A DNA stretch of 64,000 nucleotides from Nocardioides sp. (GTDB lineage: Bacteria > Actinomycetota > Actinomycetes > Propionibacteriales > Nocardioidaceae), in contig NZ_JASBRN010000040.1 of NCBI RefSeq assembly GCF_030149505.1, positions 1-64,000 on the forward strand, given 5' to 3'. The translations under genes and the position numbers were made by a program. Positions 1-64,000 of the stretch are shown one piece after another. Every line of letters starts with the position of its first letter. Position 1 is the stretch's first letter. The notes below the pieces were generated by a model, which made no database searches, was not told the DNA's origin, and was given only the letters and a program-made list of their open reading frames with translations.

Positions 1-9
1 GAGGAGCGT

Positions 10-123
10 GGCTGGGTCTGGCGCGCCGTTCGTGAGGGACGAGCGAACGGCCTGGTAGCGACGAAGGGGGCGCGCCCGGCTGGCCGTGGCCGGGCGCGGC
101 GCCGCGCACCCCTCGACCCAGCC
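10..123. repeat. Structured intergenic region before icmF
   Basis: No gene is visible in bases 1-254. The segment folds strongly. GGCTGGGTC (10-18) is complementary to GACCCAGCC (115-123), GCGCGCC (21-27) to GGCGCGC (69-75), and CCGTTCG (26-32) to CGAACGG (44-50). The last two pairs overlap and are alternatives. It looks like a REP-type palindromic element or the terminator of a gene left of the window. Confidence 0.4.
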
Positions 124-203
124 CGACCACCAGCCCGCAGCGACCACTCCGACAAGACAGTCCCCACCCCGCGAGACGGTCGACGCTGCAACGTGACGAC
201 GGC

Positions 204-233
204 TACACTCGCACCCGATAGTTGGACATCCAA
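204..233 (+). promoter_or_regulatory. icmF promoter with palindromic operator candidate
   Basis: TACACT (204-209) fits an actinobacterial -10 hexamer and would start transcription near 216. The palindrome TTGGACATCCAA (222-233, two 5-base arms around CA) lies just after that point and before the ribosome site GGAG (246-249). This is where a repressor would block initiation. The regulator is unknown, and I see no B12 riboswitch fold here. Confidence 0.4.
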
Positions 234-254
234 GTACCTTCCCCTGGAGCCCCC

Positions 255-3200
255 GTGAGCGACCCGACCTCCCGCCCCCTGCACGTCCCGTCGAACCCGG
301 TCCGCCTGGTGACGGCGAGCAGCCTCTTCGACGGCCACGACGCCTCGATCAACATCATGCGGCGGATCTTCCAGAGCCAGGGCGCGGAGGTCGTGCACCT
401 CGGGCACAACCGCTCGGTGCAGGAGGTCGTCGACGCGGCGCTGGAGGAGGACGTCCAGGGCGTCGCGGTGTCGTCGTACCAGGGCGGCCACGTGGAGTAC
501 TTCGAGTACCTCGTCGAGCTGCTGCGCGAGGCCGGCGCGGGCCACGTGAAGGTCGTCGGCGGGGGCGGCGGCGTGATCGTGCACGACGAGATCGCCCGGC
601 TGCGGGAGTCCGGCGTGACGATCTTCAGCCCCGAGGACGGCCAGCGCCTCGGCCTGGTCGGGATGGTCAACACCGTCGTGGAGGCCTGCGACACCGACCT
701 GTGGGACCTCCGGCCGGTCACCGCCGACCAGGTGCTGACCGGCGAGCGGTCCGCGGTCGCCCGTGCCCTCACCGGCGCCGAGCTCGGTCGCCTCGACGGC
801 GCGACCCTGGAGGCCCTCCAGCAGGCAGCCGCCCGCAGCCACGCCCCCGTCCTCGGCATCACCGGCACCGGTGGTTCGGGCAAGTCCTCGCTGACCGACG
901 AGATCCTGCGCCGCTTCCGCGTCGACCAGCAGGACAAGCTGCGGGTGGCGGTCGTGGCCGTCGACCCGACCCGCCGCAAGGGCGGCGGCGCGCTGCTCGG
1001 CGACCGGATCCGGATGAACTCCCTCGACCTCCCGGGCCACGACCGCGACCGGGTCTACTTCCGCAGCCTCGCGACCCGCGGCGCGCACGAGATCCCCGAC
1101 CACCTCGCCGACGTCATCACCGTGCTCAAGGCCGCCGGCTTCGACCTGGTCGTCGTGGAGACCCCCGGCATCGGCCAGGGCGACGCGGCGGTGGTGCCGT
1201 TCGTCGACACCTCGATGTACGTCATGACGCCGGAGTTCGGCGCGGCCAGCCAGCTGGAGAAGATCGACATGCTCGACTTCGCCGACCTGGTGGCGATCAA
1301 CAAGTTCGAGCGCCGGGGTGCGGCCGACGCGCTGCGCGACGTGGGCCGGCAGATGGTGCGCAACCGCGAGGCGTTCGGGCAGCAGCCGAGCGACATGCCG
1401 GTCTTCGGCACGAGCGCCGCGACCTTCAACGACGACGGCGTCACCGCGCTCTACCAGCACCTGCGCGGGCTGCTGGCCGACAAGGGCCTGCCCGTGGCCG
1501 AGGGCGCGCTGGCCCCGGTCGACGTCAAGCACTCCAGCGGGATCCGCGCGGTCGTGCCGCAGGACCGGGTGCGCTACCTGGCCGAGATCACCCAGACCGT
1601 CCGCGACTACCACGCACGCACGGCCGAGCTGGTCGAGCAGGCCCGCCGCCTGCAGCGCCTGGAGTCGGTGGCGGGCGAGCTGGAGTCCGCGGGCGCGGAC
1701 GCCGGCGGCGTACCCGTCCTGCTGGAGCAGGCGCGCGAGCAGCTGCCGGTCGAGACCCGCAAGCAGCTGGACACCTGGCCGCAGGTCAAGGAGGAGTACG
1801 CCGCGGTCGAGGGCCGCACCTCCCTGTCGGGCAACCAGGTGCCCAAGGTGGCGCTGCCGCGCTGGACCGACCACGGCGAGCTCGTGCGGTTCTTCCGCGA
1901 CGAGAACCTCCCGGGCCGCTTCCCCTTCACCGCGGGCGTCTTCCCGTTCAAGCGCGAGGGCGAGGACCCGGCGCGGATGTTCGCCGGCGAGGGCGACCCG
2001 GCGCGCACCAACCGCCGGTTCAAGATGCTGTCGGAGGGCCAGCCGGCCACCCGGCTCTCGACCGCGTTCGACTCCGTGACCCTCTACGGCCGCGACCCCG
2101 ACGAGCGCCCCGACATCTACGGCAAGGTCGGCACCTCCGGCGTGAGCGTCGCGACCCTGGACGACATGAAGGAGCTGTACGACGGCTTCGACCTGCTCGC
2201 GCCGACCACCTCGGTCAGCATGACGATCAACGGCCCGGCGCCGACCGTCCTGGCCTTCTACCTCAACACCGTGATGGACCAGGCCCGCGAGCGCGGCATC
2301 GACCCCTACGAGGCGATCCAGAGCGTGCGCGGCACGGTGCAGGCCGACATCCTCAAGGAGGACCAGGGCCAGAACACCTGCCTGTTCTCCACCGAGTTCT
2401 CGCTGCGGATGATGGCCGACATCCAGGAGTGGTTCATCCAGCACCGGCTGCGCAACTTCTACTCGGTCTCGATCTCCGGCTACCACATCGCCGAGGCCGG
2501 GGCGAACCCCATCAGCCAGCTCGCCTTCACCCTGGCCAACGGCTTCACCTATGTCGAGGCCTACCTCGCGCGCGGGATGGACATCGACGACTTCGCCCCC
2601 AACCTGTCGTTCTTCTTCTCCAACGGCATGGACCCGGAGTACTCCGTCATCGGCCGCGTCGCCCGCCGCATCTGGGCGGTGGCCATGAAGGAGAAGTACG
2701 GCGCCAACGAGCGCTCCCAGAAGCTGAAGTACCACGTGCAGACCTCCGGCCGGTCGCTGCACGCGCAGGAGATGGACTTCAACGACATCCGCACGACGCT
2801 GCAGGCGCTGATCGCGATCTACGACAACGCCAACTCCCTGCACACCAACGCCTACGACGAGGCCGTCACCACCCCGAGCCCGGAGTCGGTGCGTCGGGCG
2901 CTGGCGATCCAGCTGATCATCAACCGCGAGTGGGGCCTGGCGATGAACGAGAACCCGCTCCAGGGCTCGTTCGTCATCGAGGAGCTGACCGACCTCGTGG
3001 AGGAGGCGGTGCTGCGGGAGTTCGAGGCGATCAACGAGCGCGGCGGCGTGCTCGGCGCGATGGAGACCGGCTACCAGCGCGGCCGGATCCAGGACGAGTC
3101 GATGCTCTACGAGCACCGCAAGCACGACGGCAGCCTGCCGATCATCGGCGTCAACACCTTCCTGCGCCCCGGCGGTGACGACGCGACCCCCGAGCACGTC

Positions 3201-3434
3201 GAGCTCGCGCGCGCGACGGAGTCGGAGAAGGAGTCGCAGCTGCGTCGGGTCCGGGAGTTCACCCGCACCCACGAGCAGGAGGCCACCGAGGCGCTCGCCC
3301 GCCTCAAGGCCGCGGCCGCCTCGCCGGACGAGAACGTCTTCGCGGTCCTGGTCGACGCCGCCCGCGTCTGCTCCCTGGGCCAGGTGACCGAGGCGTTCTT
3401 CGAGGTGGGCGGGCAGTACCGCCGGAATGTCTGA
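255..3434 (+). CDS. icmF: Fused isobutyryl-CoA mutase IcmF
   Basis: An adenosylcobalamin-dependent mutase that interconverts isobutyryl-CoA and n-butyryl-CoA in valine and butyrate metabolism. The 1059-residue chain has the IcmF order. An N-terminal B12-binding domain comes first (DGHDASIN near residue 30). A MeaB-like GTPase chaperone follows (P-loop GTGGSGKSS near 205-213), then the mutase barrel from about residue 500 to the end. I chose GTG 255 because GGAG (246-249) lies five bases upstream. A TTG at 222 is in frame but sits inside the operator palindrome. Family and domain order are clear. Activity on other acyl-CoAs such as isovaleryl-CoA is known for some members and cannot be judged here. 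Confidence 0.95.
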
Positions 3435-3437
3435 GCC

Positions 3438-3531
3438 GCTGCCGAGCGCAGCGAGGCAGCGTCAGCGAAGAGGTCGAGCAAGCCCCGCGGCCGAGGAACG
3501 AGGCCGCGACGGGCGTGTCGAGACATCGGTC
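3438..3531. repeat. REP-like palindromic intergenic element
   Basis: The gap after icmF holds two hairpins. One is GCTGCC...GGCAGC around a GAGCGCAGCGA core, and the other is GCGGCC...GGCCGC around GAGGAACGA. The GAGCGCAGCGAG motif resembles GAGCGCCAGCGAG at 38481-38543, which suggests one dispersed family. It may also serve as the icmF terminator. Confidence 0.45.
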
Positions 3532-3541
3532 GGACAACAGA

Positions 3542-3547
3542 TAGGTT
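3542..3547 (+). promoter_or_regulatory. -10 hexamer TAGGTT, leaderless start
   Basis: TAGGTT ends seven bases before GTG 3555. This is the spacing at which transcription would begin on or next to the start codon. No Shine-Dalgarno sequence is present. Confidence 0.5.
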
Positions 3548-3554
3548 CACCCCC

Positions 3555-4058
3555 GTGACCAGCACCGCGCACCCGTCCTTCGCCCAGCTCGTCGACCTGC
3601 CGGCGTACGCCGAGCAGCCCGTCCCGGTGGCCTTCGAGGACAACAACGGCCACCTCAACGTGCGCCACTACCTGGGCATCGGCTCCGAGGGACTCGACGA
3701 GTCCCTGGTCGACCTCGGCATCCCGATGGACTGGCCGTTGCGCGAGGGCCACGCCTGCTTCGCCGCCGAGCACCACGTGACCTACCTGCACGAGCTGCGC
3801 ACGGGCGACCGGATGTCGGTGCGCGTGCGGCTGCTCGGGCGCAGCGAGCGGGCCGCGCACGCGCTGGTCTACATCCTCGACGAGACCCACGAGCGCGTCT
3901 CGGCCGTCTTCGAGGAGATCTTCCTGCACATCGACCTCTCCGACCGGCGTACCGCTCCCTGGCCCGCCGACGTCGCCGCCAACCTCGACCGACGCATCGC
4001 CGAGCACGCAGCGCTGCCCTTCGAAGCGGCCACGTCGGGCTCGCTCGGCCTGCGCTGA
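3555..4058 (+). CDS. Hotdog-fold acyl-CoA thioesterase-like protein
   Basis: A 167-residue single-domain protein with the 4HBT/hotdog signature. FEDNNGHLNVRHYL (residues about 29-42) matches the D-x-x-G-H-x-N helix-start motif of cytosolic acyl-CoA thioesterases. HVTYLHELRTGD fits the central strand region. It probably hydrolyses an acyl-CoA, but the substrate cannot be read from sequence. The start GTG 3555 is supported by the -10 hexamer seven bases upstream. The position after icmF suggests, but does not prove, a link to short-chain acyl-CoA metabolism. Confidence 0.8.
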   Translation: MTSTAHPSFAQLVDLPAYAEQPVPVAFEDNNGHLNVRHYLGIGSEGLDESLVDLGIPMDWPLREGHACFAAEHHVTYLHELRTGDRMSVRVRLLGRSERAAHALVYILDETHERVSAVFEEIFLHIDLSDRRTAPWPADVAANLDRRIAEHAALPFEAATSGSLGLR

Positions 4059-4068
4059 CCGCCGAACC

Positions 4069-4175
4069 GTCACTTCCGAACCCGCCAACCGTCAGTTCCG
4101 GACCAGGGCATCGGGCGAGCGCGAGCAGAAGTGACGGGTCGGGGGTTCAGAAGTGACGGTTCGGCGGTGAGGGCG
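4069..4175. repeat. 22-bp inverted array, locus 1
   Basis: Two left-facing units (core GTCA at 4069 and 4091) and two right-facing units (core TGAC at 4132 and 4154) repeat at exactly 22 bases. The outer arms form a perfect 17-base inverted repeat (4060-4076 with 4150-4166). The last unit covers the GTG start at 4167. The spacer is about 37 bases. Confidence 0.8.
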
Positions 4176-4886
4176 CGGCGGGTGGTGTCGCTGGTCCCCT
4201 CGATCACCGAGGCGCTGGCCAGCGTGGACCCCGCGGGGCTCGTGGGCGCCACCGACTGGTGCACCCACCCCGCCGACCTGGAGTCGTACGGCGTCGCGCG
4301 GGTGCGCGGGACCAAGAACCCGGACCTCGCCGCGATCAGGGCCCTGCGCCCCGACGTCGTCGTGGTCAACCGCGAGGAGAACCGCGAGCTGGACGTCCGG
4401 CGGCTGCGCGACTCGGGGGTGCGGGTCGAGGTGACCGACATCGAGACCGTCCCCCAGGGGGTCGCGGAGCTCGAGCGGGTGCTCGACCTGCTGGGTTGGC
4501 CGCGCCCGGCGTGGCTGGCCGAGGCCCGGCGTCTCTGGTGCGGGGACCTGCCGCCGGTGACCCGTCGGGTCGTCGTGCCGATCTGGCGCGACCCGTGGAT
4601 GGTCGTGGGGCCGCGCACGTTCACCGCCGACCTGTGCCGCCGCCTGGGCTGGGAGGTCGTCGTCCCCGAGGGCGCTGACCCCGAGCAGCGCTACCCCACC
4701 GTCACCGCCGAGGCGATCGACACCGCCGCGGTCGACGCGGTGCTGCTCCCCGACGAGCCGTACGTCTTCACCGCCGACGACGGCCCGGAGGCCTTCACCC
4801 GCACCCCCGTGGAGCTGGTCAGCGGACGGCTGCTCACCTGGTACGGCCCGTCCCTGGTCGAGGCCGCCGCCGGCGTCGGTCGCTGA
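4167..4886 (+). CDS. BtuF/FepB-like helical-backbone metal receptor, no signal peptide
   Basis: A 239-residue protein of the class III solute-binding fold (cobalamin or ferric-siderophore receptors). It opens with RRVVSLVPSITEAL, followed by the GTKNPDLAAIRALRPDVVVVN segment typical of these receptors. There is no signal peptide or lipobox, so it is probably cytosolic. Such stand-alone forms are annotated as helical backbone metal receptors of unknown ligand. I chose GTG 4167. An upstream in-frame start at 4131 would put array sequence into the protein. No transporter permease or ATPase lies next to it. Confidence 0.75.
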   Translation: MRARRVVSLVPSITEALASVDPAGLVGATDWCTHPADLESYGVARVRGTKNPDLAAIRALRPDVVVVNREENRELDVRRLRDSGVRVEVTDIETVPQGVAELERVLDLLGWPRPAWLAEARRLWCGDLPPVTRRVVVPIWRDPWMVVGPRTFTADLCRRLGWEVVVPEGADPEQRYPTVTAEAIDTAAVDAVLLPDEPYVFTADDGPEAFTRTPVELVSGRLLTWYGPSLVEAAAGVGR

Positions 4887-4993
4887 GCGGACCCCAGGCA
4901 CACGGCCGGTCGTCCCCCGTGGCCACCCCTCCGGGCGGTTAGCCGTGCCCGCACCCGGGGAACCCCTGGTGGGACCGCACGGAGAGGGCAGTG

Positions 4994-5914
4994 ATGAGCG
5001 AGCAGCAGCAGACCGAGATCCTCGGGCGCTACCGCGTCGACGGCACCATCGCCGCGGGCGGCACCGCGACCGTGCACCGCGCGCACGACCTGCGCCTGGG
5101 CCGCGACGTCGCCCTCAAGCGGGTCCGGCCCGGCCTGGGCCGTGCCCAGCACCGACTGCGCCTGCGCGACGAGGGCCGACTGCTCGCCGACCTGCGCCAC
5201 CCCGGGCTGGTGCGGATCCTCGACGCCGCGTGGGAGGGCCACGGAGCGCCGTACCTCGTGCTGGAGCTGGTCGACGGTCCCGACCTCGCGACCGTGCTCG
5301 CCGACGGGCCGCTCGACCCGCAGCGGGTCGCCGCGATCGGGCGCGACGTCGCCTCGGCGCTCGCCTACCTGCACTCCGAGGGCATCGTCCACCGCGACGT
5401 GAAGCCCGCCAACGTGCTGCTCGACCCGTCCGGGAGCGCCCGGATCTGCGACCTCGGCATCAGCCTCGACGTCGGCGAGCCCGACCCGCACGGCCGCCCC
5501 GGCCACACGGTCGGCTCCCTCGCCTACCTCGCCCCCGAGCAGGTCCTGGGCGAGGCGATCGGCACCGCGGTCGACGTCTTCGCTCTCGGGCTGCTGCTCC
5601 TCGAGGCCCTCACCGGCCACCGGGAGTACTCCGGCCCCGACGACAGCTCGGCCTGGGCCCGCGTCCACCGCAGCCCGACCATCCCCATCTCGCTCGGCGC
5701 CGCGTGGACCAGGCTGCTCGCGGCCATGACCGCACGGGTCCCGGCCGAGCGGCCCAGCGCCGCCGACGTGGCGGCGCACCTCGAGGCCCTGCTCGCCGTC
5801 GAGGACGCCACCTCCGACGTCCCCACTCCCGCAGTGACGCGCACGGAGACCGCGCGCGTCGGGCGGCACCGCGCCGGCCGCCCCGTTCAGGACCTCGCGG
5901 CCACCGTCGCCTGA
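4994..5914 (+). CDS. Ser/Thr protein kinase, soluble
   Basis: A 306-residue Hanks-type kinase. The glycine loop AAGGTATVH lies near residue 20, the ATP lysine in VALKRV near 40, the catalytic loop HRDVKPANVLL near 133, and the activation segment ends GSLAYLAPEQ. The metal-binding motif reads DLG rather than DFG, a common bacterial variant. No transmembrane helix or PASTA region follows, so it is probably cytosolic. ATG 4994 sits six bases after GGAGAGG (4981-4987). GTG 4991 is one codon earlier. Its 3' end overlaps the convergent acyltransferase by 28 bases. Confidence 0.9.
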   Translation: MSEQQQTEILGRYRVDGTIAAGGTATVHRAHDLRLGRDVALKRVRPGLGRAQHRLRLRDEGRLLADLRHPGLVRILDAAWEGHGAPYLVLELVDGPDLATVLADGPLDPQRVAAIGRDVASALAYLHSEGIVHRDVKPANVLLDPSGSARICDLGISLDVGEPDPHGRPGHTVGSLAYLAPEQVLGEAIGTAVDVFALGLLLLEALTGHREYSGPDDSSAWARVHRSPTIPISLGAAWTRLLAAMTARVPAERPSAADVAAHLEALLAVEDATSDVPTPAVTRTETARVGRHRAGRPVQDLAATVA

Positions 5915-7015
5915 GCCCGACCCGCCACCCCGGGGCCCCCAGGGCGCTGCGGCAGCGCGAAGAGCGCGGAGGCGCCGCATCGACGCAGCCCGGCGTGCAT
6001 CACCAGCGCGGCCGCGACGGCGAAGCCCGTCAGCACGACGGGGTACGCCGCCGCCTCGAGCCAGCCCAGGTAGCCCCGGCCCAGGGGGCTGACCCGCAGC
6101 GGCTCGGGCAGGTGGAGGGCCAGCGCCAGCAGCGGCGCGTGCAGCACGTAGACCGGCAGCGTCCGCCGCCCGATCCAGGCCAGGCGCTCCGCAGCCGGTC
6201 CCGCGGGCCAGCCGCACGCACAGCCCGATCCCCAGCGGCACGCCGACCGCGCTCGCGACGAGCAGGTCCACGGTGCGCGGCAGGTGCACCAGCGGCAGCA
6301 GCACCACGAGCGCGAGGTAGAGCAGCGCCAGCCGCGGCAGCAGCCCACCAGCCCCGTCCCGGACCCCGAGAGAGACCCCGTCCCCGACCCGGTCAGCGAC
6401 CCGGCGCACCAGGTCCGGCGCCAGCGCCCCGAGCGCGAAGAAGGTGAAGTGGAAGAGCACCGACGTGCGGTTCCACGCCTCCGTGGGGACCAGTCCGGAC
6501 AGCGCGGAGACGGCCGCCGCGACCAGCAGCACCCGCTCGCGCGGGAACCGTGAGAGCAGCCGTGCCAGGGCGAAGTAGACGGCCAGGGCGTAGAGGAACC
6601 ACAGGCCGGTCGAGGCCCACACCAGGTCACCCGCGAGCTCGGCGAGGTCCTGGGTGCGGTTCATCGGCAGCAGCCGCTCGACGGAGAAGAACGCGCCCTG
6701 CAGCACCAGCCACACGACGTACAGGTAGTAGGGCGAGAGCACCCGGCGGCGGGCCTGCGGCCACGGGCGGGTGACCGCACCGGCGGCCACGAGGCCGCTG
6801 AGCACGAAGAAGAGCGGCATCCGCACGGGCTTGAGCGCCATCGTCACGGCCGCCCACCCGTCCGCGACCGGGGCGAGGGCCGGCGGCGCCTGCACGGCGA
6901 GGTCCTTGACCACGGCGTGGTGGAGCACCACGAGCAGGATGCACAGGCCCTTGGCGACGTCGACCCACAGCAACCGCTCCCGCGGCGCCAGGGCAGCCGG
7001 GGAGGGTGCGCTCAC
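5887..7015 (-). pseudogene. Frameshifted acyltransferase-3 membrane protein
   Basis: The N-terminal part from GTG 7015 reads as an acyltransferase family 3 protein. LLWVDVAKGLCILLVVLHHA is the first helix with its histidine, and several membrane segments follow. Near 6185-6210 the homology moves to the next frame, continuing ERLAWIGRRTLPVYVLHAPLL to a stop at 5887. One extra base around the C/G runs at 6199-6208 explains this. Intact, the protein would be about 375 residues with some ten helices, acylating a surface sugar or lipid. It is either a recent pseudogene or a sequencing error. All other hallmarks look intact, so I lean slightly to error. Confidence 0.75.
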
Positions 7016-7073
7016 GCCCCCATGCTGGGGGGGTACGCCGCCGACGACCGACTCGGCGGCGCTGTGCCGTGCC

Positions 7074-8609
7074 TCACGTGCGGACGAACAGCTCGGTCTC
7101 CGAGGTCCGGCCCCGCAGGGTCACCGTGTCGTGCCGGACCCACCGGACCGCCTCCTCCTCGCCCGCGTCCCCGACCGTCTCGGCGCACGTGAGCACCCGG
7201 CCCTCGACGTCCTTGGCCAGCTCGGTGAGGCGGGCGGCGGCGTTCACGGCGTCCCCGATCACGGTGTACTCCAGCCGCGAACGGGTGCCGACGTTGCCGG
7301 CGACGGTCTCCCCCGTGAAGACCCCGATCCCGGCGTCGAGGGTGGGCTGCTCGGCAGCCAGCCGCTCGACCATCGCGCGGGCCGCGCGCAGCCCTCGGGT
7401 GGCGTGGTCCGGGAGGTCGACCGGGGCGCCGAAGACCGCGAGCACCGCGTCGCCCATGAACTTGTTGACCAGCCCCCCGTGCCGGTCGACCTCGTCGACG
7501 ACGACCTCGAAGAAGCCGTTGAGCAGCTCCACGACCTCGGCGGGGTCGCGGCCCGCAGCCATCGTCGTGGAGCCGACCAGGTCGACGAAGAGCACGGTGA
7601 CGCACCGGGTCTCCCCGCCGAGCTCGACGTCGCCGGAGACGGCCGCGCGGGCGACCTCCTGCCCGACGTGGCGGCCGAAGAGGTCGCGCAGGTGCTCGCG
7701 CTCGGCCAGGCCCTCGGCCATGTGGTTGAAGCCGGCCTGCAGCAGGCCGAGCTCGGTGGCGTCGTAGACCGGCACCCGCTGGTCCAGGTCGCCGTCCTGC
7801 ACCCGCCCCAGGGCCCGTCGCACCGAGACCAGCGGGGCGACGACCGAGCGGGCGTTGAGCACGGTGACGAGCAGCCCGAAGACCAGCACCACCCCGGAGA
7901 TCGCCAGTGCCTCCACCGCCATCCGGTCCGCGGAGACGTCGCCCTGCACGAGCGCCAGCAGGGCGGCGTACCCCAGGCCGAGCAACGGCATCCCGGTGCC
8001 CAGCAACCAGAAGGTGAGCATCCGCCCGCCCACGCCGAGACCCCGGGGGCGGCGGGTGCCCGGGGCGCCGGTGAGCGCGCGCGCCGCGACCGGGCGCAGG
8101 ACGAACTCCGCGAGCAGGTAGGTCACCGCGCAGACCACCGCGCCGCCGATCGCCACCGTCGGTCCGGTGCCCAGGGCCCGGGAGGGGGCCAGCCAGAGGG
8201 CGAGCCCCGTGAAGAGCACCGCGGCGCCGGCCCACAGGAACCCGGAGACGGCCGCCAGCTGCAGCGGCACCCGCATGGCACGACGACGGTCCGTCGGCGT
8301 CGGCTCCTCGCCGCGCAGGGCCCAGCGCAGTGAGCGGAACGCCACCCGAGTGCCCCACACGACCCCGATGAGCAGTGCGAGCCCGACGTACACGGGGACC
8401 GCGACGGCGAGTGCGAGGTAGAGGTCGTCGCTGCCGCCGGGTTGCGGGATCACGAACAGCGTCAGCACCACGACGATCCCCGCCCCGATGGCGTGGGTCA
8501 GCGAGATGCCGAAGGTCAGCAGCAACTGGATGCGCACCCGGAGACGGCGCAGCGACTGGCCCTCGGGGCCGAGGAGCCAGGAGCCGAAGGGAGCGCGTGC
8601 GACCACCAC
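7074..8609 (-). CDS. Membrane adenylate cyclase with HAMP domain (class III)
   Basis: A protein of about 511 residues. Six or so hydrophobic segments come first, then a HAMP linker and a C-terminal class III nucleotide cyclase domain. The catalytic set is visible: metal aspartates in FVDLVGS and MGDAVLAVFG, substrate lysine in VNKFMGD, and the transition-state pair in GDAVNAAAR. A lysine and an aspartate (VIGDAVN) at the specificity positions favour ATP, so cAMP is the likely product. The open frame continues to a TTG at 8726, but GTG 8609 just before the conserved ARAPFGSWLLGPEG segment is more likely. The start remains uncertain. It is divergent from the sigma factor gene. Confidence 0.85.
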   Translation of the reverse strand: MVVARAPFGSWLLGPEGQSLRRLRVRIQLLLTFGISLTHAIGAGIVVVLTLFVIPQPGGSDDLYLALAVAVPVYVGLALLIGVVWGTRVAFRSLRWALRGEEPTPTDRRRAMRVPLQLAAVSGFLWAGAAVLFTGLALWLAPSRALGTGPTVAIGGAVVCAVTYLLAEFVLRPVAARALTGAPGTRRPRGLGVGGRMLTFWLLGTGMPLLGLGYAALLALVQGDVSADRMAVEALAISGVVLVFGLLVTVLNARSVVAPLVSVRRALGRVQDGDLDQRVPVYDATELGLLQAGFNHMAEGLAEREHLRDLFGRHVGQEVARAAVSGDVELGGETRCVTVLFVDLVGSTTMAAGRDPAEVVELLNGFFEVVVDEVDRHGGLVNKFMGDAVLAVFGAPVDLPDHATRGLRAARAMVERLAAEQPTLDAGIGVFTGETVAGNVGTRSRLEYTVIGDAVNAAARLTELAKDVEGRVLTCAETVGDAGEEEAVRWVRHDTVTLRGRTSETELFVRT

Positions 8610-8835
8610 GGGTGCATTGTTGATGCTGCGGCCCGCTCGCGGGGCCGTTCCAGGCGTGCGTCCCGCGCGGCGGCCTTCTCCCCGCCGCCCGACCGCCTCC
8701 CGGGCTCCTCCCCGGTCCCGGCCCAAAAGGGTGAGAAGTGTGCAAGGTTTGTCGAAGGTTGTTTAGAGTTCTTCAACAAGCACCGCACCTCCCGGGAGAC
8801 CGGCCCACCGCGCTCAGCGCAGAGAGCGAGAAGGC

Positions 8836-9738
8836 ATGACGACCAGCCCGCTCGACGACCGGCGCGAGGTTCGCACCGACGACGTCGTCCCGCTCGTACG
8901 CCGCCAGCCGACCGCCCCGGCCGACGCCGACCACCGCATCCAGGACGCCCTCTCCGTGCGCCGGCTCACCGACGCGCAGCGCTCCGAGCAGACCGCCGAG
9001 CTGCTCGCGCGGGCGCACGCCGCCGGTGTCTCCCCCGAGGAGCGGGCCGCGTGCCTGGACCGGGTGGTCGAGCTCAACATGCGCGTCGCCGAGGCCGTCG
9101 CCCGCCGCTACGCCCGCAAGTCGATCCCCGTCGAGGACCTCACCCAGGTCGCCTATCTCGCCCTCGTGCGGGCCGTGCGCTCGTTCGACCCCAGCCACGA
9201 GCGCGACCTGCTCTCCTACGCCGTGCCGTCGATGACCGGCGAGATCCGTCGCCACTTCCGCGACCACTCCTGGACCATCCGACCCCCGCGCGAGGTCCAG
9301 CGGGCCCACGGCCGCCTGGTCCGCTCCGGCGCCTCCCTGGACCGGGTGGACGAGGCCTCGGTCAGCGCCCTGGCCGACGAGGTGGAGGAGTCGGTGGACG
9401 TGGTCCGCGAGGCGCTCGCCGCCCGCTCCTGCTTCTCGCTCCTCTCCCTCGACACCCCTCCGGGCGCCGAGGGTGGCGAGGGCGAGGCCTCGGTCCTGCG
9501 CGAGGTCGGCGACCCCGGCCACGAGGCCGACGTCGCCCGCACCGAGGCCCGCCTCGTCGTCGCCCCGCTGCTGCGCACGCTGAGCCCGCGCGAGCGCGAC
9601 CTTCTGCGCCTGCGCTTCGCCGACGAGCTGCCCCAGCGCGAGATCGCCAGCCGACTGGGCATGAGCCAGATCCAGGTGTCCCGCCTGCTCCAGCGGCTGC
9701 TGCTGCAGTTGCGCGGGGCGCTCGCCGAGGCCTGCTGA
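8836..9738 (+). CDS. SigB/SigF-type RNA polymerase sigma factor
   Basis: A 300-residue sigma-70 family protein of the SigB/F/G stress and development group. Region 2 reads IPVEDLTQVAYLALVRAVRSFDP, region 3 lies around GEIRRHFRDHSWTIRPPREVQ, and region 4 reads LPQREIASRLGMSQIQVSRLLQRL. These sigma factors redirect RNA polymerase under general stress and are usually held by an anti-sigma kinase. No anti-sigma or anti-anti-sigma gene is adjacent. ATG 8836 follows a purine-rich GAGAAGG. The 225-base space to the divergent cyclase has an AT-richer stretch (8740-8775), probably its promoter. Confidence 0.92.
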   Translation: MTTSPLDDRREVRTDDVVPLVRRQPTAPADADHRIQDALSVRRLTDAQRSEQTAELLARAHAAGVSPEERAACLDRVVELNMRVAEAVARRYARKSIPVEDLTQVAYLALVRAVRSFDPSHERDLLSYAVPSMTGEIRRHFRDHSWTIRPPREVQRAHGRLVRSGASLDRVDEASVSALADEVEESVDVVREALAARSCFSLLSLDTPPGAEGGEGEASVLREVGDPGHEADVARTEARLVVAPLLRTLSPRERDLLRLRFADELPQREIASRLGMSQIQVSRLLQRLLLQLRGALAEAC

Positions 9739-9820
9739 GCCATCCCCGGCGTACGACGTCGGCGGGACCGCCCCGTGAGGGGCGGTCGTCCCGGACGCCG
9801 GTCGGCGCGCCGCGGACGGG

Positions 9821-10129
9821 TCAGCGCTGGTCGGAGTCGTCCCAGCCGTCGCCGTCCATGCCCTCGACGGAGACGCCGCTGTCGAGCTCGCGGGTGTCCC
9901 ACTGGCCGGAGGGCCGCACGGGCAGGTCGGTCTGCGCGGCGGCCTGGTGCATGCCGACCCGCTCCATCCAGCTCAGACCCGGCGACCAGGCCGAGCGCAT
10001 CGAGATGCGGCCGTCGGCCTCCATCACCTTCATCAGCACGACCGCACCCAGGACCAGCTCGCCCTCCTCCGGGCGGTGCTCCACGCCCAGCGAGTCGACG
10101 AGCCGGCCGAGCGGCTGCGAGTCCGTCAA
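9821..10129 (-). CDS. Small hypothetical protein divergent from the MerR gene
   Basis: A 102-residue protein of unknown function. Its N-terminal half (residues 6-60) looks like a compact folded domain, and the acidic tail is probably flexible. It begins with TTG 10129, supported by a strong AGGAGG (10139-10144 on the complement) nine bases upstream. The TTG would otherwise be easy to reject. It is divergent from the CarH-like regulator, with 215 bases between them holding repeated GAAGGT motifs, so it may be a regulatory target. I recognise no family. Confidence 0.6.
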   Translation of the reverse strand: MTDSQPLGRLVDSLGVEHRPEEGELVLGAVVLMKVMEADGRISMRSAWSPGLSWMERVGMHQAAAQTDLPVRPSGQWDTRELDSGVSVEGMDGDGWDDSDQR

Positions 10130-10227
10130 GGGTCTCGACCTCCTGGGTCGATCGATGTGCGATGCTCCCCTCGCCGACCCAGCACAGCCCGGCGACGGGC
10201 TCGAAGACTCAGTGTAACCCCGCTGTC

Positions 10228-10256
10228 GAAGGTCGGTAGAAGGTCAAGGAGAAGGT
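10228..10256 (+). promoter_or_regulatory. Direct-repeat operator candidate (GAAGGT x3)
   Basis: GAAGGT occurs at 10228-10233, 10239-10244 and 10251-10256, with spacings of 11 and 12 bases, in the space between the divergent genes. CarH-type MerR/B12 regulators are known to bind 11-bp direct repeats. This is a candidate autoregulatory site. Confidence 0.45.
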
Positions 10257-10344
10257 GGGGTGACCGGGCAGCGCCGGCGACGGCGGGGTCACCCCCCAGG
10301 CACCCGGACAGCACGCGGCGCCGGGGGCGGAGCCAGGAGGAACC

Positions 10345-11289
10345 ATGAGCGGCGGTCCGGCGGAGCGCTGGCGGATCGGGGTGCTGGCCACCCGGGTCGG
10401 AGTGAGCGAGACGCTGCTGCGCGCGTGGGAGATGCGCTACGGCCTGCTCAGCCCCACGCGCACCCAGGCGGGCTACCGCCTCTACGGCCCCGAGGACGAG
10501 CGTCGGGCGCTGGCCATGCAGGCCGCCCGCGAGCGCGGGGTGCCCGCCGCCCAGGCCGCCGCCGACATCCTGGCCAACGAGCGCACCCGCGCCGAGGGCC
10601 ACGACCGCGCCGAGGACGGGACCGTCCACAGCGAGGGGTCGCTCGACGTCGCCCGCACCCGCGCCGAGCTCGAGGCAGCGATGCTGGCCTTCGACGTCGG
10701 CTCGATGCACGAGGCGCTGGACCGGCTGCTGCGCACGGTCTCGGTCGAGACCGCCATCCGCGACGTGCTGCTCCCCTTCATGGCCCAGGTCGGCCAAGGG
10801 TGGGAGTCCGGGGACTTCGACGTCGCCGACGAGCACTTCGCCAGCGACCTGGTCCGGGGTCGGCTCGCAGCCCTCGCCGTCGGTCCCGGCACCCGCTCGG
10901 GACCCACCGCCCTGCTGGCCTGCCCGCCCGAGGAGTCCCACGACATCGCGCTGAAGGCCTTCGAGGTCGTCCTGCAGCGCGCCGGCTGGCGCACCCGGTT
11001 CCTCGGCCCGAACTGCCCGCTGCCGTCGGTGCAGGTCGCCGTCGACGTCGTGCGGCCCGAGCTGGTGGTGCTCGCGGGCACCCTCCCGCAGGTCTTCCAG
11101 CTCTCCGAGGCCGACGTCGCCGTCGTACGCCGCCTCGCGCGCGACCAGACGCTGGCGCTCGCCGGGCCGGGCGCCACCGCCGAGCTCGCCGTCGAGTGGG
11201 GCGCGCTCCACCTGCCGGGCGACCCCGTGACCGCGGCGCTGTCGCTGGTCGACCGGGCCCGGGAGATCCCGGCCGCCCGACCGAGCTGA
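10345..11289 (+). CDS. CarH/LitR-like MerR regulator with B12-binding domain
   Basis: A 314-residue protein. A MerR helix-turn-helix comes first (IGVLATRVGVSETLLRAWE, AGYRLYG), then a four-helix B12 cap and a Rossmann-like B12-binding domain. The cap holds W-x9-EH (WESGDFDVADEHF near residues 152-164), the hallmark of adenosylcobalamin photoreceptors. The loop that donates the lower histidine ligand reads EESHDIAL. This keeps the histidine of E-x-H-x-x-G but has alanine for glycine. CarH represses in the dark and releases DNA in light. No carotenoid genes lie nearby, so the targets are unknown. ATG 10345 has AGGAGG at 10335-10340. Confidence 0.85.
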   Translation: MSGGPAERWRIGVLATRVGVSETLLRAWEMRYGLLSPTRTQAGYRLYGPEDERRALAMQAARERGVPAAQAAADILANERTRAEGHDRAEDGTVHSEGSLDVARTRAELEAAMLAFDVGSMHEALDRLLRTVSVETAIRDVLLPFMAQVGQGWESGDFDVADEHFASDLVRGRLAALAVGPGTRSGPTALLACPPEESHDIALKAFEVVLQRAGWRTRFLGPNCPLPSVQVAVDVVRPELVVLAGTLPQVFQLSEADVAVVRRLARDQTLALAGPGATAELAVEWGALHLPGDPVTAALSLVDRAREIPAARPS

Positions 11290-11586
11290 GCACCGCAGAC
11301 CTTCCACGCAGCATCCACACCGGACCAGGTCCTTACCGACGCGATCTGGGCCACACCGACCCCCTCCGGGGTTGGCGTGGCGGCCACCCGGACCCCCCAC
11401 GGCGTGCGGCCCGGACATCGCTGCTGCACGCGTCCTTCCTGCTCAGAGCCCCTTTTCGCACCCTCGACCGGCGCCCCTCCCGGGTCAACCCCCTCCCGTC
11501 CAAGGCGGGGGGAGGTGCTGGTCCGGACAGGTCAACCCGAAGGGGTGAGATGTGATTGAACCCTGGAGCACTGGATAAACACAGGA

Positions 11587-11610
11587 GTGAGGCGCCTGCC
11601 GGCGCCTCAC
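11587..11610 (+). promoter_or_regulatory. Hairpin in the leader of the LuxR-type gene
   Basis: GTGAGGCGCC (11587-11596) and GGCGCCTCAC (11601-11610) form a perfect 10-bp stem with a 4-base loop, ending 33 bases before the start codon. The region 11290-11643 otherwise holds no gene. The hairpin may affect messenger stability or translation, or be a protein-binding palindrome. Confidence 0.45.
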
Positions 11611-11643
11611 CCGGATTCCTGACGTTCCACAGAGGTGACGAGC

Positions 11644-12294
11644 ATGACCTTCGAGAGGAAGACCCTCACGGCGACCATCGTCGACGACAACGACCTGGCT
11701 GTCGCCGGCCTGGAGACGCTGCTGACCCCCTACGCCGAGCGCGTGCGGCTGATCGACGTCCGCACCGCCCTCGCCCACCCGGAGGACGTCGACGTCGTCC
11801 TCTACGAGCCGATGCAGCAGTCCTCCTACAGCGCCTCGATGCTGCGCAACCTGCAGTCGGCCGCCGAGGCCCAGGCCGTGGTGTTCAGCTGGGCGCCGGC
11901 CGACATGCTGCCCGACAACACGAGCCCCTACCTGTCCAAGTCGATGACCGCGGCACAGCTCGTCGTGGCCCTCGAGGACATCGTGTCCGGCCGCGGCGTC
12001 CCCGCCCCGCGGGTCCACACCCCCGCCGAGCCGGTGGAGCCGGTGGCCCCGATCCGCACCCCGCAGGCACCCGCGGGCAGCCGCCTGACCCCCCGCGAGC
12101 TGGAGATCCTGACCCTCATCACCGGTGGTCTCACCAACGGCGAGATCGGCGAGGAGCTGGGACTGTCGATCAACTCGATCAAGACCTACATCCGCCAGGC
12201 CTACCGCAAGATCGACGTCGAGCGTCGCACCCAGGCCGTGGCCTGGGGCATGGCCAACGGCCTGGTCGCCGACGCCGAGCCGGTCGCCGTCTGA
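11644..12294 (+). CDS. LuxR-type regulator with degenerate receiver domain
   Basis: A 216-residue protein. The N-terminal half has the acidic receiver motif (IVDDNDLAVAG) and the distal lysine (LSKSM). The phosphoacceptor position reads VVLYEPM, with no aspartate where canonical receivers have DVVLxDxxMP. The C-terminal GerE helix-turn-helix is intact (LTPRELEILTLITGGLTNGEI, residues about 139-200). It is probably an orphan regulator independent of phosphorylation, with the glutamate as a possible mimic. ATG 11644 follows GAGG at 11633-11636. GTG 11635 is in frame but less likely. No kinase is adjacent. Confidence 0.85.
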   Translation: MTFERKTLTATIVDDNDLAVAGLETLLTPYAERVRLIDVRTALAHPEDVDVVLYEPMQQSSYSASMLRNLQSAAEAQAVVFSWAPADMLPDNTSPYLSKSMTAAQLVVALEDIVSGRGVPAPRVHTPAEPVEPVAPIRTPQAPAGSRLTPRELEILTLITGGLTNGEIGEELGLSINSIKTYIRQAYRKIDVERRTQAVAWGMANGLVADAEPVAV

Positions 12295-12300
12295 TCCCGG

Positions 12301-12403
12301 GTGCCGCCCTGGCACCGGGCGGCACCCAGCACCACGACGAAGGCCCCGACGGTCCGCAGCTCCACCCAGGAGCACGGCCCGTCGGGGCCTTCGTCGTGGT
12401 GCT
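12301..12403 (+). terminator. Double-hairpin terminator after the LuxR-type gene
   Basis: A 9-bp stem (12301-12309 with 12317-12325) is followed by a perfect 23-bp stem (12328-12350 with 12381-12403) around a 30-base loop. It starts six bases after the stop codon. There is no T-run, as is usual for actinobacterial terminators. Confidence 0.8.
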
Positions 12404-12469
12404 CTGCGGGCTCGCGTCGTACGCCGGCGTGTGACCCCCTCCACCCGTCGGACAACTGGTCCACGTTGG

Positions 12470-12488
12470 GAAGGGCAGGCTAACCTTT
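12470..12488 (+). promoter_or_regulatory. IdeR/DtxR-type iron box before fbpA
   Basis: The site matches 13 of 19 positions of the IdeR/DtxR consensus, with a perfect right half AGGCTAACCT (12477-12486). TAACCT inside it also fits a -10 hexamer. Iron-loaded IdeR would therefore occlude the promoter and restrict transporter synthesis to iron starvation. Confidence 0.6.
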
Positions 12489-12552
12489 CCTCGGCTGCGG
12501 CTCCGGTCGCGCCGACGTACGGCACCTTCCCCGCCCCACCCAGGAGTCCTCG

Positions 12553-13575
12553 ATGTCCCGCCGCCGTTCCCTGCCCGCGCTCGCCGTGGCCCTGCTGACC
12601 CCGATGGCCCTGTCCGGCTGCGGCCTGTTCGGCGGCGAGGAGGCCGACCTGCAGGTCTACTCGGCACGGCACTACGACCTCGAGGAGGCCTTCGCGGACT
12701 TCACCGAGGAGACCGGCATCACCGTGGAGTTCCTCTACGGCGACGACGCCGAGCTGCTGGAGCGGCTCAAGGCCGAGGGCGAGGACACCCCCGCCGACAT
12801 CTTCATGACCGTCGATGCCGGCAACCTGTGGAACGCCGCCGAGCAGGGCGTCCTGGAGCCGGTCGAGTCCACCGTGCTCGACGGCGCGGTCCCCGAGGAC
12901 CTCCGCGACCCCGACGGCGAGTGGTACGGCCTGGCCATGCGCGCGCGCACGATCGTCTACTACCCCGAGACCGTGGACCCCGACGACTTCGACGCCGAGG
13001 ACACCTACGCCGGTCTCGGCGACCCGCAGTGGCGCGGCCGCATCTGCATGCGCGACGAGACCTCCTCCTACACCCAGAGCCTGGTGGCCAGCCTGATCGA
13101 CCTGCACGGCCGGGAGCGTGCCCAGGAGATCGTCGAGAGCTGGGTCGCCAACGACGTCGAGATCATGAGCAACGACATCGAGCTGCTGGAGGCCATCGAC
13201 GCCGGCGGCTGTGAGGTCGGGATCACCAACCACTACTACGTCGCGCGCCTGCTCGAGGAGGACCCCGATTTAAGCGTGGACGTCTACTGGGCCAGCCAGG
13301 ACGGCGCCGGGACCCACGTGAACATCTCCGGTGCCGGCGTCGTCGCCGGCAGCCCGGCCTCCGCCGAGGCGCAGCAGCTGCTGGAGTGGCTGGCCACCGA
13401 CGGCCAGAGCGCCTTCGTCGACGGCAACCACGAGCTGCCGGTGAACCCCGACGTCGACCCCGAGCCGCTGGTCGCCTCCTTCGGCACCTTCGAGCGGCTG
13501 CCCGTCGACGCGGCGGCGTACGGTTCCCTCAACGCCGAGGCCGTCGAGGTCCTCGACGCCGCGGGCTACCGCTGA
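12553..13575 (+). CDS. Iron(III) ABC transporter substrate-binding lipoprotein (FbpA-type)
   Basis: A 340-residue extracytoplasmic binding protein. The signal peptide ends in the lipobox LSGC (cysteine near residue 23), so it is anchored by lipid. The mature part is a periplasmic-binding-protein type 2 fold resembling FbpA/FutA ferric-binding proteins. VYSARHYDLEEAFADFTEETG begins the first strand, and NHYYVARLLEE carries the paired tyrosines typical of ferric iron binding. ATG 12553 has AGGAG at 12541-12545. It is first of a three-gene operon with permease and ATPase. The iron box upstream supports iron over thiamine or other ligands. Confidence 0.88.
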   Translation: MSRRRSLPALAVALLTPMALSGCGLFGGEEADLQVYSARHYDLEEAFADFTEETGITVEFLYGDDAELLERLKAEGEDTPADIFMTVDAGNLWNAAEQGVLEPVESTVLDGAVPEDLRDPDGEWYGLAMRARTIVYYPETVDPDDFDAEDTYAGLGDPQWRGRICMRDETSSYTQSLVASLIDLHGRERAQEIVESWVANDVEIMSNDIELLEAIDAGGCEVGITNHYYVARLLEEDPDLSVDVYWASQDGAGTHVNISGAGVVAGSPASAEAQQLLEWLATDGQSAFVDGNHELPVNPDVDPEPLVASFGTFERLPVDAAAYGSLNAEAVEVLDAAGYR

Positions 13576-13594
13576 CCGCCTCGAGCAGCACCCC

Positions 13595-15277
13595 GTGACC
13601 GCCCCCGCCCCCGCCCCCGCGGTGGCCCCTGCGCCGGGCCTCGTCCGCCCGCGCAGCCGCCGCCTGCTGGGTGCCGGCCGCCCCGGCTGGTCCACGGCGG
13701 TGCTGGTCGTCGCCGCGCTCATCGCCAGCCCGGTGCTGGCGGTGGCGCTGCGCGCACTGCTCCAGGGCGGACTGCAGCTGCCCGGCGGCGTGGGACGGAT
13801 GGTCGTCACGACACTGCTGCTGGTCACGTCCGTCGCGCTCGGCACCGCCGCGCTCGGCACGGGGCTGGCGTGGCTGGTCAGCGTGCACGAGTTCCCCGGG
13901 CGCAGGGTGCTGTCCTGGTTGCTGGTGCTCCCGCTGGCGATGCCGGCCTACATCCTGGGCTTCGTCTTCCTGTCCACCTTCGACTACGCCGGCCCCGTGC
14001 AGGGCGCCCTGCGCAGCGTGCTCGGGGACGACCTCGGTGCCCTGCCGGTCCGCTCGCTCGGGGGCGCGTCGGTGGTCCTGGTCCTCACGCTGTACCCCTA
14101 CGTCTACCTCCTGGTGCGGGCCGCCTTCACCGACATCGCCCCGACGGCGTACGACGCCGCACGCACGCTCGGCGCGTCGCCGGCCCGCGCCTTCCGGACC
14201 GTCCTGCTGCCGCTCGCGCGCCCCTCGCTGGCTGCCGGACTGGCGCTGGTGACGATGGAGGTGCTCACCGACTTCGCGACCGTGCAGTACTTCAACGTCC
14301 GCACGGTCTCGGTCGGGGTCTACCTGACCTGGAAGGGCTCCTTCGACGTCGCCTCGGCCGTCTCGCTCGCGAGCCTGGTGCTGGTCTTCGCCCTCGTGGT
14401 GCTCGGGATGGAGCGCGGCCTGCGCGGCGGTGCGCGCTACCACCAGCGCGGCGGACGCGGGCGCGGGCTGGAGCGCCGGGAGCTCACCGGAGGCCGCGCC
14501 GTGGCCGCCACGGGCGCCTGCGCGCTGGTGGCGGCGCTCGCCTTCGGGCTGCCCGTGCTGCGGCTCGCCACCTGGGCCTGGTCGGCCGTCGCCGACGACA
14601 ACCCGCTGGTCAACGACCGCTTCGCAGACCACCTCACCAGCTCGGTGCTGGTCGCCGCCATCGCCGCCGTCTCGTGCGTGCTGGTCTCGGTCGTGCTCGC
14701 CCACGCGCTGCGGCTCGGCGGCGGTCGCTGGGTGCGGGGCGCCGCCCAGGCCACGACCTTCGGGTACGCCGTGCCCGGTGCCGTCGTCGGCATCGGCGTG
14801 CTCGCGCTCTTCGAGGGCGCCGACCGACTCCTGGAGGCCCTCGGGCGCGAGGACGGCACGGGAGTGCTGGTCACCGGGTCGGTGCTGGGCATCCTGCTCG
14901 CCTACGTCGTGCGGTTCACCGCTCCGGCCTACCAGGCCGTCGACGCCAGCTTCGGCCGCATCCCCCCGACCGTGAGCGCCTCGGCGCTGACCCTCGGCGC
15001 GACCCCCGGCCGGCTGCTGCGCCGGGTGCACCTGCCGCTGGCGCGCTCGGGCGTCGCGGTCGCGCTGACCCTGGTCATCGTCGACGCCGTCAAAGAGCTG
15101 CCGCTGGTGCTCCTGCTGCGGCCCTTCGGGTTCACGACCCTCTCGGTCTGGGTCTACGAGCTGGCCTCGGAGAACTTCTGGGAGCGCGCCGCACTGCCCG
15201 CGCTGCTCATCGTCGTGGTCGCCGTGGTGCCCGTCGCGCTGACCTTCCGCACGCGCGTGACCGGGCAGGCGCCATGA
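13595..15277 (+). CDS. Iron(III) ABC transporter permease (FbpB-type)
   Basis: A 560-residue inner-membrane permease with about twelve helices. It carries two tandem binding-protein-dependent transport domains, so one chain forms the whole channel as in FbpB/ThiP. Each half holds an EAA-like loop contacting the ATPase: AARTLGASPARAFRTVLLPLA in the first half and SALTLGATPGRLLRRVHLPLA in the second. GTG 13595 lies 19 bases after the stop of the binding-protein gene. Its stop overlaps the ATPase start as ATGA (15274-15277), which points to translational coupling. Confidence 0.88.
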   Translation: MTAPAPAPAVAPAPGLVRPRSRRLLGAGRPGWSTAVLVVAALIASPVLAVALRALLQGGLQLPGGVGRMVVTTLLLVTSVALGTAALGTGLAWLVSVHEFPGRRVLSWLLVLPLAMPAYILGFVFLSTFDYAGPVQGALRSVLGDDLGALPVRSLGGASVVLVLTLYPYVYLLVRAAFTDIAPTAYDAARTLGASPARAFRTVLLPLARPSLAAGLALVTMEVLTDFATVQYFNVRTVSVGVYLTWKGSFDVASAVSLASLVLVFALVVLGMERGLRGGARYHQRGGRGRGLERRELTGGRAVAATGACALVAALAFGLPVLRLATWAWSAVADDNPLVNDRFADHLTSSVLVAAIAAVSCVLVSVVLAHALRLGGGRWVRGAAQATTFGYAVPGAVVGIGVLALFEGADRLLEALGREDGTGVLVTGSVLGILLAYVVRFTAPAYQAVDASFGRIPPTVSASALTLGATPGRLLRRVHLPLARSGVAVALTLVIVDAVKELPLVLLLRPFGFTTLSVWVYELASENFWERAALPALLIVVVAVVPVALTFRTRVTGQAP

Positions 15278-16431
15278 TGGTGGGCGTCATGCCTGCCTCC
15301 ACGCCCGCCGCCGCGTCCCCCGGATCCGCGACCGGCGACCCGTCCGCCGGTGCGACGACGCCGGCGCTGCGGCTGCAGGCGGTCACGAAGTCCTACGGCG
15401 AGCACCCGGCGGTCCAGGCCGTCGACCTCGCGGTCGCGGCCGGCGAGGTTCTCACCGTCATCGGCCCCTCGGGCTGCGGCAAGTCGACCCTGCTGCGGCT
15501 GGCCGCCGGTCTCGAGCGGCCGGACTCGGGGTCGGTGTGGCTGGGCGACCGCGAGGTCGCCGGCTCCCGGTGGGTGCCGCCCGAGCGCCGCCACGTCGGG
15601 CTGGTCTTCCAGGACCACGCCCTCTTCCCGCACCTCGACGTCGCCACCAACATCGCCTTCGGGCTCGACCGGCTGCCTCGTGGCGAGCGCGGCCCCCGGG
15701 TCACCGAGGTGCTCGAGCTCGTCGGGCTCGGCGACCTGCGCGACCGCTACCCGCACGAGCTCTCCGGCGGCGAGCAGCAGCGGGTCGCCCTGGCCCGCGC
15801 CCTCGCGCCCCGCCCGGCGGTCGTGCTGCTGGACGAGCCGTTCTCCAGCCTCGACGAGAACCTCCGCGCCCAGGTGCGCGCCGACACCCTCGCCGCGATC
15901 CGGCTGACCGGGAGCGCCGCGCTCCTGGTCACCCACGACCAGACCGAGGCGCTCTCCCTGGGTGACCGGCTCGCCGTCGTACGTCGTGGGGTGGTGGAGC
16001 AGGTCGGGCCACCCACCGAGGTCTACGAGACCCCGGTCAACCGCTTCGTGGCGACGTTCATGGGCGACGCGGACTACCTCCCCGCCCACGTGCGCGACGC
16101 GCTGCTGACCTCCGAGATCGGCGTCGTCTCGACCGTCCCGGGGTGGGGCCGCACCGAGCTCGACGTCGAGGTGATGCTGCGCCCCCACGAGGTCGCCCTG
16201 CGCCCCGAACCCAGTGCCGCGGCCGTCGTGGAGCGCGTCGAGTACCACGGGGCCTTCGTCCTCCACCACGTCCGCCTCCCCTCCGGGCGCACCGTCCGCT
16301 CCTGGCAGCAGCACGGCGTCCGGCTCGAGCCCGGCACCCCCGTCGACGTCACGGTCGTCCCCGGCTCCCGCCCCGTCCTGCTCTCCGGCGACACAGCCCT
16401 CTTCGCACCTCCCGACTCCGCCCGCCGCTGA
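15274..16431 (+). CDS. Iron(III) ABC transporter ATPase (FbpC-type)
   Basis: A 385-residue ABC ATPase energising the FbpAB-like transporter. Walker A is GPSGCGKSTLL, the Q-loop VFQDHALFPH, the signature LSGGEQQRVALARAL, Walker B VVLLDEPFSSLD and the H-loop THDQTEAL. A C-terminal TOBE-like extension from about residue 260 is typical of CUT/Fbp-type ATPases. I chose ATG 15274 because it gives the ATGA overlap with the permease. ATG 15277 and 15289 are alternatives. A 22-bp repeat array begins 12 bases after its stop. Confidence 0.9.
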   Translation: MMVGVMPASTPAAASPGSATGDPSAGATTPALRLQAVTKSYGEHPAVQAVDLAVAAGEVLTVIGPSGCGKSTLLRLAAGLERPDSGSVWLGDREVAGSRWVPPERRHVGLVFQDHALFPHLDVATNIAFGLDRLPRGERGPRVTEVLELVGLGDLRDRYPHELSGGEQQRVALARALAPRPAVVLLDEPFSSLDENLRAQVRADTLAAIRLTGSAALLVTHDQTEALSLGDRLAVVRRGVVEQVGPPTEVYETPVNRFVATFMGDADYLPAHVRDALLTSEIGVVSTVPGWGRTELDVEVMLRPHEVALRPEPSAAAVVERVEYHGAFVLHHVRLPSGRTVRSWQQHGVRLEPGTPVDVTVVPGSRPVLLSGDTALFAPPDSARR

Positions 16432-16443
16432 CCCCGGGACGGC

Positions 16444-16503
16444 TGACCCGTCGCCACTTCGGGGCTCACCCGTCGCAACTTCGCCGCTGACCCGTCGCAT
16501 CGA
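16444..16503 (+). repeat. 22-bp array, locus 2 (left flank of AbiEi-type gene)
   Basis: Three forward units start at 16444, 16466 and 16488, exactly 22 bases apart, each with [T]GACCCGTCGC near its start. The units face towards the AbiEi-type gene. The mirror-image array is at 17603-17690. Confidence 0.8.
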
Positions 16504-16566
16504 CGGAGCCAACCCGCGCCGTGCTTGCCGAGCGCACGCGCACAGGGCAGGCAGTCCTGACAGGCT

Positions 16567-17556
16567 GTGGATGAGCAACGACGTCGTACGCCGGAATTGG
16601 GCAACCTGCTGGCCATGATCGACGAACCCGGGGACGGGCCGCGCGACCTTCGCGACCGGCCGTTCACGACCCAGCAGGCCCTCGACGCCGGGATGACGCA
16701 CGACCAACTGACGCGCGCCGTGATGTCACGCTGGCTGCGGCGACCGGCCAAGGGCGTCTACGTCCCGGCGACCCTGGAGGACACGCTCGAGACCAGGTGC
16801 GCCGCCCTGAGCCTGTCCGTGCCGGACGATGCCTTCATCGCCGACCACTCGGCGGCCTGGCTCATCGCGGGCGACCGGGCACTGGTGCCCGGCGACCATC
16901 TGACCGTCCCCGAGGTCTCCTGCTTCCGGACCCGGACCGGCAGCCGACTCCGACGCCACCAGGTGCGCAGCGGGGAGCGGGAGCTCAGGGCCGACGAGAT
17001 CATGGAGCTGGGCGGTCTGCAGGTGACGACTCCGCTGCGCACCGCGCTGGACATCGGTCGACTCGCGCGCAACACCGACGTCCGGCTGCACGGGATGGAC
17101 ACGATGCTCTCGATGGGGGTGTTCACGCAGGCCGAGTTGCTCGCCGAGGTGCCGCGCTTCAAGGGGTACCGAGGTGTCGTCGGTCTGCGGGCTCTCGCTC
17201 CGCTTGCCGATGGCGGGTCCCAGTCCTTCGGCGAGTCCGCCCTACGGCTGCGCTGGCACCAGGCACACCTGCCGTGGCCGACGACCCAGCACCCGGTGCC
17301 GGGCACGCCGTACATCCTGGACATCGCGCTGCCCGAGGAGACGTTCGGACCCGAGTACGACGGTGAGGAGTTCCACTCGAGCCCGGACCAGAAGGCACAT
17401 AACGCCACCCGTCGCCGGGAGATCCACCGGGCCGGCTGGACCGTCGAGGTCTTCCGGAAGGAGCACGTCTTCGGACCGCGCCAGAACGCCGAGCGCCGTC
17501 TGCGGGCGACGTACGACGCCTTGGTCCTGGGACGGACCAGCCGCACCTACCTGTGA
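16567..17556 (+). CDS. AbiEi-antitoxin-like N-terminus with DUF559/Vsr-like C-terminus
   Basis: A 329-residue protein. The first 60 residues resemble the AbiEi-type winged helix (FTTQQALDAGMTHDQLTRAV followed by LRRPAKGVYVP). The middle resembles AbiEi C-terminal regions. The end resembles DUF559/Vsr-type nuclease folds, with acidic residues in ILDIALPEE and PEYDGEEFH and a conserved GWTVEVFRKEHVF end. It may be a regulator, a nuclease, or both. No AbiEii-like toxin gene is adjacent. GTG 16567 is the longest start, and ATG 16615 is equally plausible. The gene lies between inward-facing 22-bp arrays, and its end overlaps the convergent synthetase gene by 10 bases. Confidence 0.75.
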   Translation: MDEQRRRTPELGNLLAMIDEPGDGPRDLRDRPFTTQQALDAGMTHDQLTRAVMSRWLRRPAKGVYVPATLEDTLETRCAALSLSVPDDAFIADHSAAWLIAGDRALVPGDHLTVPEVSCFRTRTGSRLRRHQVRSGERELRADEIMELGGLQVTTPLRTALDIGRLARNTDVRLHGMDTMLSMGVFTQAELLAEVPRFKGYRGVVGLRALAPLADGGSQSFGESALRLRWHQAHLPWPTTQHPVPGTPYILDIALPEETFGPEYDGEEFHSSPDQKAHNATRRREIHRAGWTVEVFRKEHVFGPRQNAERRLRATYDALVLGRTSRTYL

Positions 17557-20258
17557 GGACCTCGGCGCGGGCCACCGTCGATCCGCACGGCTGCAGGTCC
17601 GTCGGGGCTCGCCGAGGACGCGACGGATGACGCCCGAAGACGCGACGGGTCAGCCCCGAAGATGCGACGGGTCAGCGCGGACAGGTGCGCCACGAGGCGG
17701 TGGACCAGGACGCCGACGACCAGGGAGGCGAGGGTGGCGAGGAGCGGGTGGTCGACCTCGAGATGGGGGTAGACCTGCCAGTGGGTGAGGTAGATCCACA
17801 GCGAGGCGGCGGCGAGGGCGCTGACGAGCGGGACGAGGGCGGCCGGCACCCAGGTGCGGCGCACCCAGACCAGCGCGAGGGCGGCGACCAGGACGACCAG
17901 GTCACGGACAGGGTCGGTGAAGAAGCCGGGGACGGTGAGGACGAGCAGCGCCGAGACGACGGCGCGGTGGGTCGTGGTGGTGGCGCGGGCGGCAGCCCAG
18001 CCCAGGGCGACCAGCCACCAGACGACCTCGGCGCGGTGGATGACGTCGCCGCCGCGAAGCACGACGACCTCGTAGCGGGTCAGCAGCCCGACGAGGGCCA
18101 GCACCACCGGGAACCAGAAGGGGTGCCGACGGTCGAGCCGGTGCACCGCGGGCACGGCGGCCAGCAGCGCCAGCCCGAGCACGCACAGCACGAACGCCTC
18201 GATGAACCAGAAGTGCCAGGCCGGCTCGGTCCACGACCGCGGCCCGACGAGCTGGTTGACGAGCAGGGCAGTGGCCCAGGGGTACTGCCCGGTCAGCAGC
18301 GTCACGCCCCCGATCCACAGCACCGACGGCACGGCCACCCGGGCTGCGCTGCGCACCAGCGCCCGCACCCGCTCGCGCCGCTGCGGCGACCCCAGCGCGA
18401 ACCGGCCCAGGTTGAAGCCCATCAGCACCAGCAGCAGGTGCGCGCCGCCGGTGAGGTCGAGCAGGTTGCCGTGGGTCCCGACGATCGCCACGATCGCCAG
18501 CGCCCGCAGCAGCACGCCGGTCTCGACGGCCCGCCACCCGCGCGGTGCCCGCCGGGCCGGCGCGGCGACGAGGGTCCCGACCGGGCGCAGGTGCCAGTCG
18601 TCGGGGAGACCGCCGAGCAGCTGCTCGAGCCGCACCGACGCCTCGACGTACGACAGGGAGTCGCCGCCCAGCGAGGCGAAGGAGTCCCGGGGCGCGACCG
18701 GTCGGCCGAGCACCGCCGAGAGCACCCCCGCCGCGGACGGCGAGGAGGCCGTCGCGGCACAGGAGCCGCCGGCCGTCACGTACCGCTCGGGGCGCCGGGC
18801 CAGCGCGGCGACGCGCTGGCGGTCGGGCTTGCCGGAGGCGAGCAGCGGCCGCTCCTCCAGGGGTACGACGGTGACGGCCGCCGCGGGGACCCCGGCGAGT
18901 CGCGCGGTGCGGGCGACCAGGTCGGCGAGCCCCTCGCGGTCCGCGGGGGTCGAGGCCGCGCGACCGACCGGGTCGGCGCCGTCCGCGGGAGCCTGGGCAG
19001 CGGCGGGCGCGGAGGCGGGCACCGAGGTGGGCACTGAGGCGCGCACGACGCCGACGGCCACCCGGTCCCCGGCGTCCACGACGAGCGCGTCGACGCCCTC
19101 GGCGGCGAGCCCGGACTCGACCCGGTCGAGGTCGACGCGCAGCCCGAGCACCTTGGCGAAGCGGCTGCGCCGTCCGACCACCCGCCACAGGCCGTCGGCG
19201 TCCTGGCGCCCGAGGTCGCCGGTGCGCAGCTCGGTGAGGTCGTGACCGCGGGCGAGGTCCTCGCGGGTCTCGGCGTAGCCCATCATCACATTGGGCCCGC
19301 TGTAGACCAGCTCCCCGACGCCCTCGGGCTGGCCGGCCACCGGCTCGAGCCGCAGGTCGCCGCCGGGCACGGGCACGCCGACGCAGTCGGGTCGTTCGGC
19401 GGCCAGGTGCGGCGGCAGGTAGGCCATCCGGGCAGTGGCCTCGGTCTGGCCGTACATCACCACGAGGTCGAAGCCGCCGCGCTCCCCGCGCTCGGCCCAG
19501 GACCGCACGGTCTCCGGTGCCATCCGGCCACCGGCCTGGGTCAGCACCCGCACGGAGGGGTGCTGCCCGGCGGCCAGCCGGGCGGCGGCACCGGAGACCT
19601 CGAGCATCTCGAAGGAGTGCGGCACACCGGCCACGCTGGTGACGCCGTGGCGGTCGACGGCCGTCCAGAAGCAGGGGTCGACGACGGAGGTCCCCGTCAG
19701 CACGACGGCCGCGCCGACGGCGAGGTGCGAGTGCAGGACCGAGAGCCCGTAGCAGTAGTGCAGCGGCAGCGCGGTGACGCCCACGTCGTCGGGCGTCAGC
19801 CCGAGGTAGTCGGCGATCGCCTCGGCGTTGGCCTGCACGGCCCGGGCGGAGAGCCGCACGAGCCGCGGGCTGCCGGTGCTGCCGGAGGTCGACATCAGCA
19901 GCGCGAGGTCGGGGTGCGGCGCAGGTGCGCCGGGCCGCGCGCCGAAGCGCGCCTCGAGCTCGTCGGTCGACCGGGCCGGGTCGGTCAGCAGCACGGGCCG
20001 GCCGACCGCCAAGCAGGCGAGGTAGGTGACGACGTCCTCGAGCCGGGGCCCCACCGCCAGCAGCAGCGGCTCCGCCACCCGGGCGGCGTGCCGGTCGGCG
20101 GCCGCCTCGACCAGCCGCGCCAGCTCGGCGTACGACGTCGTGCCGGCCTCCCCGAGCAGGGCCGGCCGCTCCCCGTGCCGCCCCAGGCCCCGGGCCAGGG
20201 CGACCCCGCGCGGGGACGCGTCGGCGTCCTGGATCGCGCGCACGGGCAGGAGGGTCAT
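17547..20258 (-). CDS. Adenylation-carrier-acyltransferase fusion, iron-box controlled
   Basis: A 903-residue fusion. An AMP-binding adenylation domain comes first (LLMSTSGSTGSPR, YGQTEATARM, ELRTGDLG, final lysine in ASGKPDR). A carrier domain follows, with the phosphopantetheine serine in LGGDSLSYVEA near residue 550. A membrane acyltransferase-3 domain of about ten helices ends the chain (AIVGTHGNLL, HWQVYPHLE). It should activate an acid, hold it as a thioester and pass it to a membrane-associated acceptor. An IdeR-type box over its promoter suggests siderophore or envelope modification under iron limitation. Its last 30 codons or so are made of 22-bp repeat units. Confidence 0.82.
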   Translation of the reverse strand: MTLLPVRAIQDADASPRGVALARGLGRHGERPALLGEAGTTSYAELARLVEAAADRHAARVAEPLLLAVGPRLEDVVTYLACLAVGRPVLLTDPARSTDELEARFGARPGAPAPHPDLALLMSTSGSTGSPRLVRLSARAVQANAEAIADYLGLTPDDVGVTALPLHYCYGLSVLHSHLAVGAAVVLTGTSVVDPCFWTAVDRHGVTSVAGVPHSFEMLEVSGAAARLAAGQHPSVRVLTQAGGRMAPETVRSWAERGERGGFDLVVMYGQTEATARMAYLPPHLAAERPDCVGVPVPGGDLRLEPVAGQPEGVGELVYSGPNVMMGYAETREDLARGHDLTELRTGDLGRQDADGLWRVVGRRSRFAKVLGLRVDLDRVESGLAAEGVDALVVDAGDRVAVGVVRASVPTSVPASAPAAAQAPADGADPVGRAASTPADREGLADLVARTARLAGVPAAAVTVVPLEERPLLASGKPDRQRVAALARRPERYVTAGGSCAATASSPSAAGVLSAVLGRPVAPRDSFASLGGDSLSYVEASVRLEQLLGGLPDDWHLRPVGTLVAAPARRAPRGWRAVETGVLLRALAIVAIVGTHGNLLDLTGGAHLLLVLMGFNLGRFALGSPQRRERVRALVRSAARVAVPSVLWIGGVTLLTGQYPWATALLVNQLVGPRSWTEPAWHFWFIEAFVLCVLGLALLAAVPAVHRLDRRHPFWFPVVLALVGLLTRYEVVVLRGGDVIHRAEVVWWLVALGWAAARATTTTHRAVVSALLVLTVPGFFTDPVRDLVVLVAALALVWVRRTWVPAALVPLVSALAAASLWIYLTHWQVYPHLEVDHPLLATLASLVVGVLVHRLVAHLSALTRRIFGADPSRLRASSVASSASPDGPAAVRIDGGPRRGPHR
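17603..17690 (-). repeat. 22-bp array, locus 3 (inside the fusion gene's 3' end)
   Basis: Four units at 17603, 17625, 17647 and 17669, in reverse orientation relative to locus 2, each containing GCGACGG-type cores. They encode the C-terminal tail TRRIFGADPSRLRASSVASS of the synthetase fusion and face back towards locus 2. Confidence 0.8.
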
Positions 20259-20265
20259 GCGGACA

Positions 20266-20271
20266 AGAGTA
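20266..20271 (-). promoter_or_regulatory. -10 hexamer TACTCT, leaderless start
   Basis: On the complement, TACTCT is followed by seven bases and then ATG 20258. It overlaps the iron box, so repressor binding would exclude polymerase. Confidence 0.5.
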
Positions 20272-20288
20272 AGGCAAGCCTCACCTAC
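20270..20288 (-). promoter_or_regulatory. IdeR/DtxR-type iron box before the fusion gene
   Basis: Read on the complement, TAGGTGAGGCTTGCCTTA matches the DtxR/IdeR/DmdR iron box at about 13 of 19 positions, with AGGT and GCCT half-site cores intact. It covers the predicted promoter of the 20258 gene. Confidence 0.65.
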
Positions 20289-20512
20289 CTCCTAGTGTCG
20301 TCCACGTCACCCCCGGACGACTGCCGACCTCGACGCACCGGGTCGCGCGACGCCAGGTGGACCAGACCACCCCCTCCTCCGAACGGCCAGTCCTCGCCTG
20401 GGCGCGGGCCAATTCCGCCGTTCCCCGGCGCGGAGGGCCCCTGGTGTGGACATGCTGGGCGCGCCGTTGTCTGGGAGGGCTGCGGTTCATCTACATGGGA
20501 GGACGTTTCACC

Positions 20513-21556
20513 ATGCACTCACGCATGTTCCGGAACGGTGTCGTCACCGGCACCGTCACCCTCGCTCTCGCCCTGGGCGGTGTCGCCGTCACCGGCGGCG
20601 CGGCCCAGGCAGCCGGCTCCTCGGCCGACCGCGAGGTCAGCTCGCAGTGCCAGCAGGCCCGCAAGGACCTCAGCAAGGCCAAGAAGCAGCTGCGCAAGGC
20701 CAAGCGCTCCGACAACGCCGCCAAGGTCCGCAAGGCCAAGAAGCGGGTCAAGGCCGAGAAGCGCGACGTGCGCACGGCCTGCGCGCCCGCCCCGGTCACC
20801 CAGGAGACGGTGCTCGAGCAGGTCCAGCAGGGCTCGCTCGCGCTCGACGGGATCGACCTCAACGGCCTCACCGCGGTGCTGCCCCCCGAGGCCGCTGCCG
20901 CCATCCAGGCGCTCATCGCCCAGCTCCAGGCCGGTCTCGACCAGGTCCAGGGCCAGGCCGAGGTCCCCGGCCTCGACACCGCGCAGCTCGAGGCGCTCCT
21001 CGCGGCCGTCCAGGCCATGGACCCGGCCGGCGTCGCCGCCGCGCTCCAGGGCCTGCTCGGCGAGCTGACCGCCATCGGCGGCGGCCCCGAGGCCATGGCC
21101 ACGCTGATCCAGCTGCTCCAGGGCGGCCTGCCGACCGGCGACCTGCCGATCGCCGGCATCCCGCAGCTCGAGGACCTCATCGGTCAGCTCACCGCACAGC
21201 TCGGCGGCCTCGCCGGCGGCGGCCTGCCCACCGACCCGGCCGCGGTCCAGGCCGCGATCGCGCAGTTCATCGGCACCATCGAGGCGATCTCCGGCAACGT
21301 CGGCGGCGACTCCGCCCCGTGGCTCGGCGCCCTCACCGAGATGGTCGACCAGCTCGGTGCCCTCGGCGCGCTCGTGCCCGGTGGCGCTGGCTCCGGCGCG
21401 ATCCTGGGCCAGGTCATCAGCGGCCTGCTGTTCTTCGCCCAGCCCGGTGTCGACCCGCTCGGCCAGCTGCAGGGCATCCTCGCCGGCCCCGGTGGCATCG
21501 GCAGCGTCCTGGACCTGCTCGGTCTCGGCGACCTGCTGGGCGGCCTGCTCGGCTGA
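20513..21556 (+). CDS. Secreted helical protein with basic coiled segment, unknown function
   Basis: A 347-residue exported protein. The signal peptide ends around GGAAQA. The mature chain begins with a Lys/Arg-rich helical segment bounded by two cysteines (SSQCQQARKDL to VRTAC, residues about 44-85). A long run rich in Ala, Gly, Leu and Gln follows, with amphipathic-helix periodicity and a hydrophobic C-terminus (LLGLGDLLGGLLG). I recognise no family. ATG 20513 has GGAGGA at 20499-20504. Some 220 bases separate it from the divergent iron-box gene, and it ends before a strong terminator. Confidence 0.7.
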   Translation: MHSRMFRNGVVTGTVTLALALGGVAVTGGAAQAAGSSADREVSSQCQQARKDLSKAKKQLRKAKRSDNAAKVRKAKKRVKAEKRDVRTACAPAPVTQETVLEQVQQGSLALDGIDLNGLTAVLPPEAAAAIQALIAQLQAGLDQVQGQAEVPGLDTAQLEALLAAVQAMDPAGVAAALQGLLGELTAIGGGPEAMATLIQLLQGGLPTGDLPIAGIPQLEDLIGQLTAQLGGLAGGGLPTDPAAVQAAIAQFIGTIEAISGNVGGDSAPWLGALTEMVDQLGALGALVPGGAGSGAILGQVISGLLFFAQPGVDPLGQLQGILAGPGGIGSVLDLLGLGDLLGGLLG

Positions 21557-21588
21557 TCGCTGGTAGCACCGCACCGGCACAGACACAC

Positions 21589-21627
21589 GCGAGAGCCGCG
21601 GCCCCCTCGGGGACCGCGGCTCTTCGC
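21589..21627. terminator. Bidirectional terminator hairpin
   Basis: AGAGCCGCGG (21592-21601) pairs with CCGCGGCTCT (21614-21623), with a further CCCC/GGGG pairing inside. It lies between convergent genes ending at 21556 and 21668. Confidence 0.8.
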
Positions 21628-21667
21628 GTTGCCGGACCGCCGACGACGTACGCCGCCGGCAGATGGC

Positions 21668-24072
<2,405 letters not shown>

Positions 24073-24076
<4 letters not shown>

Positions 24077-24969
24077 GCTGGGGAGTCCCCTCTGCTGGTG
24101 CTGCTCGTTCTCGCGGCCGCGGCGGTGCGGGCGCGCTGCTTCTTGGTCTGCAGGATGAGTGCCGAGATCTCCTCCACCGACTTGGCCGAGGAGTCCACGA
24201 CGGGCAGCCGGTGGGCCTCGAAGAGCTCCTTGGCGCGCCGCAGCTCCCAGCGGCACTGCTCCGGGGAGGCGTAGCGGGAGCCGGGGCGGCGCTCGTTGCG
24301 CACCCGGCTGAGCCGCTCCACGGTCGTCACCAGGCCGAAGCACCGGTCGGCGAGGTCGGCCACGGGCCGCGGCAGGGCGGAGTCCTCGAGGTCCTCGTCG
24401 ACGAGCGGGTAGTTGGCGACGTACAGCCCGTGCTGGAGCGCGAGGTACATGCTCGTCGGCGTCTTGCCGCACCGCGAGGGCGCCAGCAGGATCACGTCGG
24501 CCTTGTCGAGCGCGCGCAGCGACTGCCCGTCGTCGTGCTCGATGGTGAACTCCACCGCCGCCATCCGGGCGTTGTAGCGCTTGATGTCGCCGACGCCGTG
24601 CAGGCGGGCGGCCTGGCGGATGCCGCGCTGGCCGAGCAACGACTCCACGCGGCTCATGTGAAGGTCGAAGAAGTCGATGACCGGCGCCTTGGTGAGGTTG
24701 AGCTCGTGGCGCACGTCGTCGGCGGCCGCGGTGCAGAAGACCAGCGGCGTGACCGGCCCGGCAGCGACCTCGTCGAGCATCGCGACGATCTCCCGCGCCT
24801 GCTCGACGCCCGCGATGAACGGGATCGTGGTGCGCTCGAAGGTCAGCTCGGGGAACTGCAGCAGCAGCGCGTTGCCCATCGTCTCCGCGCTGATGCCGGT
24901 GGAGTCGGAGAGGAAGTAGACCGGTACGACGCCGTCGTGCTCGCCCACGCTCCCCACCTCGCTCTCCAC
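24073..24969 (-). CDS. ppsR: PEP synthase regulatory protein (bifunctional kinase/pyrophosphorylase)
   Basis: A 298-residue DUF299 protein that inactivates PEP synthase by ADP-dependent phosphorylation and reactivates it by phosphate-dependent dephosphorylation. Seen in the sequence: [20 protein letters not shown] at the N-terminus, the P-loop-like [15 protein letters not shown] near residue 165, and the YPLVDEDLE segment. The tail ([15 protein letters not shown]) is low complexity. It starts at GTG 24969 and is the first gene of the ppsR-ppsA operon. Confidence 0.92.
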
Positions 24970-25153
24970 CTCGGTCTGCTGCCGCCCTGCTCCTGGGCCC
25001 CCGACGTCGTACGCCGGGTGGCCGGCCGGGCACGGGTCGTGCCGGGTCAGGGGGACCGTAGCGCCGCGACGCCGCCACCGGCAGCCACCTGCGGCTCCGT
25101 CCGAGCCGCGGACGTGGCGCGCCTCACCCTCTGGGGCGGCAGCGCGCGCGGGA

Positions 25154-25789
25154 CTACTCGAACTCCAGCGTCACCATGACCTGTCCGATGGCTTCCTCAC
25201 GCTCCGCGTCCGTGAAGTCGATGGGGGTCGCGACCACGACCTCGATCCCGATCTGGTCGTCACCGAGGAAGAAGGCGTCATAGACCGTGAACCCGTTGTC
25301 ACCCCGTGCGCGCAACATCTCCTGCCCGTCGACGACCACCGGCTCGAGCTCCTGCACCTTGCTCGTCGTCACCCCGTTGACCCTGGACCAGTCCCGGAGC
25401 ATCGCCTGCGAGCTGCCCGGGGCCAGGACCTCTGGAAGCGTGCTCACCAGGAGCGCCAGGGAACGGCCTGGCCCGAGCACCAGTTCTCCGCCGCCCAGAC
25501 CCTCTTCGACCTGCGGGGTCGCGCCCTCCCAGATGCTGACGGCCTCGACTCCTCGGAGCAGCTCGGCGTCCAGGGGAACGGTCGCGGGGTCGGCGACGTC
25601 GCCCCACGTGTCCTCGGGCTCGGCCTCCGGCTCCCCGGTCGTAGATGGCTCGGCGGCACCCGACGACGCAGCCGCAGAGACAGGCGCTGTCCTCTCCGCG
25701 CCCTCGTCGTCCGCGCAGCCGCTCAGCGCCACACCTATCGCAAGCACCACCGCGGCGATCGGAGCACCATGAGCGACGTACGACCTCAC
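25154..25789 (-). CDS. Lipoprotein paralogue 4 of tandem cluster
   Basis: A 211-residue lipoprotein of unknown function. The signal peptide ends in the lipobox LSGC (cysteine near residue 26). A low-complexity linker follows (SSGAAEPSTTGEPEAEPEDTW), then a globular domain of about 150 residues ending IGQVMVTLEFE. GTG 25789 overlaps the stop of the upstream paralogue (GTGA). It is the last of four related genes read on this strand. It has diverged most in the middle, lacking the GLELQHARGRNGVEVVDGYL segment of its neighbours. Confidence 0.75.
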   Translation of the reverse strand: MRSYVAHGAPIAAVVLAIGVALSGCADDEGAERTAPVSAAASSGAAEPSTTGEPEAEPEDTWGDVADPATVPLDAELLRGVEAVSIWEGATPQVEEGLGGGELVLGPGRSLALLVSTLPEVLAPGSSQAMLRDWSRVNGVTTSKVQELEPVVVDGQEMLRARGDNGFTVYDAFFLGDDQIGIEVVVATPIDFTDAEREEAIGQVMVTLEFE

Positions 25790-26424
25790 TCGAACTCCAG
25801 GGTCGCCATGACCTGCCCGATGGCCTCGTCCCGCTGCGCCTCGGTGTAGTCCAGCGGTGTGGTGAAGATGACCCGGTACGCGATCGCACCGTCGGCATAC
25901 AGGTAGCCGTCGACGACCTCCACCCCGTTGCGCCCCCGCGCGTGCTGCAGCTCGAGCCCGTCGACGACCACCGGGTCGAGCACCTCGGCTCGACCCTCGA
26001 CCAGACCACTGCTCCTCGCCCAGTACCTCACTGCTTCCTCGGAGCTCGCAGGCGGGCTGAGGGTCTCGCTGCCGAGGGTCAAGGTCTGGAAGCTGCTCCG
26101 ATCGGCCGACGGGACAGCGACGATCACCGCAGACGGATTCACACGGAAGCGCGACCCCTCCCACACGCGGACGCCCTCCACCCCGTCCACCGACTTCAAC
26201 GGGACCTTCATCGTCGCCGGGTCCTCGACATCCGCCCACGTGTCCTCGGGCCCGGGCTCCGGCTCCTCGGTCGTGGACGGCTCGGCTGCACCCGACGACG
26301 GAGCCGCAGAGACGGGCGCCGGCGTCTCCGCGCCCTCGTCGTCCGCGCAGCCGCTCAGCGCCACGCCTGTCGCAAGCATCACCGCGGCGATCGGAGCACC
26401 ATGAGCGCCGACGTACGCCCTCAC
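25786..26424 (-). CDS. Lipoprotein paralogue 3 of tandem cluster
   Basis: A 212-residue lipoprotein with the same plan: signal peptide with LSGC, acidic Pro/Thr/Glu linker, and a domain holding DPATMKVPLKSVDGVEGVRVW and ending IGQVMATLEFE. The conserved VDGLELQHARGRNG is a useful family marker. The function is unknown. GTG 26424 overlaps the stop of the broken paralogue (GTGA), so the cluster is translationally coupled. Near-identity to the broken copy over long stretches indicates recent duplication or gene conversion. Confidence 0.78.
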   Translation of the reverse strand: MRAYVGAHGAPIAAVMLATGVALSGCADDEGAETPAPVSAAPSSGAAEPSTTEEPEPGPEDTWADVEDPATMKVPLKSVDGVEGVRVWEGSRFRVNPSAVIVAVPSADRSSFQTLTLGSETLSPPASSEEAVRYWARSSGLVEGRAEVLDPVVVDGLELQHARGRNGVEVVDGYLYADGAIAYRVIFTTPLDYTEAQRDEAIGQVMATLEFE

Positions 26425-27056
26425 TCGAACTCCAGCGTCGCCATGACCTGCCCGATGGCCTCGTCCCGCTGCGCCTCGGTGTAAGACAGGGGCGTCGTGA
26501 AGATGACCCGGTAGGAGATCTCCCCGTCGGAGTACAGGTAGCCGTCGACGACCTCCACCCCGTTGCGCCCTCGCGCGTGCTGCAGCTCGAGCCCGTCGAC
26601 GACCACCGGGTCGAGCACCTTGGCCCGATCCTCGAGCAGGCCGCTGTTCCGGCTCCAGTACCTGACCTCGGCCTCCGAGGTCTCCTTCCCGATCACCCTG
26701 CTGCTCCCAGCGTCAAGGTCTGGACCCCACCACCATCGGCAGGGCCTGCCACGACTACCGCTGTCGGGTTCTTGCGGAAGAGCGACCCCTCCCACACGCG
26801 GACGCTCTCCACCCCGTCCACCGACTTCAACGGGACCTTCATCGTCGCCGGGTCCTCGACATCCGCCCACGTGTCCTCGGGCTCGGCCTCCGGCTCCCCG
26901 GTCGTGGACGGCTCGGCGGCACCCGACGAGGCAGCCGTAGAGACAGGCGCTGTCCTCTCCGCGCCCTCGTCGTCCGCGCAGCCGCTCAGCGCCACACCTG
27001 TCGCAAGCACCACCGCGGCGATCGGAGCACCATGAGCGAACGACGTACGACCTCAC
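26421..27056 (-). pseudogene. Lipoprotein paralogue 2, two compensating frameshifts
   Basis: The copy has the same boundaries as its neighbours, but about four extra bases after the first codons (near 27036-27046) shift the frame. A single-base deletion in the G run near 26703-26708 restores it. The 211-codon frame stays open, yet its first 115 codons or so read as arginine-rich nonsense with no signal peptide. The real lipoprotein sequence (VALSGCADDEGAERTAP) lies in the adjacent frame. The C-terminal half (ETSEAEVRYWSRNSGLLED onwards) is normal. It is likely non-functional unless the indels are sequencing errors. Confidence 0.75.
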
Positions 27057-27706
27057 TCGAACTCCAGCGTCGCCATGACCTGCGCGATGTACTCCTCCCG
27101 CTCGGTCTCGGAGAAGTCGAGCGGAAGGAGGAAGAGCACCTCGACGGTGAGGCCCTCGACGGCGTGGACGAACCAGTCCACGAGGCTCAGGGAGCTGCTC
27201 CCGCGGGCATGCTGCAGCTGCTGCCCGTCCACGACGACGGGGTCCATGACCTCGACCGGACCCTCGGTGAAGAGGTTGCGCTTGCGCCAGTAGCGCAGCT
27301 CGGCCTCCCCCGAGCCTCGGGCCGACAGACCGTCGTAGGACTTCAGCAGCACGACTGCACTCCTCCCGGGACCGAGGAAGAGCTCGGCACCGATGGGAGT
27401 GGTCGTGGCGTCGACCCGCGCTCCCTCCCACGCCTTGACAGCGTCGAGCCCGGGGACCTTGCCCGTCGGGATGCGCACCGTCGCCGGGTCCTCGACGTCG
27501 GCGAAGGTCTCCTCGATCGCAGAGGGCGACTCCTCGGGCGTACCGGAGGCCGGGGCCGAGGTCTCGGGAGTCACCGGAGGCTGCGTCGCCCCCTCGTCCG
27601 AGGGCTCCCCCGAGCAACCGGTCACCAGCATGGCCGTGGCCGCGACGCCGCCCACTGCCTGGATCGCCAGCCTGGTCCATCCCTGTCGGCGCTCACGACG
27701 TTGCAT
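27053..27706 (-). CDS. Lipoprotein paralogue 1, first gene of tandem cluster
   Basis: A 217-residue lipoprotein. The basic N-terminus MQRRERRQGW and a hydrophobic stretch lead to the lipobox VTGC (near residue 33). An acidic linker follows, then the family domain (DPATVRIPTGKVPGLDAVKAW; VDGQQLQHARGSSSLSLVDW; end YIAQVMATLEFE). The function is unknown. It is the most divergent N-terminally and the only copy with its own promoter region, so it heads the operon. It is divergent from the ESX-type substrate pair across 184 bases, which may indicate shared regulation. Confidence 0.78.
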   Translation of the reverse strand: MQRRERRQGWTRLAIQAVGGVAATAMLVTGCSGEPSDEGATQPPVTPETSAPASGTPEESPSAIEETFADVEDPATVRIPTGKVPGLDAVKAWEGARVDATTTPIGAELFLGPGRSAVVLLKSYDGLSARGSGEAELRYWRKRNLFTEGPVEVMDPVVVDGQQLQHARGSSSLSLVDWFVHAVEGLTVEVLFLLPLDFSETEREEYIAQVMATLEFE

Positions 27707-27890
27707 GGAGCCGGTTCTGCCCCGCGGGTCTCGCGGCAAAACCCGCGGCTCCTGCCGCTCACGTGCGTGGCGAGGATTGAGGACCTCGCCGATAGGGAAA
27801 GCACGTGGACGAGCCTTTACCATCGCGTCCGCGGGGGTAAAGGAAGAGCGACCTGCAACGACTCGATGACGGCTTTCGGGAGGCTGGACC

Positions 27891-28289
27891 ATGGTGGCCA
27901 TCAGCGGTGACGGATCACCCATCGACATGGGAGCGATCATGCAGTTCCTCCAGGAGCTGCGGATCGACACCGAGACCATCGCGGCCATCACCGAGGCCCT
28001 CCAGGAGGGCAGGGAGCAGGCCACCTACGAGCCGGCGCAGGTCCCCCAGTCCCGTTTCGGCACGCTGCCCAACGGCAGCGCCCTGGGGCACCACACCGAG
28101 CTCGCGCGCCGCGCCGTCAAGGAGACGCTCGTGACGATGGTGCACGACCTCCAGCACTACGACGACGGCGTCGAGACCTTCCGCAAGGGCTTCAACGTGG
28201 CGGACCAGCACGCCCAGGAGGATCTCGATCGCATCGCCGCCGAGGTCGGCAGCGTGCGCTCCGCGACCGAGGGAGGACTCGACCGATGA
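27891..28289 (+). CDS. EspC/WXG100-like helical type VII substrate candidate
   Basis: A 132-residue, cysteine-free, mostly helical protein. Its size and amphipathic-helix pattern (ELARRAVKETLVTMVHDLQHY, then VETFRKGFNVADQHAQEDLDRI) fit the EspC-like/WXG100 group of type VII secretion substrates. A classic WXG turn is not visible. ATG 27891 has GGGAGG at 27878-27883. Its stop overlaps the next gene's start (ATGA), as substrate pairs commonly do. No ESX ATPase lies in the window. The assignment is by layout and composition. Confidence 0.6.
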   Translation: MVAISGDGSPIDMGAIMQFLQELRIDTETIAAITEALQEGREQATYEPAQVPQSRFGTLPNGSALGHHTELARRAVKETLVTMVHDLQHYDDGVETFRKGFNVADQHAQEDLDRIAAEVGSVRSATEGGLDR

Positions 28290-29599
28290 GCAATGGACCC
28301 GAGCGGCAGAGGCTGGACGCGGCCCTTGGTCCCGCTGACGAGGGAGTCGTGACGATGAACGGCGTCCTTGAGTGGGGCCGGTCGGTCGGCCGCCTCGAGG
28401 AAGTCGCGCGCCGCCTCCGATCGGCGGCCAACGCGGGCCTCGGCATCGGCGGGCAGACCGGCCCGGCGATGTTCAAGGCCATGCGTCGCTCCGCCGACAA
28501 CCTCGACGCCCGGGTCGCGGAGTTCCGACGCGGTCAGGCCGCGCTGGAGTCGGCTGCCCAGACGATCACCAACATCCGCGCCCAGCGCAACCAGATCGAC
28601 TCCGACCCGGCGACCGCACCGCTGATGGACCCCGGGTCCTTCTCCGACAACCCCGAGTGGGACGACGAGAAGCGGATGACCGAGCAGGGCAAGCACAACG
28701 CCGCTGTCTCGGCCTTCCAGGAGCGTGAGGCGCTGCGTGAGCAGCGGGCCCGCGAGATCGCCGAGGAGTTCGACCGGCGCTACGAGGAGCCGATCGCGGT
28801 CATGAAGTCGATCCACGGCCTCCCCGACCCCGAGGAGCCGGGCGGCCAGGACGGCCCCGGCGGCGGCGACGGCCCGAGTGCACGCGCACCGATCCCCGGG
28901 GGCCGCGGCCCCAGCGGGACCACCGGGACGACGTACCACCCCACCGTCATCGGCCAGCCGACCGACATCGACCCCGGCGACACCAACGAGGTCGACCCGA
29001 TCGACAACGGCACCGAGCCGGAGATCAAGGACCCCACGGTCATCGACCCGACCGTGATCGACCCGGTCGACCCCACCGGCCCCACCACGATCGGCCCCAC
29101 CGGCCCGGGAGGCACCGGCCTCGTCCCCGGCGGGGTCGGTACGGCGGTGGGCGTCGGCCTCGGCGGCGGTGCCCTGCTCGGCGGGCTGGCCAAGGGCGTG
29201 GGCATCGTGCGCGGCATCGGCGCCGGCGTCCTCGCACCCGGCCAGCAGGCCCGACCCCTGGGCGGCCTGAGCCGCTCGGCGGTCTCCGGCACCCTCGGCC
29301 GCGGCGCGGTCGCGGGGGCGCCGGCACAGGCTCGGCCGGCGGCCCGGGGTGGGGTGGGGGCCACCTCGACCGCCGGTCGTACCACCGCCTCCGGCCGCGG
29401 CGCGGCGGCAGCCGGCGCGGGCGGTCGCGGGAGCGGCGGGGCCCGGACCGGTGCGGCCGCCGGTGGCGGCCGCGGCGGCGCCGCTGGAGCGGGCGCAGCC
29501 CGTCGGCGCGGTCGCGGCGACGACGCGGCCGACCGGGAGCACTACGACGACGGGCAGGACTGGCTCGACGACGAGGCAGCCCCCGGCGTCCTGGACTGA
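28286..29599 (+). CDS. PPE/ESX-substrate-like protein with Gly/Ala-rich tail
   Basis: A 437-residue protein. The N-terminal 180 residues are helical (GRSVGRLEEVARRLRSAANAG to EIAEEFDRRY). A Pro/Asp/Thr-rich repeat region follows (TVIDPTVIDPVDPTGPTTIG), then a Gly/Ala/Arg-rich stretch. The acidic terminal tag is HYDDGQDWLDDEAAPGVLD. Similar W-[LI]-DD...PGVL ends occur on actinobacterial ESX-linked proteins. It is probably exported or surface-associated with its partner upstream. The function is unknown. ATG 28286 has GGGAGGA at 28271-28277. Confidence 0.65.
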   Translation: MSNGPERQRLDAALGPADEGVVTMNGVLEWGRSVGRLEEVARRLRSAANAGLGIGGQTGPAMFKAMRRSADNLDARVAEFRRGQAALESAAQTITNIRAQRNQIDSDPATAPLMDPGSFSDNPEWDDEKRMTEQGKHNAAVSAFQEREALREQRAREIAEEFDRRYEEPIAVMKSIHGLPDPEEPGGQDGPGGGDGPSARAPIPGGRGPSGTTGTTYHPTVIGQPTDIDPGDTNEVDPIDNGTEPEIKDPTVIDPTVIDPVDPTGPTTIGPTGPGGTGLVPGGVGTAVGVGLGGGALLGGLAKGVGIVRGIGAGVLAPGQQARPLGGLSRSAVSGTLGRGAVAGAPAQARPAARGGVGATSTAGRTTASGRGAAAAGAGGRGSGGARTGAAAGGGRGGAAGAGAARRRGRGDDAADREHYDDGQDWLDDEAAPGVLD

Positions 29600-29620
29600 C
29601 ACCGACCCACCGCTCGTCCA

Positions 29621-29657
29621 CGAACGGGCAGCTCTCCAGGAGAGAGCTGCCCGTTCG
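29621..29657 (+). terminator. Terminator hairpin after the ESX-type pair
   Basis: CGAACGGGCAGCTCT (29621-29635) pairs perfectly with AGAGCTGCCCGTTCG (29643-29657). This is a 15-bp stem with a 7-base loop, 22 bases after the stop codon. Confidence 0.85.
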
Positions 29658-29814
29658 GCGTCCTCGGCTGCTGCGAGCGGAGACAGGGCGACGCCGGCCG
29701 GAGCGCTGGGGGGCAGACGTGCCGGCCGACGTCGCCGGACAATCGTCGCATCCCCATACCCCGACGGGTAGACCCGGGCCCACCCGTTCCTCACCCCCGG
29801 GGCCACGCCTGCCC

Positions 29815-29820
29815 TACGCT
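29815..29820 (+). promoter_or_regulatory. -10 hexamer TACGCT, leaderless start
   Basis: TACGCT is followed by six bases and then GTG 29827. This supports that start over a longer upstream frame. Confidence 0.5.
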
Positions 29821-29826
29821 GAACGG

Positions 29827-30900
29827 GTGGACGAGCCGCCGCAGGGAGCGGCCCCAGGGGCCGACGAGGGCCCCTCCGGGCCCGCATCCCTGTCTCCCGC
29901 CAACATGGCCGACGTCGCGCGGCTGGCCGGGGTCTCGATCGCCACGGTGTCCCGAGCACTGCGCGACGTGCCGGGTGTCGGGGAGTCGACGCGCCGCCGG
30001 GTCCGCGAGGTGGCCGACCAGCTCTCCTACGTCGTCTCCCCCGAGGCCAGCTCGCTGTCGCGTCGCGAGACCGGCCGGGTCGCGGTGGTGATGCCGCGGA
30101 TGGACGTGTGGTTCTACTCGATGATGCTCGGCGGGCTCGAGCGCGGGCTGCGCGCCGAGGGCATGGACGTGCTCGTCTACCAGGTGCCCGGCCCCGCCGA
30201 GCGCGGCGCCTTCGTGCGCGACCTGCCGGCCCGACGCAAGGTCGACGCGGTGGTGCTCGCCGCCCTGCCGCTCTCGCCCGAGCAGCGCGACCGCCTCGAC
30301 CTGCTCGGCGTCCCGCTCGTCATCGCCGGCGGTGCCGCCCGCGGCCTGCCGCACGTCGACGTGGACGACCGCGCGATGGCCCGCCTCGCCGTCGAGCACC
30401 TCCTCGACGCCGGCCACCGCGACATCGCGATGGTGCGCACCAGCGACACCGACGACACCACCTGGGACGCCGACCTGCTGCGGGTCGCCGGCTTCCGCGA
30501 CGCGCTCGCTGCCCGAGGCGTGCCCGAGCGCTCCGACCTGCTCGTCACCGAGCCGTGGGCCGTCGACGCCGGCAGCCGCGCCCTCGACCGGCTGGTCGCG
30601 CTGCCGCAGCCACCCACCGCCGTCTTCGCCTACTCCGACGAGCTCGCCACCGCCCTCAGCATGGGCGCCTTGCGCCGCGGGCTGAGGATCCCCGAGGACC
30701 TCTCGGTCATCGGGATCGACGGTCACCCCACCGCCGCGGTGATGGGCCTGTCCACCGTCGACCAGCAGGTCGAGCTCCAGGCCGCCACGGCCGCCGAGAT
30801 CACCGTCCGGTTGCTGCGCGGCGAGGGCGGCGAGCGCTCCGTGCGGGTGCCGCACGTGCTCGTCACGCGCGGCTCGGTGGGTCCGCCGGCAGCGCGCTGA
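29827..30900 (+). CDS. LacI-family transcriptional regulator
   Basis: A 357-residue regulator. After a proline-rich extension comes the LacI helix-turn-helix and hinge (MADVARLAGVSIATVSRALRD). A periplasmic-binding-protein-like effector domain follows (FAYSDELATALSMGALRRG, LSVIGIDGHP), ending in a conserved LVTRGSV. Members usually repress sugar-uptake or glycosidase genes. No sugar operon lies beside it, so the effector and target are unknown. An in-frame start as early as 29719 exists. The -10 hexamer supports GTG 29827. Confidence 0.88.
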   Translation: MDEPPQGAAPGADEGPSGPASLSPANMADVARLAGVSIATVSRALRDVPGVGESTRRRVREVADQLSYVVSPEASSLSRRETGRVAVVMPRMDVWFYSMMLGGLERGLRAEGMDVLVYQVPGPAERGAFVRDLPARRKVDAVVLAALPLSPEQRDRLDLLGVPLVIAGGAARGLPHVDVDDRAMARLAVEHLLDAGHRDIAMVRTSDTDDTTWDADLLRVAGFRDALAARGVPERSDLLVTEPWAVDAGSRALDRLVALPQPPTAVFAYSDELATALSMGALRRGLRIPEDLSVIGIDGHPTAAVMGLSTVDQQVELQAATAAEITVRLLRGEGGERSVRVPHVLVTRGSVGPPAAR

Positions 30901-30968
30901 CCGCGCGGTCGCACCCCACCGCGCGACACCCGGCCACCGCGCCCCTTCCCCGGGCCGTCCCGCCCCGC

Positions 30969-30974
30969 TAGCGT
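30969..30974 (+). promoter_or_regulatory. -10 hexamer TAGCGT for SGNH gene
   Basis: TAGCGT would give a transcript starting near 30981 with a 41-base leader to ATG 31022. No clear -35 is visible. Confidence 0.35.
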
Positions 30975-31021
30975 GCGCCTGCCTCGTTGTGAGGCAGATC
31001 ACTGCTCGGGAAAGGTCCCTC

Positions 31022-32269
31022 ATGTCGTCCACCGCCACCTGGCGCCGCCTCGCCGCCCCCGTCGGCGTGCTGCTGCTGCTCGCCGCGCTCCTGAGCGCCC
31101 TCACCAGCGGCGCCGCCCCGCTCCTGCCCGTCCCGGCCGCCCGCGCCGACGGACCCGGGGTCGGCACGCCGTACGTCGTCAGCGTCGGCGACTCCTACAT
31201 CTCCGGCGAGGCCGGGCGCTGGGCCGGCAGCTCGAACGTCTCGTCGTCGTACGCCGACGCGCTGGGCTCCACCGCCTACTGGGACACCCCGACCGGCGAG
31301 TCGACCGCGCGCTGCCACCGCAGCAAGGCCGCCGAGGTCTTCATCGGCGCCGGGACCCTCGGGAAGAACCTCGCCTGCTCGGGCGCGAGGACCACCACCG
31401 ACGCCTCGGGCACCTACTTCAAGCCCGGCCTGGACTTCTACGACGACGGCGCCGGCCGGATCGGTCAGGCCAAGGCGCTGCAGCAGTTCGCCTCGAGCAA
31501 CAACGTCAAGATGGTCGTGGTCTCCATCGGCGGCAACGACTTCAACTTCGCCGACATCGTCACCACCTGCGTGGCCAACTGGCTCTCCTCGCCCAGCTGG
31601 TGGAAGAACTACTGCAACGACGACAGCTCGGTGACCGCGAACTTCACCAGCAGCAACGTCACCGCGGTGCGCACCCGGATCGCCACCGCCTTCCAGAACC
31701 TCCGCACCGCCATGCGCAACGCCGGGTACGCCGACAGCGCCTGGACCCTGCTGGTGCAGACCTACCCCTCGCCGATCCCGAACGCCTCGGGCTTCCGCTA
31801 CGCCGAGACCGGCTACACCCGGCAGAACACCGGCGGTTGCGGCTTCTGGAACGCCGACGCCAACTGGGCCAACTCCACCGCCCTGCCGACGATCAACAAC
31901 ACCGTCCGCAGCGCCATCACCGCCTCGGGGCTCACGAACACCCGCGTCCTCGACCTGGCCTCGGCCTTCAACGGCCGGCGCCTCTGCGAGAGCACGGTCG
32001 GTCTCTACGAGGAGAAGGGCCTGACCTCCTGGACCCAGGCCGGCGCGGTCGACCGGACCGAGTGGGTCAACCAGATCCGCACCGTCAGCACCTGCTGCTC
32101 CAGCAGCCCGTACTACATCCAGGAGTCGCTGCACCCGAACTACTGGGGCCAGCTGGCCACCCGCAGCTGCGTGCGCCAGGCCTGGAACGCCGGCACCCCG
32201 CGCGGGGGCACCTGCACCATCGCCGGCACCGGGCTCTCCGGCGGGGAGCCGCGGATGACCCTGCGCTGA
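31022..32269 (+). CDS. Secreted SGNH/GDSL hydrolase
   Basis: A 415-residue exported esterase or lipase. The signal peptide ends near PAARADG. Block I holds the catalytic serine (VSVGDSYISGE), block III the asparagine (VSIGGNDFNF) and block V the Asp/His region (ESLHPNYWGQ). Many cysteines suggest disulphides, including a CGF near residue 275 and an adjacent CC pair near 357. The substrate is unknown; secreted actinobacterial relatives act on lipids or esters. ATG 31022 was chosen over a GTG-type start at 30989, which would add eleven residues before the signal peptide. Confidence 0.88.
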   Translation: MSSTATWRRLAAPVGVLLLLAALLSALTSGAAPLLPVPAARADGPGVGTPYVVSVGDSYISGEAGRWAGSSNVSSSYADALGSTAYWDTPTGESTARCHRSKAAEVFIGAGTLGKNLACSGARTTTDASGTYFKPGLDFYDDGAGRIGQAKALQQFASSNNVKMVVVSIGGNDFNFADIVTTCVANWLSSPSWWKNYCNDDSSVTANFTSSNVTAVRTRIATAFQNLRTAMRNAGYADSAWTLLVQTYPSPIPNASGFRYAETGYTRQNTGGCGFWNADANWANSTALPTINNTVRSAITASGLTNTRVLDLASAFNGRRLCESTVGLYEEKGLTSWTQAGAVDRTEWVNQIRTVSTCCSSSPYYIQESLHPNYWGQLATRSCVRQAWNAGTPRGGTCTIAGTGLSGGEPRMTLR

Positions 32270-32290
32270 CCCCTGGCTGCTCTGGTCCCG

Positions 32291-32330
32291 CCGAGCCGGC
32301 GCATCCTCCCGAAAAGATGCGCCGGCTCGG
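32291..32330 (+). terminator. Terminator hairpin after the SGNH gene
   Basis: CCGAGCCGGCGCATC (32291-32305) pairs perfectly with GATGCGCCGGCTCGG (32316-32330), a 15-bp stem with a 10-base loop, 22 bases after the stop. Confidence 0.85.
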
Positions 32331-32407
32331 CCACTCCGGCCCCCGCACGTGCGGGACAGGACATGATGGGTACCTCGGGAGCAGGCGCGAGCGAAGGGGG
32401 GACACGG

Positions 32408-35400
32408 GTGGAGCAGCCGGACTGGCTGGTGTCGCTGGTCGACGCGACGACCGACGGCCTGTGGGTGCTCGACCGCCGCGGGACCACCGTGTGGGCCAAC
32501 CGCGCGATGGCGCACCTACTGCGCCGCGACCTCGGCGAGATGGCCGGCCTGCCCGCGCACGAGGTCTTCCCCGCGGGCCAGCGCACCCGGATCGAGATGC
32601 ACCTGTCGATGCTCGCCCGCGGCACGCGCGGCCGCGACAACCTGCCGGTCACCCTCCAGCGCGCCGACGGCACGCTGGTCGGCGGCCTCATGAGCTACAG
32701 CCCGGTCCGCGAGGACGGACGCACGCTGGGCTGGCTGCACCGCTTCACGGCGTACGACGCCGCCCACTCCCCCGCCGCACGGCCCGAGCGTCCCGCGGGG
32801 CAGCCGAGCGGGGTCGCTCCGGCGGACGGGCGGCAGGTCGCCGGCCCGGGTCCCGACGCCCACGACGAGGTGCTCTCCCGCCAGCTCGTCGAGGCGCAGG
32901 AGATCGCCGGCATCGGCTCCTTCTCCTGGGACCTGGAGACCGGCGAGGTGGTGTGGTCCGACCAGCTGCACCGGCTCTACGGCGTGCCCCGCGAGGAGTT
33001 CGACGGCACGGTCGCGGCGTTCGAGGCGTGCCTGCACCCCGACGACCGCGCGCACGTGCAGGCGGCCACCGAGGAGGCGCTGCGCGACCGGGTCGCCTAC
33101 GAGTTCGACGCCCGGGTCCTGCGACCGGACGGAGAGCAGCGCTGGATCCACGGCCGCTGCCGGATCATCCGGGACCCCGCCACCGGTCGCCCCGTGCGGA
33201 TCGGCGGCACCAACCAGGACGTCACCGAGGTCCGCCGCGCCGAGGTCGCCGCGACCGCCGCGACGGCCCGGCTCCGGCTGCTGCAGCAGATGGCGATGGC
33301 CTCCAACCGTGCCCGCACGCTGGAGGAGGCGATCGAGGTCGCCGCGCTCCGGCTGCCCGAGCACACCGGCTGGGAGCCGGTCGCCGCCTGGACCAGCGAG
33401 CGTCCCGGGCTGCTCACGCAGGTGTGGCCGGCCCACGACCCCGGGCTCGGCCAGCGCCGGATCGACCAGGACGGGGCCGGTCGACCGCCCAGCCCCACCG
33501 ACCTCGCCGAGCGGGTGCTGGTCTCGGGCGAGGTCGCCGTGCAGCCGCTGCACGACCGCGGCCGGGCGGTCTCCCGGGTCACGATGCCGGTCGTGGTGAC
33601 CGGCGAGGTGCTCGCGGTCCTCGAGGTCCTCGCCGACGAGGACCCGCTCTCGGAGGCATCCCACGAGCTGGTCGAGCAGGTCGCCGCGCAGCTGGGCGTC
33701 GTCGCCGAGCGCGAGCGCGCCGCGGCCGCCCTCGCCGACGCCCGCGACCGCGCCATGGAGGCCTCGCGGATGAAGTCGGAGTTCCTGGCCACCATGAGCC
33801 ACGAGATCCGCACCCCGATGAACGGCGTCATCGGGCTCAACGAGCTGCTGCTGCGCACCGAGCTCGACGACCACCAGCGGCGCCTGGCCGACGGGGTCCA
33901 CCAGTCCGGGCTCTCGCTGCTGGCGATCATCAACGACATCCTCGACCTGTCGAAGATCGAGGCCGGCAAGCTGGAGCTCGAGGACGTCGACTTCGAGGTG
34001 CGCTCGGTCTTCGAGCAGACCGCCTCGGTCCTCTCCAGCCGCGCGCACGAGAAGGGCGTCGAGCTGGTCGTCGCCTGCCACCCCGACGTCCCGGAGTACC
34101 TCCGCGGCGACCCGACCCGCCTCGGCCAGGTCCTCACCAACCTCGGGTCGAACGCCCTCAAGTTCACCGAGGACGGCGAGGTCTCGATCCAGGCCCGGGT
34201 CGAGCACCAGGACCGCGACGGCGTGGTGCTGCGCGTCGACGTCTCCGACACCGGGATCGGCATCCCCGCCTCCGCCCAGGCGCACCTCTTCGACGCCTTC
34301 ACCCAGGCCGACCTCGCGACCACCCGCCGCCACGGCGGCACCGGGCTGGGCCTGGCGATCTGCCAGCAGCTGGTCGAGGCGATGGACGGTCAGATCCAGG
34401 TCGACTCCGCCGTCGGCGAGGGCTCGACCTTCTCCTTCACCGCCCGACTGGCCCACACCCCCTCCGCGCCCCGGCGCAGCACCGCCGCACCCGAGTCACT
34501 GCGCGGGCGGCGGGTGCTGGTGGTCGACGACAACGAGACCAACCGCTTCATCCTCACCGAGCAGCTGCGGGCCTGGCAGCTGGAGCCCGTCGCCGTGGCG
34601 ACCCCGGCGGAGTGCCTGGCGACGCTGCGCGAGGCCCAGCGCGCGCAGAAGCCCTTCACCCTCGCGCTGCTCGACCTGGTCCTGCCCCGCATCGACGGGC
34701 TCGAGCTGGCCCGGATCATCAAGGCCGACCCGGCGCTGGCCGACCTGGCCCTGGTCCTGCTCACCTCCGACCAGGGGGTCGGCGCCCGCACCGCCCGCGA
34801 GGCCGGCATCAGCACCACGCTGTCCAAGCCCGTGCGCCACTCCGAGCTCTACGACGCCGTGCTGCGCACCCTCGGCGAGCCGCAGGAGCCGACGCCCCGC
34901 GCCCCCCGGCGGCTGGTGGTGCCGTCGCTGGACCTGCGCGTCCTGGTCGTCGAGGACAACCCGGTCAACCAGCTGGTGGCCACCGGGCTGCTCGAGGCGC
35001 TGGGGGTCGAGGTCGACGTCGCCGACGACGGGGAGGCCGCGATCGCCGCGCTCGCCGGGCCCGACCACGGCTACGCCCTGGTGCTCATGGACTGCCGGAT
35101 GCCCGGCATCGACGGCATCGACGCCACCCGGGCGATCCGCGGCGGCGAGCCGCGCGGCACCCGGGTGCCGATCATCGCCATGACCGCCTCGGCCCTCGAG
35201 GGCGAGCGCGAGCGCTGCCTGGCTGCGGGCATGGACGACTTCCTCACCAAGCCGGTCGACCCCACGCAGCTCGAGGAGGTCGTGCAGCGCTGGACCCGGC
35301 GCACCGGCGCGGTCCCCGCCCCCCGCCCGGGCAGCACCCACCCCGCGGCTCCCGGCCCCCGGCACACCGCCGAGGCGGGCGGCCGGTCCGCGACCGGCGG

Positions 35401-35833
35401 CGGCACCACGACGGCGCTGGCCGACCCCGCCCGGCAACCGAGCCCACCAGAGCTGTCCGAGCCGCCCTCCGAGCTGCCCCCGGGCGAGGCACCGGTCGTC
35501 GACGAGGAGCGCCGCAAGGTGCTGGCCGAGCTGGTCAAGGACGGCGAGAGCTTCTTCGACCGCACCGCCCGCTCCTTCGTCGGACGCATCGACGGCCAGG
35601 TCGCCGACATCCGCACCGCCCTCGAGGCCCGCGACGCCTACGCCACCTTCACCAACGCCCACCTGGTCAAGGGCAGCGCCCTCAACCTCGGGCTGCCACG
35701 TGTGTCGGCCGCCTCGGCCGCGGTCGAGGCCCACGCCCACGCCGGCGACCTCAGCGGCATCGAGCCCAAGCTCGAGCTGCTGGAGCGCGAGGTGGCCGTC
35801 GCCGTGGCCGAGCTGCGTCGGAGGCTGGGCTGA
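32408..35833 (+). CDS. Hybrid histidine kinase: PAS-PAS-GAF-HisKA-HATPase-REC-REC-HPt
   Basis: A 1141-residue cytosolic phosphorelay protein. Two PAS domains (residues about 5-120 and 165-290) and a GAF-like sensor (310-455) precede the H-box SHEIRTPMNGVIGL (phospho-histidine near 465). The ATP lid motifs DTGIGI and GGTGLGLAI follow. Receiver 1 has its aspartate in LLDLVLP near 756, and receiver 2 in LMDCRMPGIDG near 895. A C-terminal HPt domain reads AHLVKGSALNLG near 1084. No transmembrane helix or adjacent output regulator is seen, so the phosphate target is elsewhere. I chose GTG 32408 because AAGGGGGG lies upstream. ATG 32363 would add 15 residues. Confidence 0.9.
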   Translation: MEQPDWLVSLVDATTDGLWVLDRRGTTVWANRAMAHLLRRDLGEMAGLPAHEVFPAGQRTRIEMHLSMLARGTRGRDNLPVTLQRADGTLVGGLMSYSPVREDGRTLGWLHRFTAYDAAHSPAARPERPAGQPSGVAPADGRQVAGPGPDAHDEVLSRQLVEAQEIAGIGSFSWDLETGEVVWSDQLHRLYGVPREEFDGTVAAFEACLHPDDRAHVQAATEEALRDRVAYEFDARVLRPDGEQRWIHGRCRIIRDPATGRPVRIGGTNQDVTEVRRAEVAATAATARLRLLQQMAMASNRARTLEEAIEVAALRLPEHTGWEPVAAWTSERPGLLTQVWPAHDPGLGQRRIDQDGAGRPPSPTDLAERVLVSGEVAVQPLHDRGRAVSRVTMPVVVTGEVLAVLEVLADEDPLSEASHELVEQVAAQLGVVAERERAAAALADARDRAMEASRMKSEFLATMSHEIRTPMNGVIGLNELLLRTELDDHQRRLADGVHQSGLSLLAIINDILDLSKIEAGKLELEDVDFEVRSVFEQTASVLSSRAHEKGVELVVACHPDVPEYLRGDPTRLGQVLTNLGSNALKFTEDGEVSIQARVEHQDRDGVVLRVDVSDTGIGIPASAQAHLFDAFTQADLATTRRHGGTGLGLAICQQLVEAMDGQIQVDSAVGEGSTFSFTARLAHTPSAPRRSTAAPESLRGRRVLVVDDNETNRFILTEQLRAWQLEPVAVATPAECLATLREAQRAQKPFTLALLDLVLPRIDGLELARIIKADPALADLALVLLTSDQGVGARTAREAGISTTLSKPVRHSELYDAVLRTLGEPQEPTPRAPRRLVVPSLDLRVLVVEDNPVNQLVATGLLEALGVEVDVADDGEAAIAALAGPDHGYALVLMDCRMPGIDGIDATRAIRGGEPRGTRVPIIAMTASALEGERERCLAAGMDDFLTKPVDPTQLEEVVQRWTRRTGAVPAPRPGSTHPAAPGPRHTAEAGGRSATGGGTTTALADPARQPSPPELSEPPSELPPGEAPVVDEERRKVLAELVKDGESFFDRTARSFVGRIDGQVADIRTALEARDAYATFTNAHLVKGSALNLGLPRVSAASAAVEAHAHAGDLSGIEPKLELLEREVAVAVAELRRRLG

Positions 35834-35928
35834 GCCGCAGCGGGGCACCGGTCGACCCGCTCGGCCTGCGGTACTCCGAGGTCGCCCGCCTGCGCCCCGT
35901 CGACCTGGTCTCCACCCTCGACCGTCCG

Positions 35929-37251
35929 GTGCAGCGGGTCGACCCCCGCCGCAGCTCGCTGACCCCACTGCCGCGCCCGGCGCCGTACGCCGCGGTGGAG
36001 GCGGGGCTGGCCGGCTCCGGCGAGGAACGGCTCGTGCTCACGCTCGCCGGGGCGGGCCTCTCGCTCTCGGCGGTGTACGCCGCCGGCAGCTGCTGGCTGG
36101 AGGTCGACGGTCCCGCGGGGCCGTCGGTGTTGCGCAGCCGCCGCTCGGGCCGGGCGGGACCGGCCGCCGCGCTCGGCCTGGCGCTCACCGGCACCCACGT
36201 CACCGTCCTGACCCGCGAGGTCCCCGACGGCCCCTGGACCGGCCGCGCCCGCGTCGACCTGGCCGACACCCAGCCGCGCGCGGCCGCGCTGGTGCGCGAG
36301 CCCGACTGGCTCGACCGGCTCCAGGTCGGGCACGACGGCCCGGCGACGTCGCTGCTCGCCGGGGGCTTCGGCCAGCTCGGGCTGCGCGACATCCGCGTCG
36401 TCACGCACGCCGACGGCACGGCGTACGACGCCGGCGACGGACGCGTGCGGCTGACCGCCACCAGCGCCGGCCCGGGCCCGTTCGGCACCGGGCACGCCTC
36501 GGTCTGGGCGTTCGACCCGGCCGGCCCGGCGCTGGAGCAGACCGCCGACCTGTTCTTCCACCGTCCCAGCGAGAGCGCGGTGCACGGCGACCACGCCGTG
36601 CACGTGCTGCGCGACGGCGACGAGTGGCTGGTCGCCACCAGCACCTGGGGCGACCTGGATCCCGACCGCGACGGTGCCCGGGTCGAGGTGCTGCTCGCCC
36701 GCTGCGAGCACGCCGCCGGCTCCGACGTGCTGCGCGGGGTGCACGTGCTGCACACCGATCCGCTGCGCCTGCCCACCGACGGACTCGTCTCCGTGGGGGT
36801 CTGGGACCCGCACCTCGTGCGCACCGGGTCGGGGTGGCTGGTCGGCTACGTCAGCGCCTCGCGCTTCTTCCGCTTCCACCCCGTGCTCGCCGAGGGGCCG
36901 GACCTGTCCTCGCTGCGGCTGCGGGCCGCGGCGCTCGGACGCACCGCCACCGAGGGGCCGACGCTGCTGCTGCGACCCGACCTGCCGGGCGGCGTGGTGG
37001 TGCTCGCCTCCGACGGGCCCGACGGCCCGCGCGGCGCGCGCGAGCAGTGGGTGGTGCTCGACAACGACCTGCGGGAGGTCGCTCGCCTCGACGGGGACTT
37101 CCCCACCAACATCCCGTGGCCCACGCTCGTCCGCGATGGGGACGGCTGGCTGCTGGTGACCTTCGACGGCACCCCGCACGGGGGTCGGGTCTGTGGCTAC
37201 GGCACCCACGGCGACGTGGTCGTGCTGCGCGGCACCGCCGACGCGCACTAG
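35929..37251 (+). CDS. Unknown protein with beta-propeller-like repeats (GH43-like)
   Basis: Length is 440 residues from the first standard start codon, GTG 35929. The same frame is open and protein-like back to CTG 35830 (SGAPVDPLGLRYSEVARLRP), where CTGA overlaps the kinase stop but no ATG, GTG or TTG exists. The body has repeated motifs of five-bladed propellers: DGDEWLVATSTWGD, VGVWDPHLVRTGSGWLVGY, NIPWPTLVRDGDGWLLVTF. These recall GH43 or sialidase-like folds. No signal peptide is seen. The function is unknown. Close placement after the kinase suggests co-transcription. Confidence 0.65.
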   Translation: MQRVDPRRSSLTPLPRPAPYAAVEAGLAGSGEERLVLTLAGAGLSLSAVYAAGSCWLEVDGPAGPSVLRSRRSGRAGPAAALGLALTGTHVTVLTREVPDGPWTGRARVDLADTQPRAAALVREPDWLDRLQVGHDGPATSLLAGGFGQLGLRDIRVVTHADGTAYDAGDGRVRLTATSAGPGPFGTGHASVWAFDPAGPALEQTADLFFHRPSESAVHGDHAVHVLRDGDEWLVATSTWGDLDPDRDGARVEVLLARCEHAAGSDVLRGVHVLHTDPLRLPTDGLVSVGVWDPHLVRTGSGWLVGYVSASRFFRFHPVLAEGPDLSSLRLRAAALGRTATEGPTLLLRPDLPGGVVVLASDGPDGPRGAREQWVVLDNDLREVARLDGDFPTNIPWPTLVRDGDGWLLVTFDGTPHGGRVCGYGTHGDVVVLRGTADAH

Positions 37252-37254
37252 CCT
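37249..37254 (+). promoter_or_regulatory. -10 hexamer TAGCCT for valine dehydrogenase
   Basis: TAGCCT overlaps the stop codon of the preceding gene and would start a transcript near 37261, with a leader of about 69 bases. Confidence 0.3.
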
Positions 37255-37329
37255 GGGTGTGACCCGCGCCACCCCTGCGGGCCCCACCGGTCGCACCACC
37301 CCCGCGACCCCGAGCAGAACGGACCGACC

Positions 37330-38463
37330 ATGTCCACGAGCCAGCCCACGAGCCAGCCCACGAGCCAGCCCTTCGACCTCCTCGAGGCCGCCGCCGAGCA
37401 CGAGCAGGTCGTCGTGTGCCAGGACGCCGCCACCGGCCTGCGCGCCGTCGTCGCGATCCACTCCACGGCCCTGGGCCCCGCCCTCGGCGGCACCCGCTTC
37501 TTCCCCTACGCCAGCACCGAGGCCGCGCTCCGCGACGTCCTCGACCTCTCCCGGGGCATGACCTACAAGGCCGCGGTCGCCGGGCTCGACCTCGGTGGCG
37601 GCAAGGCCGTCATCGTCGGGGACCCGGCCACGGTGAAGGGCGAGGCCCTGCTGCGCGCCTACGGCCGGTTCGTCCAGACCCTCGGCGGCCGCTACCGCAC
37701 GGCCTGCGACATCGGCACGACCAGCGAGGACATGGACCACGTCGGCCGCGAGTGCGACTTCGTCACCGGCCGCACCGTCGCCCACGGCGGCGCGGGCGAC
37801 AGCTCGGTCCTGACGGCGTACGGCGTGCTGCAGGGCATGCGCGCCGCCGCCGAGGCCACGTGGGGCTCCACGTCGCTCGAGGGTCGGCGCGTCGGTGTCG
37901 CCGGCGTCGGCAAGGTCGGGCGGCACCTGGTCGCGCACCTGGTCGAGGAGGGTGCCCACGTGCTGGTCACCGACGTCGTGGACGCCGCCGTGCGGACCGT
38001 CGTCGCGACGCACCCGGGGGTCCGGGCCGTCGGATCGGTCGAGGAGCTGATCACCGCGGGGCTGGACGTCTACGCCCCGTGCGCGATGGGCGGGGCGCTC
38101 GACGACCGGGTCGTCGACGTCCTCGGCGCCCAGGGCACCCGCGTCGTGTGCGGCGCCGCCAACAACCAGCTCGCGCACGCCGGGGTCGACAAGCACCTCG
38201 TGGACGCCGGGGTCACCTACGCCCCCGACTACGTCGTCAACGCGGGCGGGCTGATCCAGGTCGCCGACGAGCTCGACCCCCGCGGTTTCTCCTTCGAGCG
38301 GGCGCAGCAGCGCGCCACCGGCATCCTCGACACCACGCGTCGGGTGCTGGCGCTCGCACAGTCCGACGGGGTCACCCCCGCGGTCGCCGCCGACCGGGTC
38401 GCCGAGGAGCGCATCCGCTCGGTGGGGCGGCTGCGCGGCGTGTGGGTGCCGGGCCGCCCCTGA
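37330..38463 (+). CDS. vdh: Valine (Leu/Phe/Val) dehydrogenase
   Basis: A 377-residue amino-acid dehydrogenase that oxidatively deaminates branched-chain amino acids with NAD, feeding 2-oxoacids to catabolism. The dimerisation/catalytic domain has [25 protein letters not shown] (both catalytic lysines) and [13 protein letters not shown]. The Rossmann domain has [12 protein letters not shown], and [11 protein letters not shown]-type sequence ([15 protein letters not shown]) follows. The N-terminus carries an in-frame 12-bp tandem repeat (TSQP three times) not expected in the family. ATG 37330 is the only sensible start. Confidence 0.92.
37336..37371 (+). repeat. 12-bp tandem repeat x3 within vdh
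   Basis: ACGAGCCAGCCC is repeated exactly three times and encodes TSQP x3 at the valine dehydrogenase N-terminus. It is probably a slippage-prone, unstructured extension. Confidence 0.9.
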
Positions 38464-38480
38464 GCACTCCACTGGTGGTC

Positions 38481-38543
38481 TCTCCCGGCGAGCGCCAGCG
38501 AGCCGAGCACGGGTGTTCTCTCCCGGCGAGCGCCAGCGAGCCG
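38481..38543. repeat. Direct repeat pair, REP-like
   Basis: A 25-base sequence containing CCGGCGAGCGCCAGCGAGCC occurs twice (38481-38505 and 38519-38543), 38 bases apart, directly after valine dehydrogenase. It shares the GAGCGCxAGCGAG core with 3438-3531. Confidence 0.75.
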
Positions 38544-38608
38544 TCGTCGAGACCGCGTGAGCTGTCTGTGGTCGGCGACCACGGTCAGCTCACCTGGTCT
38601 CGACGACG
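38542..38608. terminator. Long three-part palindrome between convergent genes
   Basis: Three nested perfect arms pair: CGTCGTCGAGACC (38542-38554) with 38596-38608, TGAGCTG (38558-38564) with CAGCTCA region 38586-38592, and GTGGTCG (38568-38574) with CGACCAC (38576-38582). It lies between convergent vdh and the DUF3073 gene and could terminate both. Its complexity also fits a palindromic REP element. Confidence 0.65.
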
Positions 38609-38659
38609 CCCTCGCCTAGCGGCTCGGGCTGCTCGACCTACGGGGAACGCGCGTCCTCG

Positions 38660-38833
38660 TCAGTCGCGACGCGGGTCGGCGATGTCGGACCACTCGTCGT
38701 GGTCCTCCGCCTCGTCACGGGACTCGCTCCCGTGGAGCTCCGCCGCCAGCGCGCTCAAGTCCGTCTCGTGAGTCCGGTACTTGAGTTCGCGAGCGACCTT
38801 GGTCTGCTTGGCTTTTGCACGGCCGCGGCCCAT
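38660..38833 (-). CDS. DUF3073 small protein
   Basis: A 57-residue protein beginning MGRGRAKAKQTKVARELKYR, the signature of actinobacterial DUF3073. An acidic C-terminus follows (DEAEDHDEWSDIADPRRD). The function is unknown. The basic N-terminus suggests nucleic-acid or ribosome contact, which is inference. ATG 38833. It follows purM on the same strand, 220 bases away, with its own -10 candidate at 38906-38911. It is easily missed because of its size. Confidence 0.88.
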   Translation of the reverse strand: MGRGRAKAKQTKVARELKYRTHETDLSALAAELHGSESRDEAEDHDEWSDIADPRRD

Positions 38834-38905
38834 AGGGTCCAGCCCCCTCGCACACTTGGCCGGGGCACGTGGCTCCCGGGCTGCTCTCGAACACTCGTGG
38901 GCGCA

Positions 38906-38911
38906 ACGCTA
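38906..38911 (-). promoter_or_regulatory. -10 hexamer TAGCGT for DUF3073 gene
   Basis: On the complement, TAGCGT would start a transcript near 38899 with a leader of about 66 bases. Confidence 0.35.
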
Positions 38912-39036
38912 CCTGCTGCCCGGCTGTTCCCGCACACCCCATCCTGCTATTCACCGCACGACGTCGACCCGGCCAGCGTGCAGCGTGACGGGCGTCACGT
39001 GGCCGGCCCGCTCAGGGCGGCCCGCGCGACCGCCCC

Positions 39037-39066
39037 GGGGTCACCAGCCGGGGTCACCAGCCGGGG
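39037..39066. repeat. 13-bp tandem repeat over the purM stop
   Basis: GGGGTCACCAGCC is repeated twice and partly a third time, with period 13. It covers the last codons and stop of purM (39054-39056), and looks like small tandem slippage at a gene end. Confidence 0.7.
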
Positions 39067-40157
39067 TGCTGCCCCACCAGCTCGACGGCACCGCCGCGAC
39101 CGGTCGCGACGCCCACGCGACCTGCAGGCCAGGCGTGGATGCCGTAGCCCTCGAGCAGGGCGACGGCGGCGTCGACCTGGTCGGCCGGGAGCAGGGCGAC
39201 CATCCCGACGCCGCAGTTGAGCGTCGCCTCCAGGTCGGCCTGGGAGACGTCCCCGACCCGGCGTACGAGGTCGAAGACCGGCTCGGGGGTCCAGGTGCCG
39301 CGCTCGATCGTCGCGGACAGCTCGACCGGCATGACCCGCTCGAGGTTGGCCGCCAGGCCGCCACCGGTGACGTGCGACATCGCGTGCACCGTGACCGAGC
39401 GCGCGAGGTCCAGGCAGGCCTTGGCGTAGATCCGGGTGGGGGTGAGCAGGGTGGTGCCGAGGTCGCCGCCGAGCTCGTCGACGTGGCGGTCCAGGGCCCA
39501 GCCCGCGCCGTGCTCGGAGAGCAGCACGTGGCGCACCAGGGAGTAGCCGTTGGAGTGCAGGCCCGAGGAGGCCATGGCCAGCACGACGTCGTCGGGACGC
39601 ACGCGGCCCGGGCCGAGCAGGTCGTCGGCCTCGACGACACCGGTGGTCGCGCCGGCCACGTCGTACTCGTCGGGGTGCAGCAGCCCCGGGTGCTCGGCGG
39701 TCTCGCCGCCGACCAGCGCGCAACCGGCCTCGACGCAGCCCTCGGCGATGCCCTTGACGATCGCGGCGATCCGCTCCGGGACGACCCGGCCGGTGGCGAT
39801 GTAGTCGGTCATGAAGAGCGGCTCGGCGCCGCAGACGACCAGGTCGTCGACGACCATGCCGACCAGGTCGCGGCCGATGGTGTCGTGGACGTCCATCGCC
39901 TGGGCGATGGCGACCTTGGTGCCGACGCCGTCGGTCGAGGTGGCCAGGAGCGGGCGCTTGTAGCGGGTCAGGGCGGAGGCGTCGAAGAGCCCGGCGAAGC
40001 CGCCGAGCCCGCCGATCATCTCGGGGCGCTTGGCCTTCTCCACCCACACCTTCATCAGGTCGATGGCCCGGTCGGCCGCCTCGATGTTGACGCCGGCCTC
40101 GGCGTAGGCGTTGCCGGCGTGGTGGCCGGCGGTGGGGTTGGCGGGGGTGTCGCTCAC
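39054..40157 (-). CDS. purM: Phosphoribosylformylglycinamidine cyclo-ligase (AIR synthetase)
   Basis: A 367-residue enzyme closing the imidazole ring (FGAM + ATP to AIR) in purine synthesis. The family motifs YAEAGVNIEAADRAIDLMK, IGGLGGFAGLFD, STDGVGTKVAIAQ, GMVVDDLVVCGAEPLFMTDY and ALVGGETAEHPG are intact. GTG 40157 follows the purF stop by 17 bases on the same strand, so purF-purM is an operon. The length is normal. Confidence 0.96.
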   Translation of the reverse strand: MSDTPANPTAGHHAGNAYAEAGVNIEAADRAIDLMKVWVEKAKRPEMIGGLGGFAGLFDASALTRYKRPLLATSTDGVGTKVAIAQAMDVHDTIGRDLVGMVVDDLVVCGAEPLFMTDYIATGRVVPERIAAIVKGIAEGCVEAGCALVGGETAEHPGLLHPDEYDVAGATTGVVEADDLLGPGRVRPDDVVLAMASSGLHSNGYSLVRHVLLSEHGAGWALDRHVDELGGDLGTTLLTPTRIYAKACLDLARSVTVHAMSHVTGGGLAANLERVMPVELSATIERGTWTPEPVFDLVRRVGDVSQADLEATLNCGVGMVALLPADQVDAAVALLEGYGIHAWPAGRVGVATGRGGAVELVGQHPGW

Positions 40158-40174
40158 GGGGGCGGGGCTCCTGG

Positions 40175-41728
40175 TCAGGGGTTGTTGAGGACCGGCAGCG
40201 CGCGGCCCATCGTCGGCGAGCTCAAGGTGGCCTCGAGCAGGTGCTTGCCCAGCAGGGACTCGTCGGGCAGCTCGACGGGGTACTCCCCGGTGAAGCAGGC
40301 CGTGCAGAGCGCGTCGGCGCGCTGGCCGGTGGCGTCGATCATCCCGTCGAGGGAGATGTAGCCCAGGGAGTCGGCCCCCACGCTGGCGGCGATCTCCTCG
40401 ACGTCGAGGCCGTTGGCGATCAGCTCCGCGCGGGTGGCGAAGTCGATGCCGTAGAAGCACGGCCACTTCACCGGCGGGCTGGAGATCCGCACGTGCACCT
40501 CCAGGGCGCCGGCCTCGCGCAGCATCCGGATCTGCGCACGCTGGGTGTTGCCGCGCACGATCGAGTCGTCCACGACGACCAAGCGCTTGCCGCGCACCAT
40601 GTGCTCGAGGGCGTTGAGCTTCAGCCGCAGGCCCAGCTGGCGCAGGGTCTGGCTGGGCTGGATGAAGGTGCGCCCGACGTAGGCGTTCTTCACGAACCCC
40701 TGGCCGAACGGGATGCCCGACTCCTCGGCGTACCCCGCGGCGGCGGGGGTGCCGGACTCCGGGACGGGCATGACCAGGTCGGCCTCGACCGGGAACTCGC
40801 GGGCCAGCTGGCGGCCCATCTCCACCCGCGCCTGGTGCACGCTGCGCGCGGCGATGGTGGCGTCGGGGCGGGCGAGGTAGACGTACTCGAACACGCAGCC
40901 CTTGGGCTCGGGCTCGGCGAAGTGGTGCGAGCGCAGGCCGTTCTCGTCGATGACCAGCATCTCGCCGGGCTCGACCTCGCGCACGACCGAGGCGCCGATG
41001 GTCTTGAGCGCCGCGTCCTCCGAGGCCACGACCCAGCCGCGGTCGAGCCGACCCAGGACCAGCGGCCGGATGCCCTGGGGGTCGCGGGCGGCGTACAGGG
41101 TGTCCTCGTTCATCCACACGAAGCAGAAGGCCCCGCGCAGCAGCGGCAGCACCTCCAGGGCCCGCTGCTCCAGGGCGGAGTCGGGGTGGTGGGCCATCAG
41201 CGCGGTCACGAGGCTGGTGTCGTTGGTGGCTCCCTCGCCCGGGCGCTGGTGCAGGTCCAGCTCGTCCTCGGGGCCGGGGAGGTCGGCGACCAGCTCGCGC
41301 AGCTCGTGGGTGTTGATCAGGTTGCCGTTGTGACCCAGGGCGATCGAGCCGTCGACGGTGGGCCGGAAGGTCGGCTGGGCGTTCTGCCAGGTGCTCGCGC
41401 CGGTGGTGGAGTAGCGCGAGTGGCCGATCGCGAGGTGGCCCTTGAGGGAGTCGAGCGTGGACTCGTCGAAGACCTGCGAGACCAGCCCCATGTCCTTGTA
41501 GACCAGGATCTGGCGGCCGTTGCTCACCGCGATCCCGGCGGACTCCTGGCCGCGGTGCTGGAGGGCGTAGAGGCCGAAGTAGGTCAGCTTGGCGACGTCC
41601 TCCCCCGGGGCCCAGACGCCGAAGACGCCACAGGCGTCCTGGGGTCCCTGGTCGTGCGGGTCCAGCGCGTCGGTCAGACGTCCGTCACCGCCCCTGCGGG
41701 CACGAGGGCCACTGCTTTGGAAGGGCAC
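40175..41728 (-). CDS. purF: Amidophosphoribosyltransferase
   Basis: A 517-residue enzyme committing PRPP and glutamine to purine synthesis. An N-terminal propeptide of about 32 residues precedes the nucleophile cysteine in ACGVFGVWAPGED. The glutaminase domain (HSRYSTTGAS, LGHNGNLIN) and the phosphoribosyltransferase loop (LVVVDDSIVRGNT) follow. CTACFTGEYP near the end is probably part of an iron-sulphur or structural cysteine site as in B. subtilis PurF. GTG 41728 is supported by TAGAAT seven bases upstream. First gene of purF-purM. Confidence 0.96.
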   Translation of the reverse strand: MPFQSSGPRARRGGDGRLTDALDPHDQGPQDACGVFGVWAPGEDVAKLTYFGLYALQHRGQESAGIAVSNGRQILVYKDMGLVSQVFDESTLDSLKGHLAIGHSRYSTTGASTWQNAQPTFRPTVDGSIALGHNGNLINTHELRELVADLPGPEDELDLHQRPGEGATNDTSLVTALMAHHPDSALEQRALEVLPLLRGAFCFVWMNEDTLYAARDPQGIRPLVLGRLDRGWVVASEDAALKTIGASVVREVEPGEMLVIDENGLRSHHFAEPEPKGCVFEYVYLARPDATIAARSVHQARVEMGRQLAREFPVEADLVMPVPESGTPAAAGYAEESGIPFGQGFVKNAYVGRTFIQPSQTLRQLGLRLKLNALEHMVRGKRLVVVDDSIVRGNTQRAQIRMLREAGALEVHVRISSPPVKWPCFYGIDFATRAELIANGLDVEEIAASVGADSLGYISLDGMIDATGQRADALCTACFTGEYPVELPDESLLGKHLLEATLSSPTMGRALPVLNNP

Positions 41729-41735
41729 GGGCGGG

Positions 41736-41741
41736 ATTCTA
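41736..41741 (-). promoter_or_regulatory. -10 hexamer TAGAAT, leaderless purF start
   Basis: On the complement, TAGAAT is followed by seven bases and then GTG 41728. It is the closest match to the actinobacterial -10 consensus in the window. Confidence 0.55.
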
Positions 41742-41856
41742 CGCGGGACGCGACGCCGCCCGCCCCCGGTCCGGGGACGGGCGGTGCCGGCGCCTTTGGT
41801 GGTGCAGGTGCTGCTGCTGGCTGCGTACGCCGTGTGCGGGGCCGGGCCCCGAGCGG

Positions 41857-42333
41857 TCACATCTTCCGGGCGCCCTGCACGATCGCCTCGCGGATGCGAG
41901 TGTAGGTGCCGCAGCGGCAGATGTTGCGAATGGAGTCGAGATCGGCCTCGGTGATGGTCCCGCCCTCGCGCTGAACCTTCCGCACCAGGGCCACCGCGGC
42001 CATGATCTGTCCTGGCTGGCAGTAGCCGCACTGCGGCACATCGCGGTCGATCCATGCTTCCTGCATGGGGTGCAGGTCCCGACCGACGGTGTCGGGAAGA
42101 CCCTCGATCGTGGTGATCTCGTCGTCAGGAGCGATGTCGCCGATCCTCACCGAGCAGGGATTGAAGGCCTTGCCGTTGATGTGGGACGTGCATGCCTTGC
42201 AGACATTGATCCCGCATCCGTACTTCGGGCCTGTCACGCCCAGAAGATCGCGCAAGACCCACAGGACCCGCTCGTCGTTGGCGACCTTGACGGTCACCCG
42301 TTCGCCGTTGAGGACAAAAGTGTGCTTGGGCAT
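41857..42333 (-). CDS. 2Fe-2S subunit of molybdenum hydroxylase (IorA-like)
   Basis: A 158-residue small subunit carrying two 2Fe-2S clusters. The plant-ferredoxin type site reads YGCGINVCKACTSHINGKAF plus NPC. The helical site reads DVPQCGYCQPGQIM and CRCGTYTRIREA. It passes electrons from the molybdenum site of the neighbouring large subunit, as in isoquinoline 1-oxidoreductase and related aldehyde dehydrogenases. It lies ten bases after the large-subunit gene. No FAD subunit gene is present, which fits the IorAB type rather than xanthine dehydrogenase. GC and codon use are lower than the surroundings. Confidence 0.9.
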   Translation of the reverse strand: MPKHTFVLNGERVTVKVANDERVLWVLRDLLGVTGPKYGCGINVCKACTSHINGKAFNPCSVRIGDIAPDDEITTIEGLPDTVGRDLHPMQEAWIDRDVPQCGYCQPGQIMAAVALVRKVQREGGTITEADLDSIRNICRCGTYTRIREAIVQGARKM

Positions 42334-42343
42334 GTCTGTCTCC

Positions 42344-44704
42344 TCAGTAGGTGAACTTCAGGCCGTTGGTCGGCGAGGGAGGAACGGGCGGGATGAAAGT
42401 CTTGGGCTTGAACGTGATCTCGCCGTGGTTGATCGGGAACCGGGTCGGAACACGTCCCGTGGCGCGGGCGTAGGCGCACGCGACGGCGGCCGCCGAGGAC
42501 CCCACAGCCGCTTCTCCTGCTCCACCGGGGATGTCGACTCCGGGGTCCATGATGACGACCTCCATCTCGGGCGGAACGTTCCACTGCCTCGTGTAGTAGT
42601 AGTTGTCCCAGCTGGCCTCGAGGAAAGCCCCGTCCCGAAGGTGACAGCTGCTCGTGAGCGTCAAGGCCATCCCGTCCATGAAGCCCCCCTGCATCTGCGC
42701 TTCCAGTCCCATCGGGTTGACCACCAGTCCCGCGTCCACGCCGATGACAGCCTTGGTCACACGCGGGCCGGTGACGGCGTCGCGGATCTTTCGTTTGACT
42801 GTTGCCGGTCGACAGTCGATTTCGACCAGAACGGCAGTGTTGCCCTTGTACTCCTTGTGCAAGGCGATGCCCTGCGCGGTGCCGGCTGGCATCCTCTTCC
42901 CCCAATCGCCTCGCTTGGCCACGGCCTCCACCGTGCGGCGCACCCTGGCGTCGCGGATCAGCCGGAGCCGCAGTTCCAGCGGGTCCTGGCCGATCTGGCG
43001 GGCGATCTCGTCGAGGGTGAGCTCGGCAGCGACACAGACATCGGGGCTGTAGATGTTGCGCATGGACCCGGTGCTGAAGCGCTGGTCGGTCTCACTGAGC
43101 AGCTGGGTGACCAGACCGAGGTTGTAGGGCAGTTCTTGGGTCAGCGTGAAGATCAGCTCAGAGAACACCAGCCCTCCGAGCCGACGTCCGAGCTCGGTCG
43201 GCAGCTCGTCCAGGGCGGAGGTGATCGCCTCACCGAAACCGTGGCTGAAGTCGGTGACGACACTGGTGTGTCGCTGCTCGAAGGTCAGCACCTCGTCGCG
43301 CAGCATCGTCGCGCGCACGCGCGATGTGCACATCGGGTGCAGCCGACCCTGGCGCGGCTCGTCGGCCCGGTGCCACATCAACCTGACCGGCACGCCCATT
43401 GCCTGAGAAGCGCGAGCCGCCTCGATGGCGTGATCACCGAACAGCTTGTGCCCGAACGAGCCTCCACTGGTGACGACGTTGACGGTGACCCGGTTGGGCA
43501 GCATCCCCAACTCACGCGCGATGTTGGTCTGAGCCAGGATCGGTGCCTTCAGACCGGCCCAGATCTCCGCGCTGTTCTCCCGCACGTCTGCGATCGCCGC
43601 ATAGGGTTCCAAGGCGGCGCTGGAGCGGAACATGAACTCGAATTCGAGATCGATCTGTCGCGCGCCGACGGGAACCTCTGGGACCACCATCGGAATCTCG
43701 GCCCGTCGCAGGCGTTCGAGAATGCTGTCGTCGGACTCATCCTTCAGGTCACCCAGATCCCATTCGACATCCATCTTGCGGATGGCGTCGATGCACTGGC
43801 CGAAGGTCTTGCAGCGCACAGCGACACCAGTCTCGATGATCGCCACGTGCGTGACCCCGCGCATCCTGAGGATCTCGGCCTTGTTGCGCAACCGGACCGG
43901 CTTGCCCATGTGCGTGGGCGGGCGGCAGACCATGGTCGGCAGGGCATTGGGGACGTCGAGGTCCATGGCGAACTGCTTGGTCCCGGTGACGGCTTCGCGG
44001 GCATCGGTACGGCGCCGACCGGTGCCGATGACGCGGAAAGTCTCCGGCGGCGAGAGCACGACCTCGACGCGTTCGACCACCTCGCTGGAGGCAAGGGAGG
44101 ACAACTCCCCGAACGTGAGGATGTTCCCCGCCGCGTCGACCACGGTTCCTACCAGGGTCCGCAGCTCGTCTACGGTCACGTCGAGCACCTGAGCAGCCGC
44201 ACTCAACAGCCGCATCCGGGCCAGAGCGCCCGCCACCCGCACTGCCTCGAACGTGCTGACGGTGGTGTTGGAACCGCCCGTCAGCTGATTGAACAGCAGC
44301 TCTGGACGCGCCGGCGCCAAGGTCACGTGGATCTTGTCCATGGGGAGGTCGAGTTCCTCGGCAAGGATCATGGTCGTCGAGGTCACGATGCCCTGACCGA
44401 CCTCCGCGCGGGGTAGCGCGAAGTGAGCCTCGCCCTGCTCATCGATGCGCACGGCGATCAGCCCTGCGGTCGGCGCAGCCGCCAGGGTCTGCAGGTCCTC
44501 GAGGTCGATGAGTTCTGGGATCTGCGGCAGCGAGGGGACCTCCAGGTCCAGAGCGGCTGCTGCGGTCGGAGACAACATCGAGGCTGCCGTGATCAGCGTG
44601 CTACCGCCCAGCACATAGCCGACGAACCGGCGGCGATCGAGACTGGGTCTGGCTCTCTCTGCGTCGCCACCGCTGTCGGTCGTGCTTGCTGCAGTCTCGG
44701 TCAT
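42344..44704 (-). CDS. Molybdopterin-binding subunit, isoquinoline oxidoreductase-like (IorB-type)
   Basis: A 786-residue large subunit of the xanthine-oxidase family. A twin-arginine signal (SLDRRRFVGYVLGGSTL, residues about 21-37) suggests export of the folded enzyme with its small subunit. Cofactor motifs include ALPRAEVGQGIVTS near residue 118, GGSFGHKLFGDH, and the terminal PGGAGEAAVGSSAAAVACAY, where the catalytic glutamate sits. It hydroxylates a heterocycle or aldehyde, substrate unknown. Lower GC than its neighbours suggests acquisition by transfer. A palindrome at 44792-44805 may be its operator. Confidence 0.88.
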   Translation of the reverse strand: MTETAASTTDSGGDAERARPSLDRRRFVGYVLGGSTLITAASMLSPTAAAALDLEVPSLPQIPELIDLEDLQTLAAAPTAGLIAVRIDEQGEAHFALPRAEVGQGIVTSTTMILAEELDLPMDKIHVTLAPARPELLFNQLTGGSNTTVSTFEAVRVAGALARMRLLSAAAQVLDVTVDELRTLVGTVVDAAGNILTFGELSSLASSEVVERVEVVLSPPETFRVIGTGRRRTDAREAVTGTKQFAMDLDVPNALPTMVCRPPTHMGKPVRLRNKAEILRMRGVTHVAIIETGVAVRCKTFGQCIDAIRKMDVEWDLGDLKDESDDSILERLRRAEIPMVVPEVPVGARQIDLEFEFMFRSSAALEPYAAIADVRENSAEIWAGLKAPILAQTNIARELGMLPNRVTVNVVTSGGSFGHKLFGDHAIEAARASQAMGVPVRLMWHRADEPRQGRLHPMCTSRVRATMLRDEVLTFEQRHTSVVTDFSHGFGEAITSALDELPTELGRRLGGLVFSELIFTLTQELPYNLGLVTQLLSETDQRFSTGSMRNIYSPDVCVAAELTLDEIARQIGQDPLELRLRLIRDARVRRTVEAVAKRGDWGKRMPAGTAQGIALHKEYKGNTAVLVEIDCRPATVKRKIRDAVTGPRVTKAVIGVDAGLVVNPMGLEAQMQGGFMDGMALTLTSSCHLRDGAFLEASWDNYYYTRQWNVPPEMEVVIMDPGVDIPGGAGEAAVGSSAAAVACAYARATGRVPTRFPINHGEITFKPKTFIPPVPPSPTNGLKFTY

Positions 44705-44791
44705 GTCCGTGGCTCCTTTTCAAAGCTGGCACTGTGTCGACCGTGGAGAATCGGAGGCTCCCCACGTGGGTCGTGAAACGTACGTCGACGC

Positions 44792-44805
44792 AGTGAGCGG
44801 TCACT
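44792..44805 (-). promoter_or_regulatory. TetR-like palindrome before the Mo-hydroxylase operon
   Basis: AGTGA (44792-44796) and TCACT (44801-44805) form a palindrome with a 4-base spacer, 87 bases before the large-subunit start. An overlapping pair GTGAG/CTCAC extends it. The size fits a TetR- or GntR-family operator, but no such gene is adjacent. The 275-base gap holds no gene. Confidence 0.4.
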
Positions 44806-44979
44806 CACCCATACAGCATTCGGACAGGGGAGTCTTTCGGATGGGACCGTCCCGCATCGTGGGACAGGTCACATCCGGGGTGACCGTGGGATGGCCGAAC
44901 CGGCGCATGTTCCCCGGAAGAAGGCGCCGACTCGGCGGGGCAGGGGCGGCCGCGTAGTACGTCGACGGGCCGCCGACGC

Positions 44980-46317
44980 TCAGGCGGAGCCGAGCTTGGC
45001 CAGCAGCAGCGTCTCCGCCAGGACCACCCGCTCGAACTCGGCGAGGTGCAGGCCCTCGTTGGCGCCGTGGGCGCGGGTGTCGGGGTCCTCGACACCGGTG
45101 ACGAGCACGCTGGCCTCGGGGAAGGCCTCAAGGAACTCGGCGATGAAGGGGATCGACCCGCCCACGCCCATGTCGATCGGCTCGGTGCCGTCCCAGGCCT
45201 CGGCGAAGGCGGCCCGCGCGGCGTCGTACGCCGGCCCGGTGGCGTCGATAGCGGTCGCCTCCCCCGTGTCGACGACGGTGGTGGTGAGGGTGGCGCCCCA
45301 CGGGACGTGCGCCTCGAGATGCTCGGTGAGGCGGGCGACGGCGTTCTCGGTGGTGTCGCCGGGGGCGATGCGCAGGCTCAGGCGAGCGCGCGCGGCGGGC
45401 ACGAGGGTGTTGGAGGCACCCGCGACCTGCGGGGCGTCGAGGCCGGTGATGGAGAGCGCGGGCTTGGTCCAGAGCCGCTCGACGGCCGAGCCGGAGCCGA
45501 TCCACTCGATGCCGGGCGCGGCACCGGACTCCGCGCGCAGCCGGTCCTCGGGGTAGTCCACGTCGGCGGCCGGGCCGCTGTGCAGGCCGGCGATCGCGAC
45601 GTTGCCCTCGTCGTCGTGGAGGCTGGTGAGCACGCGGCTCAGCGCCATGAGGGAGTCGGGCACGAGGCCGCCCCACATGCCCGAGTGCACGGCGTGGGTC
45701 AGGGTGCGGACCTCGATGTCCATGCGGACCAGGCCGCGCAGGCTGGTGGTCAGCGCGGGGACGCCGATGTCCCAGTTGCCGGAGTCGGCGATGACGATGA
45801 CGTCGGCGCGCAGCGCCTCCTGGTGCTGCGCGAGCAGCGCCGGGAGCGTCTCGGAGCCGACCTCCTCCTCGCCCTCGATGAACATCACGACGTTGACCGG
45901 CAGGTCGTCGCCGAAGACCCGGACCGCGCCGAGGTGGGCGGCGATCCCGGCCTTGTCGTCGGCCGCGCCGCGGGCGTAGAGCCGGTCCCCGCGCTCGGTC
46001 GGCTCGAACGGCGGGGAGTCCCAGTCGGCGTGGTCGTTCTCGGGCTGCACGTCGTGGTGGGCGTAGAGCAGCACCGTCGGCGCGCCCTCCGGACCCTTCT
46101 TGTGCGCGACGACCGCAGGGGCGCCGCCGTCCTCGCTGACGATCTCGCTGGTGAAGCCCTCAGCGTCGAAGAGCGCCTTCACGGCCTCGGCGGAGCGCTG
46201 CACCTCGCCCGCACGTGCCGGGTCGGCGCTCACCGACTCGATCCGCACGAGGTCCTCGAGGTCCTTCCGCAGGGCAGGCAGGACGGACTGGACGCGGGCC
46301 TTGAGGTCGTCGCTCAT
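44980..46317 (-). CDS. M20-family dipeptidase
   Basis: A 445-residue zinc peptidase of the M20 dipeptidase group. Metal ligands and catalytic residues are visible: YAHHDVQP (His, Asp), YARGAADDKAG (bridging Asp), EGEEEVGSE (catalytic and metal Glu), IVIADSGNW (Asp) and TRAHGANEGLHL (His). It hydrolyses dipeptides in the cytosol; the exact specificity is not deducible. ATG 46317 was chosen over a GTG three codons upstream (46326). Confidence 0.92.
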   Translation of the reverse strand: MSDDLKARVQSVLPALRKDLEDLVRIESVSADPARAGEVQRSAEAVKALFDAEGFTSEIVSEDGGAPAVVAHKKGPEGAPTVLLYAHHDVQPENDHADWDSPPFEPTERGDRLYARGAADDKAGIAAHLGAVRVFGDDLPVNVVMFIEGEEEVGSETLPALLAQHQEALRADVIVIADSGNWDIGVPALTTSLRGLVRMDIEVRTLTHAVHSGMWGGLVPDSLMALSRVLTSLHDDEGNVAIAGLHSGPAADVDYPEDRLRAESGAAPGIEWIGSGSAVERLWTKPALSITGLDAPQVAGASNTLVPAARARLSLRIAPGDTTENAVARLTEHLEAHVPWGATLTTTVVDTGEATAIDATGPAYDAARAAFAEAWDGTEPIDMGVGGSIPFIAEFLEAFPEASVLVTGVEDPDTRAHGANEGLHLAEFERVVLAETLLLAKLGSA

Positions 46318-46344
46318 GCCCCGCACGTTAACCGCGCCCCCAGG

Positions 46345-46704
46345 TCAGAACAGCGGCAGGTACGTCGACAGGTCGGTGCGCTCGCCGGACGCGCTGACCC
46401 GCCCCTGAGCACGGGCGTCGGCCCACGACAGCTCGCCCGTCGCCAGCGCGACCATCGTCAGCGCGTCCGTCTCCACGACCGCCGGCGGGGTCCCGCGCGT
46501 GTGCCGCACCCCGGGGATGCACTGGACGGCGGCGTACGGCGGGACGCGGACCTCCACGGAGTGCCCCGGCGCACGCTGCTCGAGCACCGCCAGCACGTGC
46601 TTGACGACGAGCTTGAGGTCGGCGCGCTCCTCGCCCCCGGCACGGATGCGGTCGAGGGCGGCGGCGAGCTCGTCGGGGTCGGCGAGGCGGAGGCGGGCGG
46701 GCAC
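46345..46704 (-). CDS. SCP2-like sterol carrier family protein
   Basis: A 119-residue cytosolic protein resembling the small bacterial sterol-carrier family: EVRVPPYAAVQCIPGVRHTRGTPPAVVE, then ALTMVALATGELSWADARAQGRV, the hydrophobic-pocket helix. The ligand and role are unknown. GTG 46704 is supported by a TAGGCT -10 six bases upstream, so the message is probably leaderless. It is separate from the dipeptidase gene (27 bases) but likely co-transcribed with it. Confidence 0.75.
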   Translation of the reverse strand: MPARLRLADPDELAAALDRIRAGGEERADLKLVVKHVLAVLEQRAPGHSVEVRVPPYAAVQCIPGVRHTRGTPPAVVETDALTMVALATGELSWADARAQGRVSASGERTDLSTYLPLF

Positions 46705-46710
46705 GGACCG

Positions 46711-46716
46711 AGCCTA
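46711..46716 (-). promoter_or_regulatory. -10 hexamer TAGGCT, leaderless start
   Basis: On the complement, TAGGCT is followed by six bases and then GTG 46704. Confidence 0.5.
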
Positions 46717-46757
46717 GGAGCCGGGCCGGCGGGCGGTCACAGGCGGGCGGTTGAGGA

Positions 46758-46773
46758 GGTTGCTCTGGCAACC
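46758..46773. terminator. Short hairpin after the GNAT gene
   Basis: GGTTGC (46758-46763) and GCAACC (46768-46773) form a 6-bp stem with a 4-base loop, in the gap before the SCP2-like gene. It may end the GNAT transcript. Confidence 0.4.
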
Positions 46774-46803
46774 GTCTCGAAACCCCCGCCCCGGGCAGAC
46801 CGA

Positions 46804-47385
46804 CTACGGCGTACGCCGCACGACCCGGCGCCTCAGCGTCGGGGAGGCGTAGACCTCGAAGCCGGCCTCGAGGAAGACCGGCAGCAGGCCGACCGAGGCC
46901 TCGTCCCAGATGACCAACTTGTCCGGCGCGGGCTCCATCGGGTAGCCCTCGAGCACCCTCGCACCCTGCTCGCGGGCGTGCTCGACCGTCGCAGCGGCCA
47001 GCTCGTAGGTCAGGCCCGTGCCGCGGTGGCCCTTGGCCACGACGAAGCACGTCACGGACCAGACGCCCTCGAGCTCGGGGTCCATCCGCATCCAGGGCTG
47101 CTTGCGGCTCCAGATGCGGGGGTAGTTCTCGCGCGGCTCGACCGCCACCCAGCCGGCCGGGTCGCCGTCGACGTACCCGATGAGACCCGACGTCGGGCCC
47201 TCGGTGCCGCACGCGGTCTGCGCGACCAGCGCGGCGTCGCGCTCCTCCTGGGTGCTGTCGCGCCAGATCCAGCCCTCGATCTTCAGGCCCTGGCAGCGGC
47301 ACCGGCGCGCACCACCCGCGCCGAGGACCGCCTCGACGTCCTCGGGGGTGGCCCGGTTGGCGGGCAGCCAGGTGAACTCCGGCAC
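46804..47385 (-). CDS. GNAT-family N-acetyltransferase
   Basis: A 193-residue acyltransferase fold. The acetyl-CoA loop region reads VTCFVVAKGHRGTGLTYELA (Q/R-x-x-G-x-G/A variant), followed by ATVEHAREQGARVLEGYPME. An N-terminal cysteine cluster (ARRCRCQGL) is typical of this subgroup. The substrate is unknown. GTG 47385 is supported by TAGGGT seven bases upstream. It is divergent from the nei gene. Confidence 0.82.
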   Translation of the reverse strand: MPEFTWLPANRATPEDVEAVLGAGGARRCRCQGLKIEGWIWRDSTQEERDAALVAQTACGTEGPTSGLIGYVDGDPAGWVAVEPRENYPRIWSRKQPWMRMDPELEGVWSVTCFVVAKGHRGTGLTYELAAATVEHAREQGARVLEGYPMEPAPDKLVIWDEASVGLLPVFLEAGFEVYASPTLRRRVVRRTP

Positions 47386-47392
47386 GTCCGTG

Positions 47393-47398
47393 ACCCTA
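47393..47398 (-). promoter_or_regulatory. -10 hexamer TAGGGT, leaderless start
   Basis: On the complement, TAGGGT is followed by seven bases and then GTG 47385. Confidence 0.5.
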
Positions 47399-47408
47399 GG
47401 CGCTCCCA

Positions 47409-47496
47409 CCGACGGCCGGCCAGGAGTGCCCCGCCGAGGCGTCAGGTGTGGACCGCCGAGGCGTCGCTGGCGAACCCCCGACACGTCGCTCCCGCA
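47409..47496. repeat. 22-bp array, locus 4
   Basis: Four units with an exact 22-base period start at 47409 (weak), 47431, 47453 and 47475 in the divergent gap between the GNAT and nei genes. CGAGGCGTC and CGACACGTCGC occupy the position of GACCCGTCGC in other loci. It is a single-orientation array here. Confidence 0.65.
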
Positions 47497-47547
47497 CCGT
47501 GGGAGCGTGGGCTCGGCGCCGCGTGGGGCCGTCGCCCAGCCCGCTCC

Positions 47548-47553
47548 TAGGCT
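47548..47553 (+). promoter_or_regulatory. -10 hexamer TAGGCT, leaderless nei start
   Basis: TAGGCT is followed by seven bases and then GTG 47561. Confidence 0.5.
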
Positions 47554-47560
47554 CGAGGGC

Positions 47561-48367
47561 GTGCCGGAGGGGGACAGCGTCTGGAAGCTCGCGCGGCGGC
47601 TCGACCGCGGGCTGCTGGGGCGCACCGTCACGCGCTCCGACCTGCGGGTGCCGCGGCTGGCGACCCGTGACCTGTCCGGCCGGGAGGTCCTCGAGCACGC
47701 GACCCACGGCAAGCACCTGCTGCAACGGTTCTCCGGGGGGGTCACGCTGCACAGCCACCTGCTGATGGACGGCGAGTGGTCGGTGACCGGGCCCGGCAAG
47801 CGGCTGCCGTCACGGCTGCAGCACCAGGTGCGCGTGGTGCTGGAGACCCCGACCGGCACCGCCTGGGGGCTGCGGCTGCACCAGCTCGACCTCGTCGCCA
47901 CCGACCAGGAGCACCGGATCGTCGGGCACCTCGGGCCCGACCTGCTGCACGAGGACCTCGACCGCGAGGAGGCGGTACGCCGCCTGCTGACCGACCCCAC
48001 GACGCCGCTCGTCAGCGCGATGCTCGACCAGACCCGGGTCGCGGGGCTGGGGAACCTGTGGGCCAACGAGCTCGCGTTCCTGCTCGGCGTCTCGCCGTGG
48101 ACCCCGATCGGGGAGGTCGACGTCGCGCGGCTGGTCGACCGCGCCGTCACGGCGCTGCGCCACTCCGCGACCGTCCCCGGCGCCTACCAGGTCACCACGG
48201 GGCTCGGCCGGCGCGGCGACTCCCACTGGGTCGCGGGCCGCCAGCGCCGGCCCTGCCTGCGCTGCGGGACCACCGTGCAGATGGTCGACGAGGTCCCGAA
48301 CGACCCCGCCCACCGGCGTACCTGGTGGTGCCCGCGGTGCCAGCCGGGGCCGGGGCGCCCGGTCTGA
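47561..48367 (+). CDS. nei: Endonuclease VIII-like DNA glycosylase (Fpg/Nei)
   Basis: A 268-residue base-excision repair glycosylase/AP lyase for oxidised bases. After methionine removal the chain starts PEGDSVWKLARRL, giving the catalytic N-terminal proline and glutamate. The helix-two-turn-helix (LDQTRVAGLGNLWANELAFL) and a C-terminal zinc finger (CLRCGTTVQ...WWCPRCQ) are intact. It belongs to the actinobacterial Nei2-type branch by its PEGDS start, which I infer. A 12-bp minisatellite starts ten bases after the stop. Confidence 0.92.
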   Translation: MPEGDSVWKLARRLDRGLLGRTVTRSDLRVPRLATRDLSGREVLEHATHGKHLLQRFSGGVTLHSHLLMDGEWSVTGPGKRLPSRLQHQVRVVLETPTGTAWGLRLHQLDLVATDQEHRIVGHLGPDLLHEDLDREEAVRRLLTDPTTPLVSAMLDQTRVAGLGNLWANELAFLLGVSPWTPIGEVDVARLVDRAVTALRHSATVPGAYQVTTGLGRRGDSHWVAGRQRRPCLRCGTTVQMVDEVPNDPAHRRTWWCPRCQPGPGRPV

Positions 48368-48377
48368 GCCGGCGCCG

Positions 48378-48485
48378 GTCGAGGCCTGGATCGAGGCCTG
48401 GGTCGAGGCCTGGGTCGAGGCCTGGGTCGAGGCCTGGGTCGAGGCCTGGGTCGAGGCCTGGGTCGAGGCCTGGGTCGAGGCCTGA
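48378..48485 (+). repeat. 12-bp minisatellite, nine copies
   Basis: GTCGAGGCCTGG is repeated nine times without interruption (second copy starts with A, last copy ends with A). It lies just downstream of nei. Each unit contains the palindrome AGGCCT. Confidence 0.95.
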
Positions 48486-48508
48486 GGACGCGCGGGCGCG
48501 CGTCGTGG

Positions 48509-48556
48509 CACCTCGACTCGCACCTCGACTCACACCTCGACTCACACCTCGACCCG
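48509..48556 (+). repeat. 12-bp minisatellite, four copies
   Basis: CACCTCGACTC[AG] is repeated four times (last copy CACCTCGACCCG). Its complement shares GTCGAGG with the nine-copy array 24 bases to the left. The two arrays therefore face each other and could pair. The gap 48368-48632 holds no gene. Confidence 0.92.
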
Positions 48557-48632
48557 GGCAGGCGCCCTCAGGACGCCCGGACCGGCCCGACCCGCCGACC
48601 AGGCCACCGGACCACCCGGGTCGTCCAGCCGG

Positions 48633-49457
48633 TCAGATCTCCTCGAGGATCTCCAGCGTCCTGGCCCAGGCCTCCGAGCCCGGGTCGACGACGGCGAAGT
48701 GGTCACCCTCGACCTCGACCAGCTGGGCGGTCGCACCCGCGGCGGTGGCGGCCGCGACGTAGGACTCCGACTGGCTGATCGGGACGATGTCGTCGCCGGT
48801 GCCGTGCACACACCAGACCGGGACCGCGAGCGGCACCTGCGCCACCGGGTCGACCTCGACGTCCCCCTCGCGCGGCGGCCGGCCGAGGAACGCCTCGACC
48901 GCTCCACCGCCGAGCCCGGCGTCGTGGGCGGCGACGAGGTCGAGCACGCCGGCCTGCGACACGACGTGGGTCAGCGGCTGCGGCAGGTCGCGGCGCGAGG
49001 CGAGCCAGGTCGCGAGGTGGCCACCGGCGGAGTGCCCGATGGCGACGACCGGGCCGTCGATGCCCTCCTCGGCCAGCCGCTGCATCGCGGCGACGAGGTC
49101 GTCGAGGGTCTCCGGTACGCCGCCGCCACCCCCGGAGCCCGAGCCGACCCGGCGGTACTCCACGGCCCACGTCGCCCACCCGGCCGCGAGCAGGCTGGGG
49201 ACGAGCGGCTGGGCGTACTCGATGCCGTACTCCGCGCGCCAGAACCCGCCGTGCACCACCACCGCCACCCCGCGCGGCGTGCCTGCCGGCAGGCCGAGCT
49301 CGGCGAACTGGCTGGGATCGGACCCGTAGGTCACGCGCTGCGGCTCGCTGGCGCCTTCCGGCACGGGCGGGACCTCCTCGGGGCTCGGTGCGCACGCGGC
49401 CCACAGCCAGGCGAGGGAGCCCAGGGCGGGCAGGGAGAGCAGCGTACGACGGCGCAC
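48633..49457 (-). CDS. Alpha/beta hydrolase lipoprotein
   Basis: A 274-residue predicted lipoprotein (signal RRRTLLSLPALGSLAWLW, lipobox WAAC near residue 22) with an esterase fold. Oxyanion region VVVHGGFWRAEYG, nucleophile elbow AIGHSAGGHLATW, acid in GTGDDIVPIS and histidine in VEGDHFAVVD. It is similar in plan to kynurenine formamidase-like and BD-FAE esterases, substrate unknown. GTG 49457 follows AAGGAC. A strong terminator separates it from arfB upstream. Confidence 0.85.
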   Translation of the reverse strand: MRRRTLLSLPALGSLAWLWAACAPSPEEVPPVPEGASEPQRVTYGSDPSQFAELGLPAGTPRGVAVVVHGGFWRAEYGIEYAQPLVPSLLAAGWATWAVEYRRVGSGSGGGGGVPETLDDLVAAMQRLAEEGIDGPVVAIGHSAGGHLATWLASRRDLPQPLTHVVSQAGVLDLVAAHDAGLGGGAVEAFLGRPPREGDVEVDPVAQVPLAVPVWCVHGTGDDIVPISQSESYVAAATAAGATAQLVEVEGDHFAVVDPGSEAWARTLEILEEI

Positions 49458-49576
49458 GGGAGTCCTTCGGCGCCGACGGGCGTCCGGGCTGGTCGGGCCG
49501 GCTGAGCCGGGTGGTCAGGGTGGTCGGGCGGCTGGCCGTGAGGGTGGCAGGTCGGGCCGGTCGCGCGCACCCGCTC

Positions 49577-49621
49577 TGTGTGGCGTCCTGGTTCACGCTG
49601 GTTGAGCCAGGACGCCACACA
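49577..49621 (-). terminator. Terminator hairpin after arfB
   Basis: TGTGTGGCGTCCTGG (49577-49591) pairs perfectly with CCAGGACGCCACACA (49607-49621), a 15-bp stem with a 15-base loop, 25 bases past the arfB stop. Confidence 0.85.
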
Positions 49622-49645
49622 ACGGCTCTTCCGGCACCCGGGCCC

Positions 49646-50068
49646 TCAGGACCAGTCGCCCGAGCGGCCCCGCTTCACGTCGCCGCGCCGCTTCTTGGCG
49701 TCCAGGCGTCGGCGCTGCGAGCCGCGGGTGGGTCGGGTGGCCCGGCGGGCCGCGGGCGGCGGGGCGGCCGCCTCCCGCACCAGGGCGGCCAGGCGCTCCC
49801 GGGCGGCCCGGCGGTTGGCCAGCTGGGTACGGTGCTCGGAGGCGACGACCACGACCGAGCCGTCCACGAGACGGTCGGCCAGCCGGTCGAGCACGCGGCG
49901 GCGTACGTGGTCGGGCAGGGCGGTGCCGGCCGCGTCCCAGAGCAGCTCCACCCGCGTGTCGGCGGTGTTGACGCCCTGGCCGCCGGGGCCCGAGCTGCGG
50001 CTGAACCGCTCGCTCAGCTCCGCACCCCGGATCACCAGGCTGCGGCTCACCACCAGGTCCTCGGCCAC
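49646..50068 (-). CDS. arfB: Alternative ribosome-rescue factor ArfB (peptidyl-tRNA hydrolase)
   Basis: A 140-residue protein with a single RF-1 catalytic domain. FSRSSGPGGQGVNTADTRVEL contains the GGQ loop that hydrolyses peptidyl-tRNA. The basic C-terminal tail (RRATRPTRGSQRRRLDAKKRR) enters the empty mRNA channel of stalled ribosomes. Its short length without a codon-recognition domain separates it from release factors. GTG 50068. Confidence 0.92.
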   Translation of the reverse strand: MAEDLVVSRSLVIRGAELSERFSRSSGPGGQGVNTADTRVELLWDAAGTALPDHVRRRVLDRLADRLVDGSVVVVASEHRTQLANRRAARERLAALVREAAAPPPAARRATRPTRGSQRRRLDAKKRRGDVKRGRSGDWS

Positions 50069-50090
50069 TGCCCCATCATCGCCCGGAGGG

Positions 50091-50201
50091 TCACTCGGCG
50101 CCCGTTCGAGCGTGACTCGGCACCCGTTCGAGCGTGACTCGGCACGTGTTCGAGAACCAGTCGAACCAGCGCCGACTCACCCTCGAACCAGCGCCGAGTC
50201 A
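50091..50201. repeat. 22-bp inverted array, locus 5
   Basis: Three right-facing units (50091, 50113, 50135; GTGACTCGGCACCCGTTCGA type) and two left-facing units (cores at 50176 and 50198) with an exact 22-base period face each other across a few bases. The array fills the gap between purL and arfB. The left-facing units closely match locus 7 at 61930-61977. Confidence 0.85.
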
Positions 50202-50204
50202 GCG

Positions 50205-52454
50205 TCAGGCGAGGGCCGCGGGGAGGGTGGCCATCCAGGTCGAGCGGACCTCGAGCAACGCCAGGTCGAAGAGCCCCTCGACGGCGAGCGAGTCGCCGCC
50301 GGTGGTGCCGAGCTGGGCGACGGGTACGCCGTGGCGCGCGGCCAGCTCGGTCAGCCGGGCGACGTCGCCGTCCGGGACGGTGACGAGCACGCGGCCGGTC
50401 GACTCGGAGAACAGCGCCACGAACGGGTCCTCGTGCACGCCGGCGAGCGAGACCGCCGCGCCGGTCATCGACGGCAGCGCCGCCTCGACCAGCGCCTGCG
50501 CTAGCCCGCCGTCGGAGAGGTCGTGGGCGGAGGTGACCAGGCCGACGGCCTCGTGCAGGAGCGCGGCGAGCGCCTTCTCGCCCGCGAGCGAGAGCGCGGG
50601 CGGGCGGCCGCCGAGGTGGCCGTGGACGACGTGCGCCCACTCCGAGCCCGACAGCTCCTCGGCGGTCGAGCCGAGCAGCAGCACGCGCTCCCCGGCGGCC
50701 GACCACGACGACGGGGTACGACGGGTGACGTCCTCGATCACGCCGAGCACGGCGACGACCGGGGTCGGCAGGATCGCGGTCTCGCCGGTCTGGTTGTAGA
50801 GGCTGACGTTGCCGCCGGTGACCGGGGTCCCGAGCTCGGCGCAGGCGTCCTTGAGGCCGCGGCAGGCCTCGGCGAACTGCCACATCACCGACGGGTCCTC
50901 GGGCGAGCCGAAGTTGAGGCAGTCGGAGACGGCCAGCGGCACCGCGCCGCCGGTCGCGACGTTCCGGTAGGACTCGGCGAGGGCGAGCTGCGCCCCGGCG
51001 TACGGGTCGAGCTTGGCGTAGCGGCCGTTGCAGTCGGTGGAGACGGCGACGCCGAGGTTGGTCTCCTCGTCGATCCGGACCATCCCGGAGTCGGCCGGCT
51101 GGGCGAGCACGGTGTTGCCGCGCACGTAGCGGTCGTACTGGTCGGTGATCCACGACTTGTCGCAGAGGTTGGGCGAGGCGACGAGTCGCAGCACGGTCTC
51201 GCGCAGCTCCTCGGGCGTCCCGGGCCGCGGGAGCGCCTCGGCGGCGTCGGCCTGGAGGGCGTCCTGCCAGTCGGGGCGGGCGAAGGGGCGGTGGTACGTC
51301 GGCCCGTCGTGCGCCACGGAGCGCGGCGGGACGTCGACGACCCGCTCGCCGTGCCAGTCGATCTCGAGCCGGCCGGTGTCGGTGACCTCGCCGACGACGA
51401 CCGCCTCGACGTCCCACTTCGCGCAGATCGCCATGAAGCCGGCGACGTCGTCGGGCTCGACGACGGCCATCATCCGCTCCTGGGACTCGCTCATGAGGAT
51501 CTCCTCGGGAGCCAGCGTGGAGTCGCGCAGGGGCACCCGGTCGAGCTCGACGCGCATGCCGCCGTCACCGGCCGAGGCGAGCTCGGAGGTGGCGCAGGAG
51601 AGACCCGCGCCGCCGAGGTCCTGGATGCCGGCCACGAGGCCCGCGGCGAAGATCTCGAGCGTGCACTCGATGAGCAGCTTCTCCATGAAGGGGTCGCCCA
51701 CCTGGACGCTCGGCCGCTTGGCGGGGCCGTCGGCGTCGAAGGTCTCCGAGGCCAGCACCGAGACACCGCCGATGCCGTCGCCGCCCGTGCGCGCGCCGTA
51801 GAGGATGACCTGGTTGCCGACGCCGGAGGCCTTGGCCAGGTGCAGGTCCTCGTGCCGCAGCACGCCGACGCAGAGCGCGTTGACCAGCGGGTTGCCGAGG
51901 TAGGAGGAGTCGAAGACCGCCTCGCCGCCGATGTTGGGCAGGCCCAGGCAGTTGCCGTAGCCACCGACGCCGGCCACGATCCCGGGCAGCACGCGGTGGG
52001 TGTCGGGGGCGTCGAGCGGGCCGAAGCGCAGCGGGTCCATCACGGCCACGGGACGCGCGCCCATCGCGAGGATGTCGCGGACGATGCCGCCGATGCCGGT
52101 CGCCGCGCCCTGGTAGGGCTCGACGTACGACGGGTGGTTGTGCGACTCGACCTTGAAGGTCACCGCGTAGCCCTGGCCCACGTCCAGCACGCCGGCGTTC
52201 TCGCCGATGCCGGCGAGCATCTTGCCGACCGGGGTCTCCTGCGGCAGCTCACCGAACTGCTTGAGGTGGACCTTGGAGGACTTGTACGAACAGTGCTCGC
52301 TCCACATGACCGAGTACATCGCCAGCTCCGACGAGGTGGGACGCCGCCCGAGGATCTCGCGGATCCGGGCGTACTCGTCGGCCTTCAGGCCGAGGTCGGC
52401 CCAGGGCTGCTCGCGGTCAGGGTCCTCGGCGGCGACGGCCACGGTGTCCAGCAC
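50205..52454 (-). CDS. purL: Phosphoribosylformylglycinamidine synthase subunit II
   Basis: A 749-residue small-type PurL that makes FGAM with PurQ and PurS. Motifs: [16 protein letters not shown] at the N-terminus, [26 protein letters not shown]-type loop ([14 protein letters not shown]), and [13 protein letters not shown]. The length fits the three-subunit bacterial enzyme, and purQ and purS are 2-3 kb upstream. GTG 52454 has TAGATT six bases upstream and appears leaderless. Confidence 0.96.
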
Positions 52455-52460
52455 AGGAGG

Positions 52461-52466
52461 AATCTA
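52461..52466 (-). promoter_or_regulatory. -10 hexamer TAGATT, leaderless purL start
   Basis: On the complement, TAGATT is followed by six bases and then GTG 52454. Confidence 0.5.
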
Positions 52467-52544
52467 CCGAGCCCCGACGCCGGTGGCGTCACCGCGCTCG
52501 CCCGCGAGACCTGCAACCGACCCGCACCCCCTCTGACCTGCGAA

Positions 52545-52562
52545 AACTACACGTCTGTAGTT
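52545..52562 (+). promoter_or_regulatory. BlaI-like palindrome before the DUF1906 gene
   Basis: AACTACA (52545-52551) and TGTAGTT (52556-52562) are perfect arms around CGTC, in an unusually AT-rich stretch. ACTACA...TGTAGT half-sites are those of BlaI-family repressors. No blaI gene is in the window. Confidence 0.45.
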
Positions 52563-52659
52563 CACAACGAAGTCTGTTACCCGTGTGACTGGTGTGGTTA
52601 TCGTGCTGTCGCCGGGCTTCCCGGAACGCCCTTGAACCCCACGCGCTGGAGCCCGCCCC

Positions 52660-54096
52660 ATGTCCCGAACGGTCCCCGCCCGCACCCCCGCCGGCCCCGT
52701 GCGCCGCGCCCTGCTGACCGCCACCTCCGCACTGCTCGCCGTGACGGTCCTGGGCGCGCCCGCCGGTCCGACGGCGTACGCCGCCAGCGGGGAGCGCCGC
52801 ACCTCGACCGTCACCGAGGGCGGGGTCGTGGTGACGCCCGGGAACTTCACCGGCTACGGCTTCGACCAGTGCCTGGCGCCGACGAGCCAGGCGATGCGCA
52901 CGTGGTGGAACCATTCGCCCTTCCAGGCCGTGGGCATCTACATCTCCGGAAAGTCCCGTGCCTGCCGGAACCAGCCCAACCTCTCCAAGGAGTGGGTGCT
53001 CCAGCAGTCGCGGCTCGGGTGGCGGCTGCTGCCCATCACCCTCGGCCCGCAGGCCTCGTGCCAGCCGCGGTTCCCCCGCTACGACGACGACGTGCGGATC
53101 AACCCCAAGCCGGGCAGGAGCGGGACCTACAACAAGGCCCTGGTCATGGGCCGCGCCGAGGCCGAGACCACCGTCGCCGACGCCAAGGCGCTCGGCATCG
53201 GCGAGGGCAGCACCCTCTGGTACGACCTCGAGGGCTTCGACGCCACCAACACCGCCTGCCGCGAGTCCGCGCTGTCCTTCCTCTCCGGCTGGACCCAGGC
53301 GCTGCACCGGCTCGGCTACGTCTCCGGCGTCTACTCCTCCGCCAGCTCGGGCATCAAGGCGCTCGACGACGCCCGGGTCAACCGCCCCGACCGCTTCACG
53401 CTCCCCGACGCGATCTGGATCGCGCGCTGGGACGGCAACGCCAACACCGACACCACCTACATCCGCGACGACGGATGGCGTCCCGGTGGTCGGATGAAGC
53501 AGTACCTCGGCGGCCACGACGAGACCTGGGGCGGCGTGCGGATCAACATCGACAGCAACTTCCTCGACCTCGGACGCGGCACCACCGCCCGCGCGGAGAA
53601 GGAGCGCTGCGGCGGCACCCGCGTCAACTGGCAGGACTACGAGCTGCTGCGCCCGCCGCGGACCAAGAAGAACGGCCAGACCGTCGTCCCGGACGCCGCG
53701 ATGGTGACCACGCTGCAGTGCCTGCTGCGCGAGAAGAAGCTCTTCGAGGGCACGCTGACGGGTGAGTACGGCGCCGCGACCCTCAAGGCCACCCGCGCCT
53801 GGCAGGCCCAGCGCGGCTTCGAGCAGGTCGACCTGTGGTCGCGCCAGCACTGGATGTCGCTGCTCTCCGCCGGCTCGCAAACCACCATCAAGTACGGCTC
53901 GGCCGGCCTCGCCGTACGTCGGCTCCAGCGCGCGCTCAACGCCGCCTCGCCGCAGCACCGCCTCGTCGTCACCGGCGTCTACGGCCCCGGCGTCGAGCCC
54001 GTCGTGAAGGCCTGGCAGAAGAAGGTCGGCCTGCAGCCCTCGGGTGTGGTCAACCGCCAGGTGTGGCGGGCCCTCGTGGCCGGCAAGCGCAGCTGA
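52660..54096 (+). CDS. Secreted DUF1906 glycoside hydrolase-like protein with peptidoglycan-binding domain
   Basis: A 478-residue exported protein. The signal peptide ends near TAYAAS. The DUF1906/GH25-like barrel starts GYGFDQCLAPTSQAM and holds acidic residues in TLWYDLEGFDATN and WIARWDGNANTD, as in Rv2525c-type proteins. A C-terminal PG-binding region has repeat motifs YGAATLKATRAWQAQRGF and YGPGVEPVVKAWQKKVGLQ. It is probably a cell-wall hydrolase or binding protein; activity in this family is uncertain. ATG 52660 has GGAG at 52648-52651. Confidence 0.88.
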   Translation: MSRTVPARTPAGPVRRALLTATSALLAVTVLGAPAGPTAYAASGERRTSTVTEGGVVVTPGNFTGYGFDQCLAPTSQAMRTWWNHSPFQAVGIYISGKSRACRNQPNLSKEWVLQQSRLGWRLLPITLGPQASCQPRFPRYDDDVRINPKPGRSGTYNKALVMGRAEAETTVADAKALGIGEGSTLWYDLEGFDATNTACRESALSFLSGWTQALHRLGYVSGVYSSASSGIKALDDARVNRPDRFTLPDAIWIARWDGNANTDTTYIRDDGWRPGGRMKQYLGGHDETWGGVRINIDSNFLDLGRGTTARAEKERCGGTRVNWQDYELLRPPRTKKNGQTVVPDAAMVTTLQCLLREKKLFEGTLTGEYGAATLKATRAWQAQRGFEQVDLWSRQHWMSLLSAGSQTTIKYGSAGLAVRRLQRALNAASPQHRLVVTGVYGPGVEPVVKAWQKKVGLQPSGVVNRQVWRALVAGKRS

Positions 54097-54117
54097 CTCC
54101 CCCGCCCCACTTCTCTC

Positions 54118-54160
54118 GGCCGAGCGGGCGGGATCTTCACGAGGACCTGCCCGCTCGGCC
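54118..54160. terminator. Bidirectional terminator hairpin
   Basis: GGCCGAGCGGGC (54118-54129) pairs with GCCCGCTCGGCC (54149-54160), between convergent genes ending at 54096 and 54185. Confidence 0.8.
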
Positions 54161-54184
54161 ACCTCGGCGGTGGACGGGGAGGCG

Positions 54185-54631
54185 TCAGCTGGTGGGCGGA
54201 CCGACCAGGAGCGCGAGCCCGGTGAGCGCGGCGACGGCCACCAGGCCGGCGGCCACGCCCTGCGCGGGCGAGCGGACCAGCCAGGCGACGAGCCGCTCGA
54301 GCGGGCCGGCGGGGTCGGCGGCACGCAGCCGCCAGGTGCCGTCGAGCGGGTGGTGCTTCTCGACCCAGCGGTCGAACGGCACGGTCGCGAACGGGGGTAC
54401 GGCGCTGGCCAGCGCGGCCACGGTGCGCCGGGCGGTCCAGCGCTGGTCGACGGCCACGACGACCGCCACGACGGCGTACGCCACGAAGACGACTCCGTGC
54501 AGCATGCCGAAGACGCTCACGCCGAGCTCGGTGGTCTCCGTGACGTACTTGAGGAACATGCCGGTCAGCAGCAGCGCCCAGGTGATGGCCTCGGCGACGG
54601 CGATGCGGCGGAACAGGCTCCGTGGACTCAT
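54185..54631 (-). CDS. DUF3817 membrane protein
   Basis: A 148-residue protein with a DUF3817-like core: AVAEAITWALLLTGMFLKYV, then HGVVFVAYAVVAVVVAVDQRW, and PPFATVPFDRWVEK. Three helices follow this pattern and a fourth hydrophobic segment ends the chain (VAAGLVAVAALTGLALLVG). The function is unknown. ATG 54631 has AGGAGG close upstream. It follows purQ by 41 bases on the same strand, so the two are probably co-transcribed. Confidence 0.82.
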   Translation of the reverse strand: MSPRSLFRRIAVAEAITWALLLTGMFLKYVTETTELGVSVFGMLHGVVFVAYAVVAVVVAVDQRWTARRTVAALASAVPPFATVPFDRWVEKHHPLDGTWRLRAADPAGPLERLVAWLVRSPAQGVAAGLVAVAALTGLALLVGPPTS

Positions 54632-54672
54632 GCCGGCCTCCTGCAGGTCTCGCGGGGTCGAGCGGGTGTGGG

Positions 54673-55341
54673 TCAGGCGAACGCGGACTCGACCAGGCTG
54701 GTGAAGAACCCCAGCCCGTCGGTGCCGGACCCGGTGAGCGTCTCCACGGAGTGCTCGGGGTGCGGCATCAGGCCGACGACGTTGCCGCGCTCGTTGGTGA
54801 TGCCGGCGATGTCGCGGGCCGAGCCGTTGGGGTTGAGGTCGAGGTAGCGCGCGAGCACCTGGCCCTCGCCCTCGAGCCGGTCGAGGGTGGCCTCGTCGGC
54901 GACGAACCCGCCCTCGCCGTTCTTCAGCACGATCGTGACCTCCTGCCCCTCGGCGTACGCCGCGGTCCAGGGGGTGCGGTTGTTCTCGATGCGCAGGCGC
55001 TGGTCGCGGCAGACGAACGTGCGGTGGTCGTTGCGGATCAGCGCACCGGGCAGTAGGTGCGACTCGCAGAGGATCTGGAAGCCGTTGCAGATGCCGAGGA
55101 CCGGCATGCCGCGCCCTGCCGCGTCGATGACCTCGGTCATCACCGGGGAGAAGCGGGAGATGGCACCGCAGCGGAGGTAGTCGCCGTACGAGAAGCCGCC
55201 CGGCAGGACGACGGCGTCGACGCCCTTGAGGTCGTGCTCGCCGTGCCACAGCGCGACGGCCTCGTGCCCACCGATCCCGACCGCGCGGGCGGCGTCGACG
55301 TCGTCGAGCGAGCCCGGGAAGGTGACGACGCCGATCTTCAC
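54673..55341 (-). CDS. purQ: Phosphoribosylformylglycinamidine synthase subunit I (glutaminase)
   Basis: A 222-residue class I glutamine amidotransferase supplying ammonia to PurL. It starts [20 protein letters not shown]. The oxyanion strand is [16 protein letters not shown], the nucleophile cysteine is in [12 protein letters not shown], and the His/Glu pair is in [13 protein letters not shown] 55341 overlaps the purS stop by four bases. Confidence 0.96.
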
Positions 55342-55604
55342 GCGCTGGCCCCGGGGGTGAGGTCGTCCTCGACGTGGACCGCGAAGTTCTCGATCACGGG
55401 GTTGGAGAGCAGCGTCTCAGCCATCTTCTCGACCTCGGCGAGGACCTCGGGGGTCACCTCCGGCACCTCGAGCTCGAAGCGCTTGCCCTGGCGGACCTCG
55501 GTCACGCCGGAGAAGCCTAGGCGCGGCAGCGCGCCGAGCACGGCCTTGCCCTGCGGGTCGAGGATCTCGGGCTTGGGCATCACGTCGACGACGACACGGG
55601 CCAC
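55338..55604 (-). CDS. purS: Phosphoribosylformylglycinamidine synthase subunit PurS
   Basis: An 88-residue small subunit that bridges PurL and PurQ in the three-part FGAM synthase. [20 protein letters not shown] and KRFELEVPE are the family hallmarks. GTG 55604 has AGGAG about eight bases upstream. First gene of purS-purQ, with the overlap GTGA to purQ. Confidence 0.95.
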
Positions 55605-55652
55605 GGGGCGGCTCCTGGCTCACTCATGCAGCGGGGGTGGACAAGCACCACG

Positions 55653-55658
55653 ATCGTA
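55653..55658 (-). promoter_or_regulatory. -10 hexamer TACGAT for purS-purQ
   Basis: On the complement, TACGAT would start the transcript near 55646 with a 42-base leader carrying an AGGAG site. It is unlike the leaderless pur promoters elsewhere in the window. Confidence 0.45.
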
Positions 55659-55720
55659 TCCGGGCGCTCGGGCGGCCCCGCGCAGCCGGTGGGGCTGGGA
55701 CGCTCGGGCAGACTGGAGGC

Positions 55721-56221
55721 ATGGCCCCGCAACGTCCCGACCTCGCCTCCCCGTTCTCCCTGGAGTTCCCGCAGTCCCTCGCGGTCTACGACGAGTACGC
55801 CGCCGCGCAGCGCACCGTGGACCACCTCAGCGACCAGGAGTTCCCCGTCGAGCAGCTGATGATCGTCGGCACCGACCTGAAGCGGATCGAGAAGATCACC
55901 GGCCGGCTCACCACACCGCGGGTGGCTGCCAGCGGGGCTGCGTCGGGCGCGTGGTTCGGGCTCTTCGTGGGCCTGGTCTTCGTCATCGTCTCCGAGGAGT
56001 CACTGCTGGCCGCGCTGCTCCCGCCGCTGGTGATCGGCGCGCTCTTCGGGCTGATCTTCGCGCTCACGGGGTACGCCGCCACGCGCGGGCGCCGGGACTT
56101 CTCCTCCGTCACGCAGGTCGTCGCCACTCGCTACGAGGTGCTGGTCGAGCACAAGTCGGCCGCCCGGGCGCGCGAGCTGCTCGCCGGGCTGCCGGGCGCG
56201 CTGCCCAACCCCTTCGAGTGA
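55721..56221 (+). CDS. General stress protein 17M-like membrane protein
   Basis: A 166-residue protein with an N-terminal YflT/GSP-17M-like domain (SLAVYDEYAAAQRTVDHLSDQ, EQLMIVGTDLK). Two central transmembrane segments (GAWFGLFVGLVFVIV and LPPLVIGALFGLIFALTGY) and a second soluble stretch follow. Such proteins are stress-induced in other actinobacteria. A role with the window's SigB/F-type factor is possible but unproven. ATG 55721 has GGAGG just upstream. Confidence 0.82.
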   Translation: MAPQRPDLASPFSLEFPQSLAVYDEYAAAQRTVDHLSDQEFPVEQLMIVGTDLKRIEKITGRLTTPRVAASGAASGAWFGLFVGLVFVIVSEESLLAALLPPLVIGALFGLIFALTGYAATRGRRDFSSVTQVVATRYEVLVEHKSAARARELLAGLPGALPNPFE

Positions 56222-56387
56222 CGAGGCCGCGCCCGAACGTGAGCTCGGCGCGGGCGGCGGGTCGGGCGTTTCCACCCCGCCCCGGAGGAGGGTGGATGGG
56301 CCTGGCCGTCCTCCCGTAGGGCACGAGCGGGAGGACTGGTTCCGACGAAGGGGCGGGGTGGCGGCGCCCGCACCGCCGTTCCCACCC

Positions 56388-56540
56388 CTAGGCGCGCTGC
56401 CCCGGCTTGAGCACCACGATCGCCAGTGCCACACCGAGCCCGGCGAAGATCGGCCCGAAGGGCGCGTCGGGAGCGCCGTACCACCACAGGCCGCCGCCCA
56501 GCGTCATGAGGACGGCGGCCACGAGGAGGATCCACTTCAC
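56388..56540 (-). CDS. Small two-helix membrane protein
   Basis: A 50-residue protein. VKWILLVAAVLMTLGGGLWW forms one helix, and PIFAGLGVALAIVVL a second, with a short loop YGAPDAP between. No family is recognised. GTG 56540 lies ten bases after the acyl-CoA ligase stop on the same strand, so it is the last gene of that transcript. The gap 56222-56387 towards the convergent stress gene holds no gene. Confidence 0.6.
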   Translation of the reverse strand: MKWILLVAAVLMTLGGGLWWYGAPDAPFGPIFAGLGVALAIVVLKPGQRA

Positions 56541-56550
56541 GCGCAGGGCC

Positions 56551-58155
56551 TCACGAGAGCTCGCGCTTGAGGATCTTGCCGGTGGCGGTCATCGGGAGGT
56601 TCTCGACGACCTCGACGATGCGGGGGTACTTGTAGTTGGCCATCTGCTCCTTGGCCCACGCGACCAGCTCCTCGCTGGTGGTCGTGGCACCGGGGTTGAG
56701 GATGACGTACGCCTTGATCTCCTCGCCGTGGGACTCGTGCGGGACGCCGATGACGGCGGCGAGCGAGACGTCCTCGTGGGTCATGAGGACCTCCTCGATC
56801 TCGCGGGGGTACACGTTGTAGCCGCCGCGGATGATCATGTCCTTGGACCGGTCGACGATGTAGTAGAAGCCGTCGGCGTCCTTGCGGCCCAGGTCGCCGG
56901 AGCGGAACCAGCCGTCGGTGCCGTCGACGGTGCCGAGCACCTCGGCGGTCGCCTCGGGGCGGCCGTAGTAGCCCTTCATGATGTTGTGGCCCTTGATCGC
57001 GATCTCGCCGACGGCGGTCTTGCCGTCCTCCTCGAGGTCGTCGGGCACCTTCTCCCAGGACTCGTTGCGCAGCAGGCACATCTCCACGCCCGGGATCGGG
57101 GTGCCGATGGAGCCGACGCGCACGGGCTGACCGGGGGGGCTGAAGGACGCGACCGGGCTGGTCTCGGACAGGCCGTAGCCCTCGAGGATGGTGACGCCGA
57201 ACTTCTTCTCGAAGTCCTTGTGCACCTCCACCGGCAGCGCGGAGCCTCCGGCGGCGGCGACCCGGAGGTTCTTGGCGAGGGTCTCCACGTCGACCTCCCC
57301 CTCACCGGCACCGCTCAGGGCGCCCAGCAGGCCCCAGTACATCGTGGGGACGCCGGCGAAGAAGGTCACCTTCTCCTTCAGCATCAGGCCGAGCGCAGGC
57401 TCAGCCTCGAAGCGCGGCAGCATGACCACGGTGCCGCCGTAGGCGAAACCACTGTTCTGGATCACGGTCTGGCCGAAGGAGTGGAACAGCGGCAGCACGC
57501 ACAGGTAGGTGTCGGGCTCCTTGGCGTTCGCCCCGAACAGCGCTTCGCCCACCAGGGCGTTGTCGCGCATGTTGCGGTGCCGTAGCTCAGCACCCTTGGG
57601 CTGGCCGGTGGTGCCCGAGGTGTAGAGGATCACCGCGGTGTCGTCCTCGTCGGTGGCGACGGTCTCGAAGGTCGGGGCCTGCGACCCGATGGCCTGGAAG
57701 AGTGTCTGGGTGCCCTCGATCGGGGACGCGGCGCCGGGGTCGGCGGTGATGACGAAGAAGTGCTCGCAGCCCTCGGTGGCCTCGAAGCCCTCGTGACCGG
57801 CCTGGCCGATGGGCAGCTCGGGGGTGCCCTGGAAGCAGAAGTAGGCCTTCGCATCCGAGTCGGCCAGGTGGTAGGCGACCTCGCGGCCCTTGAGCAGGAC
57901 GTTGAGCGGCACGACGCTCGCGCCGGCCTTGAGGATGCCGAAGTACACGATCGAGAAGTACGGCAGGTTCGGGCAGGACAGCGCGACCTTGTCGCCGTGG
58001 CCCACGCCGCGCTCCTTCAGGGCGCCGGCGACCTGGTTGGCCAGGGTGTTGACCGTCGCGTAGTTCAGCCGGGTGTCACCGAAGACGATCGCGTCGCGCT
58101 CGGGATACTTCTCGGCGCTCTGCTCGAGCAGGCTGGCGAGGTTGTAGCTGGTCAT
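56551..58155 (-). CDS. Long-chain fatty-acid-CoA ligase
   Basis: A 534-residue adenylate-forming enzyme that activates a carboxylic acid to its CoA ester through an acyl-AMP. The P-loop is ILYTSGTTGQPKGAEL, motif II YGLSETSPVASF, motif III GWFRSGDLGRKD, and the terminal lysine is in MTATGKILKREL. The length fits medium/long-chain FadD-type ligases; chain length is not deducible. ATG 58155 has GGAGG upstream. In-frame GTGs further up to 58200 are less likely. Confidence 0.92.
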   Translation of the reverse strand: MTSYNLASLLEQSAEKYPERDAIVFGDTRLNYATVNTLANQVAGALKERGVGHGDKVALSCPNLPYFSIVYFGILKAGASVVPLNVLLKGREVAYHLADSDAKAYFCFQGTPELPIGQAGHEGFEATEGCEHFFVITADPGAASPIEGTQTLFQAIGSQAPTFETVATDEDDTAVILYTSGTTGQPKGAELRHRNMRDNALVGEALFGANAKEPDTYLCVLPLFHSFGQTVIQNSGFAYGGTVVMLPRFEAEPALGLMLKEKVTFFAGVPTMYWGLLGALSGAGEGEVDVETLAKNLRVAAAGGSALPVEVHKDFEKKFGVTILEGYGLSETSPVASFSPPGQPVRVGSIGTPIPGVEMCLLRNESWEKVPDDLEEDGKTAVGEIAIKGHNIMKGYYGRPEATAEVLGTVDGTDGWFRSGDLGRKDADGFYYIVDRSKDMIIRGGYNVYPREIEEVLMTHEDVSLAAVIGVPHESHGEEIKAYVILNPGATTTSEELVAWAKEQMANYKYPRIVEVVENLPMTATGKILKRELS

Positions 58156-58227
58156 GGTGGTGGCCTCCGTCACGTCGGGTACGCCGGCCAACCTACCCAC
58201 CGGTCCACACCCCTCGGGAGGTCCGTC

Positions 58228-58298
58228 TCAGCCGCGCGCCCCAGGCCCGGTCAGCCGCGCTCGCCCAGGCCCGGTCAGCCGCGCTCGCCCAGGATCCG
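58228..58298. repeat. 24-bp tandem repeat over a stop codon
   Basis: Three near-identical units (58228-58250, 58251-58274, 58275-58298; 23, 24, 24 bases) each contain CAGCCGCGC and CCCAGG. The rightmost copy encodes the C-terminus and stop of the SRPBCC gene. The others are downstream duplicates, each bringing its own TGA. Confidence 0.8.
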
Positions 58299-58712
58299 CG
58301 CGGCGGCGCGGAGGTCGGCGCGCACCGGCAGCACCGATGCCGCGGAGGCCAGCAGGCCGAGCGCGCGCACCGGTCCGGGGCCGGTGATCCGGAACCGGAA
58401 CCGGACGTCGCAGCCCGTCGCCGTCGGGGTGAAGGTGAGGTCGAGGATCGCGGTCACGAACTTCCAGGTGCCGTCCTCGGACCACGCGCGCGGCCGGTCG
58501 TACGCCGTGGTCCGCATCGCCGGGCGCAGCCCCGGCTTTGTGACGTCGGTCCAGGTCTGGCCGGGGCCGACCTCGCCGCGGACGTCGGTGACCGACGCCA
58601 GGCTGGACTGCCACTCGGGTCGGTTGACCGGGTCGACGAGGTAGTCGAAGGCGACCTCGGCCGGGACCGGGAACGCGACCGTCCCGCCGACCGTGCGCAG
58701 GCTCGTCCCCAT
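58275..58712 (-). CDS. SRPBCC-fold protein
   Basis: A 145-residue START/polyketide-cyclase-like protein: VAFPVPAEVAFDYLVDPVNRP and WQSSLASV at the N-terminus, then strands ending in a long C-terminal helix (ALGLLASAASVLPVRADLRA). It binds a hydrophobic ligand; identity unknown. ATG 58712 shares a base with the purC stop (TGATG), so it is translationally coupled to purC. Confidence 0.82.
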   Translation of the reverse strand: MGTSLRTVGGTVAFPVPAEVAFDYLVDPVNRPEWQSSLASVTDVRGEVGPGQTWTDVTKPGLRPAMRTTAYDRPRAWSEDGTWKFVTAILDLTFTPTATGCDVRFRFRITGPGPVRALGLLASAASVLPVRADLRAAARILGERG

Positions 58713-59608
58713 CAGAACCGCTCCCCCGTCAGCCGCTCGTAGGCCTCGACGTACCTGCTGCGCGTGCGCTCGACGACCTCCGGCGGCAGCGGCGGCGGCG
58801 CCTCGCCCGAGGCCTTGTCCCAACCGGACTCCGGCGAGAGCGCCCAGTTGCGCACGATCTGCTTGTCGTACGACGGCTGCGTGCGCCCTGGGGCGTAGTC
58901 GTCGGCCGGCCAGAAGCGGCTCGAGTCGGGGGTGAGCACCTCGTCGCCGAGCACGGTCGCCCCGTCCGCCCGCCGGCCGAACTCCAGCTTGGTGTCGGCG
59001 AGGAGGATGCCGCGCTCGCGGGCCAGCTCCTCGGCGCGGGAGTAGACCTGCAGCGTCAGGTCGCGCAGCCGGGCCGCGTCGGCCTGGCCGATCGTCGCCA
59101 CGACGGCGTCGTAGGAGACGTTCTCGTCGTGGTCACCGAGCTCGGCCTTGGTGGCGGGGGTGAAGATCGGCGCCTCGAGCCGGCTGCCGTCCACGAGCCC
59201 GGCCGGCAGCGCGACGCCGCAGACCTCGCCCGTGGCCTGGTAGTCGAGCAGGCCGGAGCCGGTGAGGTATCCGCGCGCGACGCACTCGACGGGGAACATG
59301 TCCAGCCGCTCGCAGATCACCGCGCGGCCGCGGACCGCCTCGGGGACGTCGGTGGAGACGACGTGGTGCGGCACCAGGTCGGCCAGCTGGTCGAACCACC
59401 ACAGCGACATCCGGGTCAGGATCTGCCCCTTGTCGGGGATCGTCGTGTCGAGCACGAAGTCGAAGATCGAGAGTCGGTCGCTGGCCACCATGAGCAACCG
59501 GCCGGTGTGCTCGCCGGAGGTCACCTCGTAGAGGTCGCGGACCTTGCCGGAGTGGAGGTGCCGCATGCCGGGCAGGCTCGGCGCGGTCGGGATGTTGAGG
59601 TCGGCCAC
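58712..59608 (-). CDS. purC: SAICAR synthase
   Basis: A 298-residue ATP-dependent ligase joining CAIR and aspartate. Motifs: HSGKVRDLYEV at the N-terminus, DRLSIFDFVLDTTIPDKG, CVARGYLTGSGL and TLQVYSRAEELARERGILLADTK-type sequence (written in part). GTG 59608 has TAGGCT six bases upstream and looks leaderless. Confidence 0.96.
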   Translation of the reverse strand: MADLNIPTAPSLPGMRHLHSGKVRDLYEVTSGEHTGRLLMVASDRLSIFDFVLDTTIPDKGQILTRMSLWWFDQLADLVPHHVVSTDVPEAVRGRAVICERLDMFPVECVARGYLTGSGLLDYQATGEVCGVALPAGLVDGSRLEAPIFTPATKAELGDHDENVSYDAVVATIGQADAARLRDLTLQVYSRAEELARERGILLADTKLEFGRRADGATVLGDEVLTPDSSRFWPADDYAPGRTQPSYDKQIVRNWALSPESGWDKASGEAPPPLPPEVVERTRSRYVEAYERLTGERF

Positions 59609-59614
59609 GCGCCC

Positions 59615-59620
59615 AGCCTA
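59615..59620 (-). promoter_or_regulatory. -10 hexamer TAGGCT, leaderless purC start
   Basis: On the complement, TAGGCT is followed by six bases and then GTG 59608. Confidence 0.55.
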
Positions 59621-59689
59621 GGGCGCTGGGACGACCCGGCCGGCGGGGTGCGCCCGCGGTGGGCGGGCGCCGGCCACCCGGTCAGCGGC

Positions 59690-60280
59690 TCAGCCGCGCT
59701 GGCGGCGCCACGGGGGCGGCTGGCCCTGGAGGAACCACTGCATCTTCCGGGTGATCCACGGCAGCGCGGCGTACGTCATGACGGGGGTCATCAGCAGCAC
59801 CGAGACCAGCACCCGCAGGAGCAGCGGCAGCTCGCCGAGGGACGTCGCGCCGGAGAGCCAGTTGACCGCGGTCGACAGCGGGTAGAAGACCAGGAAGATC
59901 ACCAGCGCCTGCTTCCACCGCGGCGGCGGGGGCGGCTGCACGCGCAGGTCGCGGATGTCGCGGTGCTGCGGCTCGTCGAACCACCCCTCGATGCCTGTAC
60001 GCCGCTCGACGCGGCTCTCCACGACACCCAGCCCGGCCGCGGAGTCGCGCCACCACTGCCGCTGCGGCGACTCCTCCCAGGCGCGCAGCGACTCGGCGTC
60101 GGCGAACCGGTACAGCATGTGCCAGGTCTCCGACTCCGCCTCCGGCCGCACCCACCCCGCCCCCAGGAACCCCGGGAAGCGCTGGGCCAGCGCGGTCCCT
60201 GCCTGCAGCCACGACGCCATCTCCGCCTCTCGGCCGGGGTCGAGGTGCCGGGTGATGCTCACGGTCACGGGCGCGGTCAT
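59690..60280 (-). CDS. Antibiotic-biosynthesis-monooxygenase-like membrane protein
   Basis: A 196-residue protein. The N-terminal 100 residues form an ABM-like ferredoxin fold (VSITRHLDPGREAEMASWLQ, RFPGFLGAGWVRPE, WHMLYRFADAESLRAWE). Two transmembrane segments follow (ALVIFLVFYPLSTAVNWL and LLLRVLVSVLLMTPVMTYAAL). The function is unknown. ATG 60280 was chosen. A longer frame to 60394 would read through repeat array 6 and is unlikely. Confidence 0.8.
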   Translation of the reverse strand: MTAPVTVSITRHLDPGREAEMASWLQAGTALAQRFPGFLGAGWVRPEAESETWHMLYRFADAESLRAWEESPQRQWWRDSAAGLGVVESRVERRTGIEGWFDEPQHRDIRDLRVQPPPPPRWKQALVIFLVFYPLSTAVNWLSGATSLGELPLLLRVLVSVLLMTPVMTYAALPWITRKMQWFLQGQPPPWRRQRG

Positions 60281-60296
60281 GCCCCCATCGTCCCGC

Positions 60297-60437
60297 TGAC
60301 CCGTCGCCAGGTTGCGGCCGACCCGTCGCCAGGTTTCATGACCGGGCAGCGTGAAACCTCGCGACGGCTCACCTGCAACTTCACGACGGGTCACCCGAAA
60401 CCACGCGACGGGTCACCCGAAACTCCGCGACGGCTCG
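60297..60437. repeat. 22-bp inverted array, locus 6
   Basis: Two right-facing units (60297, 60319; TGACCCGTCGCCAGGTT type) and four left-facing units (cores at 60368, 60390, 60412, 60434) repeat at exactly 22 bases. They face each other in the gap between divergent genes, so a terminator role is excluded for most of it. Confidence 0.85.
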
Positions 60438-60480
60438 GCGGGACCCGGGTGGGTGTTGGTGGCGGGGGGAGGCTGGTCGG

Positions 60481-61917
60481 GTGGCACAGGACCAGCTCGG
60501 GGGCGTGCAGCGCAGAACGGCGTACGAGCCCGACCCGCGGCGCTGGCGGATCCTGGCCGTCACGCTGGTCGTGGGGTTCATGTCGCTGCTGGACGTCACG
60601 ATCGTCAACGTCGCGATCCCCTCGATGCAGCAGGGCCTGGGGACCTCGGCGAGCACGGTGCAGTGGGTGGTGTCGGGGTACGCCCTGGCCTTCGGGCTGG
60701 TGCTCGTCACGGGCGGTCGGCTGGGCGACGCCTTCGGCCGGCGGCGGCTGATGCTCGTGGGGCTGGTCGGGTTCGTGACCGCGAGCGCGCTGGTCGGCCT
60801 GGCCCCGAGCGTCGAGCTGGTCATCGCCGCCCGGCTGCTGCAGGGCATGAGCGCCGGACTGCTCACGCCGCAGAACTCCGGGATCATCCAGACTCTCTTC
60901 CGCGGCGCCGAGCGCGGTCGCGCGTTCGGGCTCTTCGGCTTCGTGGTCTCGGTGTCCTCGGCGCTGGGACCGGTGCTCGGCGGCCTGATCATCACGCTCG
61001 CCGGCGGGGACGACGGGTGGCGGTGGATCTTCTGGGTCAACCTGCCGGTGGGGATCCTGGCCTTCGTCCTGGTGCTCGTCGTCGTCCCGCGCGACCTGTC
61101 CTCGGAGGACTTCGACGGCACCCGGCCGCGGCTGGACCTCGTCGGCGCTGCCCTGCTCGGGCTGCTGGTGCTGTGCGTGATCTACCCCCTGGTCAGCATC
61201 GAGGGCGGCGGCTACCGCTGGCTGGTGCTGCTCGCGGCGGTCCCGCCCCTGGCGTGGGGCTTCACGCGCTGGGAGCACCGAGTCGTCACGCGCGGCGGTG
61301 AGCCGCTGCTGGACGTCGCGCTGCTCCGGCGTACGCCGGGGTTCGCCAGCGGCATCGCCGTCGGCAGCCTCTACTTCACCGGGTTCACCGGGATGGTGCT
61401 CGTGCTCGCGGTGCACCTGCAGACCGAGCTCGGGCTGGGACCGCTGGCTGCCGGGGCGGCGCTGACCGGGTTCGCCGCCGGCTCGGCGATCTCCTCACCG
61501 ATCGCGGGCCGGTTCGTGACCCGCATCGGCCGACCCCTCACCGTCGGTGCGCTCGTGATCACGCTCGTCGCGGTCCTGGTGCTCGTCGTCGTGCTGCCCG
61601 GCCAGGACGCCTCGGGCGTCGCCTGGGTGCTGGTGCCGCTGCTGCTCGTCGCCGGCCTCGGCGGCGGCGCGGTCATCTCCCCCAACATCACCCTCACCCT
61701 CGACGAGGTGCCCCCGCGGATGGGCGGCGCGGCCGGCGGCGCGCTGCAGACCGGCCAACGGATCGGCTCCGCGCTCGGCACCGCGCTGGGGATCACGGCC
61801 TACACCGTCGGCTCGGCGACGTACGACGCCGCAACAGGTCTCCGCGCGGCGCTGCTCGTCGCGGCGCTCATGGTCGCCGCGTCGCTCGCCGTCGCGGTCA
61901 AGGCGCTGCGGGACTGA
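60481..61917 (+). CDS. DHA2-family MFS drug exporter (14 helices)
   Basis: A 478-residue proton-coupled exporter of the EmrB/QacA type. Motif A is GGRLGDAFGRRRL, and the motif C region is FGLFGFVVSVSSALGPVLGGLI (split here as FGLFGFVVSVSS and ALGPVLGGLI). Length and hydrophobic segments fit 14 helices. Substrates are unknown. GTG 60481 has GGGGAGG upstream. No TetR or MarR regulator is adjacent. Confidence 0.9.
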   Translation: MAQDQLGGVQRRTAYEPDPRRWRILAVTLVVGFMSLLDVTIVNVAIPSMQQGLGTSASTVQWVVSGYALAFGLVLVTGGRLGDAFGRRRLMLVGLVGFVTASALVGLAPSVELVIAARLLQGMSAGLLTPQNSGIIQTLFRGAERGRAFGLFGFVVSVSSALGPVLGGLIITLAGGDDGWRWIFWVNLPVGILAFVLVLVVVPRDLSSEDFDGTRPRLDLVGAALLGLLVLCVIYPLVSIEGGGYRWLVLLAAVPPLAWGFTRWEHRVVTRGGEPLLDVALLRRTPGFASGIAVGSLYFTGFTGMVLVLAVHLQTELGLGPLAAGAALTGFAAGSAISSPIAGRFVTRIGRPLTVGALVITLVAVLVLVVVLPGQDASGVAWVLVPLLLVAGLGGGAVISPNITLTLDEVPPRMGGAAGGALQTGQRIGSALGTALGITAYTVGSATYDAATGLRAALLVAALMVAASLAVAVKALRD

Positions 61918-61929
61918 CCCGGACGCCGA

Positions 61930-61977
61930 CTCACGCTCGAACCAGCGCAGAGTCACGCTCGAACTGGCGCCGAGTCA
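61930..61977. repeat. 22-bp array, locus 7
   Basis: Three left-facing units (CTCA or GTCA cores at 61930, 61952, 61974) with CTCGAACCAGCGC-type sequence lie between the convergent exporter and ppc. Sequence is nearly that of the left-facing units of locus 5, 11.7 kb away. Confidence 0.8.
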
Positions 61978-61992
61978 CCGAGACCGGCGGCC

Positions 61993-64000
61993 TCAGCCGG
62001 TGTTGCGCAGCCCCGCGGCGATGCCGTTGATGGTCAGCAGCAGCGCCCGCTGCACGTCCTCCGGTGCCTCCGCGTCCTCGGCCCCGGCCGTGGCCTCGCG
62101 GGAGCGCGCGAGCATCGAGATCTGGAGGGCGTGGAGGGGCGCGAGGTAGTGGTCGCGCAGCTCGAGCGTGCGGCGCAGCACCGGCGCCTGCTCGAGCAGC
62201 GCCCTTTGCCCGGTCACGCGCAGCACCTCCTCGACGGTCCGCTCGTGCTCGGCGCGGATGGTGTCGAAGATGCCGGCGGCATCCGAGGGCACGAGGGTCC
62301 GCACGTAGCGCGCGGCGATGTCGAGGTCGGTCTTCGTCAGCGTCATCTGCACGTTGGAGAGGAAGGTGCGGAAGAACGCCCAGGAGCCGTACATCTCCTG
62401 CAGCGTATCCAGCCGCCCGTCCTCGCGCGCGGCGGCGAGGCCCGACCCGACACCGAACCACCCCGGCAGGATGATCCGCGACTGGGTCCAGCCGAAGACC
62501 CACGGGATCGCCCGCAGGTCGTCGAGGCCGCCCGCGCCGCCGGGCCGCTTGGAGGGCCGGGAGCCGATGTTCATCTTCCCGAGCTCGTCGACGGGGGTGG
62601 CGGCGACGAAGAAGGGGACGAGGGCGTCGTCGCGCACGAGGCCGCGGTACGCCGTCTGGCCGCTGCCCGCGACCAGGTCCATCGTCTGGTCCCAGTCGTC
62701 CAGCACGTCGCGCGGCAGCTGTGGCCCGCGGCGCAGGACGGATGCCTCCACGACGGCGGCGAGCGCGGCCTCGAGGTTGAAGCGGCCGAGCTCCGGCAGG
62801 AGGTACTTGTCGGAGATGACCTCGCCCTGCTCAGTGATCTTGATCGGCCCGTCGAGGGTGCCGGAGGGCTGGGACAGGATCGCCTCCGCGGTCGGGCCAC
62901 CGCCGCGACCGACCGAGCCTCCGCGGCCGTGGAAGAGCCGCAGCCTCACCCCGTGCCGGCGGGCGACGTCGCGCAGCGAGCGCTGCGCGCGGTGGATCTG
63001 CCACTGCGAGGCCGCGATGCCGGCGTCCTTGGAGGAGTCGGAGTAGCCGAGCATGATCTCCTGCACGTCGCCGCGGGCGGCCACCACGCGGCGGTACGCC
63101 GGGTCCGAGAGCAGCCGGTCCAGCAGCGGCCCGGCGACCTCGAGCTCGGCGACGGTCTCGAAGAGCGGGGCGAAGCCGATCCGCGCGACCGCGTCCTCGT
63201 CGGCGGAGCCGGTGTCGACCAGACCCGCCTCCCGGGCGAGCACGACGACGGCGAACAGGTCGTCGACGTCGTGGGCCATGGAGACGATGTAGGTCTCCAC
63301 GACGTCGGGGCCGTAGGTGTCCAGCGCCGTGCGCAGGGTGTGCATCAGGCCCAGGCTCGCGGCCGCGGCGCCGTCGCCCAGCGGGTGGCCGGCGCCGACC
63401 AGCGGCCGCCGCCCCGCGAGCTCCGCGGAGAGCAGCTCGATGCGCTGCTCGCGGTCGAGGTCGTCGTACGGCGTCGGGAGCTCGCCGAGGCGATCGAAGA
63501 GCTCGGCGAGCGCCTCGTGGTGCTTGCCGCTGTGTTCGCGCACGTCGAGGGTGGCCATGCCCAAGCCGGTGGCCGTGGCGGTGCGGATCATCCGCAGGAT
63601 CGCGCCGTTGCCGGTGAGGTCGTCCCCGTCGGCGAGCATCGAGTCGCGCACGAGGGTCAGGTCGTGCAGCAGCTCGGAGAAGCCGAGGTAGTCGCGGCCG
63701 GGCTCGTGGGCGGTGCCGCGGGCGAGCCGGTCGCGGGTGCGCTGGAGCCGCACGCGGACGAAGCTGAGCTTGAGCCGGTAGGGCTCCTCGGCGTTGAGCC
63801 GCTCGATGGTCGACCAGGTGATCGGCAGCGCCGCGGCGTCGGCGGCCAGGGACTCCTCGAGCTCGGGGGTGACGCTGACGACCCGGGTCGTCGCGGTCAT
63901 CTCGGTGAGCAGCTCCTCGACCTGGCGCACCAGCTCGCGCAGGCCGAGGTCGTGCTGGAGGCCGAGCACCTCGAGGGTGACCTCGGGGGTCACGAACGGG
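61993..64000 (-). CDS. ppc: Phosphoenolpyruvate carboxylase (C-terminal part)
   Basis: The gene runs off the right edge. At least 668 codons, about the last 70% of a typical 900-residue enzyme, are present. The enzyme makes oxaloacetate from PEP and bicarbonate, refilling the TCA cycle. Catalytic regions are visible: LRLFHGRGGSVGRGGG, EIMLGYSDSSKDAG, and the C-terminal allosteric end LLLTINGIAAGLRNTG. A GTG at 63993 is internal, not the start. With PEP synthase it frames a PEP node in this window. Confidence 0.95.
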   Translation of the reverse strand, partial: PFVTPEVTLEVLGLQHDLGLRELVRQVEELLTEMTATTRVVSVTPELEESLAADAAALPITWSTIERLNAEEPYRLKLSFVRVRLQRTRDRLARGTAHEPGRDYLGFSELLHDLTLVRDSMLADGDDLTGNGAILRMIRTATATGLGMATLDVREHSGKHHEALAELFDRLGELPTPYDDLDREQRIELLSAELAGRRPLVGAGHPLGDGAAAASLGLMHTLRTALDTYGPDVVETYIVSMAHDVDDLFAVVVLAREAGLVDTGSADEDAVARIGFAPLFETVAELEVAGPLLDRLLSDPAYRRVVAARGDVQEIMLGYSDSSKDAGIAASQWQIHRAQRSLRDVARRHGVRLRLFHGRGGSVGRGGGPTAEAILSQPSGTLDGPIKITEQGEVISDKYLLPELGRFNLEAALAAVVEASVLRRGPQLPRDVLDDWDQTMDLVAGSGQTAYRGLVRDDALVPFFVAATPVDELGKMNIGSRPSKRPGGAGGLDDLRAIPWVFGWTQSRIILPGWFGVGSGLAAAREDGRLDTLQEMYGSWAFFRTFLSNVQMTLTKTDLDIAARYVRTLVPSDAAGIFDTIRAEHERTVEEVLRVTGQRALLEQAPVLRRTLELRDHYLAPLHALQISMLARSREATAGAEDAEAPEDVQRALLLTINGIAAGLRNTG

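Follow-up and report, generated by a model that had tools for sequence, protein, structure and literature searches.

An AbiEi/Vsr-like nuclease gene between inverted repeat arrays in Nocardioides: a candidate REP-like enzyme-plus-repeat unit

Many bacterial genomes carry the short repeats known as REPs and REPINs, and the HUH transposase RAYT has been proposed as the enzyme that spreads them (PMC2817692, PMC8266576, PMC3116915). The window analysed here, a stretch of 64,000 nucleotides from Nocardioides sp. (contig NZ_JASBRN010000040.1), holds a gene of a different kind between two inverted arrays of short repeats. A sequence-only reading had likened this arrangement to REPIN-RAYT pairs, and had suggested a small mobile or homing element with the gene-less arrays as its copies or scars. 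Do the gene and the repeats belong together, and how could such repeats spread?

The gene, its arrays and its homologues

The proposed layout, a 329-residue gene between inward-facing 22-bp arrays, was confirmed (Table 1). The inverted repeat that encloses the gene scores 30.5, above all 943 1-kb segments drawn at random from the window (at most 19.0) and all 27 control genes (at most 15.5). The left array begins ten bases beyond the fbpC stop codon at 16431. The window holds 9 matches to the motif GCTSACCCGTCGC with at most one mismatch, where 1.66 would be expected, and 0 of 100 shuffles had as many. The window neighbours are an ABC transporter ATPase, which also accounts for an AAA_21 match lying inside it, and an AMP-binding/acyltransferase fusion; no AbiEii toxin gene was found among them.

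Table 1. Coordinates of the gene, its domains and the repeat arrays in the window.
Feature	Position	Strand	Remarks
Left array	16442..16507	+	three 22-bp units GCTSACCCGTCGCNNCTTCGGG, beginning at 16442, 16464 and 16486; third with degenerate tail
329-aa gene	16567..17556	+	tentative GTG start; AbiEi-like winged-helix part and C-terminal Vsr/I-Bth0305I-like nuclease domain
Winged-helix region	16654..16782	+	residues 30-72; variation best tracks repeat type
Nuclease domain	17212..17532	+	residues 216-322; fold match, conserved residues
Right array	17611..17676	-	three 22-bp units (17655-17676, 17633-17654 and the degenerate, innermost 17611-17632), inverted relative to left array
Gene-less two-armed array	4060..4172		read by eye; type that flanks L002 (GCCGAACCGTCACTTCTGAACC and variants)
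Gene-less two-armed array	50120..50212		read by eye; third type (GACTCGGCGCTGGTTCGA)
Gene-less two-armed array	60290..60437		read by eye; 2 + units and 4 - units, other tail type (GACCCGTCGCCAGGTT)

Homologues are present in 170 of the 246 sampled genomes of the class, and annotated homologue records, few in number, name the protein DUF559 or hypothetical. The arrangement proved much more general than the window alone could show. Enclosing inverted repeats above all the random segments were found in 34 of 35 loci of the same genome and genus, and 74 of 80 named loci exceed the top of 1034 control segments (18.5), these two sets overlapping and their loci having been picked for likeness to the window protein. 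The six named loci that fail include one at a contig end. Outside the genus, enclosing repeats are seen in 17 of 37 loci and fail in the other 20, against 18 of 1332 cross-pairs, with two of 39 loci (L205, which scores 29.5, and L211) dropped for short flanks. One such genus has 3 of 11 loci passing, two of them barely. Cross-pairs in the genus set score up to 223.5, since syntenic flanks occur there in opposite orientation, and were not taken as a threshold. The L004 locus passes at 21.5; it is not counted as a clear case because no tandem array is visible there by eye and a repeat search lists just short pairs.

Protein domains and repeat type

As for the protein, its Pfam matches are AbiEi_4 and MTES_1575/DUF559, both below the curated cut-offs (24.5 of 25 and 23.4 of 38.2, respectively). 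AbiEi_4 is reached at E 0.01 by 52 of 76 aligned proteins, and PADLOC reports AbiEi at E 1.4e-15. In terms of fold, the nuclease domain comes closest to I-Bth0305I, a homing endonuclease (3r3p; Z 12.2, 96 residues, rmsd 2.5), and Vsr is matched at Z 10.5. Residues 9-215 resemble AbiEi (6y8q) at Z 10.3, with a large rmsd of 9.7 over 181 residues. Foldseek lists 3r3p at E 0.037 (probability 1.00), and no PDB entry reached E 0.001 in that search. Mitoribosome chains and nucleotidyltransferases, with fold Z between 6 and 10, were not accepted as kin. By fold and PADLOC, the earlier call of a winged helix plus a Vsr-like nuclease holds.

E223, D252, E263 and H270 are found in all 76 aligned proteins, and position 279 is D in 75 of them and N in the window protein, a point against an enzyme-plus-repeat unit. 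The EDxHD catalytic residues, which we take from the family name to come in the order E, D, H, D, would have E223, D252, H270 and D279 as putative candidates.

The repeats vary from locus to locus, yet the left arm matches the right arm. Among the 74 loci, protein and repeat vary together (Mantel r 0.271, a value that 0 of 999 permutations reached), and in 67 of them the repeats are closer to those of the nearest protein neighbour than to those of the other loci. The part of the protein that best tracks the repeat type is the winged helix, with a partial Mantel of 0.225 (0 of 499 permutations as high) against -0.056 for the nuclease (455 of 499). Six pairs of loci share a genome; in one of them (L107/L109) the repeats are more alike than those of the nearest outside protein (13 vs 7). 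The covariation is small in size, and shared ancestry may explain part of it.

Dispersed arrays and the history of the site

Furthermore, some relatives carry the repeat type of their own gene throughout the genome. The unit found around the gene in genome G064 occurs 192 times there and 70 times each in G013 and G096, with a reversed-pattern control of at most 1. Four genomes carrying another type have it once (G058) or not at all (G000, G098 and G016). G098, a sister genome, holds its gene's repeat type in five further clusters. Genomes with a 12-mer core in their gene-flanking array also give higher counts of that core (14 vs 13 genomes, one-sided p 8e-5), the genomes being typed by eye and three of 30 omitted (G000, with a count of 4, and the uncounted G096 and G097).

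In G064, both arms are present in 10 of the 22 arrays read, always + then -, just as around the gene. Repeat units of the arrays are spaced by whole helical turns, at 21-22, 31-32, 42-44 and 62-64 bp, the last class taking in doubled 31-32 (phase coherence 0.684 for a period of 10.5 bp, 0.659 for 11).

The edges of the arrays vary, and many lie at the stop of an open reading frame: 14 of 22 on the left and 12 of 22 on the right, with 0.14 per edge expected at random. Four gene-less arrays also fold better than their shuffles (z -4.0, -6.6, -2.5 and -3.5). Both results would suit ordinary intergenic structures, such as terminators or nucleoid-protein sites, into which the gene fell by chance and which recombination homogenises. 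We regard this as very improbable, given the enrichment of enclosing repeats around this AbiEi/Vsr-like family relative to random segments and the type-specific match of gene and dispersed arrays.

The window's own genome gives a different picture. The gene's type has 14 matches there, 5 of them inside the gene's arrays, and the other 9 have three mismatches each, about as many as genomes of other types give (3-7). The type is almost restricted to the locus of the gene, which counts against a partnership of enzyme and repeat. Units in the gene-less arrays of the window have other tails than the gene-flanking units, and in part other cores as well; the arrays are therefore not copies of one repeat type, and a single type for all window arrays was rejected. 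Gene-less arrays that match the type of the gene are found in relatives, and the other types in the window qualify the proposal of copies or scars. By alignment and eye, the site orthologous to the one at 60290-60437 has different array types in two relatives, and the type in G098 resembles GACTCGGCGCTGGTTCGA, the unit of the array at 50120-50212. Around the paralogue L002, the flanking arrays share their type with the array at 4060-4172.

A search for an empty site between fbpC and the fusion gene was successful. The intergenic region is clean in G016 and G058, holds an array only in G013 and G064, and has the gene within arrays in the window and at L098. Four of the 14 genomes read keep fbpC next to the fusion gene, all without the gene there and two with a gene-less array, so the gene does not have one fixed position in every relative. 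Homologues do have flanking arrays (74 of the 80 named loci), and neither of the refuting outcomes named in the sequence-only reading was therefore seen. In the tree, the window gene is nested inside a clade whose members live elsewhere, which supports one relocation, to the window's site. One clade keeps the gene at the same place in ten genomes, between a class-III aminotransferase and ABC-transporter genes; that site is clean in G025. The arrays at this place vary between species, and the constant position of the gene indicates mostly vertical inheritance. The earlier suggestion of a mobile or homing element needs qualifying accordingly, as a gene that keeps its place is not hopping freely. 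Relatives show arrays gained, lost or replaced at a site, and no fresh insertion with defined ends was found. Phage origin was rejected, with no match in the phage collection and 7 weak plasmid records.

These site states, with gene-less arrays in two relatives at the exact site of the window gene, together with I-Bth0305I as best match of the nuclease domain, would be expected of a plain homing endonuclease that cuts gene-less arrays and is copied in by repair, the arrays being pre-existing targets of independent origin. It is doubtful as an explanation. Arrays far outnumber genes in G064, as four matches to the protein face the 192 units; the conserved position in ten genomes does not fit, and array sequence changes with the protein, a change not required of a passive target.

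A little better placed, and still unlikely, is autoregulation only, where the AbiEi-like protein would regulate its own gene, and perhaps the neighbours, by binding to the arrays, the nuclease would serve another end such as defence or repair, and the arrays would spread passively. AbiEi antitoxins use inverted repeats to repress transcription from their own promoter. An AbiEi-like part is present, the winged helix tracks the repeats, and the upstream arm ends at most 150 bp from the start codon in 33 of 34 passing loci. There is, however, a matching downstream arm too, whose start lies no further than the last base of the stop codon in 10 of the 34 and within 10 bp in 19. The matching units elsewhere in a genome, up to 192, the arrays with an ORF stop at one edge or both (19 of the 22 read) and the gene-less arrays of relatives at the window's site also speak against regulation only.

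The enzyme-plus-repeat reading and known systems

We consider a REPtron-like unit of enzyme and repeat, built on an unrelated nuclease, to be the probable reading of the gene and its arrays, at roughly 60%. The winged helix would read the short repeat unit, and the spacing by whole helical turns would let several molecules bind one face of the DNA. The Vsr/I-Bth0305I-like domain would then nick or cut the array, its hairpin or the DNA next to it, and repair from another array would copy array sequence into the break. Such copying would homogenise the two arms around the gene, spread gene-less arrays elsewhere, mostly at gene ends, and now and then bring the gene into an array already present, which would explain the window's site.

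The comparison with REPIN-RAYT pairs is supported. RAYT (TnpA-REP) systems, or REPtrons, are described with flanking inverted repeats, dispersed repeats, covariation of repeat and protein and a conserved gene place (PMC2817692, PMC8266576, PMC3116915). Here too the gene lies between two inverted copies of a short repeat, and the protein varies along with the repeat. Matching gene-less repeats are clearly dispersed in G064, G013, G096 and G098 and hardly so in the window's own genome. Orthologues for the most part stay where they are, and the conserved-place clade of the window gene's family resembles RAYTs in mostly vertical inheritance. The differences are the enzyme, an HUH/Y1 transposase there and an AbiEi-like part with a Vsr-like nuclease here, and the tandem arrays at helical-turn spacing. 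By eye, the array units have no conserved GTAG head beside the palindrome. A hidden Y1/RAYT transposase as mobiliser was rejected for the ten genomes searched, where Y1_Tnp was found in none; the control of this search gave a signal in 5 of 14.

With homing endonucleases of the I-Bth0305I type (EDxHD, Vsr-like), the protein shares the nuclease fold and a location between genes, at a site where relatives have nothing or just an array. It differs from them in its AbiEi-type N-terminal part, in the arrays of its own repeat that enclose the gene, and in having no matches in the phage collection. AbiEi antitoxins (type IV toxin-antitoxin) are similar in residues 9-215 and in the PADLOC assignment, but the protein here has a fused nuclease domain and its window neighbours include no toxin gene. 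CGTC-type REPs, likened here by description, are also dispersed palindromic repeats for which no dedicated enzyme was found (PMC3733652); that paper places them mainly in Alphaproteobacteria and its text does not contain the word Actinobacteria. Among the matches listed from titles and abstracts of open-licence papers, preprints excluded, none links DUF559 or AbiEi proteins to REP-like repeats.

A RAYT-like arrangement around a family of unrelated nucleases gives the proteins of this family a testable substrate, and its many matched pairs of enzyme and repeat could be used to work out a recognition code. The spread of short repeats in the absence of a transposase also becomes open to direct test. 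In its widest form, which we would put at somewhat under even odds, the proposal is of a second, independently evolved REP system throughout the class, in which AbiEi/DUF559 winged-helix nucleases would copy and maintain their own arrays across actinobacterial chromosomes by cut-and-repair, with no transposase and with a repeat dialect for each paralogue. The core of the arrays is GASYCGKC in Nocardioides, and often TGATCATG or TGATCTTG in other families.

Inverted repeats around the nuclease gene

In the sequence-only reading, the window gene lay between inward-facing 22-bp arrays. This arrangement is borne out: three 22-bp units of the form GCTSACCCGTCGCNNCTTCGGG lie to its left on the + strand and three to its right on the - strand, with the innermost units of both arrays degenerate. 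The enclosure exceeds chance.

Features of the window at the nuclease gene and at one gene-less array
Feature	Position	Remarks
Gene-less array of two inverted arms	4060-4172	near-perfect hairpin, ssDNA fold z -6.6
ABC-transporter ATPase gene (fbpC in the sequence-only reading)	stop at 16431	left neighbour of nuclease gene
Nuclease gene ORF	16567-17556	329 aa
AMP-binding/acyltransferase fusion gene	17685-20258	convergent; its 3' end is the right neighbour of nuclease gene

The window's own genome holds six homologues, and for five of them a repeat search found the gene inside inverted repeats 43-78 nt long, with a different sequence at each. Across the genus, homologues are present in 95 of 98 genomes. 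Whether they are flanked by inverted arrays, a check suggested earlier, was answered in two sets that share species and whose loci were picked for resembling the window protein. In the first (30 listed genus loci, one per genome, window included, plus five paralogues), the enclosing repeats of 34 of 35 loci score above all 943 random 1-kb segments, the sole failure, L041, ending at a contig end. In the second, 80 named loci (the best of 381 relatives), 74 are above the highest of 1034 control segments; L116 (contig end), L128, L133, L144, L149 and L165 fail.

In a class-wide sample, a homologue is present in 170 of 246 genomes. Outside the genus, 17 of 37 loci with full flanks pass the enclosing-repeat score, compared with 18 of 1332 cross-pairs, and their core is often TGATCATG or TGATCTTG. 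One genus (L220-L230) has many homologues per genome (at least nine in some), mostly without enclosing repeats, and only 3 of 11 loci pass. These may be another branch, or may have lost their arrays. Three distant paralogues (L003, L005 and L006, 26-27% identity) sit inside different palindromic repeats, such as AAGGTTCATCGGCCGGCCGATG.

The protein and its covariation with the repeats

A Foldseek search with the AlphaFold2 model of the window protein (mean pLDDT 90.8) yielded, by itself, no match reaching E 0.001. Structure comparison of the model matched residues 9-215 to the AbiEi antitoxin 6y8q (Z 10.3, rmsd 9.7), and about residues 220-321 to the homing endonuclease I-Bth0305I (Z 12.2) and to Vsr (Z 10.5), in agreement with the winged-helix and Vsr-like nuclease first read from the sequence. 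The nuclease-domain residues E223, D252, E263 and H270 are found in 76/76 aligned proteins. Residue 279 of this domain (window 17401-17403) is D in 75 of the 76 and N in the window protein alone. The protein of the sister genome (L098) has D there, and that genome carries more dispersed units than the window's. Our guess is that the window copy, and its array family with it, may be losing activity.

In terms of the repeats, left and right arms match within a locus and are unlike between loci. Repeat similarity climbs with protein similarity over 74 loci (Mantel r 0.271, 0/999 permutations). The repeat score is 7 to 17 for six same-genome paralogue pairs; nearest protein neighbours have a median of 22, and all other pairs about 10.5. 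The signal sits in the winged-helix part (partial Mantel 0.225, 0/499 permutations), with no covariation in the nuclease part (-0.056, 455/499). Repeat distances cluster at 21-22, 31-32, 42-44 and 62-64 bp, which are whole helical turns and would fit neighbouring proteins that all bind the same face of the DNA.

Gene-less arrays

Units of the G064 type number 192 in genome G064, 70 each in G013 and G096, 1 in G058 and 0 in the window's genome (G000), its sister (G098) and G016. Twenty stretches of G064, chosen among the matches listed, hold 22 arrays. Same-strand units are 22 bp apart in 56 of 62 cases, and ten arrays have two arms, in the order + then - every time. Array edges fall at the stop codon of an ORF at least 150 codons long in 14/22 cases on the left and 12/22 on the right (random, 0.14 per edge), with at least one such edge in 19 arrays. 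Counts of a 12-mer core are higher in genomes where the gene-flanking array carries that core (14 vs 13 genomes).

The window gene's own repeat type is nearly limited to the gene locus in G000 (14 matches, 5 at the gene). The sister genome has 32, with 8 at its gene and most others in five further clusters. The hairpin array of the table is of the type flanking paralogue L002 on contig C79. In an alignment read by eye, the window, G098 and G016 each show an array type of their own at intergenic site 60290. A CAGGTTGC-tailed unit is dispersed in G000 (11 matches vs 1 in the control), at window 60290-60437 and on contigs C58, C61, C75, C85 and C88, and is found at none of the window gene and its five paralogues there. 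It may be the relic of a paralogue since lost, or of an earlier specificity.

Site states, gene movement and a REPtron-like reading

fbpC is kept beside the fusion gene in 4 of 14 genomes read, and the empty sites that the sequence-only reading suggested looking for are among them. The spacer is short and clean in G016 and G058. In G013 and G064 it holds a two-armed gene-less array, like those of each genome's own gene elsewhere. In the window and L098, the gene is inside the arrays.

This pattern, a gene with matching repeats, is the one seen in the REPtron (a RAYT gene with its REP repeats), here built on an unrelated enzyme. The likeness to REPIN-RAYT pairs holds for the pattern, whereas the HUH transposase, the defining feature of RAYT, is absent from this nuclease family; Y1_Tnp was found in 0/10 genomes searched, G064 included. 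We propose that the nuclease and arrays nonetheless work like RAYT, with the enzyme nicking or cutting as directed by the array, after which sequence would be copied from another array. Searches of an open-licence library of papers brought up no earlier description of this partnership.

A second site is bordered by a class-III aminotransferase gene and by ABC-transporter genes. The gene is at an equal position there in ten genomes, the downstream flank of one being just 72-75% alike, and its repeats, which match on the left and right, differ from species to species. The site is clean in G025. The gene lies there in the opposite orientation in G096 and N. acrostichi, an outcome that fits recombination between its two arms. 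The tree nests the window gene in a clade otherwise at or beside this site (99/97 in a 6-row set, 99/99 in a 16-row set); its pairing with L099 is less sure (90/83). The window's genome has the aminotransferase gene, with no such nuclease gene within the following 1500 nt. Because of this and the nesting, we conclude, with the support of the tree, that the window gene has relocated to its present site. Such rare moves of the gene itself may be accounted for by a homing endonuclease, a reading that rests on much of the same evidence as the REPtron-like one.

Finally, by eye, the repeat or hairpin elements that come after this aminotransferase gene's 3' end differ between the genomes of L262, L263, L264 and L266, as they might at a hotspot.
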